A model generated the notes under the pieces. The model was not told where the DNA came from, did no database searches, and saw nothing but the letters and a program-made list of their open reading frames with translations. Shown piece after piece: positions 1 to 64,000 of a stretch of DNA of 64,000 nucleotides. The stretch spans positions 186,001 to 250,000 of the forward strand of contig QAYZ01000012.1 in the NCBI GenBank assembly GCA_003054655.1. The letters are read 5' to 3'. Position numbers and translations under genes: made by a program. Position 1 is the stretch's first letter; every line of letters starts with the position of its first letter. The stretch comes from Spartobacteria bacterium LR76. GTDB taxonomy: Bacteria; Verrucomicrobiota; Verrucomicrobiia; Chthoniobacterales; Terrimicrobiaceae.

Positions 1-584
1 TCGGCGAATCCTTCCTCGCGGGCGACGGGGCCGCGCTCATTCTCGGCGACAATATTTTCCACGGCAAACTCGACTTCGTCCGCGCCGCGCTGGCACGCAC
101 CGAGGGCGCGTCGATTTGCGCCTGTCCGGTGAAAGACCCGGAGCGCTACGGCGTGATCGAGTTCGACGCCGAGGGCCGCGCCATTTCCATCGAGGAAAAG
201 CCAAAACAGCCGCGGAGCAACTATGCCGTGCCGGGCTTCTACGTTTACGACGACCAGATCGTCGACGTGACCCGCTCGCTCAAGCCTTCCCCGCGCGGTG
301 AGCTGGAGATCACCGATGTGAACCGCGCCTACATGAGCCGTGGCCAGCTCTACGTCGAGCCACTCGGCCGGGGCGTCGCCTGGCTCGATACCGGCACGCC
401 CGACAGCCTCATGGAGGCTAGCAATTACATCGCGACCCTGGAGCACCGCCAGGGCGTGAAAGTCGCCTGCCTCGAGGAGATCGCCCGCTATCGCGGCTTC
501 ATCGACGACGAAGGTTTTGCCAAGCTTATCGATTCGCTGCCGAGGAACTCCTATCGGGCTTATCTCGAAGGGCTGGTGTTTTAG
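1..584 (+). CDS. rfbA: Glucose-1-phosphate thymidylyltransferase, 5' truncated by window edge
   Basis: Makes dTDP-glucose from glucose-1-phosphate and dTTP, the first step to dTDP-rhamnose for surface polysaccharide. The reading frame is open from base 3 and shows the family signature ALILGDNIFHG near the visible start, then CPVKDPERYGVIEF and the sugar-binding stretch EEKPKQPRSNYAVPGFY. The C-terminal part (WLDTGTPDSLMEASNYI, ARYRGFID) is typical of RfbA/RmlA and complete. About one third of the usual ~290 residues lies upstream of the window, so the start cannot be placed. No other dTDP-rhamnose gene follows within the window. Confidence 0.93.
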   Translation, partial: GESFLAGDGAALILGDNIFHGKLDFVRAALARTEGASICACPVKDPERYGVIEFDAEGRAISIEEKPKQPRSNYAVPGFYVYDDQIVDVTRSLKPSPRGELEITDVNRAYMSRGQLYVEPLGRGVAWLDTGTPDSLMEASNYIATLEHRQGVKVACLEEIARYRGFIDDEGFAKLIDSLPRNSYRAYLEGLVF

Positions 585-616
585 GGCGAATTGGGGAGAC
601 CTCTCCCGATATCCTG

Positions 617-937
617 ATGAGCTACGGCATCCACCCTGCCGCGCGTGAAGAGTATCTCGATGCGATTCGCTGGATGACCAAACACCACTATGATGTGAGG
701 GCTCTCGCTCGTTTCATCGACGAAATCGAAACAGGATTTGTTGTCATCGACAACCGTGCGCAGGAACTTCCCGAGGACCCATGTGGGCGTCCGGGCTGGA
801 GATTCTACGGTCCTACGGAGACTTTCCGGTATGTTATCCGATTCGTCGAAGATATCCGAGGTGAGCCGTACATCATGGCGATCAATGCTCCTCAGCGACG
901 GCCCGGATATTGGAAAAATCGGAGAGTAAGAACCTAG
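617..937 (+). CDS. RelE/ParE-family toxin-like protein
   Basis: A 106-residue protein with the ParE/RelE layout: N-terminal helices (AAREEYLDAIRWM), a central strand region, and the C-terminal pattern RYVIRFVEDIRGEPYIMAI followed by APQRRPGYWKNR. ParE toxins act on gyrase and RelE toxins on ribosome-bound mRNA; the sequence does not say which. It starts 32 bases after rfbA. Its stop codon overlaps the stop codon of a small antitoxin-like gene on the opposite strand, which is not the usual antitoxin-toxin operon layout. Family assignment is by pattern only. Confidence 0.75.
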   Translation: MSYGIHPAAREEYLDAIRWMTKHHYDVRALARFIDEIETGFVVIDNRAQELPEDPCGRPGWRFYGPTETFRYVIRFVEDIRGEPYIMAINAPQRRPGYWKNRRVRT

Positions 938-1185
938 GCTTTGCGTTTCTTGAGAGGCGCGGGTCTGCTTCCGATTCCTGCGAGGCTGCGCGCCTCACTC
1001 ATGACAGACGATACCTCGATGCGTCGGACTTTCCTGCTTCGTACCTCGTCTTCCCGACGGGCCAGCTCGTCATCCGGCGTGAGGACTGCGGGCATGTCGG
1101 CGGCGAGCAGCTTCGCCACGAGCCGAGCCCGCTCCTTGGGAGAAAGTGTGCGGGCTTCCCGGTATACCTGCGTCATCGTCGCCAT
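934..1185 (-). CDS. Putative addiction-module antitoxin component
   Basis: An 83-residue protein whose N-terminal half (YREARTLSPKERARLVAKLL) matches the 'putative addiction module component' family, short helical antitoxins often found beside RelE/ParE toxins. The C-terminal half is basic and low in complexity (SRPAPLKKRKA). It converges on the toxin-like gene at 617-937; the two stop codons share the palindrome CTAG. The pair may still function as a module from separate promoters, or the neighbour may have been inverted. Moderate confidence in family, low in partnership. Confidence 0.65.
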   Translation of the reverse strand: MATMTQVYREARTLSPKERARLVAKLLAADMPAVLTPDDELARREDEVRSRKVRRIEVSSVMSEARSLAGIGSRPAPLKKRKA

Positions 1186-1377
1186 GAGGGGTAATTACTC
1201 CTGCCGCGATGCGGGTGCAAGTGGAGAGTCTCGAGCGATACGTATCCGCCCGCGAACCGCTCGGAGTTTTTTCACGGCAGGAAGGAAGCGAAGACAGGGC
1301 GTATCTGTGCAGAGGGGTTCGGCGTTGATTTCAGAGCCCGGTTCGGAAAGGGTTTGTGGCTGGTTAGCTTCCCATTC

Positions 1378-1809
1378 ATGAACGAAATCTACTCCCTCCA
1401 CACCGACCGAGATATTCAGCCATTGGAATTCGGCCAGCTCGCAGCGCTGAACCTCTGGGGGGACGCTGGCGACTTCACAGAGGAGCGGCTGGCCGGGCAC
1501 TTTGCCGCCGTGGACTTCGTGGCGCATGTCCGTACCTCGCGAAAGCTGCTGGTCGGCTACGCCAGCGCCATTTCGAACGGACTCGGAACCGTATTCATCG
1601 ACAGCCTCATTACCCATCCGGAGTATGATCGCGATGCCATCGGAAGCTTGCTCATGCAGGCTGTATTGACTCATTTCTCCGGACAGCCGGTGTACGCCAT
1701 GCCGTTCACGGATGAGCAGCAGGTCTTTCGCGCCAATGGCTTCCGGATTTATCGCCGGGAGATGGTAGCGCTCGCTCATCGCAATGATGAGGCGCCTGCG
1801 GTTAGTTAA
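1378..1809 (+). CDS. GNAT-family N-acetyltransferase
   Basis: A 143-residue protein starting MNEIYSLHTDRDIQPLEF. It shows the GNAT core: a strand carrying VGYASAISNG, then FIDSLITHPEYDRDAIGSLL, which is the acetyl-CoA binding motif A with a slightly altered R/Q-x-x-G-x-G (RDAIGS), and the late signature FRANGFRIYRREM. The ATG at 1378 is preferred to one eight codons upstream because family similarity begins there. Substrate is unknown. Confidence 0.75.
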   Translation: MNEIYSLHTDRDIQPLEFGQLAALNLWGDAGDFTEERLAGHFAAVDFVAHVRTSRKLLVGYASAISNGLGTVFIDSLITHPEYDRDAIGSLLMQAVLTHFSGQPVYAMPFTDEQQVFRANGFRIYRREMVALAHRNDEAPAVS

Positions 1810-1846
1810 GTGCCTTTCCGCGGTGTTGCAGGAGCGGCTCGATGGG

Positions 1847-2674
1847 CTACCCGGTGGTGACCAAATCCTCCTGGTTCCGGGCGATGGTTTTGATGAGCTT
1901 GATGGCGACGAGGCAGAGGATGATATCGAGCACCTCGGAGGAGATGGAGACCATGGTGAAGGTGCGCAAACCCTCGACTGTGTCGCCGTGTTTCCAGTTT
2001 GTCAGGACCTGCCCGAAGAGATTGGAGGCGATCCAGAGCATCCACCAGGTGCCCACGAGGCCGCTGCCGTCTTGAGACTGCCAGGCCTTCGGGTTCTGGC
2101 TGACCTTCCACACCTCGGTCATGCATTGAAATGGACGATAGAGGGACAGGATCGGGATAAAGTAGTACCCCACAGACCAGCCGGGAGTGTAGGTCATGTT
2201 GGTCGCACCGAAGCCCCGGGAGTTTACATTCGCACGGTAGACCCATTTCAAGAATGCGATGCCTGTGATGACGAAGACAGCAAATGTGGCGAGGGTGACG
2301 ATGGTTTGCCGCAGGTCGTTGGCCTGGCCCTGAGCCTCGGTGAAGGGGGCGCTGAGCAGGGCGAGTTGACCGAAGGCGCTGATGATCGTGACGCAATGCA
2401 TCGCGAGGCTGATCCAGAGCATCACGATGACGATGGCGGTGAGCCGGCTGGGGTTCTTTACGTAGGAATAAGCCGGTGCCGGGAGAGCCGGGGGAGCAGA
2501 TGCTGACCCGGCGGCAGGCGGGAACAACTCATGGATCGGCCGCCAGTCGGGCATGCCCTCGCGCCAATAATGGGAGCCCTCCTGAACGAGGCCCCGCTCC
2601 CACAGAGAGCGCAGGGACGGCTCCTCGTGCTGGGATTGGTCGCCGGAGGGAGATGCAATGTGAATGGTGCTCAT
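1847..2674 (-). CDS. DUF4328-type membrane protein with N-terminal GYF_2-like domain
   Basis: A 275-residue membrane protein. Residues ~15-55 (RSLWERGLVQEGSHYWREGM) look like a GYF_2 domain, a short module common at the N-terminus of bacterial membrane proteins of unknown role. About four hydrophobic segments follow, with the pattern FLKWVYRANVNSRGFG and YTPGWSVGYYFIPILSLYRP, the hallmark of DUF4328. The ATG at 2674 was chosen because the domain starts just after it; a longer open frame upstream has no recognisable content. Function unknown. Confidence 0.75.
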   Translation of the reverse strand: MSTIHIASPSGDQSQHEEPSLRSLWERGLVQEGSHYWREGMPDWRPIHELFPPAAGSASAPPALPAPAYSYVKNPSRLTAIVIVMLWISLAMHCVTIISAFGQLALLSAPFTEAQGQANDLRQTIVTLATFAVFVITGIAFLKWVYRANVNSRGFGATNMTYTPGWSVGYYFIPILSLYRPFQCMTEVWKVSQNPKAWQSQDGSGLVGTWWMLWIASNLFGQVLTNWKHGDTVEGLRTFTMVSISSEVLDIILCLVAIKLIKTIARNQEDLVTTG

Positions 2675-2824
2675 GGCTGGCCTTTGGGCATAGTGTGAAA
2701 GAGGTGCTTTGCTTAGCATGTTTTGCCAATGCTTAGAAGGGATTCCTGTGGGATTGTTGATCCCCCGATGGGAAAATCTCCCGGTCTTGCGCACCGCCGA
2801 GGAAAAATCCATCCTGGCCTGGTG

Positions 2825-3322
2825 ATGCGAACGATTGCGCTGGCCTGTGTCCTGCTCGCCACATCCTGCCTGACCGGCCGGGGTTCCGTGGGGTATTATC
2901 CCGTGCCGGTGGCGAAGGACGACATCAGGATCTTTCGCGAGATGAGCCTGAGGGAAGCGGACTACGAGGTGGAGAAGTATCGCGTCGTCTTTGACCGTCC
3001 GAACTGGGTCTGGGTCGAGGCTCAGGCGCAGGGCAAGGTGTCGGATCTCCCCCTGCCAAAGAGAGCCGCCACCGTCAATCTCCTGCTCCTTACGCAAAAG
3101 AAAGGCCATTCCGAGAGAATCATCCATTTCGTCGTATCGAGCGAGGACTCCTCCATCTACAGCTACTTTCGCTTCGATCCGCGAGAGCTGCTGCAGCGGA
3201 CATTGGCGCTGCGTGGGGGGCGGTTTCTGGTGCTCGGGATGAGCGCCGTGCAGCCGTCGGGTTTCGCCTACGTGCTGCAGATCTTTCAGAGTGACATCGC
3301 TCCAAAGGGCGCGAAGGAATAG
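2825..3322 (+). CDS. Hypothetical lipoprotein
   Basis: A 165-residue protein with a lipoprotein signal (MRTIALACVLLATSC), giving a mature protein beginning at Cys15. The rest is a soluble mixed alpha/beta sequence without a family I recognise. The ATG at 2825 is chosen for the signal peptide; an upstream in-frame ATG would place charged residues before it. It is divergent from the DUF4328 gene. Probably anchored to the periplasmic face of a membrane. Confidence 0.6.
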   Translation: MRTIALACVLLATSCLTGRGSVGYYPVPVAKDDIRIFREMSLREADYEVEKYRVVFDRPNWVWVEAQAQGKVSDLPLPKRAATVNLLLLTQKKGHSERIIHFVVSSEDSSIYSYFRFDPRELLQRTLALRGGRFLVLGMSAVQPSGFAYVLQIFQSDIAPKGAKE

Positions 3323-3369
3323 CGCGTTCTGTCAAAGGTATCCGCCATAAGGACGGCGAAATCCTGAGA

Positions 3370-3972
3370 TCAATTGGCGAGCCGCGCGATCAGTTTGTTT
3401 TCCGCTTCGGGAGTGAGATGGGGTGTTTCGGCCAGTTCGGTCATTGCGTCTACAATGGTGATGATTCTGGTCGTGAAGGCAGTAGGATGGACCGAACTCG
3501 TAAAGTACCCAGCATAACTTTGACAATCGGTTTGGATCGCAAGATGATAAAACAGCGCGTCTCGGGTCGTGATGGTTGATGGGGGAGCATCGTGGTACGC
3601 GGTTCTGCGAAGTTCCTCGCTCCAGAGTTTTTTTAGGCTCTCGAATGTGGAAAGAGGAATGCGCAACTGACGAGTCGAGACGGGTGTGTTTTTCCTACTT
3701 ATATCCAGAATAGCGATAATCAGCTCAGCGGTTCCTTTGTCCTTCATCTCGTGGATACTGAAGGCGATGATCTTGGCGTGACCGTACGAGAGAAGCTGGA
3801 TTTCGGCCGCAGGGTTAACGTGAGCAATCACCTGACTAAAATCCTGAAGCAGCGTCCCATAGCTGAGCATGGTAAGCATCTCGATGGGACTGCGCTCGGG
3901 GCGGAGGTCTTGTCCCTGAGTCGCCTGAAGCACGAGGAGAGATGCGATAGCGATAAACGAAGCACGAGCCAT
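3370..3972 (-). CDS. Hypothetical secreted protein
   Basis: A 200-residue protein with a plausible Sec signal (MARASFIAIASLLVLQATQG, cleavage around residue 20). The mature part is largely helical with two Cys-poor domains and no motif I recognise. It converges with the lipoprotein gene ending at 3322 and is divergent from the small membrane protein at 4018. Product and role unknown. Confidence 0.55.
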   Translation of the reverse strand: MARASFIAIASLLVLQATQGQDLRPERSPIEMLTMLSYGTLLQDFSQVIAHVNPAAEIQLLSYGHAKIIAFSIHEMKDKGTAELIIAILDISRKNTPVSTRQLRIPLSTFESLKKLWSEELRRTAYHDAPPSTITTRDALFYHLAIQTDCQSYAGYFTSSVHPTAFTTRIITIVDAMTELAETPHLTPEAENKLIARLAN

Positions 3973-4017
3973 ATGATTTTTCTCTTTTAGCGGAAGGCTT
4001 TCTGCTAAGCGAATCTC

Positions 4018-4242
4018 ATGTTTCAGGATTTCGGCATTAATCCGGGAAAGTTTTTCATCCAGATGCTCGTCGTTATTGGCCTTTCGATACTGGCCACTGT
4101 ACGCGTCCTGCGATGCCGGGCGAATCGGTCCATCGCATTCTGGATTATCATAGTCTGGCTGGTACCTGTTCTTGGGTCGATCTTTGCCTTGCTGCTCGTC
4201 TGGCCGAAGCGGAGGTCTGAAACCTTGTCGCGGGGCTCTTGA
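4018..4242 (+). CDS. Small two-helix membrane protein (PLDc_N-like)
   Basis: A 74-residue protein with two hydrophobic segments (residues ~13-28 and ~38-62). The second contains WIIIVWLVPVLGSIFALLL, the pattern of the PLDc_N / cardiolipin-synthase N-terminal-like domain, which also occurs as a stand-alone small membrane protein. It lies 7 bases before the lipoprotein gene at 4249 and may be co-transcribed with it. Function unknown. Confidence 0.6.
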   Translation: MFQDFGINPGKFFIQMLVVIGLSILATVRVLRCRANRSIAFWIIIVWLVPVLGSIFALLLVWPKRRSETLSRGS

Positions 4243-4248
4243 TCTGTT

Positions 4249-4650
4249 ATGCGGAGACTCGGGAAAGGCGCAGCGGTGATCGTCGGATGCCTTGCGTTGG
4301 CGGCGTGTGCTTCTCTGTCACCGACTAAGCGAGTCCTTGCCGGAACATACCGCTGGGGCGACGATCCGGATAACGCCCAATTTCTTTGCCTGAGTACCGA
4401 TGGCTCCTACACCTTGACAGAGCGGTCAAGCATGGCAGCGGGCGAGAAAGTGAAGCCGTTTTCGGTGTTGCACTTGACAGGGCAATGGAGAATTTCCGAA
4501 GGGCGAGTGATTCTGGAGGACTCAGACAAAACCTATTTTCCTACGGGACGGTTGACCTTACTGGTGGTCGAGCGGAAATCCGCGAAGAGCGAGCTGCTCC
4601 CGGTTATGGGAGCTGGATGGACTCCCGAGCGGGGGTATGTTCGGCAGTAA
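4249..4650 (+). CDS. Hypothetical lipoprotein
   Basis: A 133-residue protein with a signal peptide and lipobox (VIVGCLALAACASL, Cys20). The mature part begins GTYRWGDDPDNAQFLCLSTDGSY and looks like a small beta-rich domain of the kind that reads as 'template' lipoproteins: G-x-Y/W, strand, D-G-S-Y. No enzymatic motif is visible. Convergent with the HxlR regulator, with only one base between stop codons. Confidence 0.6.
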   Translation: MRRLGKGAAVIVGCLALAACASLSPTKRVLAGTYRWGDDPDNAQFLCLSTDGSYTLTERSSMAAGEKVKPFSVLHLTGQWRISEGRVILEDSDKTYFPTGRLTLLVVERKSAKSELLPVMGAGWTPERGYVRQ

Positions 4651-4651
4651 T

Positions 4652-4996
4652 TTACCGTAAAGTATCCGCGATTTTCTCGGATTCTTCAGTCTTGAAGGCA
4701 TGGCCCTTTCCCCAGGCGCACAATGCCTCCATCACCGGGCGGAGGGATTCTCCGAAATCGGTCAGCGAATATTCCACCTTCGGTGGAACCTGGTGGTAGA
4801 CCTCGCGATGAACGATGTTGTCGGATTCGAGCTCGCGAAGTTGCTGCGTCAGCATCTTTGGGCTGGCTTGCGGAATGAGGCGCGTCAGCTCACCCGCTCG
4901 TCTCGGCTTCTCCATCAGGTAATGAAGCAGAACGGGTTTCCATCGGCCTCCCATCACATTCAAAGTACGGGTAACCGGGCAATCGATGTAGTTCAT
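4652..4996 (-). CDS. HxlR-family winged-helix transcriptional regulator
   Basis: A 114-residue regulator with the HxlR pattern: CPVTRTLNVMGGRWKPVLL at the N-terminus (Cys6 is the conserved family cysteine), recognition-helix region SPKMLTQQLRELE, and the wing EVYHQVPPKVEYSLT. HxlR proteins such as YodB, HypR and QorR sense electrophiles, quinones or oxidants through this cysteine and usually control an adjacent oxidoreductase. Here a flavodoxin-fold quinone reductase is divergently transcribed 84 bases away, fitting that arrangement. Confidence 0.9.
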   Translation of the reverse strand: MNYIDCPVTRTLNVMGGRWKPVLLHYLMEKPRRAGELTRLIPQASPKMLTQQLRELESDNIVHREVYHQVPPKVEYSLTDFGESLRPVMEALCAWGKGHAFKTEESEKIADTLR

Positions 4997-5007
4997 CTTC
5001 TGAAATT

Positions 5008-5039
5008 TATACCTTTTGGTTAGTATAACACAAAAAGGT
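5008..5039. promoter_or_regulatory. Candidate HxlR operator in the divergent promoter
   Basis: Between the HxlR gene and the quinone reductase gene lie two nested inverted repeats: TATAC-N10-GTATA (5008-5027) and ACCTTTT-N15-AAAAGGT (5011-5039). Position and dyad symmetry suggest the binding site for the neighbouring regulator. This is inference from symmetry; no consensus was scored. Confidence 0.45.
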
Positions 5040-5080
5040 GGGGACTAGTTTTGCATCCCCCAAATTTGTAGGGTATCGCC

Positions 5081-5848
5081 ATGCAGGTATTGATCGTTTT
5101 TGCGCATCCTGAACCAACATCGCTGACTCGCCAGCTCGTGCAAGTCTCTGTTGAAACGCTTGAGAAGAACGGCCATGACGTCTTGCTTTCGGACCTTTAC
5201 GGAATTAAATGGAAGGCGGTCTTTGACGCGGATGATTTTCCCAGCCGGGCAAACCCGGAGAGGCTGTCCTTCATCGAGGAATCGGGGCACGCTTACGCGA
5301 GCGGAAGTCAGACGGAGGACGTCATCGCGGAGCAGGCAAAACTGAAAGCGGCGGATGCGGTGATCCTGCAGTTTCCTCTCTGGTGGTTTGGTGTTCCGGC
5401 GATCCTGAAGGGGTGGATCGAGCGGGTTTATGCCTATGGGTTTGGATATGGGTTTCAGGACGGGACGAACCGGTTTCGTTACGGTGACGGGATGCTCAAG
5501 GGAAAACGGACTCTCGTCTCCGTGGCAGCCGGTGGTCCGGAGGTGGATTATGGCCCGCGTGGGATTAATGGGCCGCTCGACCACATTCTCTTTCCTCTGA
5601 CGCACGGGGCGCTCTTTTACCCCGGCATGGATGTCCTGCCGATTCATGCCGTATATGGAGCCGCACATCTCAAGACCGCAGAGGAAATCGAGGTGGTCAA
5701 AGCAGGCTGGCAGCATCGCGTCGAGAGGCTTTTTGACGATGCGCCAATCCCTTATCGCTCACAGAACGGAGGGGACTTTCCCGACCGGCATACGCTCAGG
5801 GATGATGTGGCTCCCGGGGTGACCGGTTTCCCTGCACATATTGCATAG
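5081..5848 (+). CDS. NAD(P)H dehydrogenase (quinone), flavodoxin-like fold
   Basis: A 255-residue protein starting MQVLIVFAHPEPTSLTRQL, the FMN/FAD phosphate-binding start of the NQO1/YwqN/MdaB family. The middle carries DAVILQFPLWWFGVPAILKGWIERV, the conserved flavin-binding and dimer loop. It probably reduces quinones or electrophiles by two electrons in the cytoplasm. The divergent HxlR regulator suggests induction by quinone or electrophile stress. Confidence 0.88.
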   Translation: MQVLIVFAHPEPTSLTRQLVQVSVETLEKNGHDVLLSDLYGIKWKAVFDADDFPSRANPERLSFIEESGHAYASGSQTEDVIAEQAKLKAADAVILQFPLWWFGVPAILKGWIERVYAYGFGYGFQDGTNRFRYGDGMLKGKRTLVSVAAGGPEVDYGPRGINGPLDHILFPLTHGALFYPGMDVLPIHAVYGAAHLKTAEEIEVVKAGWQHRVERLFDDAPIPYRSQNGGDFPDRHTLRDDVAPGVTGFPAHIA

Positions 5849-5884
5849 GGCTGTTCCTTGCGGGATGCAGGATGTATTGACTGT

Positions 5885-6676
5885 CTAGTGCTGGCATTTG
5901 GCGCACCAGCAGGTCGTGCGACCTCCGACCTGGGCGCGGTGGAGGTCGAGGCCGCAGCGGGGGCAGGCGTGGTCTTTTTCCCAGCGGTGGTGGAAGAGCC
6001 AGGTGTCCGGCGGGTCTTCCCAGCGTTCGCCGATCGTTTTGAGAGCCTGGCGGGAGACTTCTCGGGTTTCTTTCCAGAGGGTGGCGGTTTCCTCCGGGGT
6101 GAGGGTGCCGCTGCGGCGGGAGGGGAGGAGTTGGGCGCGCCAGAGGATTTCGTCGGCCATCCAGTTGCCGATGCCGGGGAAGCGCTCCTGCATGAGGAGG
6201 ACGGCTTTGATCGGGGCCTGCTTGCGGCGGGCGAGGAAGGCGGCGACGGCGTCTTTGGTGAATTCCGGCGCGGTGACTTGCGGAGGCAGGGCGGCCCACC
6301 AGTCGGGGTCGGCCTTGCCGGGGCTGAAGAGAACGCGGCCAAAGAGGCGGAAGTCGGTGAAGATGAGTGCGACGGATTTTTCGTAAAGGACGAGATGGTC
6401 GTGCCTGGCGGGCTCAAAGTCGGGGTCGGCGGTGTGGAGCTTGCCGGTCATGCCGAGATGAATGCCGAGCGTGGCGGTGCTGAAGCGAAAGAGCATCTGC
6501 TTCCCGTGCGCGGTGGAGCCGTGGAGCTTCGCGCCGGTTAAGGCCTGCTCCATTGCCGCTATGTCGATGCCGCGAAAGAGGCGGGCTTTCGGATGCGTGG
6601 CGACGCGGAGGATTTTGCCGCCGATCCCGGCGTCCCATTGCTTGCGGAAATATTCCACCTCGGCGAGTTCAGGCAT
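5885..6676 (-). CDS. Formamidopyrimidine-DNA glycosylase family (Fpg/Nei)
   Basis: A 263-residue base-excision-repair glycosylase/AP lyase. It begins MPELAEVE, giving Pro2 (the Schiff-base nucleophile) and Glu3, with Lys in STAHGKQMLF and the H2TH region FPGIGNWMADEILWRA. The C-terminal zinc finger is present: CPRCGLDL then GGRTTCWCAKCQ. Fpg excises oxidised purines and Nei oxidised pyrimidines; I cannot separate the two with certainty from sequence alone, so no symbol is given. Confidence 0.9.
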   Translation of the reverse strand: MPELAEVEYFRKQWDAGIGGKILRVATHPKARLFRGIDIAAMEQALTGAKLHGSTAHGKQMLFRFSTATLGIHLGMTGKLHTADPDFEPARHDHLVLYEKSVALIFTDFRLFGRVLFSPGKADPDWWAALPPQVTAPEFTKDAVAAFLARRKQAPIKAVLLMQERFPGIGNWMADEILWRAQLLPSRRSGTLTPEETATLWKETREVSRQALKTIGERWEDPPDTWLFHHRWEKDHACPRCGLDLHRAQVGGRTTCWCAKCQH

Positions 6677-6764
6677 GGGGATACTGTGGGCGCGGACGAG
6701 GCGAGGCGCAATCGGGGAACGGAAGGAATTTGAACAAAAGGAAGCAAAGAAAACGAAGGGGAGG

Positions 6765-6812
6765 GCAGGAGGATTTTACAGAAGGACGCAAAGGACGCGA
6801 AGAAAGGGTGAG
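6765..6812. repeat. Dispersed repeat resembling 'rRNA-like' GACGCGAAG tract
   Basis: A purine-rich tract containing GGACGCAAAGGACGCGAAGA. A close match, GAAGGACGCGAAGAAACGAA, recurs at 17909-17935. Similar intergenic tracts are common in Verrucomicrobiota genomes in my experience; their role is unknown. Confidence 0.4.
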
Positions 6813-6871
6813 GCATTCGCGATGCGGCTTCCTTCAAAAGGGTGTTTGCTGTATCACTTTAGCGCATCCAT

Positions 6872-7297
6872 ATGCGGTTGGTTCGAAGCTCAAAGATTGC
6901 AAAAGGCGGGACGCGAGGAACCGTGTTCAAAGAAGTCGCACGGCTACGAATTGCCGATGCGAAATCTCTCTTGGAACAAAAGCGGTACAACGGAGCGATT
7001 TATATGGCGGGTTACGCGGTGGAGTGCCATCTCAAGTACGCTGCATGTCAGCGATGCAATGTGACGTACCTCCCCTCGAATCTGGAAGTGCATGATTGGG
7101 ACGTTCTCGTGGACGCAGGTGGGCTTTTCTCAGCCATCAAATCCCAGAAGGAGGTATCTTTGTTGTATGATGCGCTGGTCGAAATGTGGGGGCCAGACTT
7201 GCGATATCGGACAACGAAATACGCCAAGAACGAGGCGCCCAAACTTTACAACGAGCTGTCCACGTTGTACCAGTTCTTTGCAGAACTCGAACCATGA
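6872..7297 (+). CDS. HEPN-domain protein
   Basis: A 141-residue (or 124-residue) all-helical protein. The core FKEVARLRIADAKSLLEQKR followed by YNGAIYMAGYAVECHLKYA is the HEPN pattern. HEPN proteins are often RNases in toxin-antitoxin and defence modules, with an R-x4-6-H active site; here I see no clear R-x4-H, so catalytic activity is doubtful. A GTG at 6923 preceded by GAGGAA is an alternative start. The stop overlaps the ATG of the next gene (ATGA), so the two are translationally coupled. Confidence 0.7.
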   Translation: MRLVRSSKIAKGGTRGTVFKEVARLRIADAKSLLEQKRYNGAIYMAGYAVECHLKYAACQRCNVTYLPSNLEVHDWDVLVDAGGLFSAIKSQKEVSLLYDALVEMWGPDLRYRTTKYAKNEAPKLYNELSTLYQFFAELEP

Positions 7298-7659
7298 CTG
7301 TTGCCGCAAAAAAGAAACAGGTCGCCAAATTTCCGAGAGGAAAGATTGAGAAGGCGGTCGGTGGTATTTTAAAGGATTTCAAAATCCACTTTGCGGATGC
7401 GAGCATTGGAAAGATGAAGATCGTTCGCGTGGTGACACCTGCGTGGAAGTCGCTTCGACCGTCGGTGCGTATTGGCAAGGTTCTTGACGCGGTGAACGGG
7501 AAGCTGACCCCGCAGGAGCAGAAAAGCATTCTTCGCTTCAGCGTCCTTACTCCTGAGGAGTATGCATCTGTCGTAAAAAATCGAGTTGTGGCGGAACGTG
7601 GTGTTTTGCGTACGAAAACATCGTCCAAGATCGCGGCTGGTAAACCTATTTCTATTTAG
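7294..7659 (+). CDS. Hypothetical partner of the HEPN protein
   Basis: A 121-residue basic protein beginning MTVAAKKKQVAKFPRGK. It begins inside the stop codon of the HEPN gene. The sequence IGKMKIVRVVTPAWKSLRPSV and TPQEQKSILRFSVLTPEEY suggests a small alpha/beta fold. It lacks the nucleotidyltransferase motif (GSxxxGxxxxxSDxD) of the usual HEPN partner MNT, so it is either a different partner or an antitoxin of another type. I do not recognise the family. Confidence 0.55.
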   Translation: MTVAAKKKQVAKFPRGKIEKAVGGILKDFKIHFADASIGKMKIVRVVTPAWKSLRPSVRIGKVLDAVNGKLTPQEQKSILRFSVLTPEEYASVVKNRVVAERGVLRTKTSSKIAAGKPISI

Positions 7660-7769
7660 CGGCGATTTCGAGCGGATAGAGGTTTCTGTTCAAGTTTGGG
7701 CAACGAGAAAGCCCGGCCCAAGAGTACTTCTCGAACCGGGCGCTTGTAGCCCGTGGTTTCTCGGCTTGC

Positions 7770-8522
7770 TTACAGGACGAAGACGAGGAACTCGGCGTCG
7801 CGGCGGGCGGTGAGGTCGAGCTTCGTGGCTCCCTCGATCGAGACGGCGTCGCCGGGCGTCAGGCACTCGCCTGCGGCGGTGAGTTCGCCGGTGATCTGGT
7901 GGACCCAGACTCCGCGACCTTCCGGGACGTCGATGCTCAGCGTTTTGCCTGCTCCGAGCTTGCCGAAGGAAATCTCGGCGTCCTGGCGGATCGCCACCGC
8001 GCCGTCGCGGGCTTCGGGGGCGAAGAGCAGGGTGAGCGCGTCGGCCTTGGCCGCGTCGCCGAGCGGGCGCTCGGAGTAGCGCGGGGTGCCGCCGTGTTCA
8101 TTCGGGCGCAGCCAGATTTGCAGGAAGTGGACGGCCTCAGACGGCGATGCGTTCATCTCGCTGTGCAGCACGCCGTCGCCCGCGCTCATGTATTGCAGGT
8201 TGCCGGGGCGGATGACGCCCTGGTTGCCCATGCTGTCGCGGTGCTGGAGCCCGCCGGAGATGACGTAGGTGAAGATCTCGGCGTCGCGGTGTGGGTGCAT
8301 GCCGAAGCCCGCGCCGGGCGAGACGATGTCGTCATTGATGACGCGCAGCGAGCGGTAGCCCATGTGGTCGGGGTCGAAGTATTCGCCAAAGGAAAAGCTG
8401 TGGCGGCTGTCGAGCCAGCCGAACTTCGTGCGGCCGCGCTGGTCGGCGGCGAGCTTCGTCACACGGGGCGTGGTTTCTTCGCCGCTGGCGGGTTGGTTGG
8501 TCTTGAAGGTGGTCGTTTGCAT
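7770..8522 (-). CDS. Pirin-family cupin protein (YhhW-like)
   Basis: A 250-residue bicupin. Residues ~35-70 carry SRHSFSFGEYFDPDHMGYRSLRV, and the first cupin has the metal ligands in GMHPHRDAEIFTYV (two His and later His/Glu), followed by HSEMNAS. This matches YhhW/pirin-like quercetin 2,3-dioxygenase. Members bind iron, and E. coli YhhW oxidises quercetin in vitro; the physiological substrate is unknown. It is divergent from the LysR gene at 8610, a common regulator-target layout. Confidence 0.9.
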   Translation of the reverse strand: MQTTTFKTNQPASGEETTPRVTKLAADQRGRTKFGWLDSRHSFSFGEYFDPDHMGYRSLRVINDDIVSPGAGFGMHPHRDAEIFTYVISGGLQHRDSMGNQGVIRPGNLQYMSAGDGVLHSEMNASPSEAVHFLQIWLRPNEHGGTPRYSERPLGDAAKADALTLLFAPEARDGAVAIRQDAEISFGKLGAGKTLSIDVPEGRGVWVHQITGELTAAGECLTPGDAVSIEGATKLDLTARRDAEFLVFVL

Positions 8523-8609
8523 GGGATGAGCGTCGCATGGCCGCAGCGCGGGCGCTCATACTTCGTCGTTGGAAAGAGTATAACTTTGGGTTATCGGTCC
8601 CTTACCGGC

Positions 8610-9530
8610 ATGGAACTTCGCCACCTGCGCTATTTTGTCACTGCGGCCGAGGAGCTGAACATCAGCCGCGCCTCGTCCCGGCTGCGCATTTCCCAGCCTG
8701 CGGTGAGCCGACAGATTCACGACCTGGAGGACGAGCTCGGCGTGGAGCTGTTTGTGCGCGAGTCCGGCGGGCTGCGGCTCACTCCGGCGGGCGAGGCCTT
8801 CCTGCCCCAGGCGCGGGATATTTTGCGCCGGAGCCGCGAGGCGGTGGACCGTTTACAGGCTTTTCGCAATCCCGCTCCGGTGAAAATCGTCGTCGGCTAT
8901 ATCGCGCCGATGCTCTCCGTGGTGGTGACGCCCGCCCTGCGCGCCTACGGCGAGACGCACCCCGATGTGATCGTCGACCTCATCGAACTCTCCCCCGGCG
9001 ATCAGATTCCCGCCCTGCGTGATGCAAAGATCGACATCGCCCTCGTCGGCCAGCCCTGCCCCGAGGTGGCGAAGGAATTTCACGTCACCGAGCTGAACCG
9101 TACGCCGCTCGCCGCCGTCGTGTCGGATCATCACCAGTACGCACTGCGCAAGAAGGTGAAGCTCACCGAGCTGGAGGAGGAGAAATTTATCGGCTTCTGC
9201 GAGCAGACGTTTCCCGGGCGCAATGAGGCGATTCGCCAGGCCTGCGAGGGTGCGGGATTCGCTCCCTGCATCGAGCAGCAGGCGCACAATCTCGCGGCCG
9301 CCATCGCGCTCGTGTCCTCGGGCAAGGGCGTGACGCTCATGCCGGACGACGCGGATCATCTGCCGCACCCGCACGCGGTCTTTCTCACCCTGCAACCGTC
9401 GGTGCCCGCAGAGGTTTCCGCACTGGTGCGCAGAAAGGACGACTGCCGTCCCGAGCTGCTCGCTTTCGCCGAGGCGTGTGTGAACGTGCGCCTCACCCGC
9501 GCGGCCTCCCGCCAGCTCGCCGCCGCATGA
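8610..9530 (+). CDS. LysR-family transcriptional regulator
   Basis: A 306-residue regulator. The wHTH is at residues 1-60 (MELRHLRYFVTAAEELNISRAS, then SQPAVSRQIHDLEDELGV) and the type-2 periplasmic-binding-like effector domain follows (IDIALVGQP, VSSGKGVTLMP). The ATG at 8610 is the family start; the long open frame upstream is antisense to pirin. It likely controls the divergent pirin gene. The stop codon overlaps the start of the GNAT gene (ATGA). Confidence 0.93.
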   Translation: MELRHLRYFVTAAEELNISRASSRLRISQPAVSRQIHDLEDELGVELFVRESGGLRLTPAGEAFLPQARDILRRSREAVDRLQAFRNPAPVKIVVGYIAPMLSVVVTPALRAYGETHPDVIVDLIELSPGDQIPALRDAKIDIALVGQPCPEVAKEFHVTELNRTPLAAVVSDHHQYALRKKVKLTELEEEKFIGFCEQTFPGRNEAIRQACEGAGFAPCIEQQAHNLAAAIALVSSGKGVTLMPDDADHLPHPHAVFLTLQPSVPAEVSALVRRKDDCRPELLAFAEACVNVRLTRAASRQLAAA

Positions 9531-9925
9531 TCCGGTACTCCACCACGGAGACGATCACGGTCGGGCAATTCCGCGACGTCCTCGTGCGCTCCACCCTGGG
9601 CGAACGCCGTCCGCTGGATAACGAGGACACGCTGGACGCGATGCTGACCAATGCCTCGCTGCTCGCAACCGCGTGGGATGGCGAATTGCTCGTGGGCATC
9701 GCGCGATCGGTAACGGATTTTGCCTATTGCTGCTACATCTCCGACCTTGCGGTCGACGAGGCGTACCAGCGGCAGGGCATCGGCAGGCAGCTCATCGAGG
9801 CGACCTCGCAACGACTCGGACCCCAGTGCAAAATCATCCTCCTCGCCGCGCCCAAAGCCGACTCGTACTACGGCGGAGTGGGCTTCCAGCGGCACCCGCG
9901 CGCATGGGTGCGGGACAAATCCTGA
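9527..9925 (+). CDS. GNAT-family N-acetyltransferase
   Basis: A 132-residue protein translationally coupled to the LysR gene. Motif A of GNAT enzymes is clear: YISDLAVDEAYQRQGIGRQL, with the pyrophosphate loop QRQGIGRQ, and the C-terminal signature SYYGGVGFQRHPRAW. Substrate unknown; the arrangement suggests control by the same promoter as the LysR regulator. Confidence 0.88.
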   Translation: MIRYSTTETITVGQFRDVLVRSTLGERRPLDNEDTLDAMLTNASLLATAWDGELLVGIARSVTDFAYCCYISDLAVDEAYQRQGIGRQLIEATSQRLGPQCKIILLAAPKADSYYGGVGFQRHPRAWVRDKS

Positions 9926-9942
9926 CAACAGCCCGATTGCCA

Positions 9943-9960
9943 ATCCGTATCCATACGGAT
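9943..9960. promoter_or_regulatory. Perfect 8-bp dyad upstream of the GDP-fucose synthase gene
   Basis: ATCCGTAT-CC-ATACGGAT lies between the GNAT stop (9925) and the AGGAGG ribosome-binding site at 9966. With no T-run it is more likely an operator than a terminator, but this is a guess from symmetry. Confidence 0.35.
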
Positions 9961-9974
9961 AACTAGGAGGCAGC

Positions 9975-10907
9975 ATGAATAAAGACGTACCAGTCTACGT
10001 GGCGGGCCACCGGGGAATGGTGGGAAGCGGCATCGTACGCGCCCTGGAGCGCGCGGGGTATACCCGCATCCTCACGCGGACTCGTACCGAACTCGACCTG
10101 CTGGATCGCACGGCGGTGCGGAGCTTTTTTGAAACCGAGCGTCCGCGTCTCGTGGTGGACGCGGCGGCGAAGGTCGGCGGCATCATCGCGAACAGCGAGC
10201 AGCCGGTGGAGTTCCTGCTCCAGAACGTCACGATCCAGAACAATATCATCGAGGCGGCGGCGGACTACGGTGTCGACAAGCTGCTCTTCCTCGGCAGCTC
10301 CTGCATTTACCCGAAGCTGGCCCCGCAGCCGATCACGGAGGATTCCCTGCTCTCCGGTCCGCTCGAGCCGACAAATGACGCCTACGCCCTGGCCAAGATC
10401 GCAGGCATCAAGCTCTGCCAGGCGTACTCGAAACAGTACGGGAAGAATTTCATCTCCGGCATGCCGACAAATCTCTACGGCCCGAATGACAACTTTGACC
10501 TGCACACCTCGCATGTGCTGCCCGCGCTGATCCGCAAGGTTCACGAGGCGAAGTTGCGCGGTGACAAGTCCTACGTCGTGTGGGGCACGGGTTCGCCGAG
10601 GCGGGAATTCCTCCACGTCGACGATCTCTCGGAGGCGTGTTTGTTCCTGCTGGAGAATTACAACGAGCCGGAGATCGTGAATATCGGCTGCGGCGAGGAT
10701 GTGACGATCCGCGAGCTGGCCGAGACCGTCTGCGACGTGCTCGGGTTCCAGGGCGAGCTGGTCTTTGACACGACGAAGCCCGATGGCACGCCGCGCAAGC
10801 TGCTCGATATGTCGAAGCTGTTTTCCATGGGCTGGAAGCCCCGCATCCCGCTGCGTGAAGGCATCCGGGGAGCCTACGACTGGTATCTGCAACACGGTTC
10901 GCGGTAA
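9975..10907 (+). CDS. fcl: GDP-L-fucose synthase
   Basis: A 310-residue SDR epimerase/reductase that converts GDP-4-keto-6-deoxymannose to GDP-L-fucose. The NADP-binding loop is VAGHRGMVGSGI (residues ~9-20), the family signature DAAAKVGGIIANS follows, and the catalytic triad is in LGSSCIYP (Ser) and YALAKIAG (Tyr-x3-Lys). The later FLHVDDLSEACLFL is typical of Fcl/WcaG. A strong AGGAGG site lies 7 bases before the ATG. No gmd gene is present in the window. Confidence 0.95.
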   Translation: MNKDVPVYVAGHRGMVGSGIVRALERAGYTRILTRTRTELDLLDRTAVRSFFETERPRLVVDAAAKVGGIIANSEQPVEFLLQNVTIQNNIIEAAADYGVDKLLFLGSSCIYPKLAPQPITEDSLLSGPLEPTNDAYALAKIAGIKLCQAYSKQYGKNFISGMPTNLYGPNDNFDLHTSHVLPALIRKVHEAKLRGDKSYVVWGTGSPRREFLHVDDLSEACLFLLENYNEPEIVNIGCGEDVTIRELAETVCDVLGFQGELVFDTTKPDGTPRKLLDMSKLFSMGWKPRIPLREGIRGAYDWYLQHGSR

Positions 10908-10936
10908 CCGCCGCCGGACATCGACCTGCGGCCGGA

Positions 10937-13093
10937 ATGTTTCGCCGTCTCATTCTCGGATTTCTCCTCGCCATCTGCGTGCTGATGATCGGGGAGATCT
11001 TCAAGCCGCTGCAGCCGCGAGCGACGTGGCGCACGGTGAATGACTGGGGCGCAGGATTGACCGGGGAGTTCACCATCGACAACCCGACCGGGAGCGAAAT
11101 CGAGGGTTGGACGCTGCGATTTGATTATCCCGGGAGGATCGAGGGCATCTCGGGGGCGACGGTCATCGCCCAGGACGGCCCGCAGTATCTCGTACGGCCT
11201 TTGGGGTGGAACAGCGTCATCGCGCCGGGCCGCTCGGCTGCGGTGGAGCTTCGTTTGTCCCCGGGCGGATTCCTGCCGCGCCGGGTGAAGGTCGATACGA
11301 AGCACGTGCCGGCGCTCGAGGCGGTGGAGGAGCCGGATGAGATTTTCATGCCGGGAGAGTCGCGGTCCGGGCGCGCTGCCCAGCCGGGATCCCCGGGAGG
11401 GAGTGGTGGTCCGGCGTCCCGGCTGCGCTACGGCGCGGTGGAGCTGATCTATCGAGTGGTGCAGGATTACGGCCACAAGATGGAGTCGGAGGTTCTGATC
11501 CGGAACAATAGCTGGGAGACTTTACGCGACTGGACGATCTTTCTCGATTTTCCGCGCCGCATCACGGCGGTGCAGGGCGGTACGCAGACGGCCCAGGCGG
11601 GGGACAATCATCGCCTGGATTCCGACTCGGTATTGCCCATTCCTCCCAAGGGCGAACTGCGGGTGACCCTGTGGTCGGAGCCGGGGCTGAAGCTTGATCC
11701 GCCGCGCCGCATGCTCTTCCGGGCGCGGTCTGGGTCGCAAAGCCGGCCGGATTTCAACTATGCGGCGGCGCTTCAGATGTCGTTGTATTTTTACGAGACG
11801 CAGCGGTCGGGCAAGCTCGGCCAGACCAGAGTGGCATGGCGGCGGGACTCTGGGTTGACTGACGGGGCGGACAAGGGAGTCGACCTCACGGGCGGGTACT
11901 ACGATGCGGGCGATCACATGAAGTTCACCTTCCCGCTGAGTTCGGCGCTCTCGATGCTTTCCTGGGGGGGGCTGGAGTACCGGGCGGGATATGAGAAGGC
12001 GGGCCAGTGGAGCACGCTGCTCGAGACGGTGCGCTGGGGGACGGACTGGCTGATCAAGGCGCATGTCGCGCCCAACGAACTCTATGCACAGGTGGGCGAT
12101 GGCAGGCTCGACCACGCCTACTGGGGGCCGCCGGAGCGCATGACGATGAAGCGCCCGTCGTACAAGATTACCGCGAAGGCTCCGGGTTCCGATCTCGCGG
12201 GTGAGACCTCGGCGGCGCTGGCCTCTGCGTCGATTCTCTTTCTCAAGGAGGACCCGGCCTACGCTGCTCTCCTGCTGCGGCATGCGCGAGAGCTCTATGA
12301 TTTTGCGGTGAATTTCCCCGGGTCGTACAGCGAGTCGGTGCCGGCGGCGAAGGAGTTTTATCCCTCGCGTTACGGGTACCAGGATGAGGTGGCCTGGGCG
12401 GCGGCGTGGCTGTACTCGGCCACGGGTGAGAAGCGGTACCTCGATGAGGCCGTGGCGATTTACAAGGACTCCATCCAGGGGCGGCTGAGCGGTGCGGCGG
12501 CCTGCTGGGATGACAAGCGTCCCGCGCTCGCCGTGCTGATGGCGCGCATCACCCGCAGGGATATTTACAAGAGAGACGCCGAGCAGTTTCTCGACTACTG
12601 GACGGATGGAAGGTTAGGCCCCCGGGTGCGATATACGCCGGGCGGGCTCGCCTGGCACAACGAATGGGGTCCGCTGCGCTACGCGGCCAATGCGGCATTC
12701 CTCGCTTTCGTCTACAGCGACCGCGTGGCGGACTATCGCTCCAGGTATCACGGTTTCGCCAAGCGGCAGATCAACTACATCCTCGGCGACAATCCGGCGA
12801 AGCGGAGCTACCTCGTCGGCTTTGGAAACAATCCGCCGATGAACCCGCATCATCGCGCCTCGCATGATTCCCCCGATAACGACATCAACAACCCGGCGAA
12901 CAATGCCCACATCCTGTACGGAGCGCTGGTCGGCGGGCCGTCGAGCCTCGACGACTTTGACTACGAGGACAACCGCCGCGACGTTCGCCAGAATGAGGTG
13001 GCGCTCGACTATAATGGCGGCCTCACCGGAGCACTCGCCCGCATGGTGATGCTGAATGGAGGCCGCCCGATGGCGGTCTTTCCGCCGAAATAA
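10937..13093 (+). CDS. Glycoside hydrolase family 9 enzyme with two N-terminal CBM2-like modules
   Basis: A 718-residue predicted secreted or membrane-anchored endoglucanase. A hydrophobic N-terminus (RRLILGFLLAICVLMIG) is followed by two domains resembling family 2 cellulose-binding modules (residues ~30-115, with WRTVNDWGAGLTGEFTIDN; and ~165-260, with IRNNSWETLRDWTIFLDF). The GH9 catalytic domain runs from ~275 to the end: catalytic base region GGYYDAGDHMKF (~318), His motif HHRASHD (~638), and proton-donor Glu in NEVALDYNGG (~686). GH9 enzymes cut beta-1,4-glucans with inversion. Terminates in a hairpin shared with purM. Confidence 0.92.
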   Translation: MFRRLILGFLLAICVLMIGEIFKPLQPRATWRTVNDWGAGLTGEFTIDNPTGSEIEGWTLRFDYPGRIEGISGATVIAQDGPQYLVRPLGWNSVIAPGRSAAVELRLSPGGFLPRRVKVDTKHVPALEAVEEPDEIFMPGESRSGRAAQPGSPGGSGGPASRLRYGAVELIYRVVQDYGHKMESEVLIRNNSWETLRDWTIFLDFPRRITAVQGGTQTAQAGDNHRLDSDSVLPIPPKGELRVTLWSEPGLKLDPPRRMLFRARSGSQSRPDFNYAAALQMSLYFYETQRSGKLGQTRVAWRRDSGLTDGADKGVDLTGGYYDAGDHMKFTFPLSSALSMLSWGGLEYRAGYEKAGQWSTLLETVRWGTDWLIKAHVAPNELYAQVGDGRLDHAYWGPPERMTMKRPSYKITAKAPGSDLAGETSAALASASILFLKEDPAYAALLLRHARELYDFAVNFPGSYSESVPAAKEFYPSRYGYQDEVAWAAAWLYSATGEKRYLDEAVAIYKDSIQGRLSGAAACWDDKRPALAVLMARITRRDIYKRDAEQFLDYWTDGRLGPRVRYTPGGLAWHNEWGPLRYAANAAFLAFVYSDRVADYRSRYHGFAKRQINYILGDNPAKRSYLVGFGNNPPMNPHHRASHDSPDNDINNPANNAHILYGALVGGPSSLDDFDYEDNRRDVRQNEVALDYNGGLTGALARMVMLNGGRPMAVFPPK

Positions 13094-13094
13094 A

Positions 13095-13127
13095 AAACCT
13101 GCCTCGGCACGGGGCGGAGGCAGGTTT
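13095..13127. terminator. Bidirectional terminator between GH9 gene and purM
   Basis: An 11-bp perfect stem, AAACCTGCCTC and GAGGCAGGTTT, separated by 11 bases. The A/T ends give U-runs in either direction, fitting two convergent genes. Confidence 0.85.
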
Positions 13128-13155
13128 CTCGGAAGGGAAATCCTTCTTGGTCTTT

Positions 13156-14178
13156 CTAGACGATAGCGACGGTCTGGTCACCCTCAACGATTTCGCCGAT
13201 GACCTTGCCGCGGGTGAGTTTCACCGTCTCGGCCTGGCGCTTCTTGTCGACGATGAGGACCATGCCGATGCCCATGTTGAAGACCTGGTACATCTCCAGC
13301 GGGTCGACCTTGCCGCCGGCTTCGATGATCTGGAAGAGCGCGGGCACCTTCCACGAGTCGCGGCGGATGTTGGCCTGCGTGCCCTTGGGCAGGACGCGCG
13401 GGAGGTTGTCGATGAGGCCGCCACCGGTGATGTGCGCGGCGGCGTGGAGCAGCCCGGCGGGCAGCGAGGCCATGAGGGGCTGGTAGTTCTTGTGCACGCG
13501 GAGGAGCTCCTCGCCGATCGGGAGCTTCAGCTCGGGGAGGCGGGAGCTCACCTTGAGGCCCATGGTCTCGAAGAGGACCTTGCGGGCGAGCGAGTAGCCG
13601 TTGGTGTGCAGGCCGGTCGAGGGCAGGCCGATGAGGACATCGCCCACACGAACCTTGGAACCGTCGAGCATCCTGGCGCGGTCGACCACGCCGACGATGG
13701 TGCCGGCGACATCGTACTCGCCCTGCTGGTACATGCCGGGCATCTGGGCGGTTTCCCCTCCGATGAGGGCGCAACTGCCGGCGCGGCAGGCCTTGGCAAA
13801 ACCGGTGAGAAGCTGGCGGAAGACGGTCGGCTCAAGCGAGGCGGCGGCGACGTAGTCGAGGAAAAAGAGAGGCTGAGCTCCGACGACGGCGATGTCGTTG
13901 ATGCAGTGGTTGACGAGATCCTGGCCGACGGTGTCGTGCTTGTTGACCATGAAGGCGACCTTCAGCTTGGTGCCGACGCCGTCGACGCTGGCGACGAGCA
14001 CGGGGTCCTTCATCTTGCCGAAGTCCGCGCGGAAGAGGCCGCCGAAGCCGCCGATCTTGCCCAGCACCTGCGGGCCATGAGTCGAGCGCACGAGCGATTG
14101 AATGCCGCTTTTGACGACGTTTCCTAAATCCACATCCACGCCCGCCCGGGCGTAGGCTTTCACTTTGACCTGCTTCAT
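13156..14178 (-). CDS. purM: Phosphoribosylformylglycinamidine cyclo-ligase (AIR synthetase)
   Basis: A 340-residue PurM, step five of purine synthesis (FGAM to AIR, ATP-dependent). Seen motifs: LVASVDGVGTKLKVAF near residue 60, NDIAVVGAQPLFFLDY with the conserved Asp, and the later GGETAQMPGMYQ and HITGGGLIDNLPRVLP. It begins inside the stop codon of purF (ATGA), so the two purine genes are translationally coupled. Confidence 0.97.
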   Translation of the reverse strand: MKQVKVKAYARAGVDVDLGNVVKSGIQSLVRSTHGPQVLGKIGGFGGLFRADFGKMKDPVLVASVDGVGTKLKVAFMVNKHDTVGQDLVNHCINDIAVVGAQPLFFLDYVAAASLEPTVFRQLLTGFAKACRAGSCALIGGETAQMPGMYQQGEYDVAGTIVGVVDRARMLDGSKVRVGDVLIGLPSTGLHTNGYSLARKVLFETMGLKVSSRLPELKLPIGEELLRVHKNYQPLMASLPAGLLHAAAHITGGGLIDNLPRVLPKGTQANIRRDSWKVPALFQIIEAGGKVDPLEMYQVFNMGIGMVLIVDKKRQAETVKLTRGKVIGEIVEGDQTVAIV

Positions 14179-15662
14179 ATCAGGCGGGGTTCCTCGTTAT
14201 CGAGCAGGCGCACGCGGCGGGCTCTTTTTTCCATGATGAGTTTGTCGAATTCGGCATCGAATGCCACGGGGTAGTCCCCGCTGAAACATGCCGTGCAAAA
14301 GTCGTTCCCCGGCCGCTTGGTGGCGCGGATCATGCCCTCGAGGTCGAGGTAGCCGATGGAGTCCGCGCCGAGATACTTGCGGATTTCCTCCATGGTACAC
14401 TGGTTGGCGAGGAGCTTGTCGGGATTGGGAAAGTCAATGCCGTAGTAGCAGGCGAAGCGGTGTGGCGGGCAACTGATGCGCATGTGCACCTCCCTGGCTC
14501 CGGCCTCGCGGAGGGTGACCACGCGGGAGCGGGCGGTGGTGCCGCGCACGATGGAGTCGTCGACGACCACGACACGCTTGTCCCTCACGATCTCGGAGAT
14601 GAGGTTGAGCTTCACGCGGACGTTGAAGTCGCGGATGCTCTGCGACGGCTGGATGAAGGTGCGGCCGATGTAGTGGTTGCGGACAAAGGCCGGGTAATAC
14701 GGGATGCCGAGCTCCTCGGAGAAGCCAAGGGCGGCGAAGATGCCGGAGTCGGGCACGGGAACCACGAGATCGGCTTCGGCGGGATGCAGGCGGGCGAGCT
14801 CGCGGCCCATGCGCACGCGCACATCGGAAACATTGACGCCTGCGATGTTGCTGTCGGGCCGGGCGAAATAGACGTACTCGAAGATGCAGAATGCGCTGCG
14901 AGTCTCCCGGAAGGGGAACTCGGAGCGGATGCCGCCATTGTCGATGATGACCACCTCGCCGGGCTCGATATCGCGAACGAATTGCGCCTGGATGAGATCA
15001 AAGGCGCAGCTCTCGGAGGCCAGCACGTAGGCGCCGTCCTTCTTGCCCAGACACAGCGGACGGAAGCCGTGCGGATCGCGGAAACCAATGATTTCGCGTT
15101 CGCTCATGAGGACGATGGAGAAGGCTCCCTCGATGCGGCGGAGAGCCGCCAGGGCACCGCCGTCTCCCCGCGGCTGGGCCAGCAGGTGGAGGACGATTTC
15201 GCTGTCGACGGTGGTTTGGAAGATCGAACCCTTGGCCTCGAGCTCGACGCGGAGCTGGGCGGCGTTGACGAGGTTGCCGTTGTGGGCGACGGCGAGCTGG
15301 CCGCGATTCGTATCCACCACGAACGGCTGGGCGTTCTTGGCCGTGCTGGACCCGGTGGTCGAGTAGCGTACATGGCCGATGGCGCGGGTGCCCTTCAACT
15401 CGTCGAGGTCGTCCATCTTGAAGACCTGCGAGACGAGGCCCATCCCCTTGTGCTGCTGGAACGTGCTGTCCGACCCCTTGGCCGAGACGATGCCGGCGCT
15501 TTCCTGACCGCGATGCTGGAGCGCAAAGAGTCCGTAGTAGGTCAGCAGGGCGGCGTCGGGATGCCCAAAAACGGCGAATACGCCGCACTCATGAGTGGGT
15601 TTGTGTTTCAACGGCAAGGCTTGAAGAGGCGGCAACTTGCTAGGTTTTTGTGAGTCTTTCAA
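14175..15662 (-). CDS. purF: Amidophosphoribosyltransferase
   Basis: A 495-residue enzyme for the committed step of purine synthesis (PRPP + glutamine to phosphoribosylamine). A 25-residue leader precedes the nucleophile Cys26 in HECGVFAVFG, so propeptide cleavage is expected, as in the Bacillus-type enzyme. The Ntn domain shows LQHRGQESAG and GHVRYSTTGSS; the PRTase domain has the PRPP loop VVVVDDSIVRGTTAR. The conserved iron-sulfur-type cysteine region FCTACFSGDYP lies near the C-terminus. Confidence 0.97.
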   Translation of the reverse strand: MKDSQKPSKLPPLQALPLKHKPTHECGVFAVFGHPDAALLTYYGLFALQHRGQESAGIVSAKGSDSTFQQHKGMGLVSQVFKMDDLDELKGTRAIGHVRYSTTGSSTAKNAQPFVVDTNRGQLAVAHNGNLVNAAQLRVELEAKGSIFQTTVDSEIVLHLLAQPRGDGGALAALRRIEGAFSIVLMSEREIIGFRDPHGFRPLCLGKKDGAYVLASESCAFDLIQAQFVRDIEPGEVVIIDNGGIRSEFPFRETRSAFCIFEYVYFARPDSNIAGVNVSDVRVRMGRELARLHPAEADLVVPVPDSGIFAALGFSEELGIPYYPAFVRNHYIGRTFIQPSQSIRDFNVRVKLNLISEIVRDKRVVVVDDSIVRGTTARSRVVTLREAGAREVHMRISCPPHRFACYYGIDFPNPDKLLANQCTMEEIRKYLGADSIGYLDLEGMIRATKRPGNDFCTACFSGDYPVAFDAEFDKLIMEKRARRVRLLDNEEPRLI

Positions 15663-16189
15663 GGTTTGAATCGTCCTCCGCGTCCGTTCTTGAGGGCGCG
15701 TTGCAGGTTCTTGAACAAAGCATCCACCTGCTCGCGCGAGGCGAGGCGGTACTCGATGGTGCGGGCGTGGGTGGTGGTCGGGTAGTTTTTAACGACTTTT
15801 CGCCAGACATCGCCGGTGTCGGTGCGGTCCAGTGCCTCGGCGATTTTTTCCTTGGCGAAGTTGACCGTGCTCTGGCCGATGCCGCCGGGAGCCTGTGGGA
15901 CGTTGGGTTCGATGTAGTAGGCGCGCAGGAGTTCGGAACCCGAGGTGCTGATGTTGAGCTCGACCACGCGGGCGGCATTGTCCACCACGTATTCCTGCGT
16001 GCTGACGGAGACGATCGAGGCGATCCGCACGACGTAGGTGCCGCCGGGAAATTCGATGGTCCAGAAATCGGACGCGTTCGTATCGGCGTCCGGGGTGGGA
16101 GTCGGGGTCTGGGCTCGGACACTGGCAGGGTCGGCAAGGACCAGCGCGAGTGCGATAGCCAGCAGCAAGCAGTGCCGCAGAGTGAGCAT
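15659..16189 (-). CDS. Hypothetical secreted protein, first gene of the purF-purM operon
   Basis: A 176-residue protein with a signal peptide (LLLAIALALVLADPASVRA) and a short Pro/Thr linker (TPTPTPDAD). The mature domain includes FWTIEFPGGTYVVRIASIVSVSTQEYVV. Its stop overlaps the purF start (ATGA). I do not recognise a family, and there is no obvious functional link to purine synthesis. Confidence 0.65.
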   Translation of the reverse strand: MLTLRHCLLLAIALALVLADPASVRAQTPTPTPDADTNASDFWTIEFPGGTYVVRIASIVSVSTQEYVVDNAARVVELNISTSGSELLRAYYIEPNVPQAPGGIGQSTVNFAKEKIAEALDRTDTGDVWRKVVKNYPTTTHARTIEYRLASREQVDALFKNLQRALKNGRGGRFKP

Positions 16190-16249
16190 TCCTCAGAATC
16201 CCAGCTTTTTCCCTCTCGCGCAAATCAGAATCTGCCGATAGATAGCCGC

Positions 16250-16732
16250 ATGCCCATTTATCGCCCGAATGTCGCCTTCATTCTGAGCAATGCCGCCGGA
16301 GAGATCCTCGTCTGTGAACGCAGCGACTGGGCCGGGTGCTGGCAGTTTGCCCAGGGCGGGGTGAAGAACGGCGAGGCCTTTATCGATGCGCTCCATCGCG
16401 AGGTGGAGGAGGAGCTTTGCCTGAAGCGTTCGGACTACGAGGTGCTCTCATCACGCGGGCCATACCGCTACCTTTTTACCAACGGCCGCAAAAAAGAGGG
16501 TTTCGATGGGCAGGAGCAGTATTATTTCCTCGGGCGGCTGACCAACCCGGACGCGCAGGTGCGTTTCGATGGCGAATCGGATGAATTTCGCGCCGCGCGC
16601 TGGATTCGCCCGGTGGCCTTTGACCTGAGCTGGGTGCCCGAGATGAAGCGCGAGGTATATGCCAGCGTGCTGCGGGATTTCTTTGGCGTCGAACTCGGCG
16701 GCAGGGTACTGGACGACGAGGCTGCGGCCTGA
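16250..16732 (+). CDS. rppH: RNA pyrophosphohydrolase, Nudix family
   Basis: A 160-residue Nudix enzyme starting MPIYRPNVAFILSNAAGEIL, with the RppH-type WQFAQGGVKNGEAF and Nudix box continuing EVEEELCL (G-x5-E-x7-REVEEE pattern, with REVEEEL). RppH removes pyrophosphate from 5'-triphosphate mRNA, starting decay; the same family includes diadenosine polyphosphate hydrolases. The ATG at 16250 fits the family start; the frame upstream is antisense to the purF operon. Confidence 0.85.
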   Translation: MPIYRPNVAFILSNAAGEILVCERSDWAGCWQFAQGGVKNGEAFIDALHREVEEELCLKRSDYEVLSSRGPYRYLFTNGRKKEGFDGQEQYYFLGRLTNPDAQVRFDGESDEFRAARWIRPVAFDLSWVPEMKREVYASVLRDFFGVELGGRVLDDEAAA

Positions 16733-16770
16733 GCGCTTGCGTTCGTCGGGAATCGGCCTGATTTTTTGTT

Positions 16771-16971
16771 ATGCAGGAAATGGGCAAGATGCTGGTGATA
16801 GCCGGGGTGGTCTTGGCTGTAATCGGCGGGCTGCTCTGGTGGGGCAAGGGGTTCCGGCTGCCCGGAGACATCTTCATCGAGCGGGGAGGCTTTTCCTTCG
16901 GATTTCCCATCGTGACCTGCATTGTCATCAGCATCATCCTCACGGTGGTGCTGAATCTGTTTCGACGGTGA
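16771..16971 (+). CDS. DUF2905 small membrane protein
   Basis: A 66-residue protein with two hydrophobic helices around the signature GKGFRLPGDIFIERGGFSFGFP, diagnostic for DUF2905. Typical members are of this length and have no known function. Lies 38 bases downstream of rppH. Confidence 0.88.
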   Translation: MQEMGKMLVIAGVVLAVIGGLLWWGKGFRLPGDIFIERGGFSFGFPIVTCIVISIILTVVLNLFRR

Positions 16972-17051
16972 TCGAAAACCGGGCGGATTGCCGGGCTGGA
17001 GAAGTGCTTTTTTGCTCGCGAAGCAGGCGCATCGGGTGTTTGCTGAGCGGC

Positions 17052-17474
17052 ATGAAAACCTTGGCGACTTTCCTCGGCGCCGTTGTGCTCGCGTTCTCCC
17101 TGAATGCTTGCGGTATGTTGCAGGCGAAATATGACGCGAATGGCAAAGCCACCGCGGCCTACCTGCAGAGCAAAAACACCGGGTCTCCGCGAACAAACGT
17201 CGAGGGCCTTTGGTACTCTCCCCAGTGGGGAGCGGTCTTGCTGAACCAGACGCCGAAGGGTGAGCTGACCGGTGTCTTCCAGGATGTCTATCGTGTGCAG
17301 GGCTGGGTCGTGGGCAAGAGCGCCAGCTTCGTTCTCATCGACGACGACTGGACGGAGTATACGGTGGAGCTTCAGCGCCAGAGCACGGAGAAGCTGAGCG
17401 GCTTTTATTCTCCCAGCGTGCCATTTTCTGACAAGGACAAGACACCCATGGATCTCTACAGAATCGATCGATAG
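17052..17474 (+). CDS. Hypothetical lipoprotein, paralogue of the next gene
   Basis: A 140-residue lipoprotein (signal ending FSLNACGML, Cys20). The mature part, with VEGLWYSPQWGAVLLNQ, VYRVQGWVVGKSASFVL and KLSGFYSPSVPFSDKD, shares its layout with the neighbour at 17478: a repeat of 'G-x-W-x-S-x-x-W/Y-G' and 'L-x-G-x-Y/F-S'. A small beta-barrel-like fold is likely. Function unknown. Confidence 0.65.
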   Translation: MKTLATFLGAVVLAFSLNACGMLQAKYDANGKATAAYLQSKNTGSPRTNVEGLWYSPQWGAVLLNQTPKGELTGVFQDVYRVQGWVVGKSASFVLIDDDWTEYTVELQRQSTEKLSGFYSPSVPFSDKDKTPMDLYRIDR

Positions 17475-17477
17475 CGT

Positions 17478-17894
17478 ATGAAACGACTGCTTTCGATGGC
17501 CGCCCTGGTGGCGGTGCTCGGCCTGGCCGGGTGCGGAGTTTTTTCGGAGATCAGCGACGAGCGCTACTCGCGCAATAACGCCAAGGGCCGCGAATGGCTC
17601 TCCGACCAGACGATGCCTGCCGAGATCAATGTCGGGGGCAACTGGCACTCGGGCGACTGGGGCTATGCCTCCTTCTCGCAGGATGGGCGTCGCGTCACCG
17701 GCAATCTCGGCAATTACGCCATCAAGGGCGTCGTAAGCGGGAACAAAGCCTATCTCGTCGCCAGCGAGGATGGCTGGGATTACTACAGCGTGATCCTGGA
17801 GCGCGATGGCGAGTATTCCCTCAAGGGCCGTTACTCGCGGAGCATCCCGTACCAGAAGTGGAATCGCGGGGACTTCCGTCTCGAGCGCCGTTAA
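17478..17894 (+). CDS. Hypothetical lipoprotein, paralogue of the previous gene
   Basis: A 138-residue lipoprotein (signal ending LGLAGCGVF, Cys19). It repeats the pattern of the gene three bases upstream: VGGNWHSGDWGYASFSQ, YAIKGVVSGNKAYLVAS and YSLKGRYSRSIPYQKW. The two most likely arose by tandem duplication and are co-transcribed. No function is evident. Confidence 0.65.
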   Translation: MKRLLSMAALVAVLGLAGCGVFSEISDERYSRNNAKGREWLSDQTMPAEINVGGNWHSGDWGYASFSQDGRRVTGNLGNYAIKGVVSGNKAYLVASEDGWDYYSVILERDGEYSLKGRYSRSIPYQKWNRGDFRLERR

Positions 17895-17904
17895 GAGCGG
17901 CCCA

Positions 17905-17935
17905 GGCAGAAGGACGCGAAGAAACGAAGGGGTGG
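17905..17935. repeat. Second copy of the dispersed GACGCGAAG repeat
   Basis: GAAGGACGCGAAGAAACGAA follows the lipoprotein pair and matches the tract at 6783-6806. The 269 bases from 17895 to 18163 otherwise contain no gene I can support. Confidence 0.35.
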
Positions 17936-18163
17936 GTGCCGCGCGCCCGCCCGGTTTTATCCCGTTGGTACTCCCGTTTGCAGGGAGTTCCTTTTTCGGG
18001 TGTCAATTCCTCACTTGAGGAGGGTGTTTTGAGGCGTCAGGCAGGAGTGTTTGCGCCTGAGATGGACGACTTCCTGAGGAAAGCGTGGGGGAAGTTATCC
18101 TGATTTTTCCCTCGTACGCGGGGCGACCCGGAGGCCGGCCCCGCGAATCGGGGAGGGAAAGGG

Positions 18164-19411
18164 TTATCCGTTGAACTCGGTGGCGAGGAGGGTGGCGTTG
18201 TGGCCGCCGAAGCCGAAGGAATTGCTCATGACAACCTTCACCTTCTTCTCGCGGGCGATCTTCGGCACGTAGTCGAGGTCGCACTCGGGGTCCGGGTTGT
18301 CGAGGTTGATGGTCGGCGGGATGACGCCATGCTTGATCGCCAGCGCGCAGGCGGCGAACTCCACACCGCCGGCCGCGCCGAGGAGGTGGCCGGTCATGGA
18401 CTTGGTCGAGCTGACCATCGTCTTCTTGGCATGGTCGCCGAGGGCCAGCTTGATCGCCTTGGTCTCGCAGAGATCGCCGATCGGGGTCGAGGTGCCATGG
18501 GCGTTGATGTACTCGATCTGCTCCGGGTTGATCTTGGCGTGGCGCATGGCGCTCTTCATGCAGCGGGCGGCACCTTCGCCTTCCGGGAGAGGCTGGGTCA
18601 TGTGGTAGGCGTCAGCGCTGAGGCCGTAGCCTGCCAGTTCGCAATAGATGTGCGCTCCGCGCGCCTTGGCGTGCTCGAGCTCCTCGAGGATCACGAGACC
18701 GGCGCCTTCGCCCATCACGAAGCCGTCGCGGTCCTTGTCGAACGGGCGGGAGGCCTTCTCGGGCTCGTCGTTGCGGAGCGAGAGGGCGCGCATGGCGGCA
18801 AAACCGGACATGCCGAGCGGGGTGATGGTGGCTTCCGTGCCGCCTGCGATGAAGAAGTCGGCGTCGTCAAACTTGATCATGCGCCAGGCTTCGCCGATCG
18901 AGTGATTGGCGGTGGCGCAGGCCGTGACGATCGACATGTTGGGGCCGCGCAGGTCGTACTCCATGGAGACGAGACCGCTGGCCATGTTGCTGATCATCAT
19001 GGCGATGGTGAAGGGGGACACGCGCGACGGGCCGCGCTCGAAGAGGCGGCGACACTCGTCCTCCATGCTCTTGAGGCCGCCTATGCCGGAGCCGATCATG
19101 ACGCCGAAGCGCTCGCGGTCCACCGCATCGAGGTTGATGCCGGAGTCGGCCAGGGCGCTCTGGGCTGCGGCCATGGCGAGCTGGGTAAAGCGGTCGGTGC
19201 GGCGGGCGTCCTTTGGAGACTTGAAGTGCCTGGCGGGTTCGAAATCCTTCACCTCCCCTGCGATCTTGCAATCGTAGATCTCGGAATCAAAGGCGGTATA
19301 GCGCTGAACGCCGCTGCGTCCCTCGGTAAGACTTTTCCAGAAGGTTTCGATATCGCTGCCCACGGGGCTGACGACGCCCAATCCGGTGACTACTACTCTG
19401 CGTTCGCTCAT
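18164..19411 (-). CDS. fabF: Beta-ketoacyl-ACP synthase II
   Basis: A 415-residue condensing enzyme of fatty acid elongation. It starts [18 protein letters not shown]; the active-site Cys165 is in [17 protein letters not shown], and the two catalytic histidines are in NAHGTSTP and [11 protein letters not shown]. The C-terminal [12 protein letters not shown] is typical. fabF usually sits beside acpP; no acpP is seen here on either side. Confidence 0.96.
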
Positions 19412-19539
19412 TTCGGTAGATAAAAAGGTTGATCCCCGAGGGGAGTTCTAAGACAGCGGGAAGCCCTTGCGGTTGGCAATCTTTATTTCGCTGCCTTTCG
19501 GCGGTAGGAAACTCGGTGCTCGCTGCACGATTTGCAAGG

Positions 19540-19779
19540 CTAGAAGGTGCGAACCTTGTCTCGCTCGGTCAGGCTGCCGCAGCCGGGGCAGCGGGGCAGT
19601 TCCGCCTTGGAAGCATCGGAAAACTCCATCCCGCACACGGCGCATCGCAGCCGCCCTCGCAGGGCACGCCTCGCCCGGGCCTTTCGGACCAGTTCGTAGG
19701 ACACCCAGACGACGAAAATCCCTGCGAGGAAGACCGCCGCGTATACGAAGACGAGGGTGGGCAGGGAGACGCGGATCAT
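19540..19779 (-). CDS. Small membrane protein with C-terminal zinc ribbon
   Basis: A 79-residue protein: one N-terminal transmembrane helix (LPTLVFVYAAVFLAGIFVVWV), a basic patch, then RCAVCGMEFSDASKAELPRC and CPGC, a CxxC-x15-CxxC zinc ribbon. The ATG at 19779 overlaps the stop of the TonB-like gene, so it is the last gene of the ExbB-ExbD-TonB operon. Function unknown. Confidence 0.6.
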   Translation of the reverse strand: MIRVSLPTLVFVYAAVFLAGIFVVWVSYELVRKARARRALRGRLRCAVCGMEFSDASKAELPRCPGCGSLTERDKVRTF

Positions 19780-20498
19780 GAGTCGGTGGCGCGGCGAATA
19801 TCGTTCCCCCAGAGGAACCGCGCAACTCCCCAGCCGGCCTGGCCGGGAGCGAAACGACCTCGGGCGAGGTACTCGATGGCGCAACGATCGAGGATTTCGT
19901 TGCCGGAGGTCTCCTCCAGCGGGGCGATATGGACGACCCGGCCATCGGCATCGACTCCGACCAGCACCTCGATGGGCCGCAGGACGATCTTGGTCGGAGC
20001 GACGAACTCGAACTTCTCCGGGGGCGTGAAGGTCCTGTCGGCCAGATCACCGGAGAACTTCACCACGGTGGGCAACCCGGCCTGAGGGGGAAATTTCGGA
20101 GGTCCGGCCTCCCGCGAGAGCGGATCGATGGCGAGAGGCGGGGTCTTGAGCTGGGCGGCGGGCAGCGAGTCGAGCGAGGGGGGATTTGCCTCGTAGCTGG
20201 CGGTATAGGAGGTCTCCGGCGAGCGCCAGGCCTCGCGCTCTCCCCGCTGCTCGGGGGAAAACAGGGAAGGGTCTGCGGCGTCGAGCAGGGCACGGATACC
20301 TCCGGCCTCGGTGGAGTCCATGCGGAGGAAAAAGACATGGGCCGAGCGGTCGGCGCGGCGGGGTGCCTTCACATCGGTGATCTGGAAGACCACGATGCAC
20401 GCCGCATGGAGGAGGAAGGCCACCACGATCATGAGCGGCAGGGCGATGTGGATGTTGTGCCGCGAGGGCCACTCGAAGTGGGAAAGCGACAGTTTCAC
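19776..20498 (-). CDS. TonB-like energy transducer
   Basis: A 240-residue protein with an N-terminal membrane anchor (ALPLMIVVAFLLHAACIVVF), a proline-rich middle, and a C-terminal TonB-like domain (IEVLVGVDADGRVVHIAPLEE ... CAIEYLARGRFAP). It is coupled to exbD upstream by ATGA. By position it transmits proton-motive-force energy from ExbB/ExbD to an outer-membrane partner, which is not in the window. Confidence 0.72.
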   Translation of the reverse strand: MKLSLSHFEWPSRHNIHIALPLMIVVAFLLHAACIVVFQITDVKAPRRADRSAHVFFLRMDSTEAGGIRALLDAADPSLFSPEQRGEREAWRSPETSYTASYEANPPSLDSLPAAQLKTPPLAIDPLSREAGPPKFPPQAGLPTVVKFSGDLADRTFTPPEKFEFVAPTKIVLRPIEVLVGVDADGRVVHIAPLEETSGNEILDRCAIEYLARGRFAPGQAGWGVARFLWGNDIRRATDS

Positions 20499-20905
20499 AG
20501 GCCCGGGGTCTGCTCGGTGGAGGCGAGAACGACGGGAAATCCCAGCTCGAGAGCGATATTCATCACGGCGGAGATCTGGTCGTAGAAGGCCCGCTTGTCC
20601 GCCTTGATCACGATCGTCTGGGTGCGTCCCTTCAGCGACGAGAGCCGCGCACGCAACTCGGCCTCGCTCACCTGCTGATTCTCAAAATAGATGGCCGAGA
20701 GCGGAGGTGGCGTAATCGCAATGACTCGCGGATTGCGCTGCGGGGAGAGGATGAAGGGCGACTTGGGGAGGTTGACCGCGACACCCGGCTGGAGCAGGAA
20801 GCTCGAGCTGATGAGCAGGAACACGATAAGCACCAGCGCGAGCTGGATGCCCGGTGCCAGATACAGGAACCCCGGGATGGGGGCGGCTGTCCGCCGGAGC
20901 TTCAC
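20495..20905 (-). CDS. ExbD/TolR-family biopolymer transport protein
   Basis: A 136-residue protein with one N-terminal transmembrane helix (GIQLALVLIVFLLISSSFLL) and a periplasmic ExbD/TolR domain (IYFENQQVSEAELRARL; IVIKADKRAFYDQISAVMNIA). ExbD normally has an essential Asp in its helix; here the helix shows no Asp, with GIQLALVL where D is expected, which is worth noting. Overlaps exbB and tonB by four bases each. Confidence 0.82.
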   Translation of the reverse strand: MKLRRTAAPIPGFLYLAPGIQLALVLIVFLLISSSFLLQPGVAVNLPKSPFILSPQRNPRVIAITPPPLSAIYFENQQVSEAELRARLSSLKGRTQTIVIKADKRAFYDQISAVMNIALELGFPVVLASTEQTPGL

Positions 20906-21534
20906 GAGGCGGAGGTGGGTTTGCGGCCCTGCACCTCGTCGAGGATGCTCAGGATCTCGATCCCGGTGCGCTCCATGTCGTGGATGAGGGCATTGACGCG
21001 GGCCGAGAGGTAGCTGTAGGCGACGAAGGCGGGGATGGCCACCGCCAGCGATGAGGCGGAGGTGAGCAGGCTGAGGTACACGCCATCGGCGATGTCGGCG
21101 GCAGTCGCATACCCGCTCTGGGCGGCGATGGTTTCAAAGGCGCTGAGCAATCCCAGCAGTGTGCCGAGCAGCCCCAGCAGCGGCGTACCGTAGGCGATGG
21201 TGGCGAGGAGCGGGAGATTGCGCTCGAGCTTGGGCACCTCAAGCTGGCCCGCCTCCTCGGCGATCTCGCGCAGTTCAGTGCGTGGGCGGGAATGGCGCAG
21301 GATCACGGCATGAGCCACGCGGGCCACGGGGCCGGGCGTGGTGGCGCACTCCTGCAACGCCTCGGCGTAGTCGCCCTTGCGCAGGATGTTGGCCAGACCG
21401 CGGAGCAGGTCGCCCACGGCGATGGAGGCCCGGTGCAGGTACAGCAGCCGCTCGAGGAAGACCCCCAGGGCCACTACGCTGCACACTACGATCAGCCACA
21501 TGATCGGGCCGCCTTTTTGCAAAAGATCCAACAT
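20902..21534 (-). CDS. ExbB/TolQ/MotA-family proton channel protein
   Basis: A 210-residue protein with three hydrophobic segments and the family pattern GGPIMWLIVVCSVVALGVFLERL at the N-terminus and LPLLATIAYGTPLLGLLGTL with YLSLLTSASSLAVAIPAFV in the C-terminal half. It forms the pentameric proton channel with ExbD. Begins 39 bases after the proline-rich roadblock gene. Confidence 0.88.
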   Translation of the reverse strand: MLDLLQKGGPIMWLIVVCSVVALGVFLERLLYLHRASIAVGDLLRGLANILRKGDYAEALQECATTPGPVARVAHAVILRHSRPRTELREIAEEAGQLEVPKLERNLPLLATIAYGTPLLGLLGTLLGLLSAFETIAAQSGYATAADIADGVYLSLLTSASSLAVAIPAFVAYSYLSARVNALIHDMERTGIEILSILDEVQGRKPTSAS

Positions 21535-21573
21535 CGTCGCTTCGGTTTATCCGGTGCTGCGGAAAAGTTCAAT

Positions 21574-23436
21574 TCACCCTTCGAGCGTCACGGGATGCGA
21601 CGACGGGAGGGGCTTGGGCAGATTGGCTTTGTTGAGGGCGTCGATGACCTGCTGGAGCTTCTCGCGCACTCCGGGGATGAATCCCCGGTCCTTGTGCAGC
21701 ACGAGCAGGCAAAGATCCTCCTTTTGGAAGAAGGTGATCGGCCCTTTCTCCGAGTGGATCGTCACGGCGGGCACCGCGCCGATGCCCATCTTGGCCGAGG
21801 ACTCGCGCATCGCTCGTAGCATCTCCAGCGCATGGGCGCTGAGCGACACGAGGTCGATGGAGTCGGGGACATTCTGCGAGGCGATCACGCTTGCGCCATG
21901 GGAGAGCACGCACGAGTTGATGCCTGGCAGCGCGACGCAGAGCTCGACGATGCGGTCGACCGACAGATACTCCTCGGTGAGGAAGATGGATTGGATCTCG
22001 TCCTGATTGCCCACGGCATCCGGACCCTTTTTCGGCAGATGCTCGGTTTCAACCAGCACTGCCGGAGAGGTCTTGACTAGGTGCTGAGGGGCAGGAGGTT
22101 CCGGTTTTGTCGGCTCCACCTTCGCGGGTTCTGCCTTGATGGGTTCGGGTTTGACCTGCTCGGGTGTCGGCGTTTGCTCGGTTTTTGCGATTGGTTCTGG
22201 TGCCGGAGTGACCGGAATGGGTGGCGGCACAGTCTCCGAGGCCGGAGGCCTGACAGGTTCCACGGGCTTTGCCGTCTCCTCAGTAGGGTTGAGCGACTTC
22301 TGGGCGGCGGTTTCGTCTTTGGGCGTCTCGATATTCTCAGCCTCGGGTGCGGTATCCGGCTTGGGAAGCGGATCGACGGGTGGCGGAGGAGGCGGCGGGG
22401 TAAAGCCTGCGGGCAAGGGGTGTTCGCCGCTGAGCGGAGCGGGCGGGGCGATATGGATCTTCGGCGGCGGCAACTCGACGCGCGCCCGCTTCGTGATCGG
22501 GACGGGAGCGGCAGGAGGTGTGGTCGAGATGGGAGTCGGCGGAGGTGCTGCCTTGCGCTTGAAGATCGGCAGCATGGAAAAAATCGTTTTGGCCGGAGGA
22601 TGCGACGGCTGCACGGGAAGCGGGGCCGGCTGGGGTGCTGGAGCCTGCATCTCGCCAGCGGGAGCGGGTGGCGGAGAGAGAGGAGGTTCGCTCTCCGGGG
22701 CAGCGATCTCTGGACGGCGCGGGGGAAAGGGCCGGACGGGACGGTTTTGGGAACCCGTTTTCTCCAATGAGTCGGCAGGACCCGCGGGTGTTTTTGCCTC
22801 GGGGTCTTGCTTTGGAGCGTCGGGTTTTTCGGGTTCCTGCGCCGGGGTCTTGGATTCCGGCATCGGCTCTGAGATCGCCTCCGCCACGGCCTCCGGGGTT
22901 TTCGGCGGGAGGGGCATCAGATCTTCGGCTTCGGGGCGAAGCTTAAAGGGCGTGAGGCGGCTCGTGACCTTTTTGTCCTCAAGAGTGTCTTTGGGTTCCT
23001 TCGGCGCAAAGGCATCGTCCCCCTTTTTGTCATCAATCGCAGGCAGCACGATGTCGATGAGCGGAGCGGGTTCCTTGATGACCTCGCTGTGGGTTTCGAG
23101 GGCATACACCCGTGCCAGTCGAGAGATCGGCAGTGCGACCTTGATATCCTCTCCGGCTGCCTGGAAGCACTCCGGGGCGATCTCCGCCAGGCGGCGCACC
23201 GAGACCTTTGGCACCGGGCCGCTCAAGACCTCCGCAGCGGGGAGATCGATCAGCTTTTCCGCATTGTAGCCACGGACCCAGTACGCATCGGGTACGATGG
23301 TGAGCAGATCGCCGGCACGCAGGGAGAGCTTCTCCGGCGGGGTCTGGTAGTACCGGTAACGCGGCCCTGCGGGAGCGGCAGGAGCAGGCGGTTTTGGGGG
23401 CTGTTGAGATGGTTTCGGCACTTTGGATTGTTTCAC
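21574..23436 (-). CDS. Proline-rich protein with C-terminal roadblock/LC7-like domain
   Basis: A 620-residue protein. Residues ~25-130 form a folded N-terminal domain (GDLLTIVPDAYWVRGYNAEKL). Residues ~150-490 are a long disordered tract rich in Pro, Glu, Lys and Ala (PPPPPPPVDPLPKPD). Residues ~500-620 look like a roadblock/LC7 domain: CVALPGINSCVLSHGASVIAS ... GIGAVPAVTIHSEKGPITFF. Roadblock proteins often regulate small GTPases, but none is nearby. First gene of the ExbB/ExbD/TonB operon. I infer a link to the energised envelope complex. Confidence 0.7.
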   Translation of the reverse strand: MKQSKVPKPSQQPPKPPAPAAPAGPRYRYYQTPPEKLSLRAGDLLTIVPDAYWVRGYNAEKLIDLPAAEVLSGPVPKVSVRRLAEIAPECFQAAGEDIKVALPISRLARVYALETHSEVIKEPAPLIDIVLPAIDDKKGDDAFAPKEPKDTLEDKKVTSRLTPFKLRPEAEDLMPLPPKTPEAVAEAISEPMPESKTPAQEPEKPDAPKQDPEAKTPAGPADSLEKTGSQNRPVRPFPPRRPEIAAPESEPPLSPPPAPAGEMQAPAPQPAPLPVQPSHPPAKTIFSMLPIFKRKAAPPPTPISTTPPAAPVPITKRARVELPPPKIHIAPPAPLSGEHPLPAGFTPPPPPPPVDPLPKPDTAPEAENIETPKDETAAQKSLNPTEETAKPVEPVRPPASETVPPPIPVTPAPEPIAKTEQTPTPEQVKPEPIKAEPAKVEPTKPEPPAPQHLVKTSPAVLVETEHLPKKGPDAVGNQDEIQSIFLTEEYLSVDRIVELCVALPGINSCVLSHGASVIASQNVPDSIDLVSLSAHALEMLRAMRESSAKMGIGAVPAVTIHSEKGPITFFQKEDLCLLVLHKDRGFIPGVREKLQQVIDALNKANLPKPLPSSHPVTLEG

Positions 23437-23478
23437 GAGGAGTTTGCGATTATCCCACGATGGCTTAATCCTGCAACT

Positions 23479-23877
23479 GTGGAACTCGATTTCAAATTTA
23501 CCTCAGATGGCCTCATTCCCGCCATCCTCCAGGAGTACACCGGAGGAGAAGGCGCTCCGCGCGGCCGCATCCTCATGTTTGCCTGGTTGAACCGGGAAGC
23601 TCTCGAAAAATCTCTCTCCACCGGCCTCATGCACTACTGGAGCCGCTCCCGCCAGAAACTCTGGCTCAAGGGCGAAACCAGCGGCCACACGCAGAAAATT
23701 CACCGCTGGTATGTGGACTGCGACCGCGACGTGCTCCTCTTTGAGATCTCGCAAACCGGCGGTGCCTGCCACACCGGCTACCAGAGCTGCTTCTTTCAGG
23801 AGCTGGACACGGAAGCGAAACCTCTCCCGATCAAGGAAGAGAAGGTTTTCGACGATTCCGCCGTCTACAAGAAGTAG
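23479..23877 (+). CDS. hisI: Phosphoribosyl-AMP cyclohydrolase
   Basis: A 132-residue HisI, third step of histidine synthesis, opening the adenine ring of PR-AMP. Visible motifs: ILMFAWLNREAL, YWSRSRQKLWLKGETSGH, and the metal-binding VDCDRDVLLF with CHTGYQSCFF. No ATG fits; GTG at 23479 gives the family length. No hisE is fused. It is divergent from the roadblock gene, 42 bases away. Confidence 0.92.
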   Translation: MELDFKFTSDGLIPAILQEYTGGEGAPRGRILMFAWLNREALEKSLSTGLMHYWSRSRQKLWLKGETSGHTQKIHRWYVDCDRDVLLFEISQTGGACHTGYQSCFFQELDTEAKPLPIKEEKVFDDSAVYKK

Positions 23878-23948
23878 CCCGCCCCGCGCACTCTCTTTCT
23901 CTACTGGCGGCTGGAGGCTTCTCCGGTCGCCAGTTCCATTCTCCCGCC

Positions 23949-24269
23949 CTATCCCCAGAGCGGACGCTGCGCGAGATAGAGCTGCTTGGTATAGTGAAAG
24001 GGATGCTTCTCCGCCGCATCGCGCTTGGCGGGATTATTCGGGACGCTCTTCAGGGCCTGGTAGGCCTCGATTTCCTCCCAGATGCGCTCCATCTGCACCT
24101 TCGGCTGGCCAGGATGGAAAAGAACGACACGGTTTTTAATTGCGAGCAGAATCTCCGGCGGAATCCTCGGAACTCCCGAGGCTGAGCCTCCGGTGGGAAC
24201 CGTGTCTACACCTGCTTGCAACGTGCCAGATGCCAGCACCAGAGCGACTGCCAGGGCGAATGCTTTCAT
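23949..24269 (-). CDS. Hypothetical secreted protein
   Basis: A 106-residue protein with a signal peptide (AFALAVALVLASGTLQAGV, cleavage near residue 20). The mature part (VPRIPPEILLAIKNRVVLFH ... RIWEEIEAYQALK) is soluble and partly helical. No family recognised. Confidence 0.5.
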   Translation of the reverse strand: MKAFALAVALVLASGTLQAGVDTVPTGGSASGVPRIPPEILLAIKNRVVLFHPGQPKVQMERIWEEIEAYQALKSVPNNPAKRDAAEKHPFHYTKQLYLAQRPLWG

Positions 24270-24434
24270 CGTGCGAAAAGGGTTTCAACTCCCCAGTCTG
24301 ACACCCTTTTTGCGGAATACACGTCAAAAAAGTCACGCAGCCGGGCACCTTTTTCGCTTTAGACTTAGAGGAAATCTGAGAATATGCGATCGCTGGCTTA
24401 TGTAGCTTAAGCCGCGCATTATTTGCATGTCGAT

Positions 24435-24728
24435 ATGAGGCCTTTTTTCCTGCTTTTTGCTGCTGCTGCAGTTGCTGCCACGTGGTTTTTTTATATCAAG
24501 GTTCCCTCTAAGGATGGAGAGCATCCGTCGAGCTCGACAAACACCTCAATGGCCGCCGGCTTGGTGTCGGTTAAGGCTCAACACGGCCTCACTCCCGAGC
24601 AAATCCGCAATCGCGAGCAGCTCATCCGGACTTACGAACGGCGAATCAAAGAAAGCCGCAGCACCAAGGAGAAAAAGGATCTTCAGGAAAAGATCGAAGC
24701 CCTCAAGAAGGAGATTTCGGGTTCCTGA
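24435..24728 (+). CDS. Small membrane-anchored protein with coiled-coil tail
   Basis: A 97-residue protein: an N-terminal hydrophobic helix (FLLFAAAAVAATWFFYI) and a C-terminal charged helix (IRTYERRIKESRSTKEKKDL) likely to form a coiled coil. ATG at 24435 preferred to the TTG at 24423. Ends 40 bases before the tRNA gene. Function unknown. Confidence 0.5.
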   Translation: MRPFFLLFAAAAVAATWFFYIKVPSKDGEHPSSSTNTSMAAGLVSVKAQHGLTPEQIRNREQLIRTYERRIKESRSTKEKKDLQEKIEALKKEISGS

Positions 24729-24768
24729 CCACCAGATCGGCGAACGAGGCTCCCCCACCGCGGAGTGG

Positions 24769-24841
24769 CGCGCCCGGCTGGGATCGAACCAGCGACCATC
24801 GGTTTAGAAGACCGGTGCTCTATCCACTGAGCTACGGGCGC
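24769..24841 (-). tRNA. tRNA-Arg(TCT)
   Basis: Reads on the minus strand as a standard cloverleaf: acceptor GCGCCCG/CGGGCGC, D stem GCTC/GAGC, anticodon loop CTTCTAA (anticodon TCT), T arm GCTGG-TTCGATC-CCAGC. Discriminator base G, no encoded CCA. The 5' 38 nt of the gene belong to the 42-bp direct repeat that ends the integrated element, so the gene's 5' half and promoter region are now element-derived. Confidence 0.95.
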
Positions 24842-24845
24842 AAAT
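24804..24845. repeat. Left attachment site of the integrated element
   Basis: This 42-base segment is identical to 58197-58238. It begins TTAGAAGACCGG and ends GGGCGCAAAT. It covers tRNA-Arg positions 1-38 plus four bases upstream, with the inner limit at the end of the anticodon loop. Integrase is immediately to the right. Confidence 0.93.
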
Positions 24846-24895
24846 CGTTGAAAACAATGACGTTATGCCTTTCTTTTTGAGAGGAGAAAACATGC

Positions 24896-24919
24896 TTGTC
24901 ACCCATTTTTGTCACCCGT
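24896..24919. repeat. Putative integrase arm-type sites, left end
   Basis: Two copies of TTGTCACCC(A/G)T starting at 24896 and 24909, a 13-base period. A matching pair with the same period is at the right end (58035 and 58048). Two inverted copies of the core (GGGTGACAA) lie inside the integrase gene at 25109 and 25131. Their position between att core and integrase is what is expected of arm-binding sites. Confidence 0.65.
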
Positions 24920-24924
24920 AGGTT

Positions 24925-26007
24925 TTGGAGATCGTGGATGAATCTGCACATCGGTCTTCCTATCTGAAGAAAGTGGGCCCGAATCTCTACCGGGCACCCA
25001 AAGGCACCTACTATCTTCTCGTGAAGAGAGGGGGCAAGCAGTTTCGTCGCAGCCTGCGAACCTCGGATCTTGCCCTGGCGAAGCGTCGCCTTCGGGAGTT
25101 CCAAGAAAGGGTGACAAAACTCTCTGTGGAGGGTGACAACAGGAACCTTCGTTTCGAGGACTTGGCCAACCAGTGGCTTGCGTCACGGAAAGCGGAACTG
25201 AAGCCCAGCTCCTTCAGTCGTCGCGAGGTGGCGCTGAAGGGATTGCTCCCATACTTGGGGAACCATCCCCTGCGGTCGATCGGGCAGAAGCATTTTGACG
25301 CCTGGAAGGCGGGACGAGGGGCGAAGATTTCTGCCCGTAGTTGGAATATCGAGGTGGAAACCCTCAAGCAGATCTTCGCCTACGCGAAAGAAGACCTGAA
25401 AATCCTCGTCGACAATCCCGCTGATACCCTCAAGAGGCGGAAGGTGAAGCAGGCGGGAATCGTCATCCCGAGCAAGGAACAGTTTCGAGCGCTTGTGCAG
25501 AATCTTCGGGAGGGACATCGTGCGACAGGGGAGGCCGCTGGTTTTGTAGAATTTCTGGCCTATTCTGGCTGCCGGAAGGAGGAAGCCGCCGAAGTGCTGT
25601 GGAACGACGTGAATTTTGCTCTGGGAACGCTTCTCGTCACGGGAGGGGAAAAGGGCACCAAAAATCACGAAGTGCGCACGATACCCCTTTTCCAGCCACT
25701 CCAACGCCTTCTGGAGACGATTCGGACGCGCAAACCTCAGGCCCAGGGGAGAATATTCGAGATTCGAGCAGCTCGGATGCAGATCCTTCGTGCGTGCGAG
25801 CGCTTGGGGTTGCCGCGTTTTGGGCACCATACCATGAGGCATTTTTTCTGCTCCAATGCCATTGAGGCAGGCTGCGATTTCAAGGTGATTGCCGGATGGC
25901 TGGGCCACAAGGACGGTGGTGTTCTCGTTGCGAGGACGTATGGCCATCTCCGCAACGAGCACAGCGAGGCCATGGCGCGTAGGATTACATTCGATGCCGC
26001 CGGTTGA
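24925..26007 (+). CDS. int: Tyrosine recombinase / integrase
   Basis: A 360-residue integrase. N-terminal arm-binding region (YRAPKGTYYLLVKRGGKQFR), core-binding domain ~75-160, catalytic domain ~180-350 with Arg217 (SGCRKEE), H302-x2-R305 (HHTMRHFF), His328 (GWLGHKD) and nucleophile Tyr339 (VARTYGHL). All catalytic residues are present, so the enzyme looks active. It starts at a TTG (24925); the first in-frame ATG lies further in. It mediates insertion at tRNA-Arg. Confidence 0.95.
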   Translation: MEIVDESAHRSSYLKKVGPNLYRAPKGTYYLLVKRGGKQFRRSLRTSDLALAKRRLREFQERVTKLSVEGDNRNLRFEDLANQWLASRKAELKPSSFSRREVALKGLLPYLGNHPLRSIGQKHFDAWKAGRGAKISARSWNIEVETLKQIFAYAKEDLKILVDNPADTLKRRKVKQAGIVIPSKEQFRALVQNLREGHRATGEAAGFVEFLAYSGCRKEEAAEVLWNDVNFALGTLLVTGGEKGTKNHEVRTIPLFQPLQRLLETIRTRKPQAQGRIFEIRAARMQILRACERLGLPRFGHHTMRHFFCSNAIEAGCDFKVIAGWLGHKDGGVLVARTYGHLRNEHSEAMARRITFDAAG

Positions 26008-26029
26008 TATTCCAAGTTCTTAAACGATT

Positions 26030-26977
26030 ATGAGTACACTAGTTCGATGGCCTTTGCCGGTTAAGCTCGAATCTGTTGAAGGGGGAAGCGAGCCATTTCC
26101 GGCGTACGAAGACTCAACTGAATTATATTCGGAAGAAAGTTGGCGGCGTACTAAAGAGAATAGTTTAGAACTTCTTCCTGATGGTTTTTTTAGCCAAGAT
26201 TTTCCTCGGAATTTAGCTTGTATTTTTTTCCGGAAAGTCAATGAGCGTCGTGATTTTATAGGAAGTATCGGCGATTTTGAAGTTGAGCTAGAGGTTGATG
26301 ATAAGAGTGCGTTGGAATTTCCCGAACGAATTAGGGATATTCGTTACGCGCAAAGCGCTCTTTCAGGTCACGGTAATGCTCCGGTTATAGAAAATAGATG
26401 CCTTGTTAAGGATCTTATCCCGTCGGAGATCTTGCAAATTGCGGAAATTTCCGCTACCGGAAATTCTGAAAGAATAGTGACGAGACGGGGGGAGGTCTGT
26501 TTCTTTGAGCGTTTCTTGGACGCTTTCGACCGGGTCACAAGGATTCGAATTCCCACTGATAGAGATATTGAGAGATATGTAATTGAGATACATAGGGATT
26601 CTTTGGATCTTGCACGAGCGATCATTAACGCAATTGTGTCGGGCGGCGATGTTATTGCTGTTGTAAGCGTAGATGCCAATCTAGATATTTTCGTAAATGG
26701 AGATCTTGTTGAGAATAGAATCCCCAGAAAGTTTTTATATGCGGTGTCGATCCTTCATCTTCGTCACCAAGCCGAATTTTCTCTCGAAGAGTTTAGTGAG
26801 TTGTGGGGTTCTTTGATTGATGTAAGAGCGTTTAATAATCACGTAAATGCGGTGAGAAGACAGTGTGGGCTTTCAACTTTCTGGAATTCTTCGGGCGGAT
26901 ATAGACGGATTTATGGCTTATCTTGGAATATTCAAGCAACGGAAGAGGATATAAGAAGAAAACTATCTTCTCTCTGA
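26030..26977 (+). CDS. Unknown protein with possible C-terminal winged helix
   Basis: A 315-residue cargo protein, AT-rich compared with the integrase. Most of it matches nothing I know. The last ~80 residues (RKFLYAVSILHLRHQAEFSL ... NAVRRQCG ... SGGYRRIYGLSW) resemble the shape of an OmpR-type DNA-binding domain, in which an arginine-rich recognition helix is followed by a G-G-Y hairpin. If so, it may be a regulator of the element. It lies 22 bases after int. Confidence 0.5.
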   Translation: MSTLVRWPLPVKLESVEGGSEPFPAYEDSTELYSEESWRRTKENSLELLPDGFFSQDFPRNLACIFFRKVNERRDFIGSIGDFEVELEVDDKSALEFPERIRDIRYAQSALSGHGNAPVIENRCLVKDLIPSEILQIAEISATGNSERIVTRRGEVCFFERFLDAFDRVTRIRIPTDRDIERYVIEIHRDSLDLARAIINAIVSGGDVIAVVSVDANLDIFVNGDLVENRIPRKFLYAVSILHLRHQAEFSLEEFSELWGSLIDVRAFNNHVNAVRRQCGLSTFWNSSGGYRRIYGLSWNIQATEEDIRRKLSSL

Positions 26978-26990
26978 ACTGGCGCCTATC

Positions 26991-27013
26991 CTCCGTTCGG
27001 GACTCGAACGGAG
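26991..27013. terminator. Hairpin downstream of the unknown regulator-like gene
   Basis: Perfect 9-bp stem CTCCGTTCG / CGAACGGAG with a 5-base loop, 13 bases after the stop codon. There is no U-run, so it may be a Rho-assisted terminator or an RNA-stability element. Confidence 0.45.
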
Positions 27014-27446
27014 TTCGTGAGTTTTCGCTTGAGAGCGAGATTGGTATAGAAGAGGTGATTAATCTAAAAATTAACGATTAGCGTAATAATACGCTTTGCT
27101 TGGAAAAGCGGTTCATCGTTTGCGGACACCATCACTTCTGGGATTTGTGATGAGGACAATATTAACCCGCTGGGCGTGCGAGTTAAGGTGGTTAGAGATC
27201 AACTTCATTTCATGATGAGGAACGGCTTCGCTCGATCAGTGCGAGCGATCGTGAGTTATATCTAAAGAGGTTCTCGCCATTTGGAGAGCACCTGCTTGGC
27301 TCAAGATCTCGGGCGACGCCCTAAAGGGCGCGGCTGTCCACTGCGGTTGGTGTGATTTGTTGGACGGTTGGTTTTGTGATTGGTCCTGGTGGGTTCGACA
27401 GTCCCATTGCGCTCAGCCCGTGAACCGACATAGCAAAATTTCGTAA
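27014..27446. other. Intergenic stretch without a supported gene
   Basis: 433 bases with short dyads (for example CGCCC-TAAA-GGGCG near 27316) but no convincing open frame, RNA gene or repeat array. Confidence 0.5.
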
Positions 27447-27575
27447 GGGGTCTATACGCCTAAGTCGCGCAACGTTGCATATGAGGTGGCGGCTAGAAAG
27501 CTGTTAAAGGGTGTTGACGTCAGGGAGGACTACGAATGCCTGACTGGAGGTTTGCAGAAAGTGCTAAAAATCTAA
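27447..27575 (+). pseudogene. Possible coding remnant (3' end)
   Basis: A 42-codon frame preceded by an in-frame stop reads KSRNVAYEVAARKLLKGVD then REDYECLTGGLQKVLKI and stop. The amphipathic helix and codon use look coding, but there is no good start (a GTG exists at 27485). It may be the end of a decayed gene or a small gene. Low confidence. Confidence 0.25.
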
Positions 27576-27582
27576 CCAGAGT

Positions 27583-27666
27583 TCCTAGCCCTTCCTATTT
27601 CTACCTGAGGGGACTCCTAATCTACTCCTAAAAATTCCTAACTCATTGAAAAACAGTTTGTTAGGA
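27583..27666. repeat. Helically phased TCCTA iterons before the HTH gene
   Basis: TCCTA occurs at 27583, 27593, 27615, 27626 and 27636, i.e. spacings of 10, 22, 11 and 10 bases, which keeps all copies on one face of the helix. An inverted copy, TTAGGA (27661), overlaps the ribosome-binding site of the HTH gene. Candidate binding array for the small HTH protein or for replication initiation. Confidence 0.5.
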
Positions 27667-27674
27667 GGCAAGTT

Positions 27675-27884
27675 GTGATCGTGAAAAAGAAAAAACACAT
27701 CGAAAATAACACGCTTCAAATGCGTTCTGTATACACGGTCGGGCAGCTCGCTGCTCACTGGGGGGTCTCCACCAAGTCCGTATATCGGCTTATCAAGCGG
27801 GGGATCATCCGACCATGTGTAGTCCTTCGGAAGTACCTGATCACTGAAGACGAGGCAGCGAGGGTACTTCAAGAAAGCATCTAG
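27675..27884 (+). CDS. Excisionase-like helix-turn-helix protein
   Basis: A 69-residue basic protein with a MerR/AlpA-type HTH: YTVGQLAAHWGVSTKSVYRL followed by IRPCVVLRKYLITEDEAARV. This size and motif are typical of recombination directionality factors or element regulators. GTG start at 27675 after the ribosome-binding site TTAGGAGG. Directly downstream of the TCCTA iterons, which it could bind and autoregulate. Confidence 0.75.
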   Translation: MIVKKKKHIENNTLQMRSVYTVGQLAAHWGVSTKSVYRLIKRGIIRPCVVLRKYLITEDEAARVLQESI

Positions 27885-27921
27885 AAGAGAAAATAGGTAA
27901 CCAACACAAATAAAATAAGTT

Positions 27922-28188
27922 ATGATGAAATACGAAAATACAGAAACGAAGGAGCAATCCTTTGAAAGCTTCCTCACTGGAGGCTTGGCGACAACCAGGC
28001 TGGGCTCATACGTGGGTATCCTTATTGCAGAGGCTCGCAGATGCCAGTTGACATGGGCAGAGGCGATTTCCGCCATTCGGTCTCATTGTCAATCCCCTGC
28101 GTTCCTCCAACAGGTTGAAAAGAAGGCTCTCGGGGCTTGGGACTACATGAACAAGCAGCAGGAGGTCGTTGGACATGGAAATATCTAG
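27922..28188 (+). CDS. Small unknown protein of the replication module
   Basis: An 88-residue soluble helical protein (FESFLTGGLATTRLGSYVGI ... TWAEAISAIRSHCQS). It ends 14 bases inside the primase-helicase gene, so the two are probably co-translated. No family recognised. Confidence 0.55.
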   Translation: MMKYENTETKEQSFESFLTGGLATTRLGSYVGILIAEARRCQLTWAEAISAIRSHCQSPAFLQQVEKKALGAWDYMNKQQEVVGHGNI

Positions 28189-30079
28189 TCAAGTCTCTGG
28201 AAACAAGGCGGTTGAGGATATTCTCGCGCTCTTGGGGCAGGAAGCAGTTTTGCTTCCTGTCTCAAAAAAGGCAAAAGCTCCTAGCCTCCCGAATTGGAAC
28301 AAGCTGGATCACTCCTGCATGCTCGATCCAGTTCACCTGGAATCGCTCACCCGTGGAAACATTGGCGTGCTTCTCGGAGCTCCCTCGGGAGGGCTTTGTA
28401 CGATCGATGTCGACGACGACGATCAGGCAGAGGCGTTTCTTGCCCTCAATCCACAACTCCAGGCTACCCTACAAACGAGAGGATGCCGGGGCCGAAACTT
28501 CTGGGTGCGTATGGATGGGGAGTATCCAGCACTCACAAAGTTGGTCATTCTGGAAGGCACTGCCTGGGGAGAATTCCGCTCCACAGGAGGACAAACCGTC
28601 ATCAGCGGAGAGCACCCGAAAGGCATGCCCTACCAATACATCTGCAAGCAACCTCCAGTCAGATTGCGCTTTGAAGAGCTCAATTGGCCTCAAAACCTCA
28701 AGCTACCATGGATCAAAGATCCTTTTGAGGTGCTTTCTGAGAAAGAAGGGCCGTTGATTGATATCCGGGCAAACGGGGTAACTCGCCTAAACAGTAAGGC
28801 CATGGCAGAGAAGTTGTTGATGGAGAATCACTTCGACTACGATCGACAGGAGAAGAATCTCTACCAATATGATCCCGAAAGAGGCGTCTACTCTGTAGCT
28901 GGCGAGGAATTGCTGGACTTCGTGTCCCAAGAAATCAAACGGGTTGCAGACGAGACAGGTAGAGAGGATCTGACGATCAATCGGAACAATCACCAAATTG
29001 CTTCCATTGTCGACTCCATGAGGGCAAAACTGGCCAGAACGAGGCTGAGCAACCCTGACGCAGTTGAAAATGCCATCGTTGTAAAGAACGGGGTGCTGGA
29101 ACTGACGGCTGAAGGTGGCGTACTGACGACCTTTCATCCTCGGCACAGGAGTCGCAACCAAATTCCGATCGATTTCAATCCAGAGGCAAGGTGTAACCGC
29201 TTCTTGAATGAAGTTTTACGGCCCGTTCTGTCGGAAGACGACATTGAAGTCCTTCAAACGTACATGGGAAGCGTCCTTCTAGGGCGAAACACGTCCCAGC
29301 GGATCCTCCTACTCTGTGGACCTGCGGGTAGCGGAAAATCTACGGTCGTGGAGATCATCGAGCGCCTAATTGGACTCGAGAACACGGCTGAGCTTCGCAT
29401 GGATCATCTGGATGGACGGTTCGAGATGTATTCGGCTCGCAACGCGACCTTGTTGACAGGGAAGGATGTTCGCTCTGACTTCTTGGGAAAGAAGACCGCT
29501 AGCATGTTGAAGAAGCTGTCTGGGGGTGATGCCATCCGTGTCGAACAAAAGGGGGGCGCGTCTTTTGATGTCGCCAAGCCCTTTCACATCATCATCACGG
29601 CAAATACCAAGCTGACGATAAACCTCGATGCAGATATTGATGCGTGGAATCGACGGCTTGTCCTGATTGAATTCCAGCCTGCGCGTAATCGGCTTGTTGT
29701 GCCTGAGTTTGCGCAGGTGCTATTAAGAGAGGAGGCCTCGGGCATACTTGACTTCTTCGTGGAGGGAGCAAGAAAGTTTCTGGAACACGGTATCACCCTG
29801 TCCCAGGAACAGAAAGATAAGACCTACAGTATGCTTCTGGAGTCGGATTCTATCCGATGCTTCGCTGAGACGGCGGTGGAACCAGCCGCTGATAAAGCCG
29901 TCAGTTCATCGGAACTGTATGCGCAATACTCGGAGTTTTGTGAAACCCGTAGTTGGGTTGCCCGACCTAAGTCATCCTTTTGTAAGGAGATAGCAGCGCA
30001 TCTATTCGAGCTCTACGGAGTGCGTAGCTCGCATGATATCGGTACAAATCGGGGGTATCGAGGAATAGGAGTTAAATAA
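28175..30079 (+). CDS. Prim-Pol primase fused to SF3 (D5/P4-type) helicase
   Basis: A 634-residue replication protein. Residues ~25-160 resemble the bifunctional primase/polymerase domain (LLPVSKKAKAPSLPNW, catalytic acidic TIDVDDDDQAEA, and WGEFRSTGGQTVISGE). A D5_N-like region follows, then an SF3 helicase domain with Walker A LLCGPAGSGKSTVVEII (~residue 383) and later ITANTKLTINLDADIDAWNR. Such fusions start replication of phages, satellites and integrated plasmids. The ATG at 28175 lies 10 bases after AGGAGG. It suggests the excised element can replicate. Confidence 0.88.
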   Translation: MEISSQVSGNKAVEDILALLGQEAVLLPVSKKAKAPSLPNWNKLDHSCMLDPVHLESLTRGNIGVLLGAPSGGLCTIDVDDDDQAEAFLALNPQLQATLQTRGCRGRNFWVRMDGEYPALTKLVILEGTAWGEFRSTGGQTVISGEHPKGMPYQYICKQPPVRLRFEELNWPQNLKLPWIKDPFEVLSEKEGPLIDIRANGVTRLNSKAMAEKLLMENHFDYDRQEKNLYQYDPERGVYSVAGEELLDFVSQEIKRVADETGREDLTINRNNHQIASIVDSMRAKLARTRLSNPDAVENAIVVKNGVLELTAEGGVLTTFHPRHRSRNQIPIDFNPEARCNRFLNEVLRPVLSEDDIEVLQTYMGSVLLGRNTSQRILLLCGPAGSGKSTVVEIIERLIGLENTAELRMDHLDGRFEMYSARNATLLTGKDVRSDFLGKKTASMLKKLSGGDAIRVEQKGGASFDVAKPFHIIITANTKLTINLDADIDAWNRRLVLIEFQPARNRLVVPEFAQVLLREEASGILDFFVEGARKFLEHGITLSQEQKDKTYSMLLESDSIRCFAETAVEPAADKAVSSSELYAQYSEFCETRSWVARPKSSFCKEIAAHLFELYGVRSSHDIGTNRGYRGIGVK

Positions 30080-30082
30080 ACA

Positions 30083-30388
30083 ATGATTAATCGCAATAAC
30101 ATTAAAAATATGAAGACGAAAGCAGATGGCAGCAAGGTGGGGCAATGCCCCGCCTGCGCAGCTTTCGGCGGTGATAAAAAGGGGGAGCATCTATTTGTCT
30201 CTGACAGCGGGGGATACAGTTGCATTGCCCATCCTAGAGATAAAGAGCACAACAGGCTCATAATGGAGCTCCTCGGAGGTCCGACGGAAACGAAAACTTC
30301 ACCTGAAAGATATCCGCGTGTGACGGTTCGGCCCAAAATCACTCCAGAGCGGAAAGTGATATGTTCTTTCGGGCGAATGCTCTTGTAA
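30083..30388 (+). CDS. CHC2-like zinc-finger protein of the replication module
   Basis: A 101-residue protein immediately after the primase-helicase. GQCPACAAFGGDKKGEHLFV then GGYSCIAHPRDKEHN gives a C-P-x-C ... C-x-x-H layout like the CHC2 zinc-binding domain of DnaG-type primases. It probably provides the DNA-binding finger that the Prim-Pol protein lacks, as a separate polypeptide. Inference from pattern. Confidence 0.6.
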   Translation: MINRNNIKNMKTKADGSKVGQCPACAAFGGDKKGEHLFVSDSGGYSCIAHPRDKEHNRLIMELLGGPTETKTSPERYPRVTVRPKITPERKVICSFGRMLL

Positions 30389-30401
30389 TCGTTGAAAGAA
30401 A

Positions 30402-30450
30402 AAGCCGTGCGCGTTCGCCCTCGCGTTTATGAGGGTGAACGCACGGGCTT
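30402..30450. terminator. Long imperfect hairpin after the replication genes
   Basis: AAGCCGTGCGCGTTCGCCCTC pairs with GAGGGTGAACGCACGGGCTT around an 8-base loop, ~20 bp with two small bulges, 13 bases after the zinc-finger gene. No U-run follows; it may end the replication transcript or be a cis structure. Confidence 0.4.
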
Positions 30451-31064
30451 GTCCATAGGCCTTCGGACGTGTCGGACGGGTGATTCTCTCTGTCCGTTCA
30501 TTGAAGAACACAATGACGGGAATGGGAGGTTTTCCTCGGATTCAAATTCAGGCGTCCGTGCCGTCCGCAATCGTTGCGTGAGCATGGTATAACTAATGGT
30601 GATCCTATACCTCTCTTTGAATAATAATTCCGCTGAGCCAAAAAGCGTGCAAAAAAGATCAGGGTAAGCTATTCTAATATATAGATAGCAGGGGGTCCGG
30701 ATGCGATATCACCATTTTCATAGCGTCTCCGAAAATTATGTAGAGCTTACCCCCAAATGCGTTTCAGCTCTACATAATTTATTTGGCGTAAGTTGCTGTA
30801 GATAAGATCCTTGCTCCGAAGCTCTACAAAAATTACGATTTGCACATTCATTTTTTGTGAAAACGAGCACGCTTTTTACTAAAAAGTGGTATGCTGGAAT
30901 GGGCTGCTGGACGATGAACTATGAGCCCCTGAGAGGCGCTGATCGGCCCGAAAATGGCTCTCCATGAGTGCAAAAAGCGACCAGCTTAGATGGTTCGGCG
31001 AAATATATCACTTTCCGAAAAACACCCCGTCATTCCAACGCAGGAACCGACGCTTGAGATCAGG
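30451..31064. other. Intergenic region of the element, possible origin
   Basis: 614 bases between the replication module and the XRE regulator with no supported gene. Apart from the 15-bp inverted repeat at 30733-30780 and its partial third copy I see no clear structure. Confidence 0.4.
30733..30780. repeat. 15-bp perfect inverted repeat in a gene-free region
   Basis: Arms AAATTATGTAGAGCT (30733-30747) and AGCTCTACATAATTT (30766-30780) flank an 18-base spacer. A third partial copy, AGCTCTACAAAAATTA, lies at about 30820-30835. This stretch is AT-rich and lies between the replication module and the XRE gene. It is a candidate replication origin or operator. Confidence 0.45.
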
Positions 31065-31289
31065 CTAGATGTCCGGACAGCCCTTGAGGAGATCATCCCA
31101 GGTGCACTTTAGAGCTCGCCTGAGGCGTGCAGCGATTTTCACGGTGGGGATCTTCTCCCCTTTCTCCACCTCTTGAAGGAATCGGCGGCTCATATCCGCC
31201 CTTTCTGCCAGTTGCTCCTGAGTCAGACCGTTTTCGGTTCTCAGTCGGTTTACGTTTTTCCCGAAATTCTGGCTGAACTCATCTGTCAC
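31065..31289 (-). CDS. XRE-family helix-turn-helix repressor
   Basis: A 74-residue protein that is nearly all HTH_3: FGKNVNRLRTENGLTQEQLA, ERADMSRRFLQEVEKGEKIP, then TVKIAARLRRALKC. Similar to restriction-control (C) proteins and small phage repressors. Divergent from the PEP-CTERM gene across a region with a perfect palindrome. Likely regulates itself and neighbours. Confidence 0.88.
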   Translation of the reverse strand: MTDEFSQNFGKNVNRLRTENGLTQEQLAERADMSRRFLQEVEKGEKIPTVKIAARLRRALKCTWDDLLKGCPDI

Positions 31290-31323
31290 TTGCTCAGCGT
31301 GTCAGGATTCGCGCTTTCCGAAC

Positions 31324-31345
31324 GCGCGCTATAGCGCGCTTTTTT
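31324..31345 (+). promoter_or_regulatory. Perfect palindrome GCGCGCTATAGCGCGC followed by T6
   Basis: A 16-base self-complementary sequence (31324-31339) plus TTTTTT, between the divergent XRE and PEP-CTERM genes. The form fits an intrinsic terminator reading rightward, but no upstream rightward gene ends here, so an operator for the XRE protein is equally likely. Confidence 0.45.
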
Positions 31346-31384
31346 GCTCGATTTTACCTTGCGGCTCTCTATTCTTTTGCCTGC

Positions 31385-32227
31385 ATGGCCTCCCTACATA
31401 TTGATCACTTTACAGGCTGCCGGTTGAGAGCGGAGGGACTTACGGCATTTCTCCTCCTGCTGCTCATGGGAGTTGTGTTCATTCCTTCATCGCATGGACA
31501 GGTGCTGATCTCTGGCACTCAAACGATTTCGCAGAACTTCAATGCAGTCAGCGGGCAGACTCTTCCCTCGGGATGGCGCATCGTCTACGGGCAGCCCAGC
31601 CCTGTCTGGGGAACTGCTCAAACCCAGACAACCTATGCCGCGTCCAGTGGTACCCCTACATCGAATGGCACGTATTTGTGGTCAAACTCACAGGGAACCG
31701 ATAAGGCCATTGGGGTACTCTCGCAGATCGCCACCCACAGCAGCGTTCTGATGCAGGGAGTCAATGTCTCAGGATCTGCGCTGAACACCTGGACCATCAG
31801 CTATTCCATGGAGGAGTATTATCGGGATAACTCCGACTCACGGGTCGACTTTTACTACAGCCTGGACGGGAGCAATTGGATCTCGGTGTCGCTGGGTCGC
31901 CAATACATGGGCGGGACGAAATACAACTCCCCAGTAGGGTATCTCTTCAACGCTCCTCAGACTGTGACCAAGGCAGCCTTCAGCTTTACCACTCCTGATG
32001 TGAGTTCCGCGAAGTCGGTGTACTTCCGGTGGGATATCTACGTAGCAGGGCCTCTCTCCCAAGGGTGGGGGTTGGACGATGTCGCGATTACCCCGAGCTA
32101 TGTCAGCGTACCCGAGCCGTCGGTTCTTGGCTTCCTCGGGATGGGTGGACTGGCAGGCATTCTCACGATCAGCACCCATTTCTTTCGACAGAAAACACAA
32201 ACCACGAACCAAAGCTTCACATCATGA
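31385..32227 (+). CDS. PEP-CTERM sorting-domain protein
   Basis: A 280-residue secreted protein: N-terminal signal (LTAFLLLLLMGVVFIPSSHG), a beta-rich middle with a pattern of carbohydrate-binding-like domains (SDSRVDFYYSLDGSNWISVS), and a C-terminal sorting tag VPEPSVLGFLGMGGLAGI plus basic tail (FFRQK). PEP-CTERM proteins are cleaved and anchored by exosortase, normally encoded on the host chromosome. Finding one in a mobile element is unusual. Its stop overlaps the start of the next gene (ATGA). Confidence 0.82.
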   Translation: MASLHIDHFTGCRLRAEGLTAFLLLLLMGVVFIPSSHGQVLISGTQTISQNFNAVSGQTLPSGWRIVYGQPSPVWGTAQTQTTYAASSGTPTSNGTYLWSNSQGTDKAIGVLSQIATHSSVLMQGVNVSGSALNTWTISYSMEEYYRDNSDSRVDFYYSLDGSNWISVSLGRQYMGGTKYNSPVGYLFNAPQTVTKAAFSFTTPDVSSAKSVYFRWDIYVAGPLSQGWGLDDVAITPSYVSVPEPSVLGFLGMGGLAGILTISTHFFRQKTQTTNQSFTS

Positions 32228-32403
32228 TCACGGGTTTCCTTCTATTCTTTGCCGCAATGGCGCTTTTGGGAATTGGCTCGCATGCTTCGGGCGTTCCTCA
32301 TCTTTTCTACATATTCTCAATCGCCATCGCGAAGGTGCTGATTATCGGGATCGTGATCGGGATATTCCTGGTCTACCTGTTCACTGGCTGGTGGGCTCCG
32401 TAG
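32224..32403 (+). CDS. Small two-helix membrane protein
   Basis: A 59-residue very hydrophobic protein (LLFFAAMALLGIGSHASGV; AKVLIIGIVIGIFLVYLFTG) coupled to the PEP-CTERM gene by ATGA. No family recognised; may be a partner of the PEP-CTERM product. Confidence 0.55.
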   Translation: MITGFLLFFAAMALLGIGSHASGVPHLFYIFSIAIAKVLIIGIVIGIFLVYLFTGWWAP

Positions 32404-32584
32404 CCTCGGAGGCATGCCATGTGAAACGTACCCCCTCCCCCTGAGTTTCCCTCTTTTGCTGGTATAATTCTGTGAACGCAACCGTTTAGGTGCTGGCGCG
32501 AGTCAGTGCCTCGGTTGATCTCAATCGCATGCGGGAGCAGCCGGTGGCTGTTTTTCTCCATGCCAACCACAGAAAGGAAATCGT

Positions 32585-33076
32585 ATGGCACTCAAGCTCA
32601 TTGCCAGCTACTCGAAACGCCTCGGCCTTCCTGCCTACTCGTCCCACCAGTTCTCCGTCACCATCGAGACGGAATTGACTGGCAACGACGACATCAGCGA
32701 GGAAAGCGCCCGGCTTTACCAAACGCTTCAGCAGAGCGTGGACGATCAAATCCGTCAGCAGGGATTTGTCCCTGTCGAGGGAGGAGGTCACAATGGCCAT
32801 TCCCGCAATGGCGTCAATGGTCACCATGACAACGGAAATTGGCTGTGCTCGGACAAGCAGAAGGATCTCATCCTGAAGCTCATCGAGACGCACAATCTGG
32901 ACAAAGCCGAAATCGAATCCCTCGCTCGCGAGCGGTTTGATAAAGGCGTCAAGCAACTGAACAAGCTGGAGGCGTCTGGTCTCATCGACGAGATGCTGGA
33001 ACGTGCAGGCGAGAAACCCACTCGCGGCACCAATCGCCGAACACGGCCAGTGTACAGAAATGGAGCTGGACGATGA
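32585..33076 (+). CDS. Hypothetical protein coupled to a RecB-like nuclease
   Basis: A 163-residue protein. Residues ~1-60 look like a small beta-rich domain (SSHQFSVTIETELTGNDD), followed by a Gly/His/Asn-rich linker (GGGHNGHSRNGVNGHHDNG) and a helical C-terminal domain (KDLILKLIETHNLDKAEIES). It overlaps the nuclease gene by four bases (ATGA), which indicates co-function. I do not recognise the family. Confidence 0.6.
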   Translation: MALKLIASYSKRLGLPAYSSHQFSVTIETELTGNDDISEESARLYQTLQQSVDDQIRQQGFVPVEGGGHNGHSRNGVNGHHDNGNWLCSDKQKDLILKLIETHNLDKAEIESLARERFDKGVKQLNKLEASGLIDEMLERAGEKPTRGTNRRTRPVYRNGAGR

Positions 33077-33882
33077 ACCGCATCCTCCAAGAGCTGAAGC
33101 AGACCGTTTCAGCCTCCAGGCTCAACACGTTTCACCAATGCCGGTTGAAGTTCTTCTTCCGGTATGTGGCGGAAATCCAGAAGCCGGGTACTCCAGCCTT
33201 GTTCGTTGGGAAAACTGTCCACTCCGTCTTGCAAGGCTGGAACCTTGCGAGATGGAGGGGAGAACCGAGAGGACAGGAGTTCTTCCGTGCCATGTTCGAC
33301 ACACTTTGGAGTGATCCAGAAAGCAATGCCGACATCAGGTGGAGAGGGGAGGAGGATCAGCAAAAAGCTACGGCTTGGAGCATGATCGAGGCCTACTTTC
33401 AGCAAACTCCCATTCCGAAGGGCGAGAAACCCCAGGGAGTGGAGGTGGCGATAGAGGCCGATCTGATCCATCGCGGACTGACCAAGCTGGTGGGCATCAT
33501 CGATCTGGTGCGACCTGGGGGTAGGATCGTGGACTTCAAAACCACGTCCATCACCCCCAGCCCAGAGCGAACATCCCATCAGAACGGGCTGCAACTGACC
33601 TGTTACGGGCTTCTCTATCGGGAGGCCACGGGACAGAGGGAGTCAGGCTTCGAACTGCACCACTTGGTAAAGCTCAAACAGCCCAAGGTGGTGATCGTCG
33701 AAGTCGGCAAGGTCACCCAGGCCCAGGAATCCCGCCTCTATCGCAGCGTCGAAAGCTACCTCACCGGGCTGGAGAATCAGGACTTTGTCCCTTCTCCCGG
33801 CCTGAGCTGCATGGGATGCGAGTATTTTCGCGAGTGCAAGGCGTGGGCCGGGAACTACGTGCAGAGAAAACTGGCTGCGTAA
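33073..33882 (+). CDS. PD-(D/E)XK nuclease, RecB/Cas4-like, with probable iron-sulfur cysteines
   Basis: A 269-residue nuclease. Motifs: His50 in GKTVHSVL, Asp144 in GIIDLVRPGG, D154-x-K156 in IVDFKTT, and the Q-x-x-x-Y helix (NGLQLTCYGLL). Four cysteines, Cys23 and Cys246/249/255 (CMGCEYFREC), have the spacing of the iron-sulfur cluster of Cas4/AddB nucleases. The family acts on DNA ends in recombination, replication or CRISPR adaptation; no CRISPR genes are in the window. Likely acts with the coupled upstream protein. Confidence 0.88.
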   Translation: MNRILQELKQTVSASRLNTFHQCRLKFFFRYVAEIQKPGTPALFVGKTVHSVLQGWNLARWRGEPRGQEFFRAMFDTLWSDPESNADIRWRGEEDQQKATAWSMIEAYFQQTPIPKGEKPQGVEVAIEADLIHRGLTKLVGIIDLVRPGGRIVDFKTTSITPSPERTSHQNGLQLTCYGLLYREATGQRESGFELHHLVKLKQPKVVIVEVGKVTQAQESRLYRSVESYLTGLENQDFVPSPGLSCMGCEYFRECKAWAGNYVQRKLAA

Positions 33883-34036
33883 TCAGGCGCACTCTGAATC
33901 GCTTCTGCGGCTTGTGCCATGACACAGACCCTCCCGGGTTCGGCACTCTAGTGCAGTAGGCGCGCAAATCCCCAATCGAGAGTTGAGGCGAAGACTCGGT
34001 GTCGTCGGCTCGGCTCGTTTCTCCAAGGAGATCGCC

Positions 34037-34126
34037 ATGAACGGAAAATGGCTACCCGTCGTTCTGGCTGCCGCCATGGCAGTCATCACGTTCGTCAAAG
34101 AAATCAACAAGACCAACCAGAAGTAG
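34037..34126 (+). CDS. 29-residue hydrophobic peptide
   Basis: An ATG with a good AAGGAG site opens a 29-codon frame: MNGKWLPVVLAAAMAVITFV then KEINKTNQK. One hydrophobic helix with a short basic tail, followed immediately by an intrinsic terminator. This is the form of a type I toxin or a small membrane peptide. Function unproven. Confidence 0.5.
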   Translation: MNGKWLPVVLAAAMAVITFVKEINKTNQK

Positions 34127-34133
34127 AACCATC

Positions 34134-34158
34134 AAGGCCGGTATTCCCGGCCTTTTTT
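34134..34158 (+). terminator. Intrinsic terminator after the small peptide gene
   Basis: 8-bp perfect stem AAGGCCGG / CCGGCCTT with a 5-base loop, followed by a run of T. Confidence 0.88.
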
Positions 34159-34174
34159 ACAAAAAACCATTCCA

Positions 34175-34948
34175 ATGAATATCATCGAAGACCCCCAACC
34201 CCGGGTGCAGCGACCTGCGCCAGGGTTGCTTCTCCATTGTGGAGCCCAACTCGTCACCCGAAAGAAGCTCCTGGCCATCCCCACGCCTGAGGAAACCGAT
34301 ACCTGGTTCCCGCTGAGTCACAAAACCATCCTCACTGAGGTGGAAGATCAACTGCGGGCTACGGGATTTCTGATCCAGCAGGAAACTCATGCTCTGAGCC
34401 ATGGAGGGGCTCGTTACTTTGGCGTTCTCTCCGTCACGACCAAGGACCGTGGCAAATCGGACTTCGGCTGGGTGGTCGGCCTGCGAAATTCGCACGACAA
34501 GACCTTCCCGGCGGGACTGGTGGCTGGCTCCCGGGTTTTCTGCTGTGACAATCTCGCCTTCTCAGGAGAGGTGAAGATCAGCCGAAAACATACCCGCTAC
34601 GCCTACCGAGACCTGCGCCACCTGACAGCACGTGCCGTTGGGCAACTTGGGGAGAAATTTCTCGGGCTGGATCGACGAATTGCCGCCTACAAGGCCGAGA
34701 GCGTAGCCGACTGGCTGGCGCATGACGTCACGATCCGAGCGGTCGACTGTGCGGCCATCACCCCAGCCCAGATCCCGAGTGTTCTGAAGGAGTGGAGAGA
34801 GCCATCGCATGAGGATTTCGCCCCTCGCAGCGCATGGAGTCTCTTCAACGCCTTCACAGAGGTATACAAGACGACCAACCCTCACACTGCCCTGCGCCGT
34901 AGCGAAGCCCTCTATGGCCTGTTCGACGGCCTGGTTGGTCTGAACTGA
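34175..34948 (+). CDS. DUF932 protein
   Basis: A 257-residue protein of the DUF932 / phage-plasmid-like family. Signature parts: FLIQQETHALSHGGARYFGV, VGLRNSHDKTFPAGLVAGSR, and VFCCDNLAFSGEVKISRKHT. DUF932 proteins are widespread in phages, plasmids and integrative elements with no settled function. Flanked by terminators on both sides, so it is a single-gene transcript. Confidence 0.85.
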   Translation: MNIIEDPQPRVQRPAPGLLLHCGAQLVTRKKLLAIPTPEETDTWFPLSHKTILTEVEDQLRATGFLIQQETHALSHGGARYFGVLSVTTKDRGKSDFGWVVGLRNSHDKTFPAGLVAGSRVFCCDNLAFSGEVKISRKHTRYAYRDLRHLTARAVGQLGEKFLGLDRRIAAYKAESVADWLAHDVTIRAVDCAAITPAQIPSVLKEWREPSHEDFAPRSAWSLFNAFTEVYKTTNPHTALRRSEALYGLFDGLVGLN

Positions 34949-34980
34949 TACCTGCGGAACTGACGAGTCAGTTCCCGAAA

Positions 34981-35015
34981 GAAGAGCCCGTGCCTGTCGG
35001 CGGGTTCTTCTTTTT
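34981..35015 (+). terminator. Intrinsic terminator after the DUF932 gene
   Basis: Stem GAAGAGCCCG / CGGGTTCTTC (one G-U pair) followed by TTTTT, 33 bases after the stop codon. Confidence 0.85.
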
Positions 35016-35222
35016 AGCTGTAAGTGAATACATATTCGCTGTCTTATCGCGTACCATTTTCGTCACTCGCATTCTCGCCCGCAGAACCGCTTAAATACGA
35101 GATCTACTGGCTTTCTCGTGTCAAAACCGCTCGTTCGCCGGACACCCACTGATACCCAAAAGCGTACCACGTTGTATATCGGCGCGCATTACCTATTTCA
35201 GAGGCTGCCGAGGTTCTAGGGT

Positions 35223-35248
35223 CGCCATTTCCTCTTCCTGAAATGGCG
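35223..35248. repeat. Hairpin CGCCATTTC / GAAATGGCG
   Basis: Perfect 9-bp stem with an 8-base loop in an otherwise gene-poor stretch. No U-run of note. Confidence 0.35.
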
Positions 35249-35279
35249 ATTTACTTTCTAGGCCAAAAATCGTTGGTGA

Positions 35280-35450
35280 TCGTACACCGCGTCCGATGCA
35301 GCCCCTATCGAGCGTTGGATTGCTCTCAATCCGACCCTCGGTCCGGGAGCGGTTCTCTATCTCTGCGAGGAGTATTTACCACTCTCGGCAAACGTGTGGG
35401 CTGTTCCGGCATGGGTGCTGTACGATAAATTTAAACCAGCGAGCAGTTAA
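35280..35450 (+). pseudogene. Coding remnant without a start
   Basis: A 56-codon frame, directly after an in-frame TGA, reads TASDAAPIERWIALNPTLGP then LYLCEEYLPLSANVWAVPAW and LYDKFKPASS-stop. Composition and codon choice are protein-like, but no start codon is present and it is cut upstream. Most likely the 3' end of a gene lost by deletion. The rest of 35016-35729 shows no supported gene. Confidence 0.4.
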
Positions 35451-35729
35451 CATCACAGTGACTTGACATCGGTCAACATATACATTTTCGGATGTCCTCA
35501 TCGAGGTTCACCAACATGCGCGGTATCCATTGCACGTTGAATTCGAAATAAAGTCTAGAAGCTATTCCCAAACCCGAATTTTGACTGATTCAGCAATAGG
35601 AGATCCTTGTATTCGTACGGTTCGGCAGGCGATTTACTTTATGAAAATCAGTTTTTGGATAGCTTCCAATACCAGACTGGGCCTAGATGATTTTTGGGAG
35701 AATTGACTAAAATAATTTAAGAAAATTCC

Positions 35730-36779
35730 TTACGCGCGTAATAGAAGCAAAAGAAACTTAATAAGCCGTTGATCGCCGTGAGTACAATGTTTTAAAAGCA
35801 TTGAAAAAACCGGGACGCGTAAAAAATCAATGCCTGTCATTTCCATGAGAACAAGATGGTGAAGATATCGAGCAAGTCCCTCAAGCAATACGGTTTCGGT
35901 TATAGTCTCAACGATAATGTCCTCTTTCCACCAATTTACAAACGGTCTCAGCCATTCCGAAAATTGCGGGTTTAATATGTCATCGCAATATCGTTCTCTT
36001 ATGTGAAAGATTTGATCCCACGTTTCGCATTCCGGAGAGGCAGGCACAAAGTCAATTTCCCATTTTGGTAACCTTCCGTCATTCGCGCCAAACGGCTTGC
36101 TATTTTCGAGGCATATAGACGTTTTGTTCTTTCCGAAAGGGTTAAAAGCACGTCTCCGTGTTCCGTCAGGGGCAAAAAGAACATCCTGGGCTAGTTTGTA
36201 ACTCCTATTACACCTCGTTCCCATAGGAACCAAGTTTTTCAGATTTACGGCTGCAAATGTATAGCGACTTTCAGCCAGAAAGTGGTCTTCGTCTTCTCGT
36301 GGCGATCCAGGAAAACTAAAAAATTCGTAGCCGCAAAATGGACAAATGTGCTTATGAGTGCCCTTCCAAATAATCTTATATTGAGCATCCCGAATTCCGA
36401 GTTCGCTCAATAAGCCAAATGCAAACTCAAAAAGATTTTTAATTGGCCGCTGAATGGCTGTCGGTAAATTTTGAAGCGAATCGCAATTTGAATTGCATGA
36501 CAGCAATCCCTCAATATCGTTCTGTTGTTGTAAAGCCGCCGAAACCTTTGCCTTCTGACTTAAATCAATTTTTCCAAAAGCAATTTGATAACTCCGGAGC
36601 CTTTTCTTAAGGCCAGGTCTTCCCTTTAGTTGATCTCTCCATTTTTCTGGAATACATTCCGGCCAATGTAGTCCTCTCTTCTTTAGCCACAATCCCGCGT
36701 GAATGTCCTCGAGAATTTTGAACAGGCAATCATGCAGCCAGTTATCGGCTATTGCCTCGATTGGATAGCCGCAAAGCAT
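35730..36779 (-). CDS. HNH nuclease of the methylase-ATPase operon
   Basis: A 349-residue protein. The HNH/treble-clef domain is at ~146-195: Cys146-x2-Cys149 (ICPFCGYEF), EDEDHFLAESRY (Asp165-His166), NLKNLVPMGTRCN (Asn182, Cys190). The start ATG at 36779 overlaps the stop of the ATPase gene (TAATG). ATPase plus HNH is the Septu (PtuA-PtuB) pattern; the long N-terminal helical region (1-140) and C-terminal half are not like small PtuB proteins. Probably the DNA-cutting component. Confidence 0.82.
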   Translation of the reverse strand: MLCGYPIEAIADNWLHDCLFKILEDIHAGLWLKKRGLHWPECIPEKWRDQLKGRPGLKKRLRSYQIAFGKIDLSQKAKVSAALQQQNDIEGLLSCNSNCDSLQNLPTAIQRPIKNLFEFAFGLLSELGIRDAQYKIIWKGTHKHICPFCGYEFFSFPGSPREDEDHFLAESRYTFAAVNLKNLVPMGTRCNRSYKLAQDVLFAPDGTRRRAFNPFGKNKTSICLENSKPFGANDGRLPKWEIDFVPASPECETWDQIFHIRERYCDDILNPQFSEWLRPFVNWWKEDIIVETITETVLLEGLARYLHHLVLMEMTGIDFLRVPVFSMLLKHCTHGDQRLIKFLLLLLRA

Positions 36780-38401
36780 TAATCGTTCTGCGAAGGCAAG
36801 TTTTCCGCCCGGTCCGCCAAAAAGGCCTTTTCTACTGAATTGCCCAATTTTTTCATTCCGAGGCGAATAGCTTCTGGGTCGTCGCTTTGCATGAGGGCTT
36901 CTATTTGATCTCTCGCCACCGCAGATATTGGAGGTCGAATTCCAAAGCAATCATTTAGAATACTGTCGAATGCACTGCCAAATGTCTCTATGCTCGGTCG
37001 AGAGGCTTCGATCTTTCCTTCAGTTTTTCTGAAGATCAATACATTTTCACGCGGCATATCTGAGGGAACAAAAGGTGCATGCGTTGTCAAAAGGCAATCT
37101 TGCTGTGCTACTAAACTGGCATCCCTTCTTATCCCGTTTTCCGTAGGCAGATCAAGCAATCTCGAAATAAATTCAACCCGCCATTTGGGGTTAAAATGTG
37201 ACTCAGGCTCGTCCAGTAAGAAAAGGACATTAGGAAATGAAGTCATGGCCATTGTTCCTAGAATTTGTGCTAGTTGGTGTTCGCCATCAGATAACGACAC
37301 GTAGTCGACTGGTTCGCCTTCGCCTATCGGTGAGAAGCAAACACGCTCAAAACGAAACACCTTTTCTTCATCCTGTGGTTCTGCTAAACGTGACGCGAAA
37401 CGCCTCGTCCTACTCTCTCTTTTAAATCTCTCTCTTGTCGCTTTGGGAATTGCGAGATCGTTGAGCATCGAAAATTTATGAAAGCTCGAATACAGATCAA
37501 GTGTTTTAGCCCAAAATTCCCGGAAAGCTGTGCGCACTTGTTCGTCTACAAAGAAATCAAAAGTATACGTCTCCGTTTTTTCGTCGTAGTCGTGGCAGGT
37601 CGCACACCGAGTGAAAAAATCGAGATATGACTCCAATTCCTCCGTAATCTGAATGCCCTTTCGTTTGCTTCCTGCGATATTAATCTTGGGATAACTGGAA
37701 TGCGCGAGTTGAATAATGCATCTGAATGAATGCAAGTTACTGATTGGAGCGGCACTCAGTAATGCCGCACGAATTTCCTCGGTTCCTAAAAGAAGATTAG
37801 CCGCCAAAACTTCAATATGTGTTCCATAATCAATCAGCATAAGACGTGTATCAGGAACAGCTCGGTCTTCATTTCTTCGTTTAAAGGCGGCCTCAGTTAC
37901 ATCTTTGGCATATCCGCTTCGGCTAACTAAAAACGGCAAACTCAATGTTTCGTTACCGCCGGAGGAATATGCGATGATTTTCTGAGGAAGGAGTTTTACC
38001 GTTTCAGAATCAGATTCGTCGCATTTAATCCAATCATCTGAGGAAGCAAGCCTTCTCTCAATCGTCAAAATTGGTTTTTTGTTGGAAATCCTAACTCGCT
38101 TTAGGCGAACGAATTCTCGTTCTTCTCCCCCCTCTGGCAGGAGAGAATAGTCTAGCCGAAACTGAAGTTCTGAGTTGCTGACCACTCTCTCCTCCGGAGA
38201 GGAGCAAGCGTTCCAAACCAATTGAAAAATCTCAGCTAGAACTTGTAGAACTTGCGATTTTCCTGCTCCGTTCGGCCCGATTAAACACAACGGTTTGAAA
38301 TTTCGACCAATGTCATCCGGAGGATGCAAGTCGGCAATGAAGCCGTCCAAAAGCCCCCCACAGGATTCGGCCTTAATAATGTGAAGTCGATGAAGTTTCA
38401 T
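36779..38401 (-). CDS. ABC/RecF-type AAA ATPase associated with the methylase operon
   Basis: A 540-residue SMC/OLD/PtuA-like ATPase. Walker A GPNGAGKS (42-49), ABC-type signature YVSLSDGEHQLAQIL (~375), Walker B VLFLLDEPESHFNPKW (~400), His switch CLLTTHAPFVPSDM (~445). No coiled coil as long as in SMC and no Toprim domain. The start overlaps the hsdS stop (TAATG). Similar ATPases are annotated as 'restriction-system-associated'. It likely controls or powers the HNH nuclease in the next gene. Confidence 0.88.
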   Translation of the reverse strand: MKLHRLHIIKAESCGGLLDGFIADLHPPDDIGRNFKPLCLIGPNGAGKSQVLQVLAEIFQLVWNACSSPEERVVSNSELQFRLDYSLLPEGGEEREFVRLKRVRISNKKPILTIERRLASSDDWIKCDESDSETVKLLPQKIIAYSSGGNETLSLPFLVSRSGYAKDVTEAAFKRRNEDRAVPDTRLMLIDYGTHIEVLAANLLLGTEEIRAALLSAAPISNLHSFRCIIQLAHSSYPKINIAGSKRKGIQITEELESYLDFFTRCATCHDYDEKTETYTFDFFVDEQVRTAFREFWAKTLDLYSSFHKFSMLNDLAIPKATRERFKRESRTRRFASRLAEPQDEEKVFRFERVCFSPIGEGEPVDYVSLSDGEHQLAQILGTMAMTSFPNVLFLLDEPESHFNPKWRVEFISRLLDLPTENGIRRDASLVAQQDCLLTTHAPFVPSDMPRENVLIFRKTEGKIEASRPSIETFGSAFDSILNDCFGIRPPISAVARDQIEALMQSDDPEAIRLGMKKLGNSVEKAFLADRAENLPSQND

Positions 38402-39987
38402 TATGGAAGTTGTTTGAACACAAGGTGGCGTCTTTGCTTGTCGAAAATCTGTTCAAGCAAGGCCGGCTTTTCAGACAACATTGAAAATATTTTATCTTTC
38501 AAAGCGTCGTAACTCGACGTCGATCTCTCTTGGAGTTGTTCAAATGTAAACTCGCTTCCAGAAAATGAGCGAATTATATCGTCGATAGATTCCGCATTTT
38601 TTTTCGGCTTTGAACGTAACTTTTTCATAGTTAAAATGGAGCTCTTAATCGCTAATGTCCGATTCAGCAAAATCGAAGCTGGCTCATCGCTTGGGTCTTG
38701 CGGGGCTAGCAGACCGGCCAGAGCGTCACTAAGTATCGTTTGGTCGAGTTTGTTGAGAGCAACAATAGCGGAATTGTAAGCATTCTCGGCGCTTTCTATT
38801 CTCTTAAATGCTAGATCAAGGTTTTTAACTATAGCGATCTGCTCATCTACCAAAGGTATCGAGAATGAAAGGGAAAGTAACTGTGATTGGGTAAATCCCA
38901 CCCCACTTTCAGAAACCCCTGCTTTTAGCTGATCCAACTCTTTTAAAGCCGAAGGAGTATTCAATAGATACGCGAGGAATTTAGGATCGCAATGCGACCG
39001 TTTGGCGCGAAGGCGATAAACGGTGTCGGATACCATCAATTTCGGTAGGGTGTCTGTAACAAAGGCTGTGACCCCTGCGCGTGCACGTGGACCTTTTCTT
39101 GTTATCAAAATATCTCCCGTCTTTATCTCCAATAGAGGGCGAGGCTCAATACGCGCTGGCAATGCTTTATTCTCGGCGCCATTGAAAATCATCGGCTGTA
39201 TCGCTGTAGTCTTAATTATGCCCCATTCATTTCCTTGGACGGGATGGTTATGGCATCTAGGACTCCAACCTTGCTGAAGATTCTCCACGACATCACGAAG
39301 ACTGACGACCGACCAGTTTTGTATTCTATCCGTATTCAAAGCGGATAAAGACCCAGAAAATGCCCTGGCTAAAAGCGATTTGCGACTTTGGTCTAAATTG
39401 TGGGGTATTCCGGCGAGGTGCTCCCGGGCCTTTTGGCTTTTAATATAAGCATGATCCAACTGCGCGGCGATTCGACGCTGCTCTGCGAGCGGTGGCAGTG
39501 GAAGTTTTAAACCGGCCATTTGTTTCCACTTTATGCGGGGCAAACTAACACCCTGTGATCTAATCGAGCCAAATTCCGCTATTTGCGGCGAAGCGAGCAG
39601 TTGTGCCAAAAATTTCGGATCAGCTGCTTGAGTTGGTTTTAAGACAAGAATGTCTGTTGAGCAAATCCCACTAAAATCTACCTGTACAACTTTCCGGAGA
39701 TATGGTCGAAGTTTACCAAAAAGAATATCGCCGCTATAGAAAACATTTTTACTGCTTTTAACATCACCTGCCCGCCCATTGCCCAACAGGCGGCGGGTGC
39801 CCCCACCTTCAATATGTTCCAGGCCGATATATTTCTCGTTCGGTGCGTCTCTGGGGTCAATTTTTTCGGTTCGCAATTCTGCTAGACGATCGAGATTACA
39901 AACAGCCCAACCGAGAGGAAGATTAATCAGCGGAAAGCATGAGTCGTCCGGATTTAAAGAGTGTTTTTTCCGAGGAATATCACTCAT
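38401..39987 (-). CDS. hsdS: Type I specificity subunit HsdS with extra C-terminal domain
   Basis: A 528-residue protein with two target-recognition domains. TRD1 covers ~20-160 (KNVFYSGDILFGKLRPYLRK), first conserved helix ~170-210 (PLPPLAEQRRIAAQLD); TRD2 ~225-385 (KTGDILITRKGPRARAGV), second helix ~390-440 (VDEQIAIVKNLDLAFKRIES). Typical HsdS ends near residue 440; here ~85 more residues follow (SIDDIIRSFSGSEFTFEQLQ ...). The extension may dock the ATPase. Coupled to hsdM by ATGA. Confidence 0.9.
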   Translation of the reverse strand: MSDIPRKKHSLNPDDSCFPLINLPLGWAVCNLDRLAELRTEKIDPRDAPNEKYIGLEHIEGGGTRRLLGNGRAGDVKSSKNVFYSGDILFGKLRPYLRKVVQVDFSGICSTDILVLKPTQAADPKFLAQLLASPQIAEFGSIRSQGVSLPRIKWKQMAGLKLPLPPLAEQRRIAAQLDHAYIKSQKAREHLAGIPHNLDQSRKSLLARAFSGSLSALNTDRIQNWSVVSLRDVVENLQQGWSPRCHNHPVQGNEWGIIKTTAIQPMIFNGAENKALPARIEPRPLLEIKTGDILITRKGPRARAGVTAFVTDTLPKLMVSDTVYRLRAKRSHCDPKFLAYLLNTPSALKELDQLKAGVSESGVGFTQSQLLSLSFSIPLVDEQIAIVKNLDLAFKRIESAENAYNSAIVALNKLDQTILSDALAGLLAPQDPSDEPASILLNRTLAIKSSILTMKKLRSKPKKNAESIDDIIRSFSGSEFTFEQLQERSTSSYDALKDKIFSMLSEKPALLEQIFDKQRRHLVFKQLP

Positions 39988-41426
39988 TTTGACAATTCCT
40001 GCTCTAGGCTTTCCATTTCTTCCAAAGCAGCCCGGAGTTTGCTCATAACGTTCACAAGTAATTTCTCTGGAGCGGGAAGCTCAGCATTATTAACGGCCGC
40101 CGCTTCATCTCTCAGCCAGCCTATATCGAGATTATCTCCCCGCGATTTAATTTCTTCGCGTGTAAAGCAACGAAAACGTTCCGAAACTTTTCGCTTTGTT
40201 AGGCCGTAGGAATTCTTTCCGAAGGCATTCTCAAATTCTGCAAGGTGAGCTCGCGTGAACGGAGTGCGCTTTCCAAAAGCAGGCATATTTGCCCGCAAAT
40301 CAAAGATCCAAACGATTTTTGTATTCTTTTTGTCAGTTTTCCCTCGTGTAAAAAAGAAAACATTTGCCTTTACGCCTTGCGCATAAAATATCCCTGTAGG
40401 CAATCGAAGGATCGTGTGTAGATTGCACTTCTCCATTAAATCGGCGCATACCTCTGCCGCTACACTTCCTTGAAGATCGGGGATAACGACAGCTGCCCTT
40501 CCTCCTGGACGCAGTCCGTTGTAGACGTGCTGTAAAAAACAAAGCTGCTTGTTGCTTACCCGCCAATTAAAATCAGTTCTATTTGGTAATCCGCCACCTT
40601 TTTTTGTTCCGAAAGGTGGGTTGGTTAAAATTAGATGTGCTCTCGATAAATTTTGCCCCGCTTCGCCAAGAGTATCTCCAAGTATTATGGGGCTATGAAT
40701 GCCATGCAGCATGGCATTCATTAGAGCGAGTCGATGGGTTTTGGGAACCAACTCCACCCCAATAAATGCCTTTTCTGTCTGGAAATATTTCTCCGTTTTT
40801 GTGAGAGATGCTAGATTCTTGGTTTTTTGTTTGATATATCGGTCGGCGGCGACCAAAAATCCAATTGTTCCGCATGCCGGATCTTGAATTATTTCACCCG
40901 GCTCAGGATTGGTTAAATGAACCATGCATTCGATCAATGGCCTTGGTGTAAAATACTGTCCCGCTCCAGCTTTGCTCTCTGTTGAGTTTTTCTCTAGCAA
41001 TCCCTCGTAAACGTCGGCTAACACTGATTCCTCCCGTGCCGCATACCAATCGATGTTGCCGAACTCAGTAACTAGCAATGAAAGATGCGCTGGATTAGTT
41101 AGGGATGTATCTGCGTCTGTAAAAATCTCTTTAATCCTTCCTTTCGTATTTGAGCCCAAATTTTTAAGTAATTCCTTATAAAAGGTGAATTGATGTAGAT
41201 TGCTTTTCGATGCTAGATCGCGCCACCGATAGCCAGTAGGGAGGGCGCTTTCCGAGCCTGATTCTTCCGCCATCCGCAAAAATAACAGGTATGTCAATTC
41301 CGTAACGTATTCTGGATAAGTAATCCCACTGTCACGCAGGATATTGCACAAATGCCAAAGCTTGGCGACAATGTCTTTTGCAGGAAAGTCAAGTCGGATC
41401 TGGTTGTTTGGAATGTTTTTTGGCAT
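39984..41426 (-). CDS. hsdM: Type I DNA methyltransferase subunit HsdM
   Basis: A 480-residue N6-adenine methylase. N-terminal helical HsdM_N (LWHLCNILRDSGITYPEYVT), then the SAM motif DPACGTIGFL (182-191; Ile replaces the usual Gly) and catalytic NPPF (269-272), with GQYFTPRPLIECMV before them. First gene of a four-gene, fully overlapping operon hsdM-hsdS-ATPase-HNH. No hsdR gene is found anywhere in the element. Confidence 0.95.
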   Translation of the reverse strand: MPKNIPNNQIRLDFPAKDIVAKLWHLCNILRDSGITYPEYVTELTYLLFLRMAEESGSESALPTGYRWRDLASKSNLHQFTFYKELLKNLGSNTKGRIKEIFTDADTSLTNPAHLSLLVTEFGNIDWYAAREESVLADVYEGLLEKNSTESKAGAGQYFTPRPLIECMVHLTNPEPGEIIQDPACGTIGFLVAADRYIKQKTKNLASLTKTEKYFQTEKAFIGVELVPKTHRLALMNAMLHGIHSPIILGDTLGEAGQNLSRAHLILTNPPFGTKKGGGLPNRTDFNWRVSNKQLCFLQHVYNGLRPGGRAAVVIPDLQGSVAAEVCADLMEKCNLHTILRLPTGIFYAQGVKANVFFFTRGKTDKKNTKIVWIFDLRANMPAFGKRTPFTRAHLAEFENAFGKNSYGLTKRKVSERFRCFTREEIKSRGDNLDIGWLRDEAAAVNNAELPAPEKLLVNVMSKLRAALEEMESLEQELSK

Positions 41427-41549
41427 TTCCCTGTTAAGTTGCAGTATCTAGATGTAAATGTAATATCCTATCGATCAAACAGATAAAAGCAGTTGGTGAG
41501 CAATCAGTATGGATGAATCCTGTGTGATTTCAAGAACGTGATTCTCACG

Positions 41550-41712
41550 TTTTTTTGAATAATTTCGCATTCTGGGCATCTTTATCTTCATACTCGGCAC
41601 GCAGGCGCTTTCCAACAGCGAAAACTGCCTGAGGATGTGGCGGTAGGCGGAAATAGGCTGGTCCAAGACTGTCATCATTCCGGTGGTAGTCCCCAAGTGC
41701 TCGGGATTCTAG
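41550..41712 (-). pseudogene. Possible coding remnant
   Basis: On the minus strand a ~54-codon frame reads GDYHRNDDSLGPAYFRLPPH then PQAVFAVGKRLRAEYEDKDA and LFKKT-stop, with an in-frame stop just upstream and no start. The look is protein-coding; another frame is also open across it, so this is weak. Confidence 0.3.
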
Positions 41713-42278
41713 CTAGGGACACTCTGCCTGTTATTTAGCGGATGGAGAATGGAGAACCATCTTTCAGCGTCTTCTTTAATGACGAGTTCGAGAGATGTCA
41801 GTGGCGGCGAGGGGGTAGGAGGTGCCGGAATATCGAAGACAAAATTGAGTATTCTTTACCTTGCCGCCCGTCCAGATGGGCCGCATGATGATCGAAAGAT
41901 TGATGGGCGATGTGTATTCGACGACTCGCTCGTTTGCCTTGGCGATTGGGGCAGCCATGCGACAGTAGCGCCGTGCAGAGGAACAAGCCTGCGGCGGGAA
42001 GTTTTAGCGATGGTGGACTCACCTTTGGCAAGGCGAGTTCGTGGGCTTCCTCTTTGCTGGCTCTCAAGTGCTGCGCAGCTTTCGGCCCTCGCGCCATTCA
42101 ATCCGCTATGCAATATATTCCTTCCCGTCTTCGAGCTGTACCCGGTGCTTTTATTGGGGGAGTAATACGTAAGTTGGCCGAGATTCTCGAAAAAGTTCGC
42201 CGGACAGCTAGAGACGAAGATCGGTGCAGGATTGCTCTCCATTGAACTTCTCGTGAACCACCCCCACGATTCTGGTCA
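41713..42278. other. Intergenic region between hsdM and the cargo operon
   Basis: 566 bases with several overlapping open frames on both strands, none with family similarity, signal peptide or good ribosome-binding site. I see no RNA gene. It probably holds the promoter of the operon starting at 42279. Confidence 0.4.
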
Positions 42279-42749
42279 ATGTCGGCCAGTCCAAACCATG
42301 AACCAGCGGGAAACCGCGTAATATCTCCGTTTTCGGACGCAGAGAGCCCGTCGCCCGCCAGGCGGAAAACGAGCCATCTTCCCCTTTGGATTACGCTCGG
42401 ATTGATCGGTTTGATCGTGGTCGCAGTGGCAGGGCTCGGCGCTTTTCGGTACGTCAATGACCCCTTCCGGACATTGGAGCCATTTCCTGTCGCGAAGTAT
42501 CTCGAAGGATACAGGGCTTTAGCGGGCTCGAAGTTTCGCGGGAACCTCCGTGTCGAGAACGATCTGGGATGGAAGGAGGGTGTGGGCCGTTTGATGGTGT
42601 TTTCCGACAAGGATAACCCGCATCCGGTCGTAGTGATGATCCCGCCCGAGTTTGCGCCCATCTACTTCACCAAGGGGCAGACGTACGAGGCGGAACTGGA
42701 AGTCAAAGAAGGAGGGCTGATTTATGCGAATCTCATTCGTAAAAACTAG
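42279..42749 (+). CDS. Single-pass membrane protein, first gene of the cargo operon
   Basis: A 156-residue protein: basic N-terminus, one transmembrane helix (LPLWITLGLIGLIVVAVAGL), then a periplasmic domain (LEGYRALAGSKFRGNLRVEN, MVFSDKDNPHPVVVMIPPEF). No family recognised. Overlaps the next gene by 26 bases. Confidence 0.6.
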   Translation: MSASPNHEPAGNRVISPFSDAESPSPARRKTSHLPLWITLGLIGLIVVAVAGLGAFRYVNDPFRTLEPFPVAKYLEGYRALAGSKFRGNLRVENDLGWKEGVGRLMVFSDKDNPHPVVVMIPPEFAPIYFTKGQTYEAELEVKEGGLIYANLIRKN

Positions 42750-44670
42750 CCTGGCTGTTTTCGTAGGGGTTACGTCTGCCTTGGCGCAAACTGCCGTTCC
42801 GGATTCGACGCCTCAACCACCCGCGCCCGCAGCGGCAGCGACGCCGAAGGCAGATGGTCCGACAGACACCTCTGCTGCTCTGGATTACCTGATGAACCGC
42901 AAGCCGCAGGACGGCAGCGCGGGACAGCAGGCGATGAATGCCTCCCGACGCGCAGAGGGCAAAGCCATCGCCGAGGACGCCGTAGGAGTACCCAGGCAGG
43001 AAGACCCTGATATGAGGGCACGCTTCGAGCGGTATCTGAGCACGGCGGCGGTGCCGCAGAAGATGCTCGACGATTACTTTGCCTCAATGAAGGAGGTCAC
43101 GGGCCTTCTCAGGGACAACAAGGTCTTCGAGGCATGGAAGAAGCTGTACGATTTGTCGGAATACCAGATCATCGATGCTGGCGTAAGCCGGGAGCTCGCC
43201 AATCGGGTGGAGTCCATCTGGATGACGGGCCGGGCAACAGACAGCATCGACAGGACCAACGACCAGCTCCGCAAGGATGTCAAAACGGCAAACGCAAACG
43301 CTGACATGATCTCGGAACGTGTGGCCGACAAGGAGGTCGATTATCAGCGACGGATCAACCAAGGGAATCGAGGGCAGAAATCGTCTCCTGCGAACAACGC
43401 GCCCAATGGGGGAGTTCCCATGGCGCAAGACAACAACGTGCCCCAACAGGCCAGCGTCGCGGGTTTGGAGGGGAAGCTGCAATTGACTGAGGAGTACCTT
43501 CGCTCGTTGGAACTGAAGGCGAAGATCAAGCTCAACGAGCTGAAGCAGGAGAAGCTGCTCGAACAGGCCAAGAAGGACTTTTCCGAGTATGTCTCGACTC
43601 TCTTCAACAGTGGCCGACTCAATCACGTCGTCCTGGCGGCTGATTTTTATCGGAAACTCTTCCAAGAGGGGGAATACCCGGTCGAAATGGCTCAGCAGGT
43701 CAATGCTGCGCTGGAAATCAACCGTGATGTCGCCTCTGCCGTCGAGGTGGTCCAGTACAAGGTAGCCAAGAAGCAACTCTCCGGGGCGAACGACAGCCTG
43801 CAGCAGGCTTTTACGACCAGTGAGTTGAACCCGGCGGTACTGGGATTGAATCGGGATCTCAAAGAGCAAATCGCGGACTTCAATTTCAAGCTCGACCAGA
43901 TGAGAAACCTGATCGAGGCCCGAGACTTCGGGAACCTTGAGGCGCTGCTCAGCGAAATCAAGGCAACGGCGGTCGATTTTGATACTACCAAGCCAACGGC
44001 CATCGTCAACGCGGTGAAGCTCGAAAGCCAGATGCGGCTCGGCAAGGCCAAGCTCTTCGCCCAGCAGGGAAATCTGGAAAAGGCGATGGAGGAATTCCAG
44101 GGGGCAGCTCAAGCGTGGCCGGGTAATCCTGATCTGAAAGACAAGGCGCTGACCTTCTTTAATACTCAGGACGTGCAGTCTCAGGCGCTGACGGAGTTCG
44201 ACCGACTGGTGGAGGAGCAGAACTATCGTGCGATTTTTGACAAACAGCTGGCGTTTGCTCCGGCAATCCGAGGGGACTCCAAGCGTGAGGAATCTCTGAA
44301 GACTGCTCTCGAAGCGATCAAGAATGCTGAGATGGCATCGGAGAAAGCCAACGTCCTCATGCTCAATGGCGACTACTTTGGAGCTTGGGAGGTGATCGAA
44401 CTGGCTTCGAACAAGCTGCCTGACGATAAGAAGCTCAACAAGCTTCGGGCTGATCTCTCTGGCCGTAGCGCCGAGTTCGTCGCCGCGATCAACAAAGCCC
44501 GAGACGCCGAGAACCGGAAGGAATACGGATTTAGCCTCACATGGTACGTGAATGCCCAAAGGCAGTACCCAGCGAGCAGCATTGCCAACGAAGCCATTGA
44601 ACGACTAACCAAGCAGCTCCTCGGAGGTAAGCAGATGGCTTCTGCCTCTGGAGATGTCCCCCACAGCTGA
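42724..44670 (+). CDS. Large secreted helical-repeat (TPR-like) protein
   Basis: A 648-residue protein with a signal peptide (SLAVFVGVTSALAQTAVP), an Ala/Pro-rich linker, and long alpha-helical repeats with TPR-like pairs, for example AKLFAQQGNLEKAMEEFQGA and NGDYFGAWEVIELASNKLPD. Residues ~220-300 are predicted coiled coil (LRSLELKAKIKLNELKQEKL). Probably a periplasmic scaffold for the following ABC transporter; inference from order. Confidence 0.65.
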   Translation: MRISFVKTSLAVFVGVTSALAQTAVPDSTPQPPAPAAAATPKADGPTDTSAALDYLMNRKPQDGSAGQQAMNASRRAEGKAIAEDAVGVPRQEDPDMRARFERYLSTAAVPQKMLDDYFASMKEVTGLLRDNKVFEAWKKLYDLSEYQIIDAGVSRELANRVESIWMTGRATDSIDRTNDQLRKDVKTANANADMISERVADKEVDYQRRINQGNRGQKSSPANNAPNGGVPMAQDNNVPQQASVAGLEGKLQLTEEYLRSLELKAKIKLNELKQEKLLEQAKKDFSEYVSTLFNSGRLNHVVLAADFYRKLFQEGEYPVEMAQQVNAALEINRDVASAVEVVQYKVAKKQLSGANDSLQQAFTTSELNPAVLGLNRDLKEQIADFNFKLDQMRNLIEARDFGNLEALLSEIKATAVDFDTTKPTAIVNAVKLESQMRLGKAKLFAQQGNLEKAMEEFQGAAQAWPGNPDLKDKALTFFNTQDVQSQALTEFDRLVEEQNYRAIFDKQLAFAPAIRGDSKREESLKTALEAIKNAEMASEKANVLMLNGDYFGAWEVIELASNKLPDDKKLNKLRADLSGRSAEFVAAINKARDAENRKEYGFSLTWYVNAQRQYPASSIANEAIERLTKQLLGGKQMASASGDVPHS

Positions 44671-44683
44671 GACATGATCGAGC

Positions 44684-46393
44684 ATGAGCCTTGAGGTCGA
44701 AGCTGTAGCTTCAGTCGCAATCAGTGTCCAAAATTTGTCGGTTTGCGTCCCTGAAAAGCAGGGGACCAAGACTCTGCTGTCGAATATTGACTTCGATGTA
44801 GAGAAAGGGCGGTTCATTGCCGTCATCGGAGCTTCGGGCTGCGGGAAAAGCACGCTGATCAAAGCGTTGGCCGGGCTCATTGCCCCTATGGAGGGAAGTG
44901 TAGTTTTTGCGGCGCGGAGCGTGCAGGAGCTGAATGCGGAACTTCCCCTAGCCGTAGGCTACCTGCCTCAATTTGGGGCGTTCCATGAAAAGCTGACCGT
45001 TCAGGAGAACCTCGACACTGCGGCAGCACTGCGCCTGCCAAGAACGATCTCGCAGGAACGTAGGGATGCCTGGATGCGGCACATCACCGAGTTGGCACGA
45101 ATCGATCCGCTTCTCCCACAGGAGTACAAGACGCTCTCTGGAGGGCAGATGCGTCGCATGGCCTTGGCGGAGGAACTCATCGGAGATCCTGCCTTTCTCC
45201 TGCTGGATGAACTAACCAGCGGTCTCGATGCCTTCTCGGATCAGGAGATGATGGTGTGGCTGAGGAATCTGGCCCACGAGATGGAGAAGACGGTTGTTCT
45301 GGTCACGCATGCGACCAACAACCTGCACTACTGTGACGCGATTCTCTTTTTGCATCAGGGAAGACTGATTCACTACGGCGATCAACAATCCCTCCTTGAT
45401 GCACACGGAGTTGAGTCCATTGCTGAGCTTTTTGGCCTCTATCAGGCTGATCAGCCTCTGGTCGCCGAGGAAGTAGTTCACCGAGATCGAGGTGATGTCG
45501 CTGAATCCATCTCGATTAAATCCCTGCCGCCGCCAGGAGGAGGGACGCAGTTTGCTCCATTGCTTGTTCGTCAGGCAAAGCTCTTCTGGCGGGATAAAGG
45601 GCAGATCCTCCTCCATGTGGCTCTGATACTGACTTTTCCAGCTCTGGTAGCGGTGTTTGCGACGAGCGGGCTGCCCCAAGTACGAAACCAGACGCTTGCC
45701 TTGGAAACGAGCATCCTTCGCACCTTGCAGGATCAGCTCCTCTACCTGAAGGAGTCGTTTCAATCTGCCTCGCTGATCTCGGGTCTCACGATGTTTCAGG
45801 TAGTGCTGCTGACTCTCATTGGCGCAAACAACGGTGCTCGTGAAATCGCCAAGGAACGGAGCATCTTGAGCAAGGAGCTTCGAGCAGGTCTCTCGCCCAC
45901 AGCCTACGTCCTGGTCAAGTTCCTTCAAATCGTGCTCCTGTGTGCCATTCAAGCCTTTTGGATGGCGTGGTTTGTTCGGACGGTCTGCGGATTTCCAGGT
46001 AGCCTGACGAGTCAGTTTCTCATCCTGTTTGCCACGGTGCTGGCAATGAGCACGACTTGTCTCGCGATTTCGGCAGCATCTCCTTCCCCTGAGAGGGCTT
46101 CGCTGCTCGCCATCTATCTGGTGGGCTTTCAATTGCCCTTGTCGGGAGCCGCGCTGGCATTGCCGGATTGGCTGAGCACGGTGTGTCGTCCGTTCATCGC
46201 CGCCTACTGGGGATGGAGCGGATACCTGCAAACTTTCTCGGATACGCGCTATTTCGATATTGTCCGACAGTCGAGTGATACGTGGATCGCTCCGTATCCG
46301 CTGGGATTGGCTGTCTTGGGCCTGCACGTTCTTTTGGCGCTCACCGGAGCGGTGTTCTTGACCTCCCGCATCAAAAATCAGGCGGCTCTATGA
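44684..46393 (+). CDS. ABC transporter, fused ATPase and ABC-2/ABCG-type permease
   Basis: A 569-residue half-transporter. ATPase domain 1-250: Walker A GASGCGKST (49-57), Q-loop YLPQFGAFHEKL, signature LSGGQMRRMAL (151-161), Walker B FLLLDELTSGLD (171-182), H-loop VLVTHA. Permease with about six membrane segments from ~300. ABCG-type dimers export lipids, peptides or pigments. Substrate unknown. Its stop overlaps the next gene (ATGA). Confidence 0.9.
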   Translation: MSLEVEAVASVAISVQNLSVCVPEKQGTKTLLSNIDFDVEKGRFIAVIGASGCGKSTLIKALAGLIAPMEGSVVFAARSVQELNAELPLAVGYLPQFGAFHEKLTVQENLDTAAALRLPRTISQERRDAWMRHITELARIDPLLPQEYKTLSGGQMRRMALAEELIGDPAFLLLDELTSGLDAFSDQEMMVWLRNLAHEMEKTVVLVTHATNNLHYCDAILFLHQGRLIHYGDQQSLLDAHGVESIAELFGLYQADQPLVAEEVVHRDRGDVAESISIKSLPPPGGGTQFAPLLVRQAKLFWRDKGQILLHVALILTFPALVAVFATSGLPQVRNQTLALETSILRTLQDQLLYLKESFQSASLISGLTMFQVVLLTLIGANNGAREIAKERSILSKELRAGLSPTAYVLVKFLQIVLLCAIQAFWMAWFVRTVCGFPGSLTSQFLILFATVLAMSTTCLAISAASPSPERASLLAIYLVGFQLPLSGAALALPDWLSTVCRPFIAAYWGWSGYLQTFSDTRYFDIVRQSSDTWIAPYPLGLAVLGLHVLLALTGAVFLTSRIKNQAAL

Positions 46394-47208
46394 AAGTGGT
46401 GATCGCCATGTGTTTTTCGATTTTATGGGCAGGATATCTGCCCGCATTGACTGTTGAGACCGTCAAGGTGCGTCCCAATGAGGATATGACACGGGCTGAT
46501 ATCAACTTCGCCTCGACCGTGCAAAACCCGCGCGCGGTTCTAGTTCTTTGTCCCGGTTTCAACGGTGATGGTATGGGGATGATTAAGGACGAGACATGGC
46601 AGAGCTTCGCCATGCAGCATGACTTGGGACTCGTCAGCCTTTCTTTTGCCTCCGATCCTGAGGTGCTCAAGGAAAAGAAAGGTTATCCTTTCGCCGAGAA
46701 AGGCTCCGGAACGCTCCTTCTCAATGCGATTCGTGAGCATTATAAGATGGATTTGCCTCTGCTCATCTACGGATTTTCCAGCGGCGCGATGTTTTCCGAG
46801 TTGCTCGCAAATTGGATGCCCAATCGGGTTTTAGGCTGGGCCGCGCATGGATGTGGTTTTGCTGGCCCTCATGTAGCCAATGGTGTGCCGGGATTGGTAT
46901 CCTGTGGAGAGCGCGATATTCGATACGGAGATGCCATGATGTACTTCAAAAACGGTCGTGCCGTAGGAAAACCGCTGCTGTGGTTGGGGCTTGCGAATTT
47001 GGACCATGCGACATCCAAAGCGCAGGAATCCCTCGTCCGAGAGTTTTTTTCAGCTGTGCTCGAAGGGAAAGTAGCCAATGGGGAATGGGTAGACATCGAC
47101 AGAAAGCTTCCGATCTCTGAGGAGGAAGCCAACAGTATTCCCTCTTTGTCTGGTTGGCTGCCGGACCGACAGTTGCTCGCTCGTTGGAAAGAGGTGCACA
47201 CACCATGA
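46390..47208 (+). CDS. Secreted alpha/beta hydrolase
   Basis: A 272-residue protein with a signal peptide (VIAMCFSILWAGYLPALT). Oxyanion strand AVLVLCPGFNGDGMGM and nucleophile elbow LIYGFSSGAMFSELL (G-F-S-S-G). The late LGLANLDHATSKA offers the His. Acts in the periplasm or outside; substrate unknown. Coupled on both sides by ATGA overlaps. Confidence 0.75.
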   Translation: MKVVIAMCFSILWAGYLPALTVETVKVRPNEDMTRADINFASTVQNPRAVLVLCPGFNGDGMGMIKDETWQSFAMQHDLGLVSLSFASDPEVLKEKKGYPFAEKGSGTLLLNAIREHYKMDLPLLIYGFSSGAMFSELLANWMPNRVLGWAAHGCGFAGPHVANGVPGLVSCGERDIRYGDAMMYFKNGRAVGKPLLWLGLANLDHATSKAQESLVREFFSAVLEGKVANGEWVDIDRKLPISEEEANSIPSLSGWLPDRQLLARWKEVHTP

Positions 47209-48698
47209 AGCATTCTCTGGGCCTCGTTTTTACGATAGCAGCCATCTTGCTGTTTGTTTCTCCAGAAAGCCAAGCAGACGATTTCTTCGGTGTTCGAAAC
47301 ATCAAGCCTCTGCTCTCGCCACCTAAAAACCGATATGGCGTTTGGTCTGACGCCAAGCAAGCAGACAAGAAGGTATTTACCCCGTGCGTCGAGGTGGAGG
47401 TCTGTACAGGCGAAAAGACACGGTCTGCGTCAACCTCCCTCAAGATTTATTTCTTTGATGAAAGTGGTGGAATCGTTGGAGGTCCAGTCAGCCCGAGTGC
47501 TGCTGATCGAACGGATACCAAAACTGGGAAGAAACAGCGATACGTCGTTCCAGTGTTCTATGAGAAAGGTATATGGGAAACCGTTTACTTTTCGATTCCC
47601 AGCGAGTTGCAGGGAAAGAAGTGGAAGGCGGTTGCAGTTTTTGGAGATCAGAAAGGAGCTTCGGCGGCAGCTTATCCAAGCGATGCGTTGTTCTCTCTGA
47701 ACTATCCCGAGAAGGAATTGGTTCAAAGTCAGGTCGGATCAAAGATTGCTCGAAAACCGGCGATGGATCCCGTCATCGAACGAGTTTTTCCGACGGGCAA
47801 TCCGGACCAACCGAAGATAACCCTCTTTTTACGTCCGCCGGACGGCATCACCGATGCTTCAGAAATCAAGGGTGTGCTGGCTGCCTGTGTTTTGGCCAGA
47901 AATCCAGATGATATTAAGAGGCGATTGCAGGCGCTTGAGCCCTCACAAGAAGTGGGGGGATTGATGCGGTTCGCGGATCAACACAAGCTTGCGATTCTTT
48001 GCTGGGGAGCCCAAGTATTGTGGAATCCAGCGAAGAATTATGACGAGATTGAGCTACGCAAAGCATTTAAGCTTGATCGAGCATTCGATCAGGTAGCCCG
48101 CGCTTGGGAACGTGGAGTCCAACAATTTCACGAAGAGTATGGCATTCCCGACCGGAACTTCTTTCTGTGGGGATTCTGTGCTGCTGGGCAATGGGCTCAT
48201 CGGTTGGCCATGAGAAAGCCGGATTACTTCCTGGCAGTGTACATTCACATCCCGAGCAGTTTTGATAAACCCACACCCGAGGCGGCCAAGATTCTTTGGC
48301 TGCTAACTGCCGGAGAGCTTGATGGCGGTTATAAAAACTCCATTTCCTTTTATCAGGAATGCCGCGCTGCCGGATACAGCATTATTTTCAAGCCTATTGT
48401 CGGTTTGGGTCACGCAGGAAGCCCGATTTCCAATGATCTCGGGCTGAAGTTCTTCGAGTATGCCATGAGCGTTAAAGGTGAACGCCAAAAACTGGATGAA
48501 AAGATCGCCAAGGCTCAGTCGGAATCATCGAAACTGACTGTCACCGAGCCTTGGCTCGCCCAGTTCAAAGAACCTCCGTTCTACGGCGACTATCTCAATC
48601 AACAAGCCTTTGAGAGCAAGGATGTCGATCTCATTCCTGCGACGTTCAGGGTTCCCTTGCCCAGCAAAGAAATCATGGAGGCTTGGAACAAATGGTAG
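47205..48698 (+). CDS. Secreted alpha/beta hydrolase-like protein with beta-rich N-terminus
   Basis: A 497-residue protein with a signal peptide (LGLVFTIAAILLFVSPESQA). Residues ~45-170 are beta-rich (FTPCVEVEVCTGEKTRSAST). The C-terminal half has the hydrolase fold with elbow FLWGFCAAGQWAHRLA, in which Cys replaces the usual Ser and the final Gly is one place late, and a candidate His in IVGLGHAGSPIS. The catalytic state is uncertain. Coupled to the preceding hydrolase gene. Confidence 0.65.
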   Translation: MKHSLGLVFTIAAILLFVSPESQADDFFGVRNIKPLLSPPKNRYGVWSDAKQADKKVFTPCVEVEVCTGEKTRSASTSLKIYFFDESGGIVGGPVSPSAADRTDTKTGKKQRYVVPVFYEKGIWETVYFSIPSELQGKKWKAVAVFGDQKGASAAAYPSDALFSLNYPEKELVQSQVGSKIARKPAMDPVIERVFPTGNPDQPKITLFLRPPDGITDASEIKGVLAACVLARNPDDIKRRLQALEPSQEVGGLMRFADQHKLAILCWGAQVLWNPAKNYDEIELRKAFKLDRAFDQVARAWERGVQQFHEEYGIPDRNFFLWGFCAAGQWAHRLAMRKPDYFLAVYIHIPSSFDKPTPEAAKILWLLTAGELDGGYKNSISFYQECRAAGYSIIFKPIVGLGHAGSPISNDLGLKFFEYAMSVKGERQKLDEKIAKAQSESSKLTVTEPWLAQFKEPPFYGDYLNQQAFESKDVDLIPATFRVPLPSKEIMEAWNKW

Positions 48699-49999
48699 AG
48701 CCCCTCTACTTTCATGGTGTTTGGCGCATGGATTTCTGGTTTGGAAATCCGAATATCACGGCGGCATTCCTGGCTACTCTGGCTATCGGTGTATGGATAT
48801 TTGCCTATTTTGGTAGAGTTGGTTTCTGGGTCTCGGCGATCACATCAACGATCTTCGCCTGTCTTTTGGCCCATACCTTATCCCGAGGTGGAGTCGTCGC
48901 GCTGGTTTGCGGTGCAATATCACTTGCCTGCTTTGCTCCGCGTCCATGGAGATCGAAGCACGTTGTAGCTGTACTCGTTGCAGTGGTGGTGGGTGTGGGC
49001 TCCTTGTTCTATTTCAAGACAGATGAACGTTTCGCGCATGGTATAGTGCAGGAGGATAAATCGATCACGAATCGATTGCTCATCTGGAAAACTGTCCCGG
49101 CTATGATCAATGCCTCGCCGGAGGGATGGGGATTTGGCAATGCGGCAAGGGCGTATGAGCAATGGTTCCAGCCCCTCGACCGCCATGAGCATTACCTCAA
49201 TCTGGTGAGTACTCACCTGACCTGGCTCGTCGAAATGTCGTGGGTGCAACGGATCGGGTACATCGCATTCTGGATCGGGATACTCCTTCTTACGTGTCCA
49301 ACCGGTAGGTTTCCTTGGTTTGCAGTACCATTCAGCGTCTGGATAACCTTCTTCGCCGCAGGAATATTTACTCATGTTGCGCAGTTCTGGCAGCTTTGGT
49401 TAGTCCCGGGACTCTTCTCCATAGCGGTACTTGCGTCGAGAATCATGAAGATTAATTGGCCCTCAAGGAGAGCTGTAGTCGTTGCAACCTCCTTGATTGC
49501 CATTTCCTGCTTCGGGCTGGTTGTTCCACAACTTTTTCCGATAGGGAGATCTTCGATTCGGGGGACTTGGGAAAGAGTCACGATTGGCTCGAAGAATCCT
49601 CCTGTCTGGATTTTGGTCGACACAACCATAGTTGGACAAAATTTCGGGAGAACCTTGCGCACGTATCTGGCAGAAAATGGAAATTCACAAGTGGGAGTTT
49701 CGCTCAGCGTCGAGGTTCTTCCTTCACTCGATACTACCCGCCTCATAGTGCTTGGAGGAAGTCTCTCTGGCCATCTTCAAGGCTTTCGAAACGCCATCAA
49801 TGTGACACTCATAAACCCTAAACTGAGTCCTCGGGATATGCGAGATCCTATGGTTTTCCGTAAAGACCTTCGCGTGATTTTTGGGGAATTTAGTCAATCT
49901 CCAACGAAAGTTGAATGGCAAGAAGCCGGGTTCAATGAAGTTATAGAAGGAAAAGGGGACTATCTGAGTGACTGGTCCGATATATTCATGAGGAAATAA
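48692..49999 (+). CDS. O-antigen ligase (Wzy_C)-like membrane protein
   Basis: A 435-residue protein with ~9 hydrophobic segments. The central part has the Wzy_C/WaaL pattern: LAHTLSRGGVVALVCGAISL, SITNRLLIWKTVPAMINASP, EGWGFGNAARAYEQWFQP and DRHEHYLNLVSTHLTWLVEM. Residues ~300-435 form a soluble C-terminal domain not usual in ligases. WaaL-type proteins join polysaccharide to a carrier, and related proteins glycosylate secreted proteins. It may be N-terminally shortened. Confidence 0.72.
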   Translation: MVEPLYFHGVWRMDFWFGNPNITAAFLATLAIGVWIFAYFGRVGFWVSAITSTIFACLLAHTLSRGGVVALVCGAISLACFAPRPWRSKHVVAVLVAVVVGVGSLFYFKTDERFAHGIVQEDKSITNRLLIWKTVPAMINASPEGWGFGNAARAYEQWFQPLDRHEHYLNLVSTHLTWLVEMSWVQRIGYIAFWIGILLLTCPTGRFPWFAVPFSVWITFFAAGIFTHVAQFWQLWLVPGLFSIAVLASRIMKINWPSRRAVVVATSLIAISCFGLVVPQLFPIGRSSIRGTWERVTIGSKNPPVWILVDTTIVGQNFGRTLRTYLAENGNSQVGVSLSVEVLPSLDTTRLIVLGGSLSGHLQGFRNAINVTLINPKLSPRDMRDPMVFRKDLRVIFGEFSQSPTKVEWQEAGFNEVIEGKGDYLSDWSDIFMRK

Positions 50000-50007
50000 C
50001 TGGGAAA

Positions 50008-50538
50008 ATGATTAAGAGATTGTGCATTGATCTTCGTGTGCTTGTCGTCGTTTTTTGTTGTGCCTGCGTGGTTGGGTTGCTAACAAACATTTCTCTTGGT
50101 CGGCCGATGAGCTTCACATATCGAAATAGAGCCGAGAGAATGCAGGATTCTATTCAACGAATTGCTGGAGAAGAAACTGCTAACCTACCGGGCTCGATTC
50201 CAAAAAAAGTCTCCTTCGCAGAGTTTGTGGAATACGTAGAAAACCGTAAGTGCGTGATTTTCGATGCTCGACCTGAGATATTTTTTCGCCTCGGCCATGT
50301 GCCGGGAGCCTTAAGTCTCCCGCGAGAAGACTTCGAACTTCAATATCAAGTACATAGAGAGAAACTAGAAATCGATCGAACACAACCGATTGTGGTCTAT
50401 TGTTCGAGTGAAACCTGCGAGGACGCAGGCTTGGTGGAAAAAGCGCTCTCTTCACTCGGATATGGGAATGTCGGCGTTTTTGAGGGAGGGTGGAATGCTT
50501 GGAAACAGAACGGGAGGATGGCTGAAAAGGCAGAATGA
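50008..50538 (+). CDS. Membrane-anchored rhodanese-domain protein
   Basis: A 176-residue protein with an N-terminal membrane helix (LVVVFCCACVVGLLTNISL) and a rhodanese domain: CVIFDARPEIFFRLGHVPGA, active-site loop VVYCSSETCEDAG, and FEGGWNAWKQNG. Transfers sulfane sulfur or handles thiols on the outside of the membrane. Overlaps the MauE gene (ATGA). Confidence 0.85.
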   Translation: MIKRLCIDLRVLVVVFCCACVVGLLTNISLGRPMSFTYRNRAERMQDSIQRIAGEETANLPGSIPKKVSFAEFVEYVENRKCVIFDARPEIFFRLGHVPGALSLPREDFELQYQVHREKLEIDRTQPIVVYCSSETCEDAGLVEKALSSLGYGNVGVFEGGWNAWKQNGRMAEKAE

Positions 50539-51023
50539 AGGTTGCTTTTCGATTTAAGCGGATGTCACTCGGTCTTCCCACGGTGGTTGGTGGAATTTTT
50601 GTCTACACCGGGATCGTGAAGTGTTTTGACCCCGTCGGATTTGCCGATAATGTGGCTTCTTTTCAAGTCCTACCCGCCCTTATGATCAATCCAGTCGCCT
50701 TGGTTTTGCCAGCGACGGAGATCATTTTAGGCCTAATGTTGATCTTCGGTATTTATGCAAAAGCTGCGTCGCTCGGCACGGGAATACTGTCGGGAGCCTT
50801 CCTCTTTTTGCATACCCAAGCGGCATTTCGGGGTGTTTTGGTAACCTGCGGATGTTTCGGCTCAAACGTCCCCGCATGGATGGATGAAAATTTTTCGTGG
50901 TGGGTTTCGTTTGCCCTGCTGGCGTCCGCCATTCGGATATGGTGGAAGATGCAAGGAAAAACCGATGGGAGTTTCGAGTACTGTAAGCAGCAGGCCAAAC
51001 TCACCGCATCCGCAAAGATGTAA
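50535..51023 (+). CDS. MauE/DoxX-family redox-associated membrane protein
   Basis: A 162-residue protein with four membrane helices, the start GGIFVYTGIVKCFDPVGFAD, and the family cysteine motif VTCGCFGS. MauE-like proteins transfer electrons to periplasmic thiols and are needed for disulfide-rich partners. Coupled to the rhodanese gene, which supports a thiol pathway. Confidence 0.82.
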   Translation: MKVAFRFKRMSLGLPTVVGGIFVYTGIVKCFDPVGFADNVASFQVLPALMINPVALVLPATEIILGLMLIFGIYAKAASLGTGILSGAFLFLHTQAAFRGVLVTCGCFGSNVPAWMDENFSWWVSFALLASAIRIWWKMQGKTDGSFEYCKQQAKLTASAKM

Positions 51024-51155
51024 TGCGTCTGCAGAATCCATTCGATACGGCTTCTCGGATTTCCACTTTCCTTCAATGAGATTATCTCAGCACAAACGAA
51101 CAAAAAATTTGCAAAACTAAGTAAACCTGTTACAAGCATTCGACCAAAGCGTAAC

Positions 51156-51347
51156 ATGAAAAAACTAAAATATTCTGCCGCTATTGCTTTTGCTGCTGGG
51201 GCTCTGGTGGTTTCGAGTTCGTTTTTGCCAGTCGAACAGGGTAATGCGGCGGCAATTGTTAAAAAGTCTGGCGGAGATCGGACGAAAGTGATGGATAATT
51301 CGCCGTGTCCATCTCCATCGCCCGGATCATCTCCCGGAGGCGGTTAG
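51156..51347 (+). CDS. Small secreted peptide
   Basis: A 63-residue peptide with a clear signal (YSAAIAFAAGALVVSSSFLP ... NAAA, cleavage near residue 33) and a short mature part ending NSPCPSPSPGSSPGGG. One Cys. Small peptides beside MauE genes are known in Bacteroidota (DUF6520-type). It may be the substrate of the neighbouring redox and export genes. Confidence 0.55.
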   Translation: MKKLKYSAAIAFAAGALVVSSSFLPVEQGNAAAIVKKSGGDRTKVMDNSPCPSPSPGSSPGGG

Positions 51348-51370
51348 GTCGAATATTAAGGGGTGTTGCT

Positions 51371-52729
51371 GTGCCGCAATCCAAGTCATTAATTGGAAAA
51401 ATAGTATGCGTAGGAGGGAGATTGGCCCTCGCGTATGGGCTGTTTTATATTTTTTCCGATAGCCCATTACATGGTTGCGGTATTCAGTGGGAAGCGCCTA
51501 TAAATCATTTTGATGGAGTAAACGAACAGGGACATGTAAGTTTCTGGGATACGGTAGATACCATCGACGTGGGGAATGGATTTAAGCTGCCCTTAATCCT
51601 CAATTTCCGCTCAAGTCGCGAAACAACCTCGCCATATGCGGGTTATGGTTGGCTGATCCCGCTGCTGGAATCGAATGTAGTTCAGCTTGATGAAAATCGC
51701 TTCATGCTTGTTCAGCCGGATGGCTACAATCGATTTTTTGGAAGAAGCGATTCATCAAAAACGGATCTCTTGGGTGATGGAGGTTGGGTGGCCGAAATGT
51801 CGGGAAATAAGTTCACGGCGTGGGCAAGCTGCGGCTGGAAACTAGTTTATATAAATGGGAAGCTTTCATCATTGTACACTCCTGATAATCGTAGATTCGA
51901 CTGGATTCGAAGCGGTGACAAAGTTACAGAAATTCGCGAGGGTGGCACAACGAAGCTGACAGCAAGGTGGAACAACGATAGCACTGTGCTTCAATCCTTG
52001 GAGTTCAATGGCCGGACCATCAAATTTATCCGAGGCGAGAAACCGCGGATTCAGAATATCGCTGGAAAAAACCTTATCGTGGCCGTTGATCAGTCGATGG
52101 TGGAACTGACTTCGGCGAGCGGGGTTCCATTGCGAGATTACTCTTTTCAGACGGATCCAAATTTGAATCCAATATTCAAGAACGGATCGCGGATCATAAC
52201 TTGGGATATAAAAACGCGAACTATTATCTCCGATGGGCAATGGAAATACAGCATCCAGCCTGGGCCAGATCCCCTCGCTAATGCAGCGATTCAGAGGACA
52301 AATTCGAAAGGTGAAAATGAATTCTGGCATAACGACACCCAGAAAGGCATCGAGACCGTCCAAGGCGTTAATGGGATTCGAAAAACCACTACAAGATTTG
52401 CTTCAGGAAAATTTGCGGGACTCACAAGAAATATAAAAATTGGGGGAGACGCTTTTGAGAGCATAAGAGAGCTGTACTCTTACAACGAGGATGGGAAGCT
52501 GCTTCGCAAACAGTTTAACGACATTAATGGAAGGCCGCTCGGAAGTTTCACTCTTGTTGAAAGTGGTATATCGAACCCCGCCTTACCTTTCGATTCAACG
52601 AAAAAGTCCGCGTCTGATATAGAAATTAAGGCCGAGATTGGAAATCGGCACGCGACGTACAGGCTGGATCCTCGAACAGGAATCTTAAATATTGTATGGA
52701 ACGATTCCGAGCCGATAACGAAAAACTAA
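51371..52729 (+). CDS. Secreted RHS/YD-repeat-like protein
   Basis: About 452 residues from a GTG at 51371, preceded by AAGGGG; an in-frame ATG at 51305 would overlap the peptide gene. A short hydrophobic stretch (RLALAYGLFYIF) and Cys near SPLHGCGIQW suggest export. DVGNGFKLPLILNFRSS and TSPYAGYGWLIP match the beginning of RHS proteins, and SYNEDGKLLRKQFNDINGRP looks like a YD repeat. No C-terminal toxin is seen. Confidence 0.6.
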   Translation: MPQSKSLIGKIVCVGGRLALAYGLFYIFSDSPLHGCGIQWEAPINHFDGVNEQGHVSFWDTVDTIDVGNGFKLPLILNFRSSRETTSPYAGYGWLIPLLESNVVQLDENRFMLVQPDGYNRFFGRSDSSKTDLLGDGGWVAEMSGNKFTAWASCGWKLVYINGKLSSLYTPDNRRFDWIRSGDKVTEIREGGTTKLTARWNNDSTVLQSLEFNGRTIKFIRGEKPRIQNIAGKNLIVAVDQSMVELTSASGVPLRDYSFQTDPNLNPIFKNGSRIITWDIKTRTIISDGQWKYSIQPGPDPLANAAIQRTNSKGENEFWHNDTQKGIETVQGVNGIRKTTTRFASGKFAGLTRNIKIGGDAFESIRELYSYNEDGKLLRKQFNDINGRPLGSFTLVESGISNPALPFDSTKKSASDIEIKAEIGNRHATYRLDPRTGILNIVWNDSEPITKN

Positions 52730-52739
52730 AACAAAACAT

Positions 52740-53246
52740 ATGACCGTCAACAACAATAAATACATCAAGTATGGCGTCTTGGCGCTGGCGCTTGCACTCC
52801 CGATGCTTGCGATTGCCGACAGAGACGTGCAGTGTGCAAAAAATGTAACTACAGGCACTCCATGTGCTCTCCCTCCCCCAGGAGGAGGCAAGGACTATCC
52901 CCAAGAGTGCGTGAAAACCATCGGGCCGGAAAGCATAGAATGCCAAACTTCAAAAAACGATGATCATGACGAGTCTTGCAATCCTAATCCTCATAGCATT
53001 GGCTTAACTTGGGACGTCAGAGATGAATACACATGCCAGAATACGGGCAATAAGGATAATTGTTGTCGTGAGAAGACCAATCAACCTTGCATCTACGAAG
53101 TATACACTGCAACTTGTACTGAAACGACAATCGAGGTTCAATGCTCAAACAGTGTAAAATCGATTAAAGTGAAGCGCTGTAATCCGGGTGCGCCGCCCAC
53201 GGCGAAGGTTTACCAATACGGCGCTACATTTACAACTGGTTGCTAG
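52740..53246 (+). CDS. Cysteine-rich secreted protein
   Basis: A 168-residue protein with a signal peptide (GVLALALALPMLAIADRD) and 13 cysteines in the mature part, for example YTCQNTGNKDNCCREKTNQP and ATCTETTIEVQC. The final residue is Cys. It is expected to be disulfide-bonded outside the cytoplasm, which fits the nearby MauE, rhodanese and thioredoxin-like genes. No family recognised. Confidence 0.65.
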   Translation: MTVNNNKYIKYGVLALALALPMLAIADRDVQCAKNVTTGTPCALPPPGGGKDYPQECVKTIGPESIECQTSKNDDHDESCNPNPHSIGLTWDVRDEYTCQNTGNKDNCCREKTNQPCIYEVYTATCTETTIEVQCSNSVKSIKVKRCNPGAPPTAKVYQYGATFTTGC

Positions 53247-53268
53247 GGAACTCGATTTGAGGATCTTA

Positions 53269-54237
53269 ATGATAATAAAATTACTTGAACGTGGGGCATT
53301 GGTATTCGCCTTAGCTGTGATCAGCCCGATGTTTGGAACAAATCTGTTCGCAGAAATCATCATCACAGATCAGAAAACCAAAGAGATCGTGGAAGGTATC
53401 CTTCCACGATCTCTGGTCCCTTATTCTGTTGAATTCCAATTAAGCTTTACCGAGTATGAAGAATCAGGAACGATTACTAGTCTCGCAAAGGTAAATACCC
53501 GCGTGCCTCTTTTTAATTCTGATCAATTTTCGACCGAATTTGCTCCATTGCAGATTTCACAAAGAGGCGACGACAGAAAATTTCAGCTTTTCCAGACTTT
53601 GTCATACGATGGTGAAAAGTTTACGAGAGCGATTGAGAGGCAGGGATATGAAAATGACATTTACAACGTTAGAGAGGCGTCAATTTTTGATAGGCCGGAT
53701 GCCTGGTTTGGAATGTTGGTGTATGCTGGTGGAAAAGGATTCATCCTTTCGCAAGTCTTTTCGAATTTGGCGCAATGTAAGTTGGTCGATCTATCTAGAT
53801 ATGAGGGTAGCACTAAGATAAAAATTGTAAGCACTGCTACAAAAGATGGATTTCAAATCACCCTGTCATCAGGCGATCTAGTCGAGCAATTTGATATAGG
53901 AACGGCTGGGGTTGCGCCTTATTTGCGCTCGCACATTATATCAAACAATAAAACGGTTGACCCCGAAAAATTGACTGGTGAGATATATCGTATTGATAAA
54001 TTTAAAATCGTAAATGGATTCTATCTTCCGACCTCTGCGCAGCACTTAACTGTAACTGAAGGGAAGAGTATTTACCGACATGTAATGGAGATCGATGGAG
54101 TTAAGATAAATGCAGTTCCGAAAGATTCTCTTTCAGAGCTGTTTGCATTCCGATTTGACGATAAATGGGTGCTGGAAGACAAGCGGTTGAATGTTCGGAT
54201 CAATCTGCGGGACATTGGCGACTCTTCTATAAAATAG
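53269..54237 (+). CDS. Hypothetical secreted protein
   Basis: A 322-residue protein with a signal peptide (ALVFALAVISPMFGTNLFAE). The mature part (VEFQLSFTEYEESGTITSLA, FQLFQTLSYDGEKFTRAIER) resembles outer-membrane lipoprotein-sorting-like beta folds, but I cannot assign a family. AT-rich like its neighbours. Start ATG at 53269 chosen for the signal peptide. Confidence 0.55.
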   Translation: MIIKLLERGALVFALAVISPMFGTNLFAEIIITDQKTKEIVEGILPRSLVPYSVEFQLSFTEYEESGTITSLAKVNTRVPLFNSDQFSTEFAPLQISQRGDDRKFQLFQTLSYDGEKFTRAIERQGYENDIYNVREASIFDRPDAWFGMLVYAGGKGFILSQVFSNLAQCKLVDLSRYEGSTKIKIVSTATKDGFQITLSSGDLVEQFDIGTAGVAPYLRSHIISNNKTVDPEKLTGEIYRIDKFKIVNGFYLPTSAQHLTVTEGKSIYRHVMEIDGVKINAVPKDSLSELFAFRFDDKWVLEDKRLNVRINLRDIGDSSIK

Positions 54238-54244
54238 GGGACGT

Positions 54245-55456
54245 GTGAGCGTTACTATAGATTTTATGACTTTTTTTCTAATCCGATCCGCGCTGGCCAC
54301 ATCGATACTGGTTTCGCTCGTTCTTCGAGGAACTGTCTTTGGAGGCGAGGTATTAAATCCTATTGACTATTCCTCTGAAAAGGTCATTAATTCACTCAGG
54401 AGTGATGGTGTAAAGGTTATTGTTTATGATCTGATATCTTCGGATAGATTAAAAGATGCTATCTCAAATGCAGATAAGGCCGTCTTGAAGTTTTCTCGTC
54501 CGAGCGGCTCCCAGTATTTTGTAGAAGTTCAGCGAGGTGATCTTGATGTGTGGCGGATTAATGAGAGAGGGCGCGTTACGGAAGTAGCTGGAACTGCTAA
54601 TCTTTTGTCGGCCTTGCTCAAGCAGGGACGTCCGGAACTGTGTATAGTGGCAGAGAAGAATGTCTCGGCATCGCCGGCGACGGCGGTGTCCTTACCCGAG
54701 AATGATGTCGTGCGGATTAAGATGACTTCCTTGAATTCTAAGGAATGCGAAACATCGATTGCCAAGTCTGAATTGATATATAGCAAGGGAAGTGTCGGGT
54801 TTCCAGAAATGATGACCTTTCAGATAACTCCTGCGCTAAACAATATTTCAAAGGTTCGTATTCCTGTAAGAAACACCACAGCTGAGCCGATCTCTATCAT
54901 TAAGGTTCGGGGGGCATGTAGTTGTTTTCGTGGCGCTAAGGATCTACCTGTAGTTGTGCCTGCGAACGGTATCGCTGTTATACCAATGGAGTTCTATCTT
55001 GATCCTGAACAACAGCGGGATAAAGTCTTGACTCAGGTCGCTTTTATTACGGACGGATCGTCTCCCATTACTGGGACCACGAATGTTGAATTGAATCTGA
55101 ATCGTTCTGGCCTCGTACGTGTCATTCCTTCCAGCATTCAGAAAAACGTGTTTCTGGGCGCTGAGTCTGAGAAGCTCGGTGAGATTTTAGTTGTTGCTCA
55201 TAAGACTATAGCTGACACCGCAAAAGTCGTCTCAGTGAGTTCTGATGGTGTTTTGCGCCCGGTTATTTTGTCTGATAAGAATGGATTGGATCTTGGCGAT
55301 TATCGGATTATCGGGGTTGTCGATATTAATAAAGCCGATGAGGGTCTGGTGGCGCCTGTTAAGGAGCATGTCAATATCCAACTAACAGGTGACAAAGTTA
55401 ATAGTGTTGAGGTTCCTGTTACTGTGACGGTCATTAATTCGAGTGATCCAATATGA
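54245..55456 (+). CDS. Secreted protein with DUF1573-like domain
   Basis: A 403-residue protein (GTG start; ATG at 54266 is possible) with an N-terminal signal. Residues ~190-290 show the DUF1573 / immunoglobulin-like pattern RIPVRNTTAEPISIIKVRGA then CSCF, VPANGIAVIPMEFYLDPE and QVAFITDGSSP. In DUF1573 the motif is usually CGC-T; here it is CSCF. Such proteins often sit with MauE or TlpA genes. Overlaps the next gene (ATGA). Confidence 0.65.
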   Translation: MSVTIDFMTFFLIRSALATSILVSLVLRGTVFGGEVLNPIDYSSEKVINSLRSDGVKVIVYDLISSDRLKDAISNADKAVLKFSRPSGSQYFVEVQRGDLDVWRINERGRVTEVAGTANLLSALLKQGRPELCIVAEKNVSASPATAVSLPENDVVRIKMTSLNSKECETSIAKSELIYSKGSVGFPEMMTFQITPALNNISKVRIPVRNTTAEPISIIKVRGACSCFRGAKDLPVVVPANGIAVIPMEFYLDPEQQRDKVLTQVAFITDGSSPITGTTNVELNLNRSGLVRVIPSSIQKNVFLGAESEKLGEILVVAHKTIADTAKVVSVSSDGVLRPVILSDKNGLDLGDYRIIGVVDINKADEGLVAPVKEHVNIQLTGDKVNSVEVPVTVTVINSSDPI

Positions 55457-55884
55457 AGCGTTGCTGTCTAGTATTTGCGATAGTATTTGCTCTGGTTGAC
55501 TGTGGCTTGGCGCAGGAATATCTTGACTATGCGTCTGTGTTTTCAACTGCCCAAGATCGAACAACAAGCGACATTCCGAAGGATGAGAGAATTTACGTTT
55601 TAGGTCCCGAACAAAGTACGGAAATTTATCTAAATAACGGCCGTGAAGAACGAAGGCAATTTTTGTACTTGAGGGTGTATAATAGAAAAGAGATAAGGAC
55701 TATTGAGCAGTTGTTTCTTAAAAAGTTGCGTTTGAATAACGGTGTTCAATTTAGGGTTATTTTGTTCCGGAAGACAAGCAAGACGCCAATTTTGAAATTG
55801 TCCGGACAGCTTTCCGATATTTGCTTATCTCAATTTCCTCTTGAGGGTGAAGATATATTGATTATCCAATCAGGTAAGGGTTAA
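55453..55884 (+). CDS. Hypothetical secreted protein
   Basis: A 143-residue protein with a signal peptide (LVFAIVFALVDCGLAQEY). The mature part is beta-rich (RIYVLGPEQSTEIYLNNG). No family recognised. Coupled to the DUF1573-like gene and followed within 50 bases by the IS3 element. Confidence 0.5.
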   Translation: MKRCCLVFAIVFALVDCGLAQEYLDYASVFSTAQDRTTSDIPKDERIYVLGPEQSTEIYLNNGREERRQFLYLRVYNRKEIRTIEQLFLKKLRLNNGVQFRVILFRKTSKTPILKLSGQLSDICLSQFPLEGEDILIIQSGKG

Positions 55885-55950
55885 AAAACTGCTTTAGGTA
55901 TTATAGAGTCCCATGATTTGCTCCTGGCCTGACCCCGTAAGCGGGACGCT

Positions 55951-56886
55951 TCAAATCTGAAGTTCTGTTGTGGTTGTTTGACGCTGTTCCGAAGTCTGGA
56001 CTGGGGATAGCTTTAGTCCGTGGCAGGTAAAAGCCTCCTGAGTTTTCCTGCTTTCGTTTGTTTTGTTGAGAGTCCGCAAGGTCTGCGCTGCGAACGGAGG
56101 CAAGTTCGCCAGCGCACCGTGTGGATGGTAGTCGTTGTAATCCTCGCGCCACAGATGGAGTTTGTCACGCGCATCTTCCAGCGAGGCGAAGAGATGTGTG
56201 TTGAGACACTCGTCGCGTAGCCTGCCATTGAAGCTTTCGATGAGGCCATTTTCCACAGGCCGACCCGGCCTGATGAACTCCAGCGCCACCCCTTTGCGAT
56301 AAACCCAGGCATCGACTGCCTTCGAACAGAACTCTGTGCCGTTGTCCACGGTGATCGACTGAGGATAGCCTCTTAATTCAGCTACCCGCTCCAGGTTCTC
56401 AACCACCCGCTGTCCTGACATGTGGAAGGCTGCGTCCAGCTTTAGGCATTCGCGGGTAAACTGGTCTATCATCGTCAGCACCCGGAAGCCTTTTCCGCTT
56501 TCAAGCCGATCCGCCATGAAGTCCATCGCCCACTTCTCATTGGGCCGACTCGCTTGTCCGACACTGCGCCGCTGGGCGCTGGCCAACCTCCGCCGTTTCT
56601 TGCTTCGCATCTGCAAGCCAAGCTCTCGATACAGGCGATATACCAGTTTCTTTCCCACTGCCAAGCCCTCGCGCTTGAGCAACACCGTCAGTCTCGGATA
56701 ACCAAAGCGCACCCTCACCAAGGCCAGTTCTTTCAGCCGCATTTTCAAGGCGATATGCTCATTCTTGCGGCTCCGATAATAGAAGCTCGATCGCCTCAAC
56801 AACATCAGTCCACGGGCCCTGCTGCGGCTGATCTCGAACCATTCCACTAACTGATGGCTCAGCTCGCGACGCCGCACAGGCCTCAA
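55951..56886 (-). CDS. IS3-family transposase OrfB (DDE integrase core)
   Basis: A 311-residue protein with an HTH_21-like region ([20 protein letters not shown]) and the rve core: [13 protein letters not shown] (first Asp), [15 protein letters not shown] (second Asp), and [16 protein letters not shown] (Glu). All three catalytic acids are seen. The start overlaps orfA's end by four bases; in IS3 elements OrfAB is made by frameshifting. Confidence 0.93.
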
Positions 56887-57148
56887 GGCTTTTTTTTCAA
56901 CACCTCCTGGAGGATGTGCTTGTCCAATGTCAGGTCGGCCACCAGCCCCTTCAATCGTCGATTCTCTTTCTCAAGCTGTTTGAGCCGACGCAATTCGCTC
57001 ACCCCCATCCCGGCATACTTCTTTTTCCAGTTGTACAACGTCGGCTCGCTAATCCCCATTTCCCGGCAAATCTCCAACCCATTGGCTCCTCCCTCTATCT
57101 GCTTTAACGGTAGATAATCTTTTCCTCACTGTGTCTTTTCCGTGGCAT
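56883..57148 (-). pseudogene. IS3 OrfA, frameshifted near its N-terminus
   Basis: From the ATG at 57148 the frame reads MPRKRHSEEKIIYR and then stops; the family sequence resumes one base off as LKQIEGGANGLEICREMGIS, then PTLYNWKKKYAGMGVSELRR and a leucine-zipper tail. A one-base loss near 57107 would explain it. A shortened OrfA could start at the TTG at 57077. The copy may be inactive. Confidence 0.75.
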
Positions 57149-57365
57149 TTTCTTGCTCCGTTGCGGAACTTCTTACCGCCTCAGGACTAAAATTCCCATC
57201 GCCCAGTTTTCCGATACAACGTCATCCTCCTTACATTCCAAAAACTAAACACCTTTGGTCCAAAAATCGATTGCATCTTAGTTAATTGGCGTTTGGGATT
57301 TGATGGGGGGTTAAATGAAGCTGTTTTAAGTTTTGCATGAAGAGATCTTTAGCGATATAGGGGAG

Positions 57366-57809
57366 GTGAAAACTGCTTTTGCAATTTTTGCCTTCTTGAT
57401 CGTTTCTGCGGTGATTGCGTGTGCTGCTGGTTTTGGTTGGCAGATCAATTATTCTGATGCTTTGGAGCAAGCCGCAAAAGAAAGAAAAGCGGTACTTTTA
57501 AATTTCAGCGGCTCGGATTGGTGCGGGTGGTGCATCAAATTGGATAAGGAAACCTTCTCGGAAAGAAAATTTACTGAATTCGCAGAAGATAAGCTTGTAC
57601 TGGTGGGAATCGATTTTCCGAAAAGCAAAACGCAGTCTCCACAGGTGAAGGCTCAGAATGAGGCGCTCGTCAAGCAGTACGGCATTGATGGCTTTCCGAC
57701 ACTGATTCTCCTCGATTCTGAAGGAAAGGAGATCGCTCCCAATGTCGGTTATCTTCCAGGAGGTCCTCAGGGTTTTATAAAGTGGGTACGGGACGCAGAA
57801 GGGAGGTAG
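57366..57809 (+). CDS. Secreted thioredoxin-fold protein
   Basis: About 147 residues from a GTG (57366) that gives a signal-like start TAFAIFAFLIVSAVIACAAG; a TTG at 57333 is possible. Thioredoxin_7/DsbD-C-type domain: NFSGSDWCGWCIKLDKETF (CGWC active site), cis-Pro region YGIDGFPTLILLDSEGKEI. Acts on thiols outside the cytoplasm. It was probably part of the redox cluster before the IS3 insertion. Confidence 0.82.
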   Translation: MKTAFAIFAFLIVSAVIACAAGFGWQINYSDALEQAAKERKAVLLNFSGSDWCGWCIKLDKETFSERKFTEFAEDKLVLVGIDFPKSKTQSPQVKAQNEALVKQYGIDGFPTLILLDSEGKEIAPNVGYLPGGPQGFIKWVRDAEGR

Positions 57810-58034
57810 GATTTCAATTGAGGGCGCTGGTAATATCTGCCGTGTTGCAGCCATTTTGACTGAACAGCAACTTTCTCGTTTTACTCGCTCCGTTTTTTTG
57901 GGAGCAGATCAGCGCGCCGGGCCGCATTTGAAATTTGCTCGGTCTGGCTGCGCTTTGTCGTGAGCTGCCGCATCAACAGGAGGTATGCCGAACGCATGAC
58001 GTGCATCCATGGAGTTGTCTCGAACTCGAAAGCT
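57810..58034. other. Gene-free right end of the element
   Basis: Between the thioredoxin-like gene and the right att site (58197) there is no supported gene. The stretch holds the arm-type repeats and, at 58168-58189, two tandem copies of AAAAACGGGCA. Confidence 0.5.
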
Positions 58035-58058
58035 TTATCACCCGTCTTTGTCACCCAT
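58035..58058. repeat. Putative integrase arm-type sites, right end
   Basis: TTATCACCCGT at 58035 and TTGTCACCCAT at 58048, a 13-base period, matching the pair at 24896 and 24909 in direct orientation. The first copy differs at one base. Confidence 0.65.
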
Positions 58059-58196
58059 CAGAATCTTTTTGGTCCGCTTGAGTCACTTCTGGTCAAATCA
58101 GAGTTCCTGTATAAGTGACTACCCGGAAGGTGGTTGTCTTCAGGTGTCCTCGGCAGTCTCCACGAGTCAAAAACGGGCAAAAACGGGCATTTCGAA

Positions 58197-58238
58197 TTAG
58201 AAGACCGGTGCTCTATCCACTGAGCTACGGGCGCAAAT
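58197..58238. repeat. Right attachment site, with displaced tRNA 5' half
   Basis: Identical to 24804-24845. It carries tRNA-Arg positions 1-38 with its original upstream flank (58239 on), but not the 3' half, so it cannot give a functional tRNA. Confidence 0.92.
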
Positions 58239-58347
58239 TGTTGATAATCAACGTCTTTTCCTGTCCGCTTTCGCCGTCCGTTTGATTTTTCTACGGTGCT
58301 GTTCTGCGGTGCAGACGGAAAATCCGCTCCACTATACCCAAAAAAGA

Positions 58348-58575
58348 TGGGTCAAAACAGCTCCAGCAGAACCTCATTCGGCAGGCGAGAGCGACCGCTA
58401 CTATGCCCGAATCTGAAGCAACGGCAAAGAAGTTTGGAAGTCGCTCGAGACATCCCACTTTTCCGTGGCTGAGGCCCGGCTTTCGAAGTTCAAAAACGAG
58501 CAGCGAGCGCGGGTGGACGTAGAGGTCGCTACGGCGGATGCCAAGATCACGTTTGGAGAGGCTGCGGTCATTTCG
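58348..58575 (+). pseudogene. Tyrosine-integrase N-terminal fragment
   Basis: The frame reads DRYYARI-stop-SNGKEVWKSLETSHFSV then AEARLSKFKNEQRARV and KITFGEAAVI. This is the arm-binding/N-terminal part typical of integrases in this group (YYARxxxNGKEVxRSL). It has an internal TGA (58414) and breaks off before the catalytic domain. A fossil of an earlier element at the same tRNA. Confidence 0.7.
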
Positions 58576-58679
58576 TCTACGTGGTTTCCTGCTGAGGAGT
58601 CTTCGCGGAAAGGCTCCTGTTTCCGCGTATTTTCCGATCATCGGGATGGGCCTTCTTTCCTTACGATGAGGCAAAATTT

Positions 58680-59300
58680 AGTCCCCCCGGAAACCCTCCA
58701 GCTTAGCTGGAGGACCCCCGGAGTTTGACGGCTTCGGGAGTCTCTCGAGGTCTCTGATCGTGAACCGCTCAAAGTTTACGAAAGGAGACAGCAGTGAAGG
58801 TATACGAGGCGCTGCGGCATACAACCTGGGAGTGCAAATACCATGTGGTGTTTGTCCCGAAGTGCCGCAGGAAGGTGTTGTATGGGCAGATTAGGCAGGA
58901 ACTCGGAAAGGTGTTTCGAGAGCTTGCCGAACAGAAGGAAAGCGAGATCGAAGAAGGGCATCTGATGAAGGATCATGTGCATATACTGATCTCGGTGCCG
59001 CCGAAGTACTCGGTGGCGCAAGTGATGGGATATCTCAAGGGCAAGAGTGCGATCCACATCGCGCGGGTGTATGCCGGACGAAGAAGGAACTTCGTTGGGC
59101 ATTTTTGGGCGAGGGGATACTGGGTATCGACGGTGGGCAAGAACGAGGCCGCGGTGCGTCGCTACATCCAGGAGCAGGAAAAGGAAGACCAGCGGCTTGA
59201 GCAGATGACCTGGCGGCGCTTTGAGCGCCTCCCAATAACAATAAACCGCTTTGAGCGGTTCACGCTATTTCAAGCCTCCGGCTCTGCCGGAGGTTTCTGA
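58680..59300 (+). mobile_element. IS200-type insertion sequence
   Basis: A single Y1 transposase gene flanked by subterminal hairpins: CCTCCAGC-TTA-GCTGGAGG at 58695-58713 and CCTCCGGC-TCT-GCCGGAGG at 59275-59293, plus an inner hairpin AACCGCT-TTG-AGCGGTT at 59244-59260. No terminal inverted repeats, as expected for this class. Exact ends are approximate. Confidence 0.75.
58794..59300 (+). CDS. tnpA: IS200/IS605-family Y1 transposase TnpA
   Basis: A 168-residue HUH transposase: start YEALRHTTWECKYHVVFVPK, HUH motif KDHVHILISVPP, and catalytic Tyr in VRRYIQEQEKED. GTG start with AAAGGAG upstream. It mobilises single-stranded DNA using the hairpins at both ends. Tail beyond ~150 residues runs into the end hairpin. 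Confidence 0.93.
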   Translation: MKVYEALRHTTWECKYHVVFVPKCRRKVLYGQIRQELGKVFRELAEQKESEIEEGHLMKDHVHILISVPPKYSVAQVMGYLKGKSAIHIARVYAGRRRNFVGHFWARGYWVSTVGKNEAAVRRYIQEQEKEDQRLEQMTWRRFERLPITINRFERFTLFQASGSAGGF

Positions 59301-59501
59301 CAATCTGAAGCGCCAGTATTCGAAGACGCCCTCGATCACGTTGTCCGGGCGGCTCCCGAGAAGGGACTGCGAGCCGGTATCCTCGTGCGCAACGCCGCAG
59401 ATACATCCGACCTGTTGCAACGTGGCTTTACCAAGTTGGCAATAGACTCTGACATTTCAATCCTCCGGAGCCGATTTCTCGCCATTGGCACGAAGGGCTG
59501 A
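59301..59501 (+). pseudogene. 3' fragment of an HpcH/HpaI-type aldolase gene
   Basis: A 66-codon frame reads FEDALDHVVRAAPEKGLRAG then ILVRNAADTSDLLQRGFTKL and AIDSDISILRSR, the C-terminal end of 2,4-dihydroxyhept-2-enedioate aldolases (normally ~250 residues). Its 5' part is missing, cut by the IS200 element or by the older insertion. Confidence 0.6.
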
Positions 59502-59806
59502 TTCTCAGCTAATGATGGCCTGCTGGATTGAAGAGGATTCAGATATCTGTACCTTCCTGAAGAGCAGCAGGAATCACTTCTGATATTTTTCGGCAGCCGC
59601 CGAAAACCCGGAAAAGCCCTCGCGGAGATACATTCGGTGGTGTGCTGATGGTTTTCTACGGTTTCGTTCTACGGTCGAGCGAGTTTTTCATGGAAGAACG
59701 TGAAAAGCATCGCAACGCTACGGAATCTTCCGCTGTACGACTGGATCGCGGAAGACGGTGCCCCCGGCGTCCTTAGCCACCTGTGGCTAACGGTCCAGGA
59801 GCGCTT
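59502..59806. other. Gene-free stretch after the debris region
   Basis: 305 bases with no supported gene; short scrambled open frames only. Probably more decayed sequence. Confidence 0.4.
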
Positions 59807-60655
59807 CTAGTCCGATGTGGCGGACCCGGTCGTTACGTCAGCCAGGGAGGCTGCGATGACGAGTTCGTCGACAGTCATGGACATTGCCTTCCCCGCAAAG
59901 TTTCCGGAAAAGACCTCGATTCTCCATTCGCCGCCAGTATTGACAGATCTGTCGGCGGGGGCCGAGACAGCCGAGGCCTGGCTGAACTCTGCGAGATGCT
60001 CTTCCCGGGCGCCTTTTTTGAGCCACTGTTCGTAACTCGGGTATTCCAGTATCCAGATCCGGGCCTCCGACCCTGCGAGCTTGCCGATGACGAGGTAGAC
60101 GGCTTCGCCCAGAGGGTTGAAATCACTGCTTATCGTCGAGATCTTGCCGAAGCCCACTCCGGCGGAGTTCCGGAAGTTCCGGGCGCCGTTTGGGGCAAGG
60201 ATGAGATCGCCCACCTGGACGAAGGCGGTGGTGCTGCCGGAATTGTGGGGAGGAAAGTCATTATCGAACCTGCACAGGTAGCTGTAGTAGACGGTTCCTG
60301 TGGGCGATGCGCTCAGGCTGGCGGCGAGGTCGGTGCGGGTGGGGAGGCCGTTCTTTTCGCTGCCTGCTGTGGCGGTCACGGTGACAGCACCTCCCGACAC
60401 CGGGTGGAAGCCCGGCCCAAACTCAAGTCCCGTAGCGTTAAAGATTGCCGTTCCGGTGCCATCACTTGTCGCGACGGGTGTAATCTTCAAGCGGTATTTG
60501 CCAGTCAGACCTTGGGAGGCAGCCGGGACGCCTTTCATATCGGCTCCCTCCTCCAAGGAATAGGCAAAGGGTTCATACACGAGCGTGCCGGCACCCAGGG
60601 GTGACGCGAGGATGGCCGCCGAGACGGAAAACATGATCAAGGGGGTGATTCTCAT
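59807..60655 (-). CDS. Hypothetical secreted protein
   Basis: A 282-residue protein with a signal peptide (LIMFSVSAAILASPLGAGTL). Starts as many verrucomicrobial 'YEPFAY' surface proteins (LVYEPFAYSLEEGADMKGVP), with a beta-rich LamG-like middle (VYYSYLCRFDNDFPPHNSGS; GEWRIEVFSGNF). No PEP-CTERM tail is seen. Surface or extracellular role likely. Confidence 0.6.
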   Translation of the reverse strand: MRITPLIMFSVSAAILASPLGAGTLVYEPFAYSLEEGADMKGVPAASQGLTGKYRLKITPVATSDGTGTAIFNATGLEFGPGFHPVSGGAVTVTATAGSEKNGLPTRTDLAASLSASPTGTVYYSYLCRFDNDFPPHNSGSTTAFVQVGDLILAPNGARNFRNSAGVGFGKISTISSDFNPLGEAVYLVIGKLAGSEARIWILEYPSYEQWLKKGAREEHLAEFSQASAVSAPADRSVNTGGEWRIEVFSGNFAGKAMSMTVDELVIAASLADVTTGSATSD

Positions 60656-60975
60656 GGTTGGGCTGGGGAGTTTTGAGGACGAATTTCAGAAATCGAGCAG
60701 GGCATGCGTTAATGAACGCGCCTGCGCGATTTCCGCCAGGGAGGACCCGAAGGCGAGTCTTTCGCTTATGGAGAGGTTTCCCAATCAAAAAATGGAGCCA
60801 AGGTGTGAAATTGGCTTTCCAAATATCCGGACATATTCCTATCCGGTGCAGATCACCCTGGGAGCTGGCCTGATCGGGAAGCGGTGCCTTTCGCTCTGAG
60901 CGATAGCGAATTGGCTGCGGGCGGTTCCTGCTTCCTGTTTCTCGCTTCCGGGGTGTGCTTATCACCGGAAGGTGA

Positions 60976-62172
60976 TTAGCTTCTCTTCCGGCTCTTCGGG
61001 ATTGGCATGCGCCGCGATCTTTCAGGAGGGCGGGCGGTGGAGGAACGTACGACGAGATGGGGAATGACGCGGATCTGCTGGATTTGCGCGGCGTGGCGGA
61101 TGTGTTTCATACGGATCCGGCGAATCAGCAGGTCGACCGCAAGCAGGCCCATCTGATAAAAATCCTGACACACCGTGGTCAGGGGGCGGTGGCAGGTTTC
61201 CCCGGCTTCGATACCATCAAATCCGGTGACGGAAATCTGCTCGGGGACATCGATGCCCTGCTGGAGGCAGGCGCGGATGACCTCGATGGCGACCATGTCA
61301 TGACTGCAGCATATGGCGGTCACCTCCTTGTCCTTGCACTGGATCTTTTTGATGATTTCCGGCAGGGATTCCTCGGACTCGAGCGGGATCTGGTAAATCC
61401 TGCCGGGCGAGGATTCCGAGAACATCCGGGCGGCCAGGTAGCGGTAGGCCTCGCATCGTTGTTCGACGTTGGGATAGGACATGTCCTTGGTCACGTAGGC
61501 GATGTGGAGATGTCCCTGTTTCGCGAGGTGTTCCAGGATGGTCTGGATCCCGGCAAAGTTATCGACACCGACATAGTCAAACGGCCCCCAGTTGCAGTCG
61601 TTGACCACGAGCGGGATATTGCGATCCGTGATGCGCTTGAAGGTCTCCATGTAGTCGTGATCGGGATGAGGCCAGATCACGATGCCGTCGGTTTTGAGCT
61701 TCAGCATCTCCAGAAGCTGCTCCTGCTGCTGAGGGCCATCCACTGAGAGCATTGGGGTAAAGCCCACCTTGGCAAGGTGGCACACGTCATGGGCGGCTTC
61801 GACGAGGTTATGAAAGATGCGCTGCTTCTTGTGCAACGGATGAGGGCAGAGGACGCCGATGTGCGCCGCCTTTGGCGCTGTCAGCGGTGATCCGGCGACA
61901 TAAAGTTTGTATCCGTCGCGGCGCAGGAATCCCTCCGCGATCAGGCAGGCGATGGCTTTGTTCACCGTGGGTCGGCCCACGCCAAACAGCTCGGCGAATT
62001 TTCGTTCCGGCGGGAGCCTGTCGCCGTGACGCAGTTTTTGCTCTTCGATGTACAGCCTGAGTTTGCCGACTGTGTCCTGATATTGGAAAAGCGACGGAGA
62101 GCCTGGAGTCATGGCGGGGAAGGGGATCTCGCACTCTTCAAAATGGTCAGCCAAATTGAAAGTTTTTTCCAA
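60976..62172 (-). CDS. GntR/LacI hybrid transcriptional regulator
   Basis: A 398-residue regulator. wHTH of the GntR type at ~35-105 (LRHGDRLPPERKFAELFGVG, RPTVNKAIACLIAEGFLRRD), then a LacI-type sugar-binding domain from ~110 (HIGVLCPHPL; DGIVIWPHPD; YVGVDNFAGIQTILEHLAKQ; SVTGFDGIEAGE). Ligand probably a sugar. Divergent from the pseudopilin cassette, which it may control. Confidence 0.9.
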   Translation of the reverse strand: MEKTFNLADHFEECEIPFPAMTPGSPSLFQYQDTVGKLRLYIEEQKLRHGDRLPPERKFAELFGVGRPTVNKAIACLIAEGFLRRDGYKLYVAGSPLTAPKAAHIGVLCPHPLHKKQRIFHNLVEAAHDVCHLAKVGFTPMLSVDGPQQQEQLLEMLKLKTDGIVIWPHPDHDYMETFKRITDRNIPLVVNDCNWGPFDYVGVDNFAGIQTILEHLAKQGHLHIAYVTKDMSYPNVEQRCEAYRYLAARMFSESSPGRIYQIPLESEESLPEIIKKIQCKDKEVTAICCSHDMVAIEVIRACLQQGIDVPEQISVTGFDGIEAGETCHRPLTTVCQDFYQMGLLAVDLLIRRIRMKHIRHAAQIQQIRVIPHLVVRSSTARPPERSRRMPIPKSRKRS

Positions 62173-62233
62173 ACGAAACTTTGATGCGCGTCGGTGGCGC
62201 GATAGCTTTTAGTCATTCACTCCCCCTGATTGA

Positions 62234-62971
62234 ATGACCAAACTATCCAGCACACGAGTGGAATGCTCTCAAGCCAAGGGCTCTTCAGCAGCTTTCAGCC
62301 TGGTGGAGCTGCTGGTGGTGATGGCGATCATGATCACGATCATGGGCATAGCCGCGCCTGCATTCAGTGGCATCAACCGGGCGGCGAATGTCTCCTCGGC
62401 GGCTTATGAAGTGGCGTCGATCATCGAGAACGCACGCTCCTATGCCATGGCGCGCAATACTTATGTATGGGTCGGATTTTTTGAGGAGAACGTCACCGCG
62501 ACTACGCCGGGGAGTGCTGGGAAGGGTCGGATCGTGATCGGGGTGGTCGCCTCCAAAGATGGCACCGTGATTTATGATCTGGCCAGCCCCGGGCAGCTTC
62601 CTGCGGACCGGATCGCGCCTCTCAACCGGACGGTGAAGATCGAGAACATGCTGTTGAAAACGTTTCCGGAAGGAACAGGCAGCGGGGCGGATTTTGATTC
62701 ACGTCCGCCGGCCAACGACGGGGGAACATGGATTGAAAGCAGCGGGGTCTCGCAGACGCCCTTTTCCATGGGGGGATATGTTTTTCAAAAAGCCATCGAG
62801 TTCAATCCTCGCGGGGAAGCGCGTATCAACAATGGAGGCAGTGCTTTGCGGCCTGTGGTGGAGATCGGCTTGCTACCGGCACGAGGAGCCGCCGTGGATC
62901 CTAATGAAAGCAATCTGGCAGCCGTTCAGGTGAGCGGGGTTGCTGGCAACGTAAAGATCTACCGGAGGTAG
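62234..62971 (+). CDS. Pseudopilin-like protein, Verru_Chthon cassette D type
   Basis: A 245-residue protein with a class III prepilin N-terminus: short leader, then AFSLVELLVVMAIMITIMGI, cut after Ala/Gly by prepilin peptidase. The domain with ENARSYAMARNTYVWVGFFE resembles Verru_Chthon cassette protein D. Three bases before the next cassette gene. Likely part of a type II-secretion- or pilus-like surface assembly. Confidence 0.82.
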   Translation: MTKLSSTRVECSQAKGSSAAFSLVELLVVMAIMITIMGIAAPAFSGINRAANVSSAAYEVASIIENARSYAMARNTYVWVGFFEENVTATTPGSAGKGRIVIGVVASKDGTVIYDLASPGQLPADRIAPLNRTVKIENMLLKTFPEGTGSGADFDSRPPANDGGTWIESSGVSQTPFSMGGYVFQKAIEFNPRGEARINNGGSALRPVVEIGLLPARGAAVDPNESNLAAVQVSGVAGNVKIYRR

Positions 62972-62973
62972 GG

Positions 62974-63438
62974 ATGAAGCGAGGGGGCTTCAGCCTGGTG
63001 GAAGTTACGCTTGCTCTCGGGGTGGCCGCCTTCTGTCTGATCGTTGTCTTTGGCCTGATCCCCGTCGGATTGCGAAGCAACCAGGCGGCGGTCGAGCAGA
63101 CGGCGGCGGTTGGCATCCTATCAAGCATCGCCGCCGATCTGAGAGCCACGCCGAGGACGAGTCCTGCCGGGCAGAAGATTGCCTCACAGCGTTACGCCAT
63201 CGACATCCCCGCCAATCCCGTCACCACCCAAAGCGTAGCCACGCTTTTTCTCGATGAGGACGGCAACTGGTCAAAGACGGCAGACGCAAAGTCACGGTAT
63301 CGATTGACCGTCACATTTCCCCCTAATGGGGCGGATAGCCGAAGGGCTACACTCGCACATCTGAAGGTCTCCTGGCCGTCTTCTGCGGCGGAACCCGTGG
63401 GATATGCGGAATCCTTTGTGGCCCTGGATCGCAACTGA
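62974..63438 (+). CDS. Pseudopilin-like protein, Verru_Chthon cassette B type
   Basis: A 154-residue protein with the N-terminus MKRGGFSLVEVTLALGVAAF and then VVFGLIPVGLRSNQAAVEQT, as in Verru_Chthon cassette protein B. Glu5 of the mature pilin is present (FSLVE). Second gene of the cassette. Confidence 0.82.
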   Translation: MKRGGFSLVEVTLALGVAAFCLIVVFGLIPVGLRSNQAAVEQTAAVGILSSIAADLRATPRTSPAGQKIASQRYAIDIPANPVTTQSVATLFLDEDGNWSKTADAKSRYRLTVTFPPNGADSRRATLAHLKVSWPSSAAEPVGYAESFVALDRN

Positions 63439-63457
63439 TGTGGGAGAGATTTTCACC

Positions 63458-64000
63458 ATGAGATGGACTCGGGAGGCCTGGCGCGGCTTTAGTCTGGTGG
63501 AACTGCTCGTATCCCTGGCAGTCCTCGCCGTGCTGCTGGTATTCATCAGCCAGATCTTTGGTTCGGCGACGGCAGTGACCGGTTCCCGGAACCAGCGCAT
63601 GGACGCGGACGCCCAGGCGAGGGCGGTGTTTGGCCGGATGGCGGTGGATTTTGCGCAGATGATCCGGCGGCCGGATGTGGACTATTTTCTCAAATCTGAG
63701 GCGAGCGACGCCTCCGGCAGCAATCCCCAGGCGGGCAATGACCGGATGGCCTTCTACAGCCAGGTGCCGGGGTATTCCTCGGCCAGCGCGGCGATGCAAA
63801 GTCCGGTCTCCGTCGTTGCCTGGCGGATCAATGAGAGCGATGCCGGAGGGCCCTTGAATCACCTGGAGCGGCTGGGGTGCGGGCTGGAGTGGAGCGGCGC
63901 ATCCTCCCTCGCTTACACAGGTCCGTCAGGGCCTCTCGTTTCCGCCTCGGGGGATAACAGGATATCCTCCAACTGGCCGGCGGCGGTATCTGCCACCCAG
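63458..64000 (+). CDS. Pseudopilin-like protein, Verru_Chthon cassette C type, 3' truncated
   Basis: Open to the window end. Starts MRWTREAWRGFSLVELLVSL, prepilin-type, then SRNQRMDADAQARAVFGRMA, DFAQMIRRPDVDYFL and NDRMAFYSQVPGY, the pattern of Verru_Chthon cassette protein C. ATG at 63458, 19 bases after the previous stop. The cassette A gene is expected downstream, outside the window. Confidence 0.85.
   Translation, partial: MRWTREAWRGFSLVELLVSLAVLAVLLVFISQIFGSATAVTGSRNQRMDADAQARAVFGRMAVDFAQMIRRPDVDYFLKSEASDASGSNPQAGNDRMAFYSQVPGYSSASAAMQSPVSVVAWRINESDAGGPLNHLERLGCGLEWSGASSLAYTGPSGPLVSASGDNRISSNWPAAVSATQ

What the first reader, a model, noticed from the sequence alone, without database searches (positions are those of the whole stretch)
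35730..41426. HsdR-less methylase operon with an ABC-type ATPase and an HNH nuclease in the restriction position
Seen: hsdM, hsdS, an ATPase with Walker A, signature, Walker B and His-switch, and an HNH nuclease, all overlapping (ATGA, TAATG, TAATG), so the four products are translated as a unit. No HsdR-type translocase is found in the element. Known: Septu pairs a PtuA ATPase with a PtuB HNH protein, and restriction-associated AAA ATPases occur near hsdMS genes. Inference: the methylase marks self DNA and the ATPase-HNH pair is the restricting effector, i.e. a hybrid of type I modification and Septu-like attack.
Basis: partly seen in the sequence, partly recalled or inferred. Interest (0 to 1): 0.9.

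Follow-up and report, generated by a model that had tools for sequence, protein, structure and literature searches.

The report
HsdR-less methylase with PtuAB-like nuclease
A DNA-marking enzyme that normally works with a motor-driven cutter is encoded here in one operon with an ATPase-nuclease pair resembling a known anti-phage weapon; relatives in many bacteria keep the four genes together with or without the usual cutter, which suggests that the marking enzyme controls the weapon.

Summary
In detail: four overlapping genes (hsdM, hsdS, an ABC ATPase and an HNH protein; 41426-35730, minus strand), with no hsdR in the window. The ATPase is a strong member of TIGR04435 'restriction system-associated AAA family ATPase', so the link to restriction genes is already known to curators. 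The HNH protein has no Pfam or NCBIfam family; its predicted fold is PtuB-like, and the ATPase's is PtuA-like.

Across 86 loci the four genes form a conserved unit. hsdR is optional: next to it in 28, absent in 43, with at least 12 switches on the ATPase tree. Two Pseudomonas genomes carry the unit with no hsdR detected anywhere. New links: HsdS has a C-terminal domain found once in each of 22 genomes, always in the HsdS next to the ATPase; one distant relative fuses HsdS to the ATPase; HsdR-less relatives swap target-recognition domains while the rest stays conserved.

Most likely the methyltransferase senses self versus non-self and gates a PtuAB-like effector that replaces or backs up HsdR. 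Whether the nuclease cuts invading DNA or a host RNA such as tRNA is open. This is a new variant of a known kind, not Septu in the strict sense.

The parts
39984..41426 (-). hsdM: type I N6-adenine DNA methyltransferase subunit, 480 aa; first gene of the operon
   Evidence: Pfam N6_Mtase 9.9e-64 and HsdM_N 1.9e-9; 54-56% identical to HsdM of the nearest relatives, 23-28% to the genome's other two HsdM
38401..39987 (-). hsdS: specificity subunit, 528 aa, two target-recognition domains plus a C-terminal extension
   Evidence: Pfam Methylase_S 6.3e-18, two stretches; overlaps hsdM by 4 nt
38404..38586 (-). C-terminal ~60-aa domain of HsdS (residues 468-528), found only in HsdS proteins linked to this ATPase family
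   Evidence: exactly one match in each of 22 genomes, always directly before the ATPase gene; 4 of 4 confident hits in 388 phylum genomes are TIGR04435 loci
36779..38401 (-). PtuA-like ABC ATPase, 540 aa, member of TIGR04435
   Evidence: TIGR04435 436 bits against cut-off 300; AlphaFold2 pLDDT 91.7; top Foldseek hits Septu PtuA 8eea and retron PtuA
35730..36779 (-). PtuB-like HNH nuclease, 349 aa
   Evidence: no NCBIfam hit and no Pfam family above its cut-off; AlphaFold2 pLDDT 95.4; VIA-align top three all PtuB, Z 8.3-8.9, next unrelated 4.2; HNH residues invariant in 53 sequences

Best explanation
The operon encodes a methyltransferase-gated PtuAB-like effector. HsdM and HsdS form the sequence-specific N6-adenine methyltransferase that marks the host's sites (established for the families). 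The ATPase and HNH form a PtuA-PtuB-like complex docked on HsdS, probably through its extra C-terminal domain (inferred from co-occurrence and one fusion). While DNA carries the mark the complex stays silent; when the methyltransferase meets its site unmethylated on incoming DNA, ATP-dependent rearrangement licenses the HNH nuclease (inferred). The nuclease then cuts the DNA (slightly favoured) or a host RNA such as a tRNA (possible). HsdR is an optional extra: with it the locus is a full type I system plus this effector; without it, as here, the effector is the only nuclease.
For: (1) Linkage: in 86 loci the four genes keep together; hsdS-ATPase are within 10 nt or overlapping in 76 of 79 pairs (59 with the 4-nt overlap) and ATPase-HNH in 72 of 79, even where hsdM has moved downstream. 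(2) hsdR optional: 28 with, 43 without, 14 undecided; at least 12 switches on the ATPase tree. (3) Works without HsdR: P. fluorescens FW300-N2E3 and P. chlororaphis EA105 give no match to three HsdR queries, and their only Methylase_S domains lie in this hsdS. (4) The HsdS C-terminal domain occurs once per genome in 22 genomes, only in the ATPase-linked HsdS. (5) HsdS-ATPase fusion, 1133 aa, in L120. (6) HsdR-less relatives exchange TRDs (15-23% identity) while HsdM, ATPase and the C-domain stay 83-95% identical, as expected if sequence recognition is under selection. (7) Purifying selection on all genes in HsdR-less pairs, dN/dS about 0.04-0.48, highest in hsdS with swapped TRDs. (8) Fold matches to PtuA and PtuB. 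(9) In HsdR-less loci HsdM distances track ATPase distances (Spearman 0.91, against 0.76 in HsdR-plus loci).
Against: No experiment and no methylation data. Five Larkinella species keep hsdM-hsdS-ATPase without the HNH gene, and Spirosoma telluris keeps ATPase-HNH with only a C-terminal remnant of hsdS, so the four genes are not absolutely inseparable. In the 28 loci with hsdR the pair cannot be the only restriction effector. Retron-Eco7 and Septu EcB88 PtuAB act on tRNA-Tyr (PMC11555353, PMC13096335), which would make the output abortive rather than restriction. TRD exchange could be neutral. The fusion is one metagenome-assembled contig.
Confidence: 0.5

Rival explanations
1. Guard or decoy: HsdMS is the silencer and the ATPase-HNH pair is an abortive-infection toxin released when a phage anti-restriction factor attacks the methyltransferase, as PrrC is silenced by its linked type I enzyme and PtuAB by retron RT-msDNA.
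For: [quoted passage not shown] PtuAB of retron-Eco7 is a toxin silenced by RT plus msDNA and depletes tRNA-Tyr (PMC11555353). Same folds here. The 28 hsdR-plus loci fit a guard added to a full type I enzyme.
Against: HsdR-less loci have no restriction activity left to guard. TRD exchange among HsdR-less relatives makes little sense for a decoy whose DNA specificity does not matter. Spirosoma keeps ATPase-HNH without hsdM and with only an hsdS remnant, so hsdMS is not obviously an obligate antitoxin, though that locus may be decaying.
Confidence: 0.3
2. Passenger: a Septu-like pair and a solitary methyltransferase share an operon for co-transfer but act independently.
For: Defence genes cluster on mobile elements, and this operon lies on a tRNA-Arg-integrated element. 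Septu works without a methylase.
Against: A dedicated C-terminal domain on the linked HsdS only, translational overlap of hsdS with the ATPase in nearly all loci, an HsdS-ATPase fusion, and correlated divergence.
Confidence: 0.1
3. Decaying type I system: hsdR was lost and the rest is a remnant, effectively an orphan methylase with dead neighbours.
For: hsdR is lost or gained repeatedly; some relatives have broken hsdM or ATPase frames (L038, L076).
Against: All four window genes are intact, with invariant catalytic residues in ATPase and HNH. HsdR-less clades in Nostocales and Oscillatoriales keep all four genes under purifying selection. HsdR-less copies also sit on plasmids.
Confidence: 0.1

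Closest known systems
TIGR04435 'restriction system-associated AAA family ATPase' loci (NCBIfam)
   Same: The ATPase scores 436 bits against a 300-bit cut-off; the family lies beside restriction genes and NCBI-annotated copies bear this name.
   Different: The name says nothing of function. The HNH gene has no named family and is annotated 'hypothetical protein' next to such ATPases. No text description of the four-gene unit or its HsdR-less form was found in the papers held.
Septu (PtuA-PtuB)
   Same: ABC ATPase plus HNH nuclease; fold matches to PtuA 8eea and, for the HNH, to retron PtuB; His-to-Asn spacing of 16 residues in both (H166/N182 here, H75/N91 in PMC13096335).
   Different: PtuB sequence similarity is marginal (PADLOC PtuB1 E 0.0008). 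Septu has no methylase; here the pair is locked to hsdMS and the nuclease is about 90-140 aa longer than the PtuB chains it matched (206-258 aa).
Retron I-A (Ec78/Eco7, Ec83) PtuAB
   Same: PtuA-PtuB folds; effector held by a nucleic-acid-binding partner (RT-msDNA).
   Different: The partner here is a DNA methyltransferase complex, not a reverse transcriptase.
Type I restriction-modification with a linked anticodon nuclease (EcoprrI-PrrC)
   Same: An ABC-ATPase-based nuclease encoded in an hsd operon, with type I subunits as candidate regulator.
   Different: PrrC is one protein with a different nuclease and is linked to a full hsdRMS; here ATPase and HNH are separate and hsdR is optional.
OLD/ABC ATPase plus nuclease modules reported in RM-like and BREX systems (PMC12839542, citing Krishnan et al. 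2020)
   Same: General idea of an ABC ATPase paired with HNH and other nucleases next to modification genes.
   Different: I could not read Krishnan 2020 (not held), so it may already describe this exact arrangement; the HsdS C-terminal domain, the fusion and the hsdR switching were found here.
MADS (methylation-associated defence system)
   Same: HsdM- and HsdS-like MAD2/MAD5 hits; methylation without canonical HsdR (from memory).
   Different: Hits are far below the cut-offs (85 of 720 and 53 of 400 bits), and the other MADS genes were not seen here.

Membership tests
TIGR04435 | HMM score over the curated cut-off (300 bits) | tested here: met
   436.4 bits, residues 1-532
TIGR04435 | located in a restriction-modification gene cluster | tested here: met
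   hsdM and hsdS directly upstream, overlapping
Septu | PtuA ABC ATPase with intact ATPase motifs | tested here: met
   PADLOC PtuA1 1.4e-43; Foldseek top hits PtuA; motifs invariant
Septu | PtuB HNH partner recognisable by family HMM | tested here: inconclusive
   PtuB1 HMM only E 0.0008, other candidate-system HMMs better; fold matches retron PtuB at Z 8.3-8.9, which is modest
Septu | stand-alone two-gene system | tested here: not met
   the pair is embedded in an operon with hsdM and hsdS in nearly all relatives
Retron I-A | reverse transcriptase and msr-msd beside ptuAB | tested here: not met
   the gene upstream of the ATPase is hsdS and no reverse transcriptase was seen in the operon; the msr-msd RNA was not searched for
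Type I restriction-modification | HsdM and HsdS | tested here: met
   Pfam
Type I restriction-modification | HsdR translocase-nuclease | tested here: not met
   none in the window; none of the family's kinds in the genome; two others beside other hsdM/hsdS
Type I restriction-modification | methylation of a bipartite site | not testable with these tools
   needs long-read methylome data
MADS | MAD2, MAD3 and MAD5 over their cut-offs | tested here: not met
   85 of 720, 14 of 420 and 53 of 400 bits
EcoprrI-PrrC type guard | ABC-ATPase nuclease silenced by linked type I subunits | not testable with these tools
   needs toxicity assays with and without hsdMS

The most novel reading that the evidence does not exclude
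A restriction-like immune system in which a type I methyltransferase, without any translocating HsdR, senses unmethylated DNA and directly switches on a PtuAB-like effector through a dedicated HsdS C-terminal domain. This would make HsdMS a further kind of sensor for PtuAB, alongside stand-alone Septu and retron msDNA.
Probability: 0.4. Interest if true: 0.78.

Novelty: new variant of a known kind. Interest (0 to 1): 0.6.

Why it matters
Type I restriction is thought to need the HsdR motor. A widespread form in which hsdMS is instead coupled to a PtuAB-like effector would show that the methyltransferase core can work as an interchangeable self/non-self sensor, would join the Septu/retron effector family to restriction-modification, and would mean that some 'orphan' hsdMS loci annotated as modification-only are defence systems. 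The HsdS C-terminal domain gives a sequence handle to find them and a point to test the coupling.

Tried and rejected
hsdR elsewhere pairing with this hsdMS: the genome has two HsdR genes, each beside its own hsdM and hsdS (L039, L040), and their HsdM are only 23-28% identical to this one. Remnant of hsdR beside the operon: none. Foldseek of the HNH model against the PDB gave nothing significant; only the second look by VIA-align separated PtuB from the rest, so that fold match is modest. Sequence search of solved structures with the HNH alignment gave only chance hits. MADS, BREX and retron were considered and set aside on missing genes. Phage genomes hold no relative of the ATPase, and viral contigs four, all with an hsdR-like gene beside or near them. 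Papers: no text mention of TIGR04435 or of a 'restriction system-associated AAA' ATPase; Krishnan 2020 is not held. Bias: the 80 loci are the best of 428 by similarity to the window, so the with/without-hsdR ratio is not a census.
Full report
Observation. HsdM and HsdS are recognised by Pfam. The ATPase belongs to NCBIfam TIGR04435, 'restriction system-associated AAA family ATPase', at 436 bits against a cut-off of 300, so the neighbourhood of this ATPase with restriction genes is known to curators. The HNH protein has no NCBIfam hit and no Pfam family above its cut-off; its nearest PADLOC models are candidate systems PDC-M62B and PDC-M01B, with PtuB far weaker. Residues typical of both enzymes are invariant among relatives.

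No hsdR here. The window holds no HsdR homologue. The genome has two genes with HSDR_N, each next to other hsdM and hsdS genes whose HsdM are only 23-28% identical to this one, while HsdM of true relatives are 46-56% identical. Searches with the HsdR kinds that accompany this family, singly and as an alignment, find nothing better than E 2e-5, a short match to helicase positions.

Relatives. A scan of 84,980 species genomes found 428 relatives of the ATPase; the best 80 were read, with six more from the window's phylum. Clustering of the encoded proteins, the window's included, gives four families of almost the same size, ATPase in 85 loci, HNH in 81, HsdM in 77 and HsdS in 79, and an HsdR family in 27 (a fragment in L038 makes 28). 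Missing members mostly lie at contig ends. hsdS and the ATPase overlap or lie within 10 nt in 76 of 79 pairs, ATPase and HNH in 72 of 79. In several gammaproteobacteria and Bacteroidota the order is hsdS-ATPase-HNH-hsdM, so the hsdS-ATPase-HNH block stays together even when hsdM moves.

hsdR is optional. With enough flank to judge, 43 loci lack hsdR and 28 have it; the tree of the ATPase needs at least 12 changes of that state. HsdR and HsdM co-vary strongly (Spearman 0.94), HsdR and ATPase less (0.73, and 0.53 within the near clade), as if a type I backbone and the ATPase-HNH cassette were joined more than once. In HsdR-less loci HsdM and ATPase distances correlate at 0.91, against 0.76 in HsdR-plus loci. 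Twenty genomes with HsdR-less loci, the window's included, were searched for HsdR elsewhere: P. fluorescens FW300-N2E3 and P. chlororaphis EA105 have none by three queries, and their only Methylase_S matches are in this hsdS. HsdR-less copies also occur on complete plasmids of Priestia and Hymenobacter. The sample was chosen by similarity to the window, so these proportions are not a census.

Coupling of HsdS to the ATPase. The HsdS proteins carry a conserved C-terminal domain of about 60 residues beyond the usual end. A model of it matches exactly once in each of 22 genomes, every time directly before the ATPase gene, although those genomes hold some thirty other HsdS genes (read). Several rows of the model come from these very loci, so the test lies in the absence of matches in the other HsdS. 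In 388 genomes of the phylum all four confident hits lie in TIGR04435 loci; three more TIGR04435 loci were missed, so the domain diverges. One distant relative, a planctomycete MAG (L120), has HsdS and ATPase in one open frame of 1133 aa with two Methylase_S domains and AAA_21, followed by the HNH gene. It is a single assembled contig.

Specificity turnover. Among HsdR-less Nostocales (L042, L050, L057, L064) both target-recognition domains are only 15-23% identical while the C-terminal domain is 83-87% and, in the pairs compared, HsdM and ATPase are 86-95% identical; L047 and L098 differ in TRD2 alone (16% against 80-93% elsewhere in HsdS). All genes are under purifying selection. Exchange of recognition domains is what one expects where the sequence recognised matters, which favours sensing of target methylation over a pure decoy.

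Folds. AlphaFold2 models are confident (ATPase pLDDT 91.7, HNH 95.4). Foldseek puts Septu and retron PtuA at the top for the ATPase, with low TM-scores normalised to the query (about 0.3-0.4) but E-values down to 2.5e-14. For the HNH protein Foldseek finds nothing significant, but VIA-align ranks three retron PtuB chains first (Z 8.9, 8.4, 8.3), clear of the next (4.2). The catalytic His and Asn of Septu PtuB, H75 and N91 (PMC13096335), are 16 residues apart, as are H166 and N182 here.

Mechanism. PtuAB of retron-Eco7 is a toxin silenced by RT-msDNA that depletes tRNA-Tyr (PMC11555353), Septu EcB88 cuts tRNA-Tyr (PMC13096335), and DNA was reported for another Septu (cited in PMC11555353). PrrC, another ABC-ATPase nuclease, is silenced by a linked type I enzyme (PMC2610378). 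The pattern suggests that the effector is held and released by a nucleic-acid-binding partner. Here the partner is HsdMS. I favour gating by the methylation state of the target site (0.5) over a guard of HsdMS (0.3). Shown: gene content, conservation, optional hsdR, the ATPase-linked HsdS domain, fold resemblance. Inferred: physical docking, gating, the nuclease's substrate, and defence itself.

Novelty. The ATPase family and its link to restriction genes are known, and ABC ATPase-nuclease pairs in RM-like systems have been reported (PMC12839542, citing Krishnan et al. 2020, which I could not read). What I did not find described is the conserved HsdR-optional four-gene unit, the PtuB-like identity of its unnamed HNH protein, the ATPase-linked HsdS domain and the fusion. 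I therefore call it a new variant of a known kind.

Noticed in passing
window 24804-24845 and 58197-58238: A perfect 42-bp direct repeat of part of tRNA-Arg(tct) (24766-24841), with a tyrosine integrase at 24925-26004 beside the first copy: the likely ends of a ~33-kb integrated element that carries the operon; G+C is about 44-47% across the operon against about 55-58% in the kilobases on either side.
   Followed up: partly
window 28169-34948: The same element holds a D5/Prim-Pol primase-helicase (28169-30079), a small HTH regulator (31065-31289), a PD-(D/E)XK exonuclease-like protein (33073-33882) and a weak DUF932 match (34175-34948): phage-like replication genes.
   Followed up: partly
L120:278-3679: HsdS-ATPase fusion of 1133 aa in a planctomycete MAG, followed by the HNH gene.
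   Followed up: yes
L059, L060, L063, L065, L066: Five Larkinella species keep hsdM-hsdS-ATPase with a shorter ATPase and no HNH gene next to it, under purifying selection in the pair tested, between two copies of an unrelated gene. Unexplained.
   Followed up: partly
L107:7721-10577: Spirosoma telluris keeps only the C-terminal part of HsdS as a 99-aa frame before intact ATPase and HNH genes; no hsdM nearby.
   Followed up: partly
L052, L075, L049, L121 and others: Accessory genes sit inside or beside these operons: Mrr_cat with HARE-HTH and RAMA, DUF1016/YhcG nuclease, a NucS-like protein with DUF5655, and a gene between hsdM and hsdS annotated as a GIY-YIG nuclease.
   Followed up: partly
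L040 (own genome, contig C9): Another type I locus of this genome has a GmrSD-like gene between hsdM and hsdS, and a DarT-Macro (DarTG-like) pair between hsdS and hsdR.
   Followed up: partly
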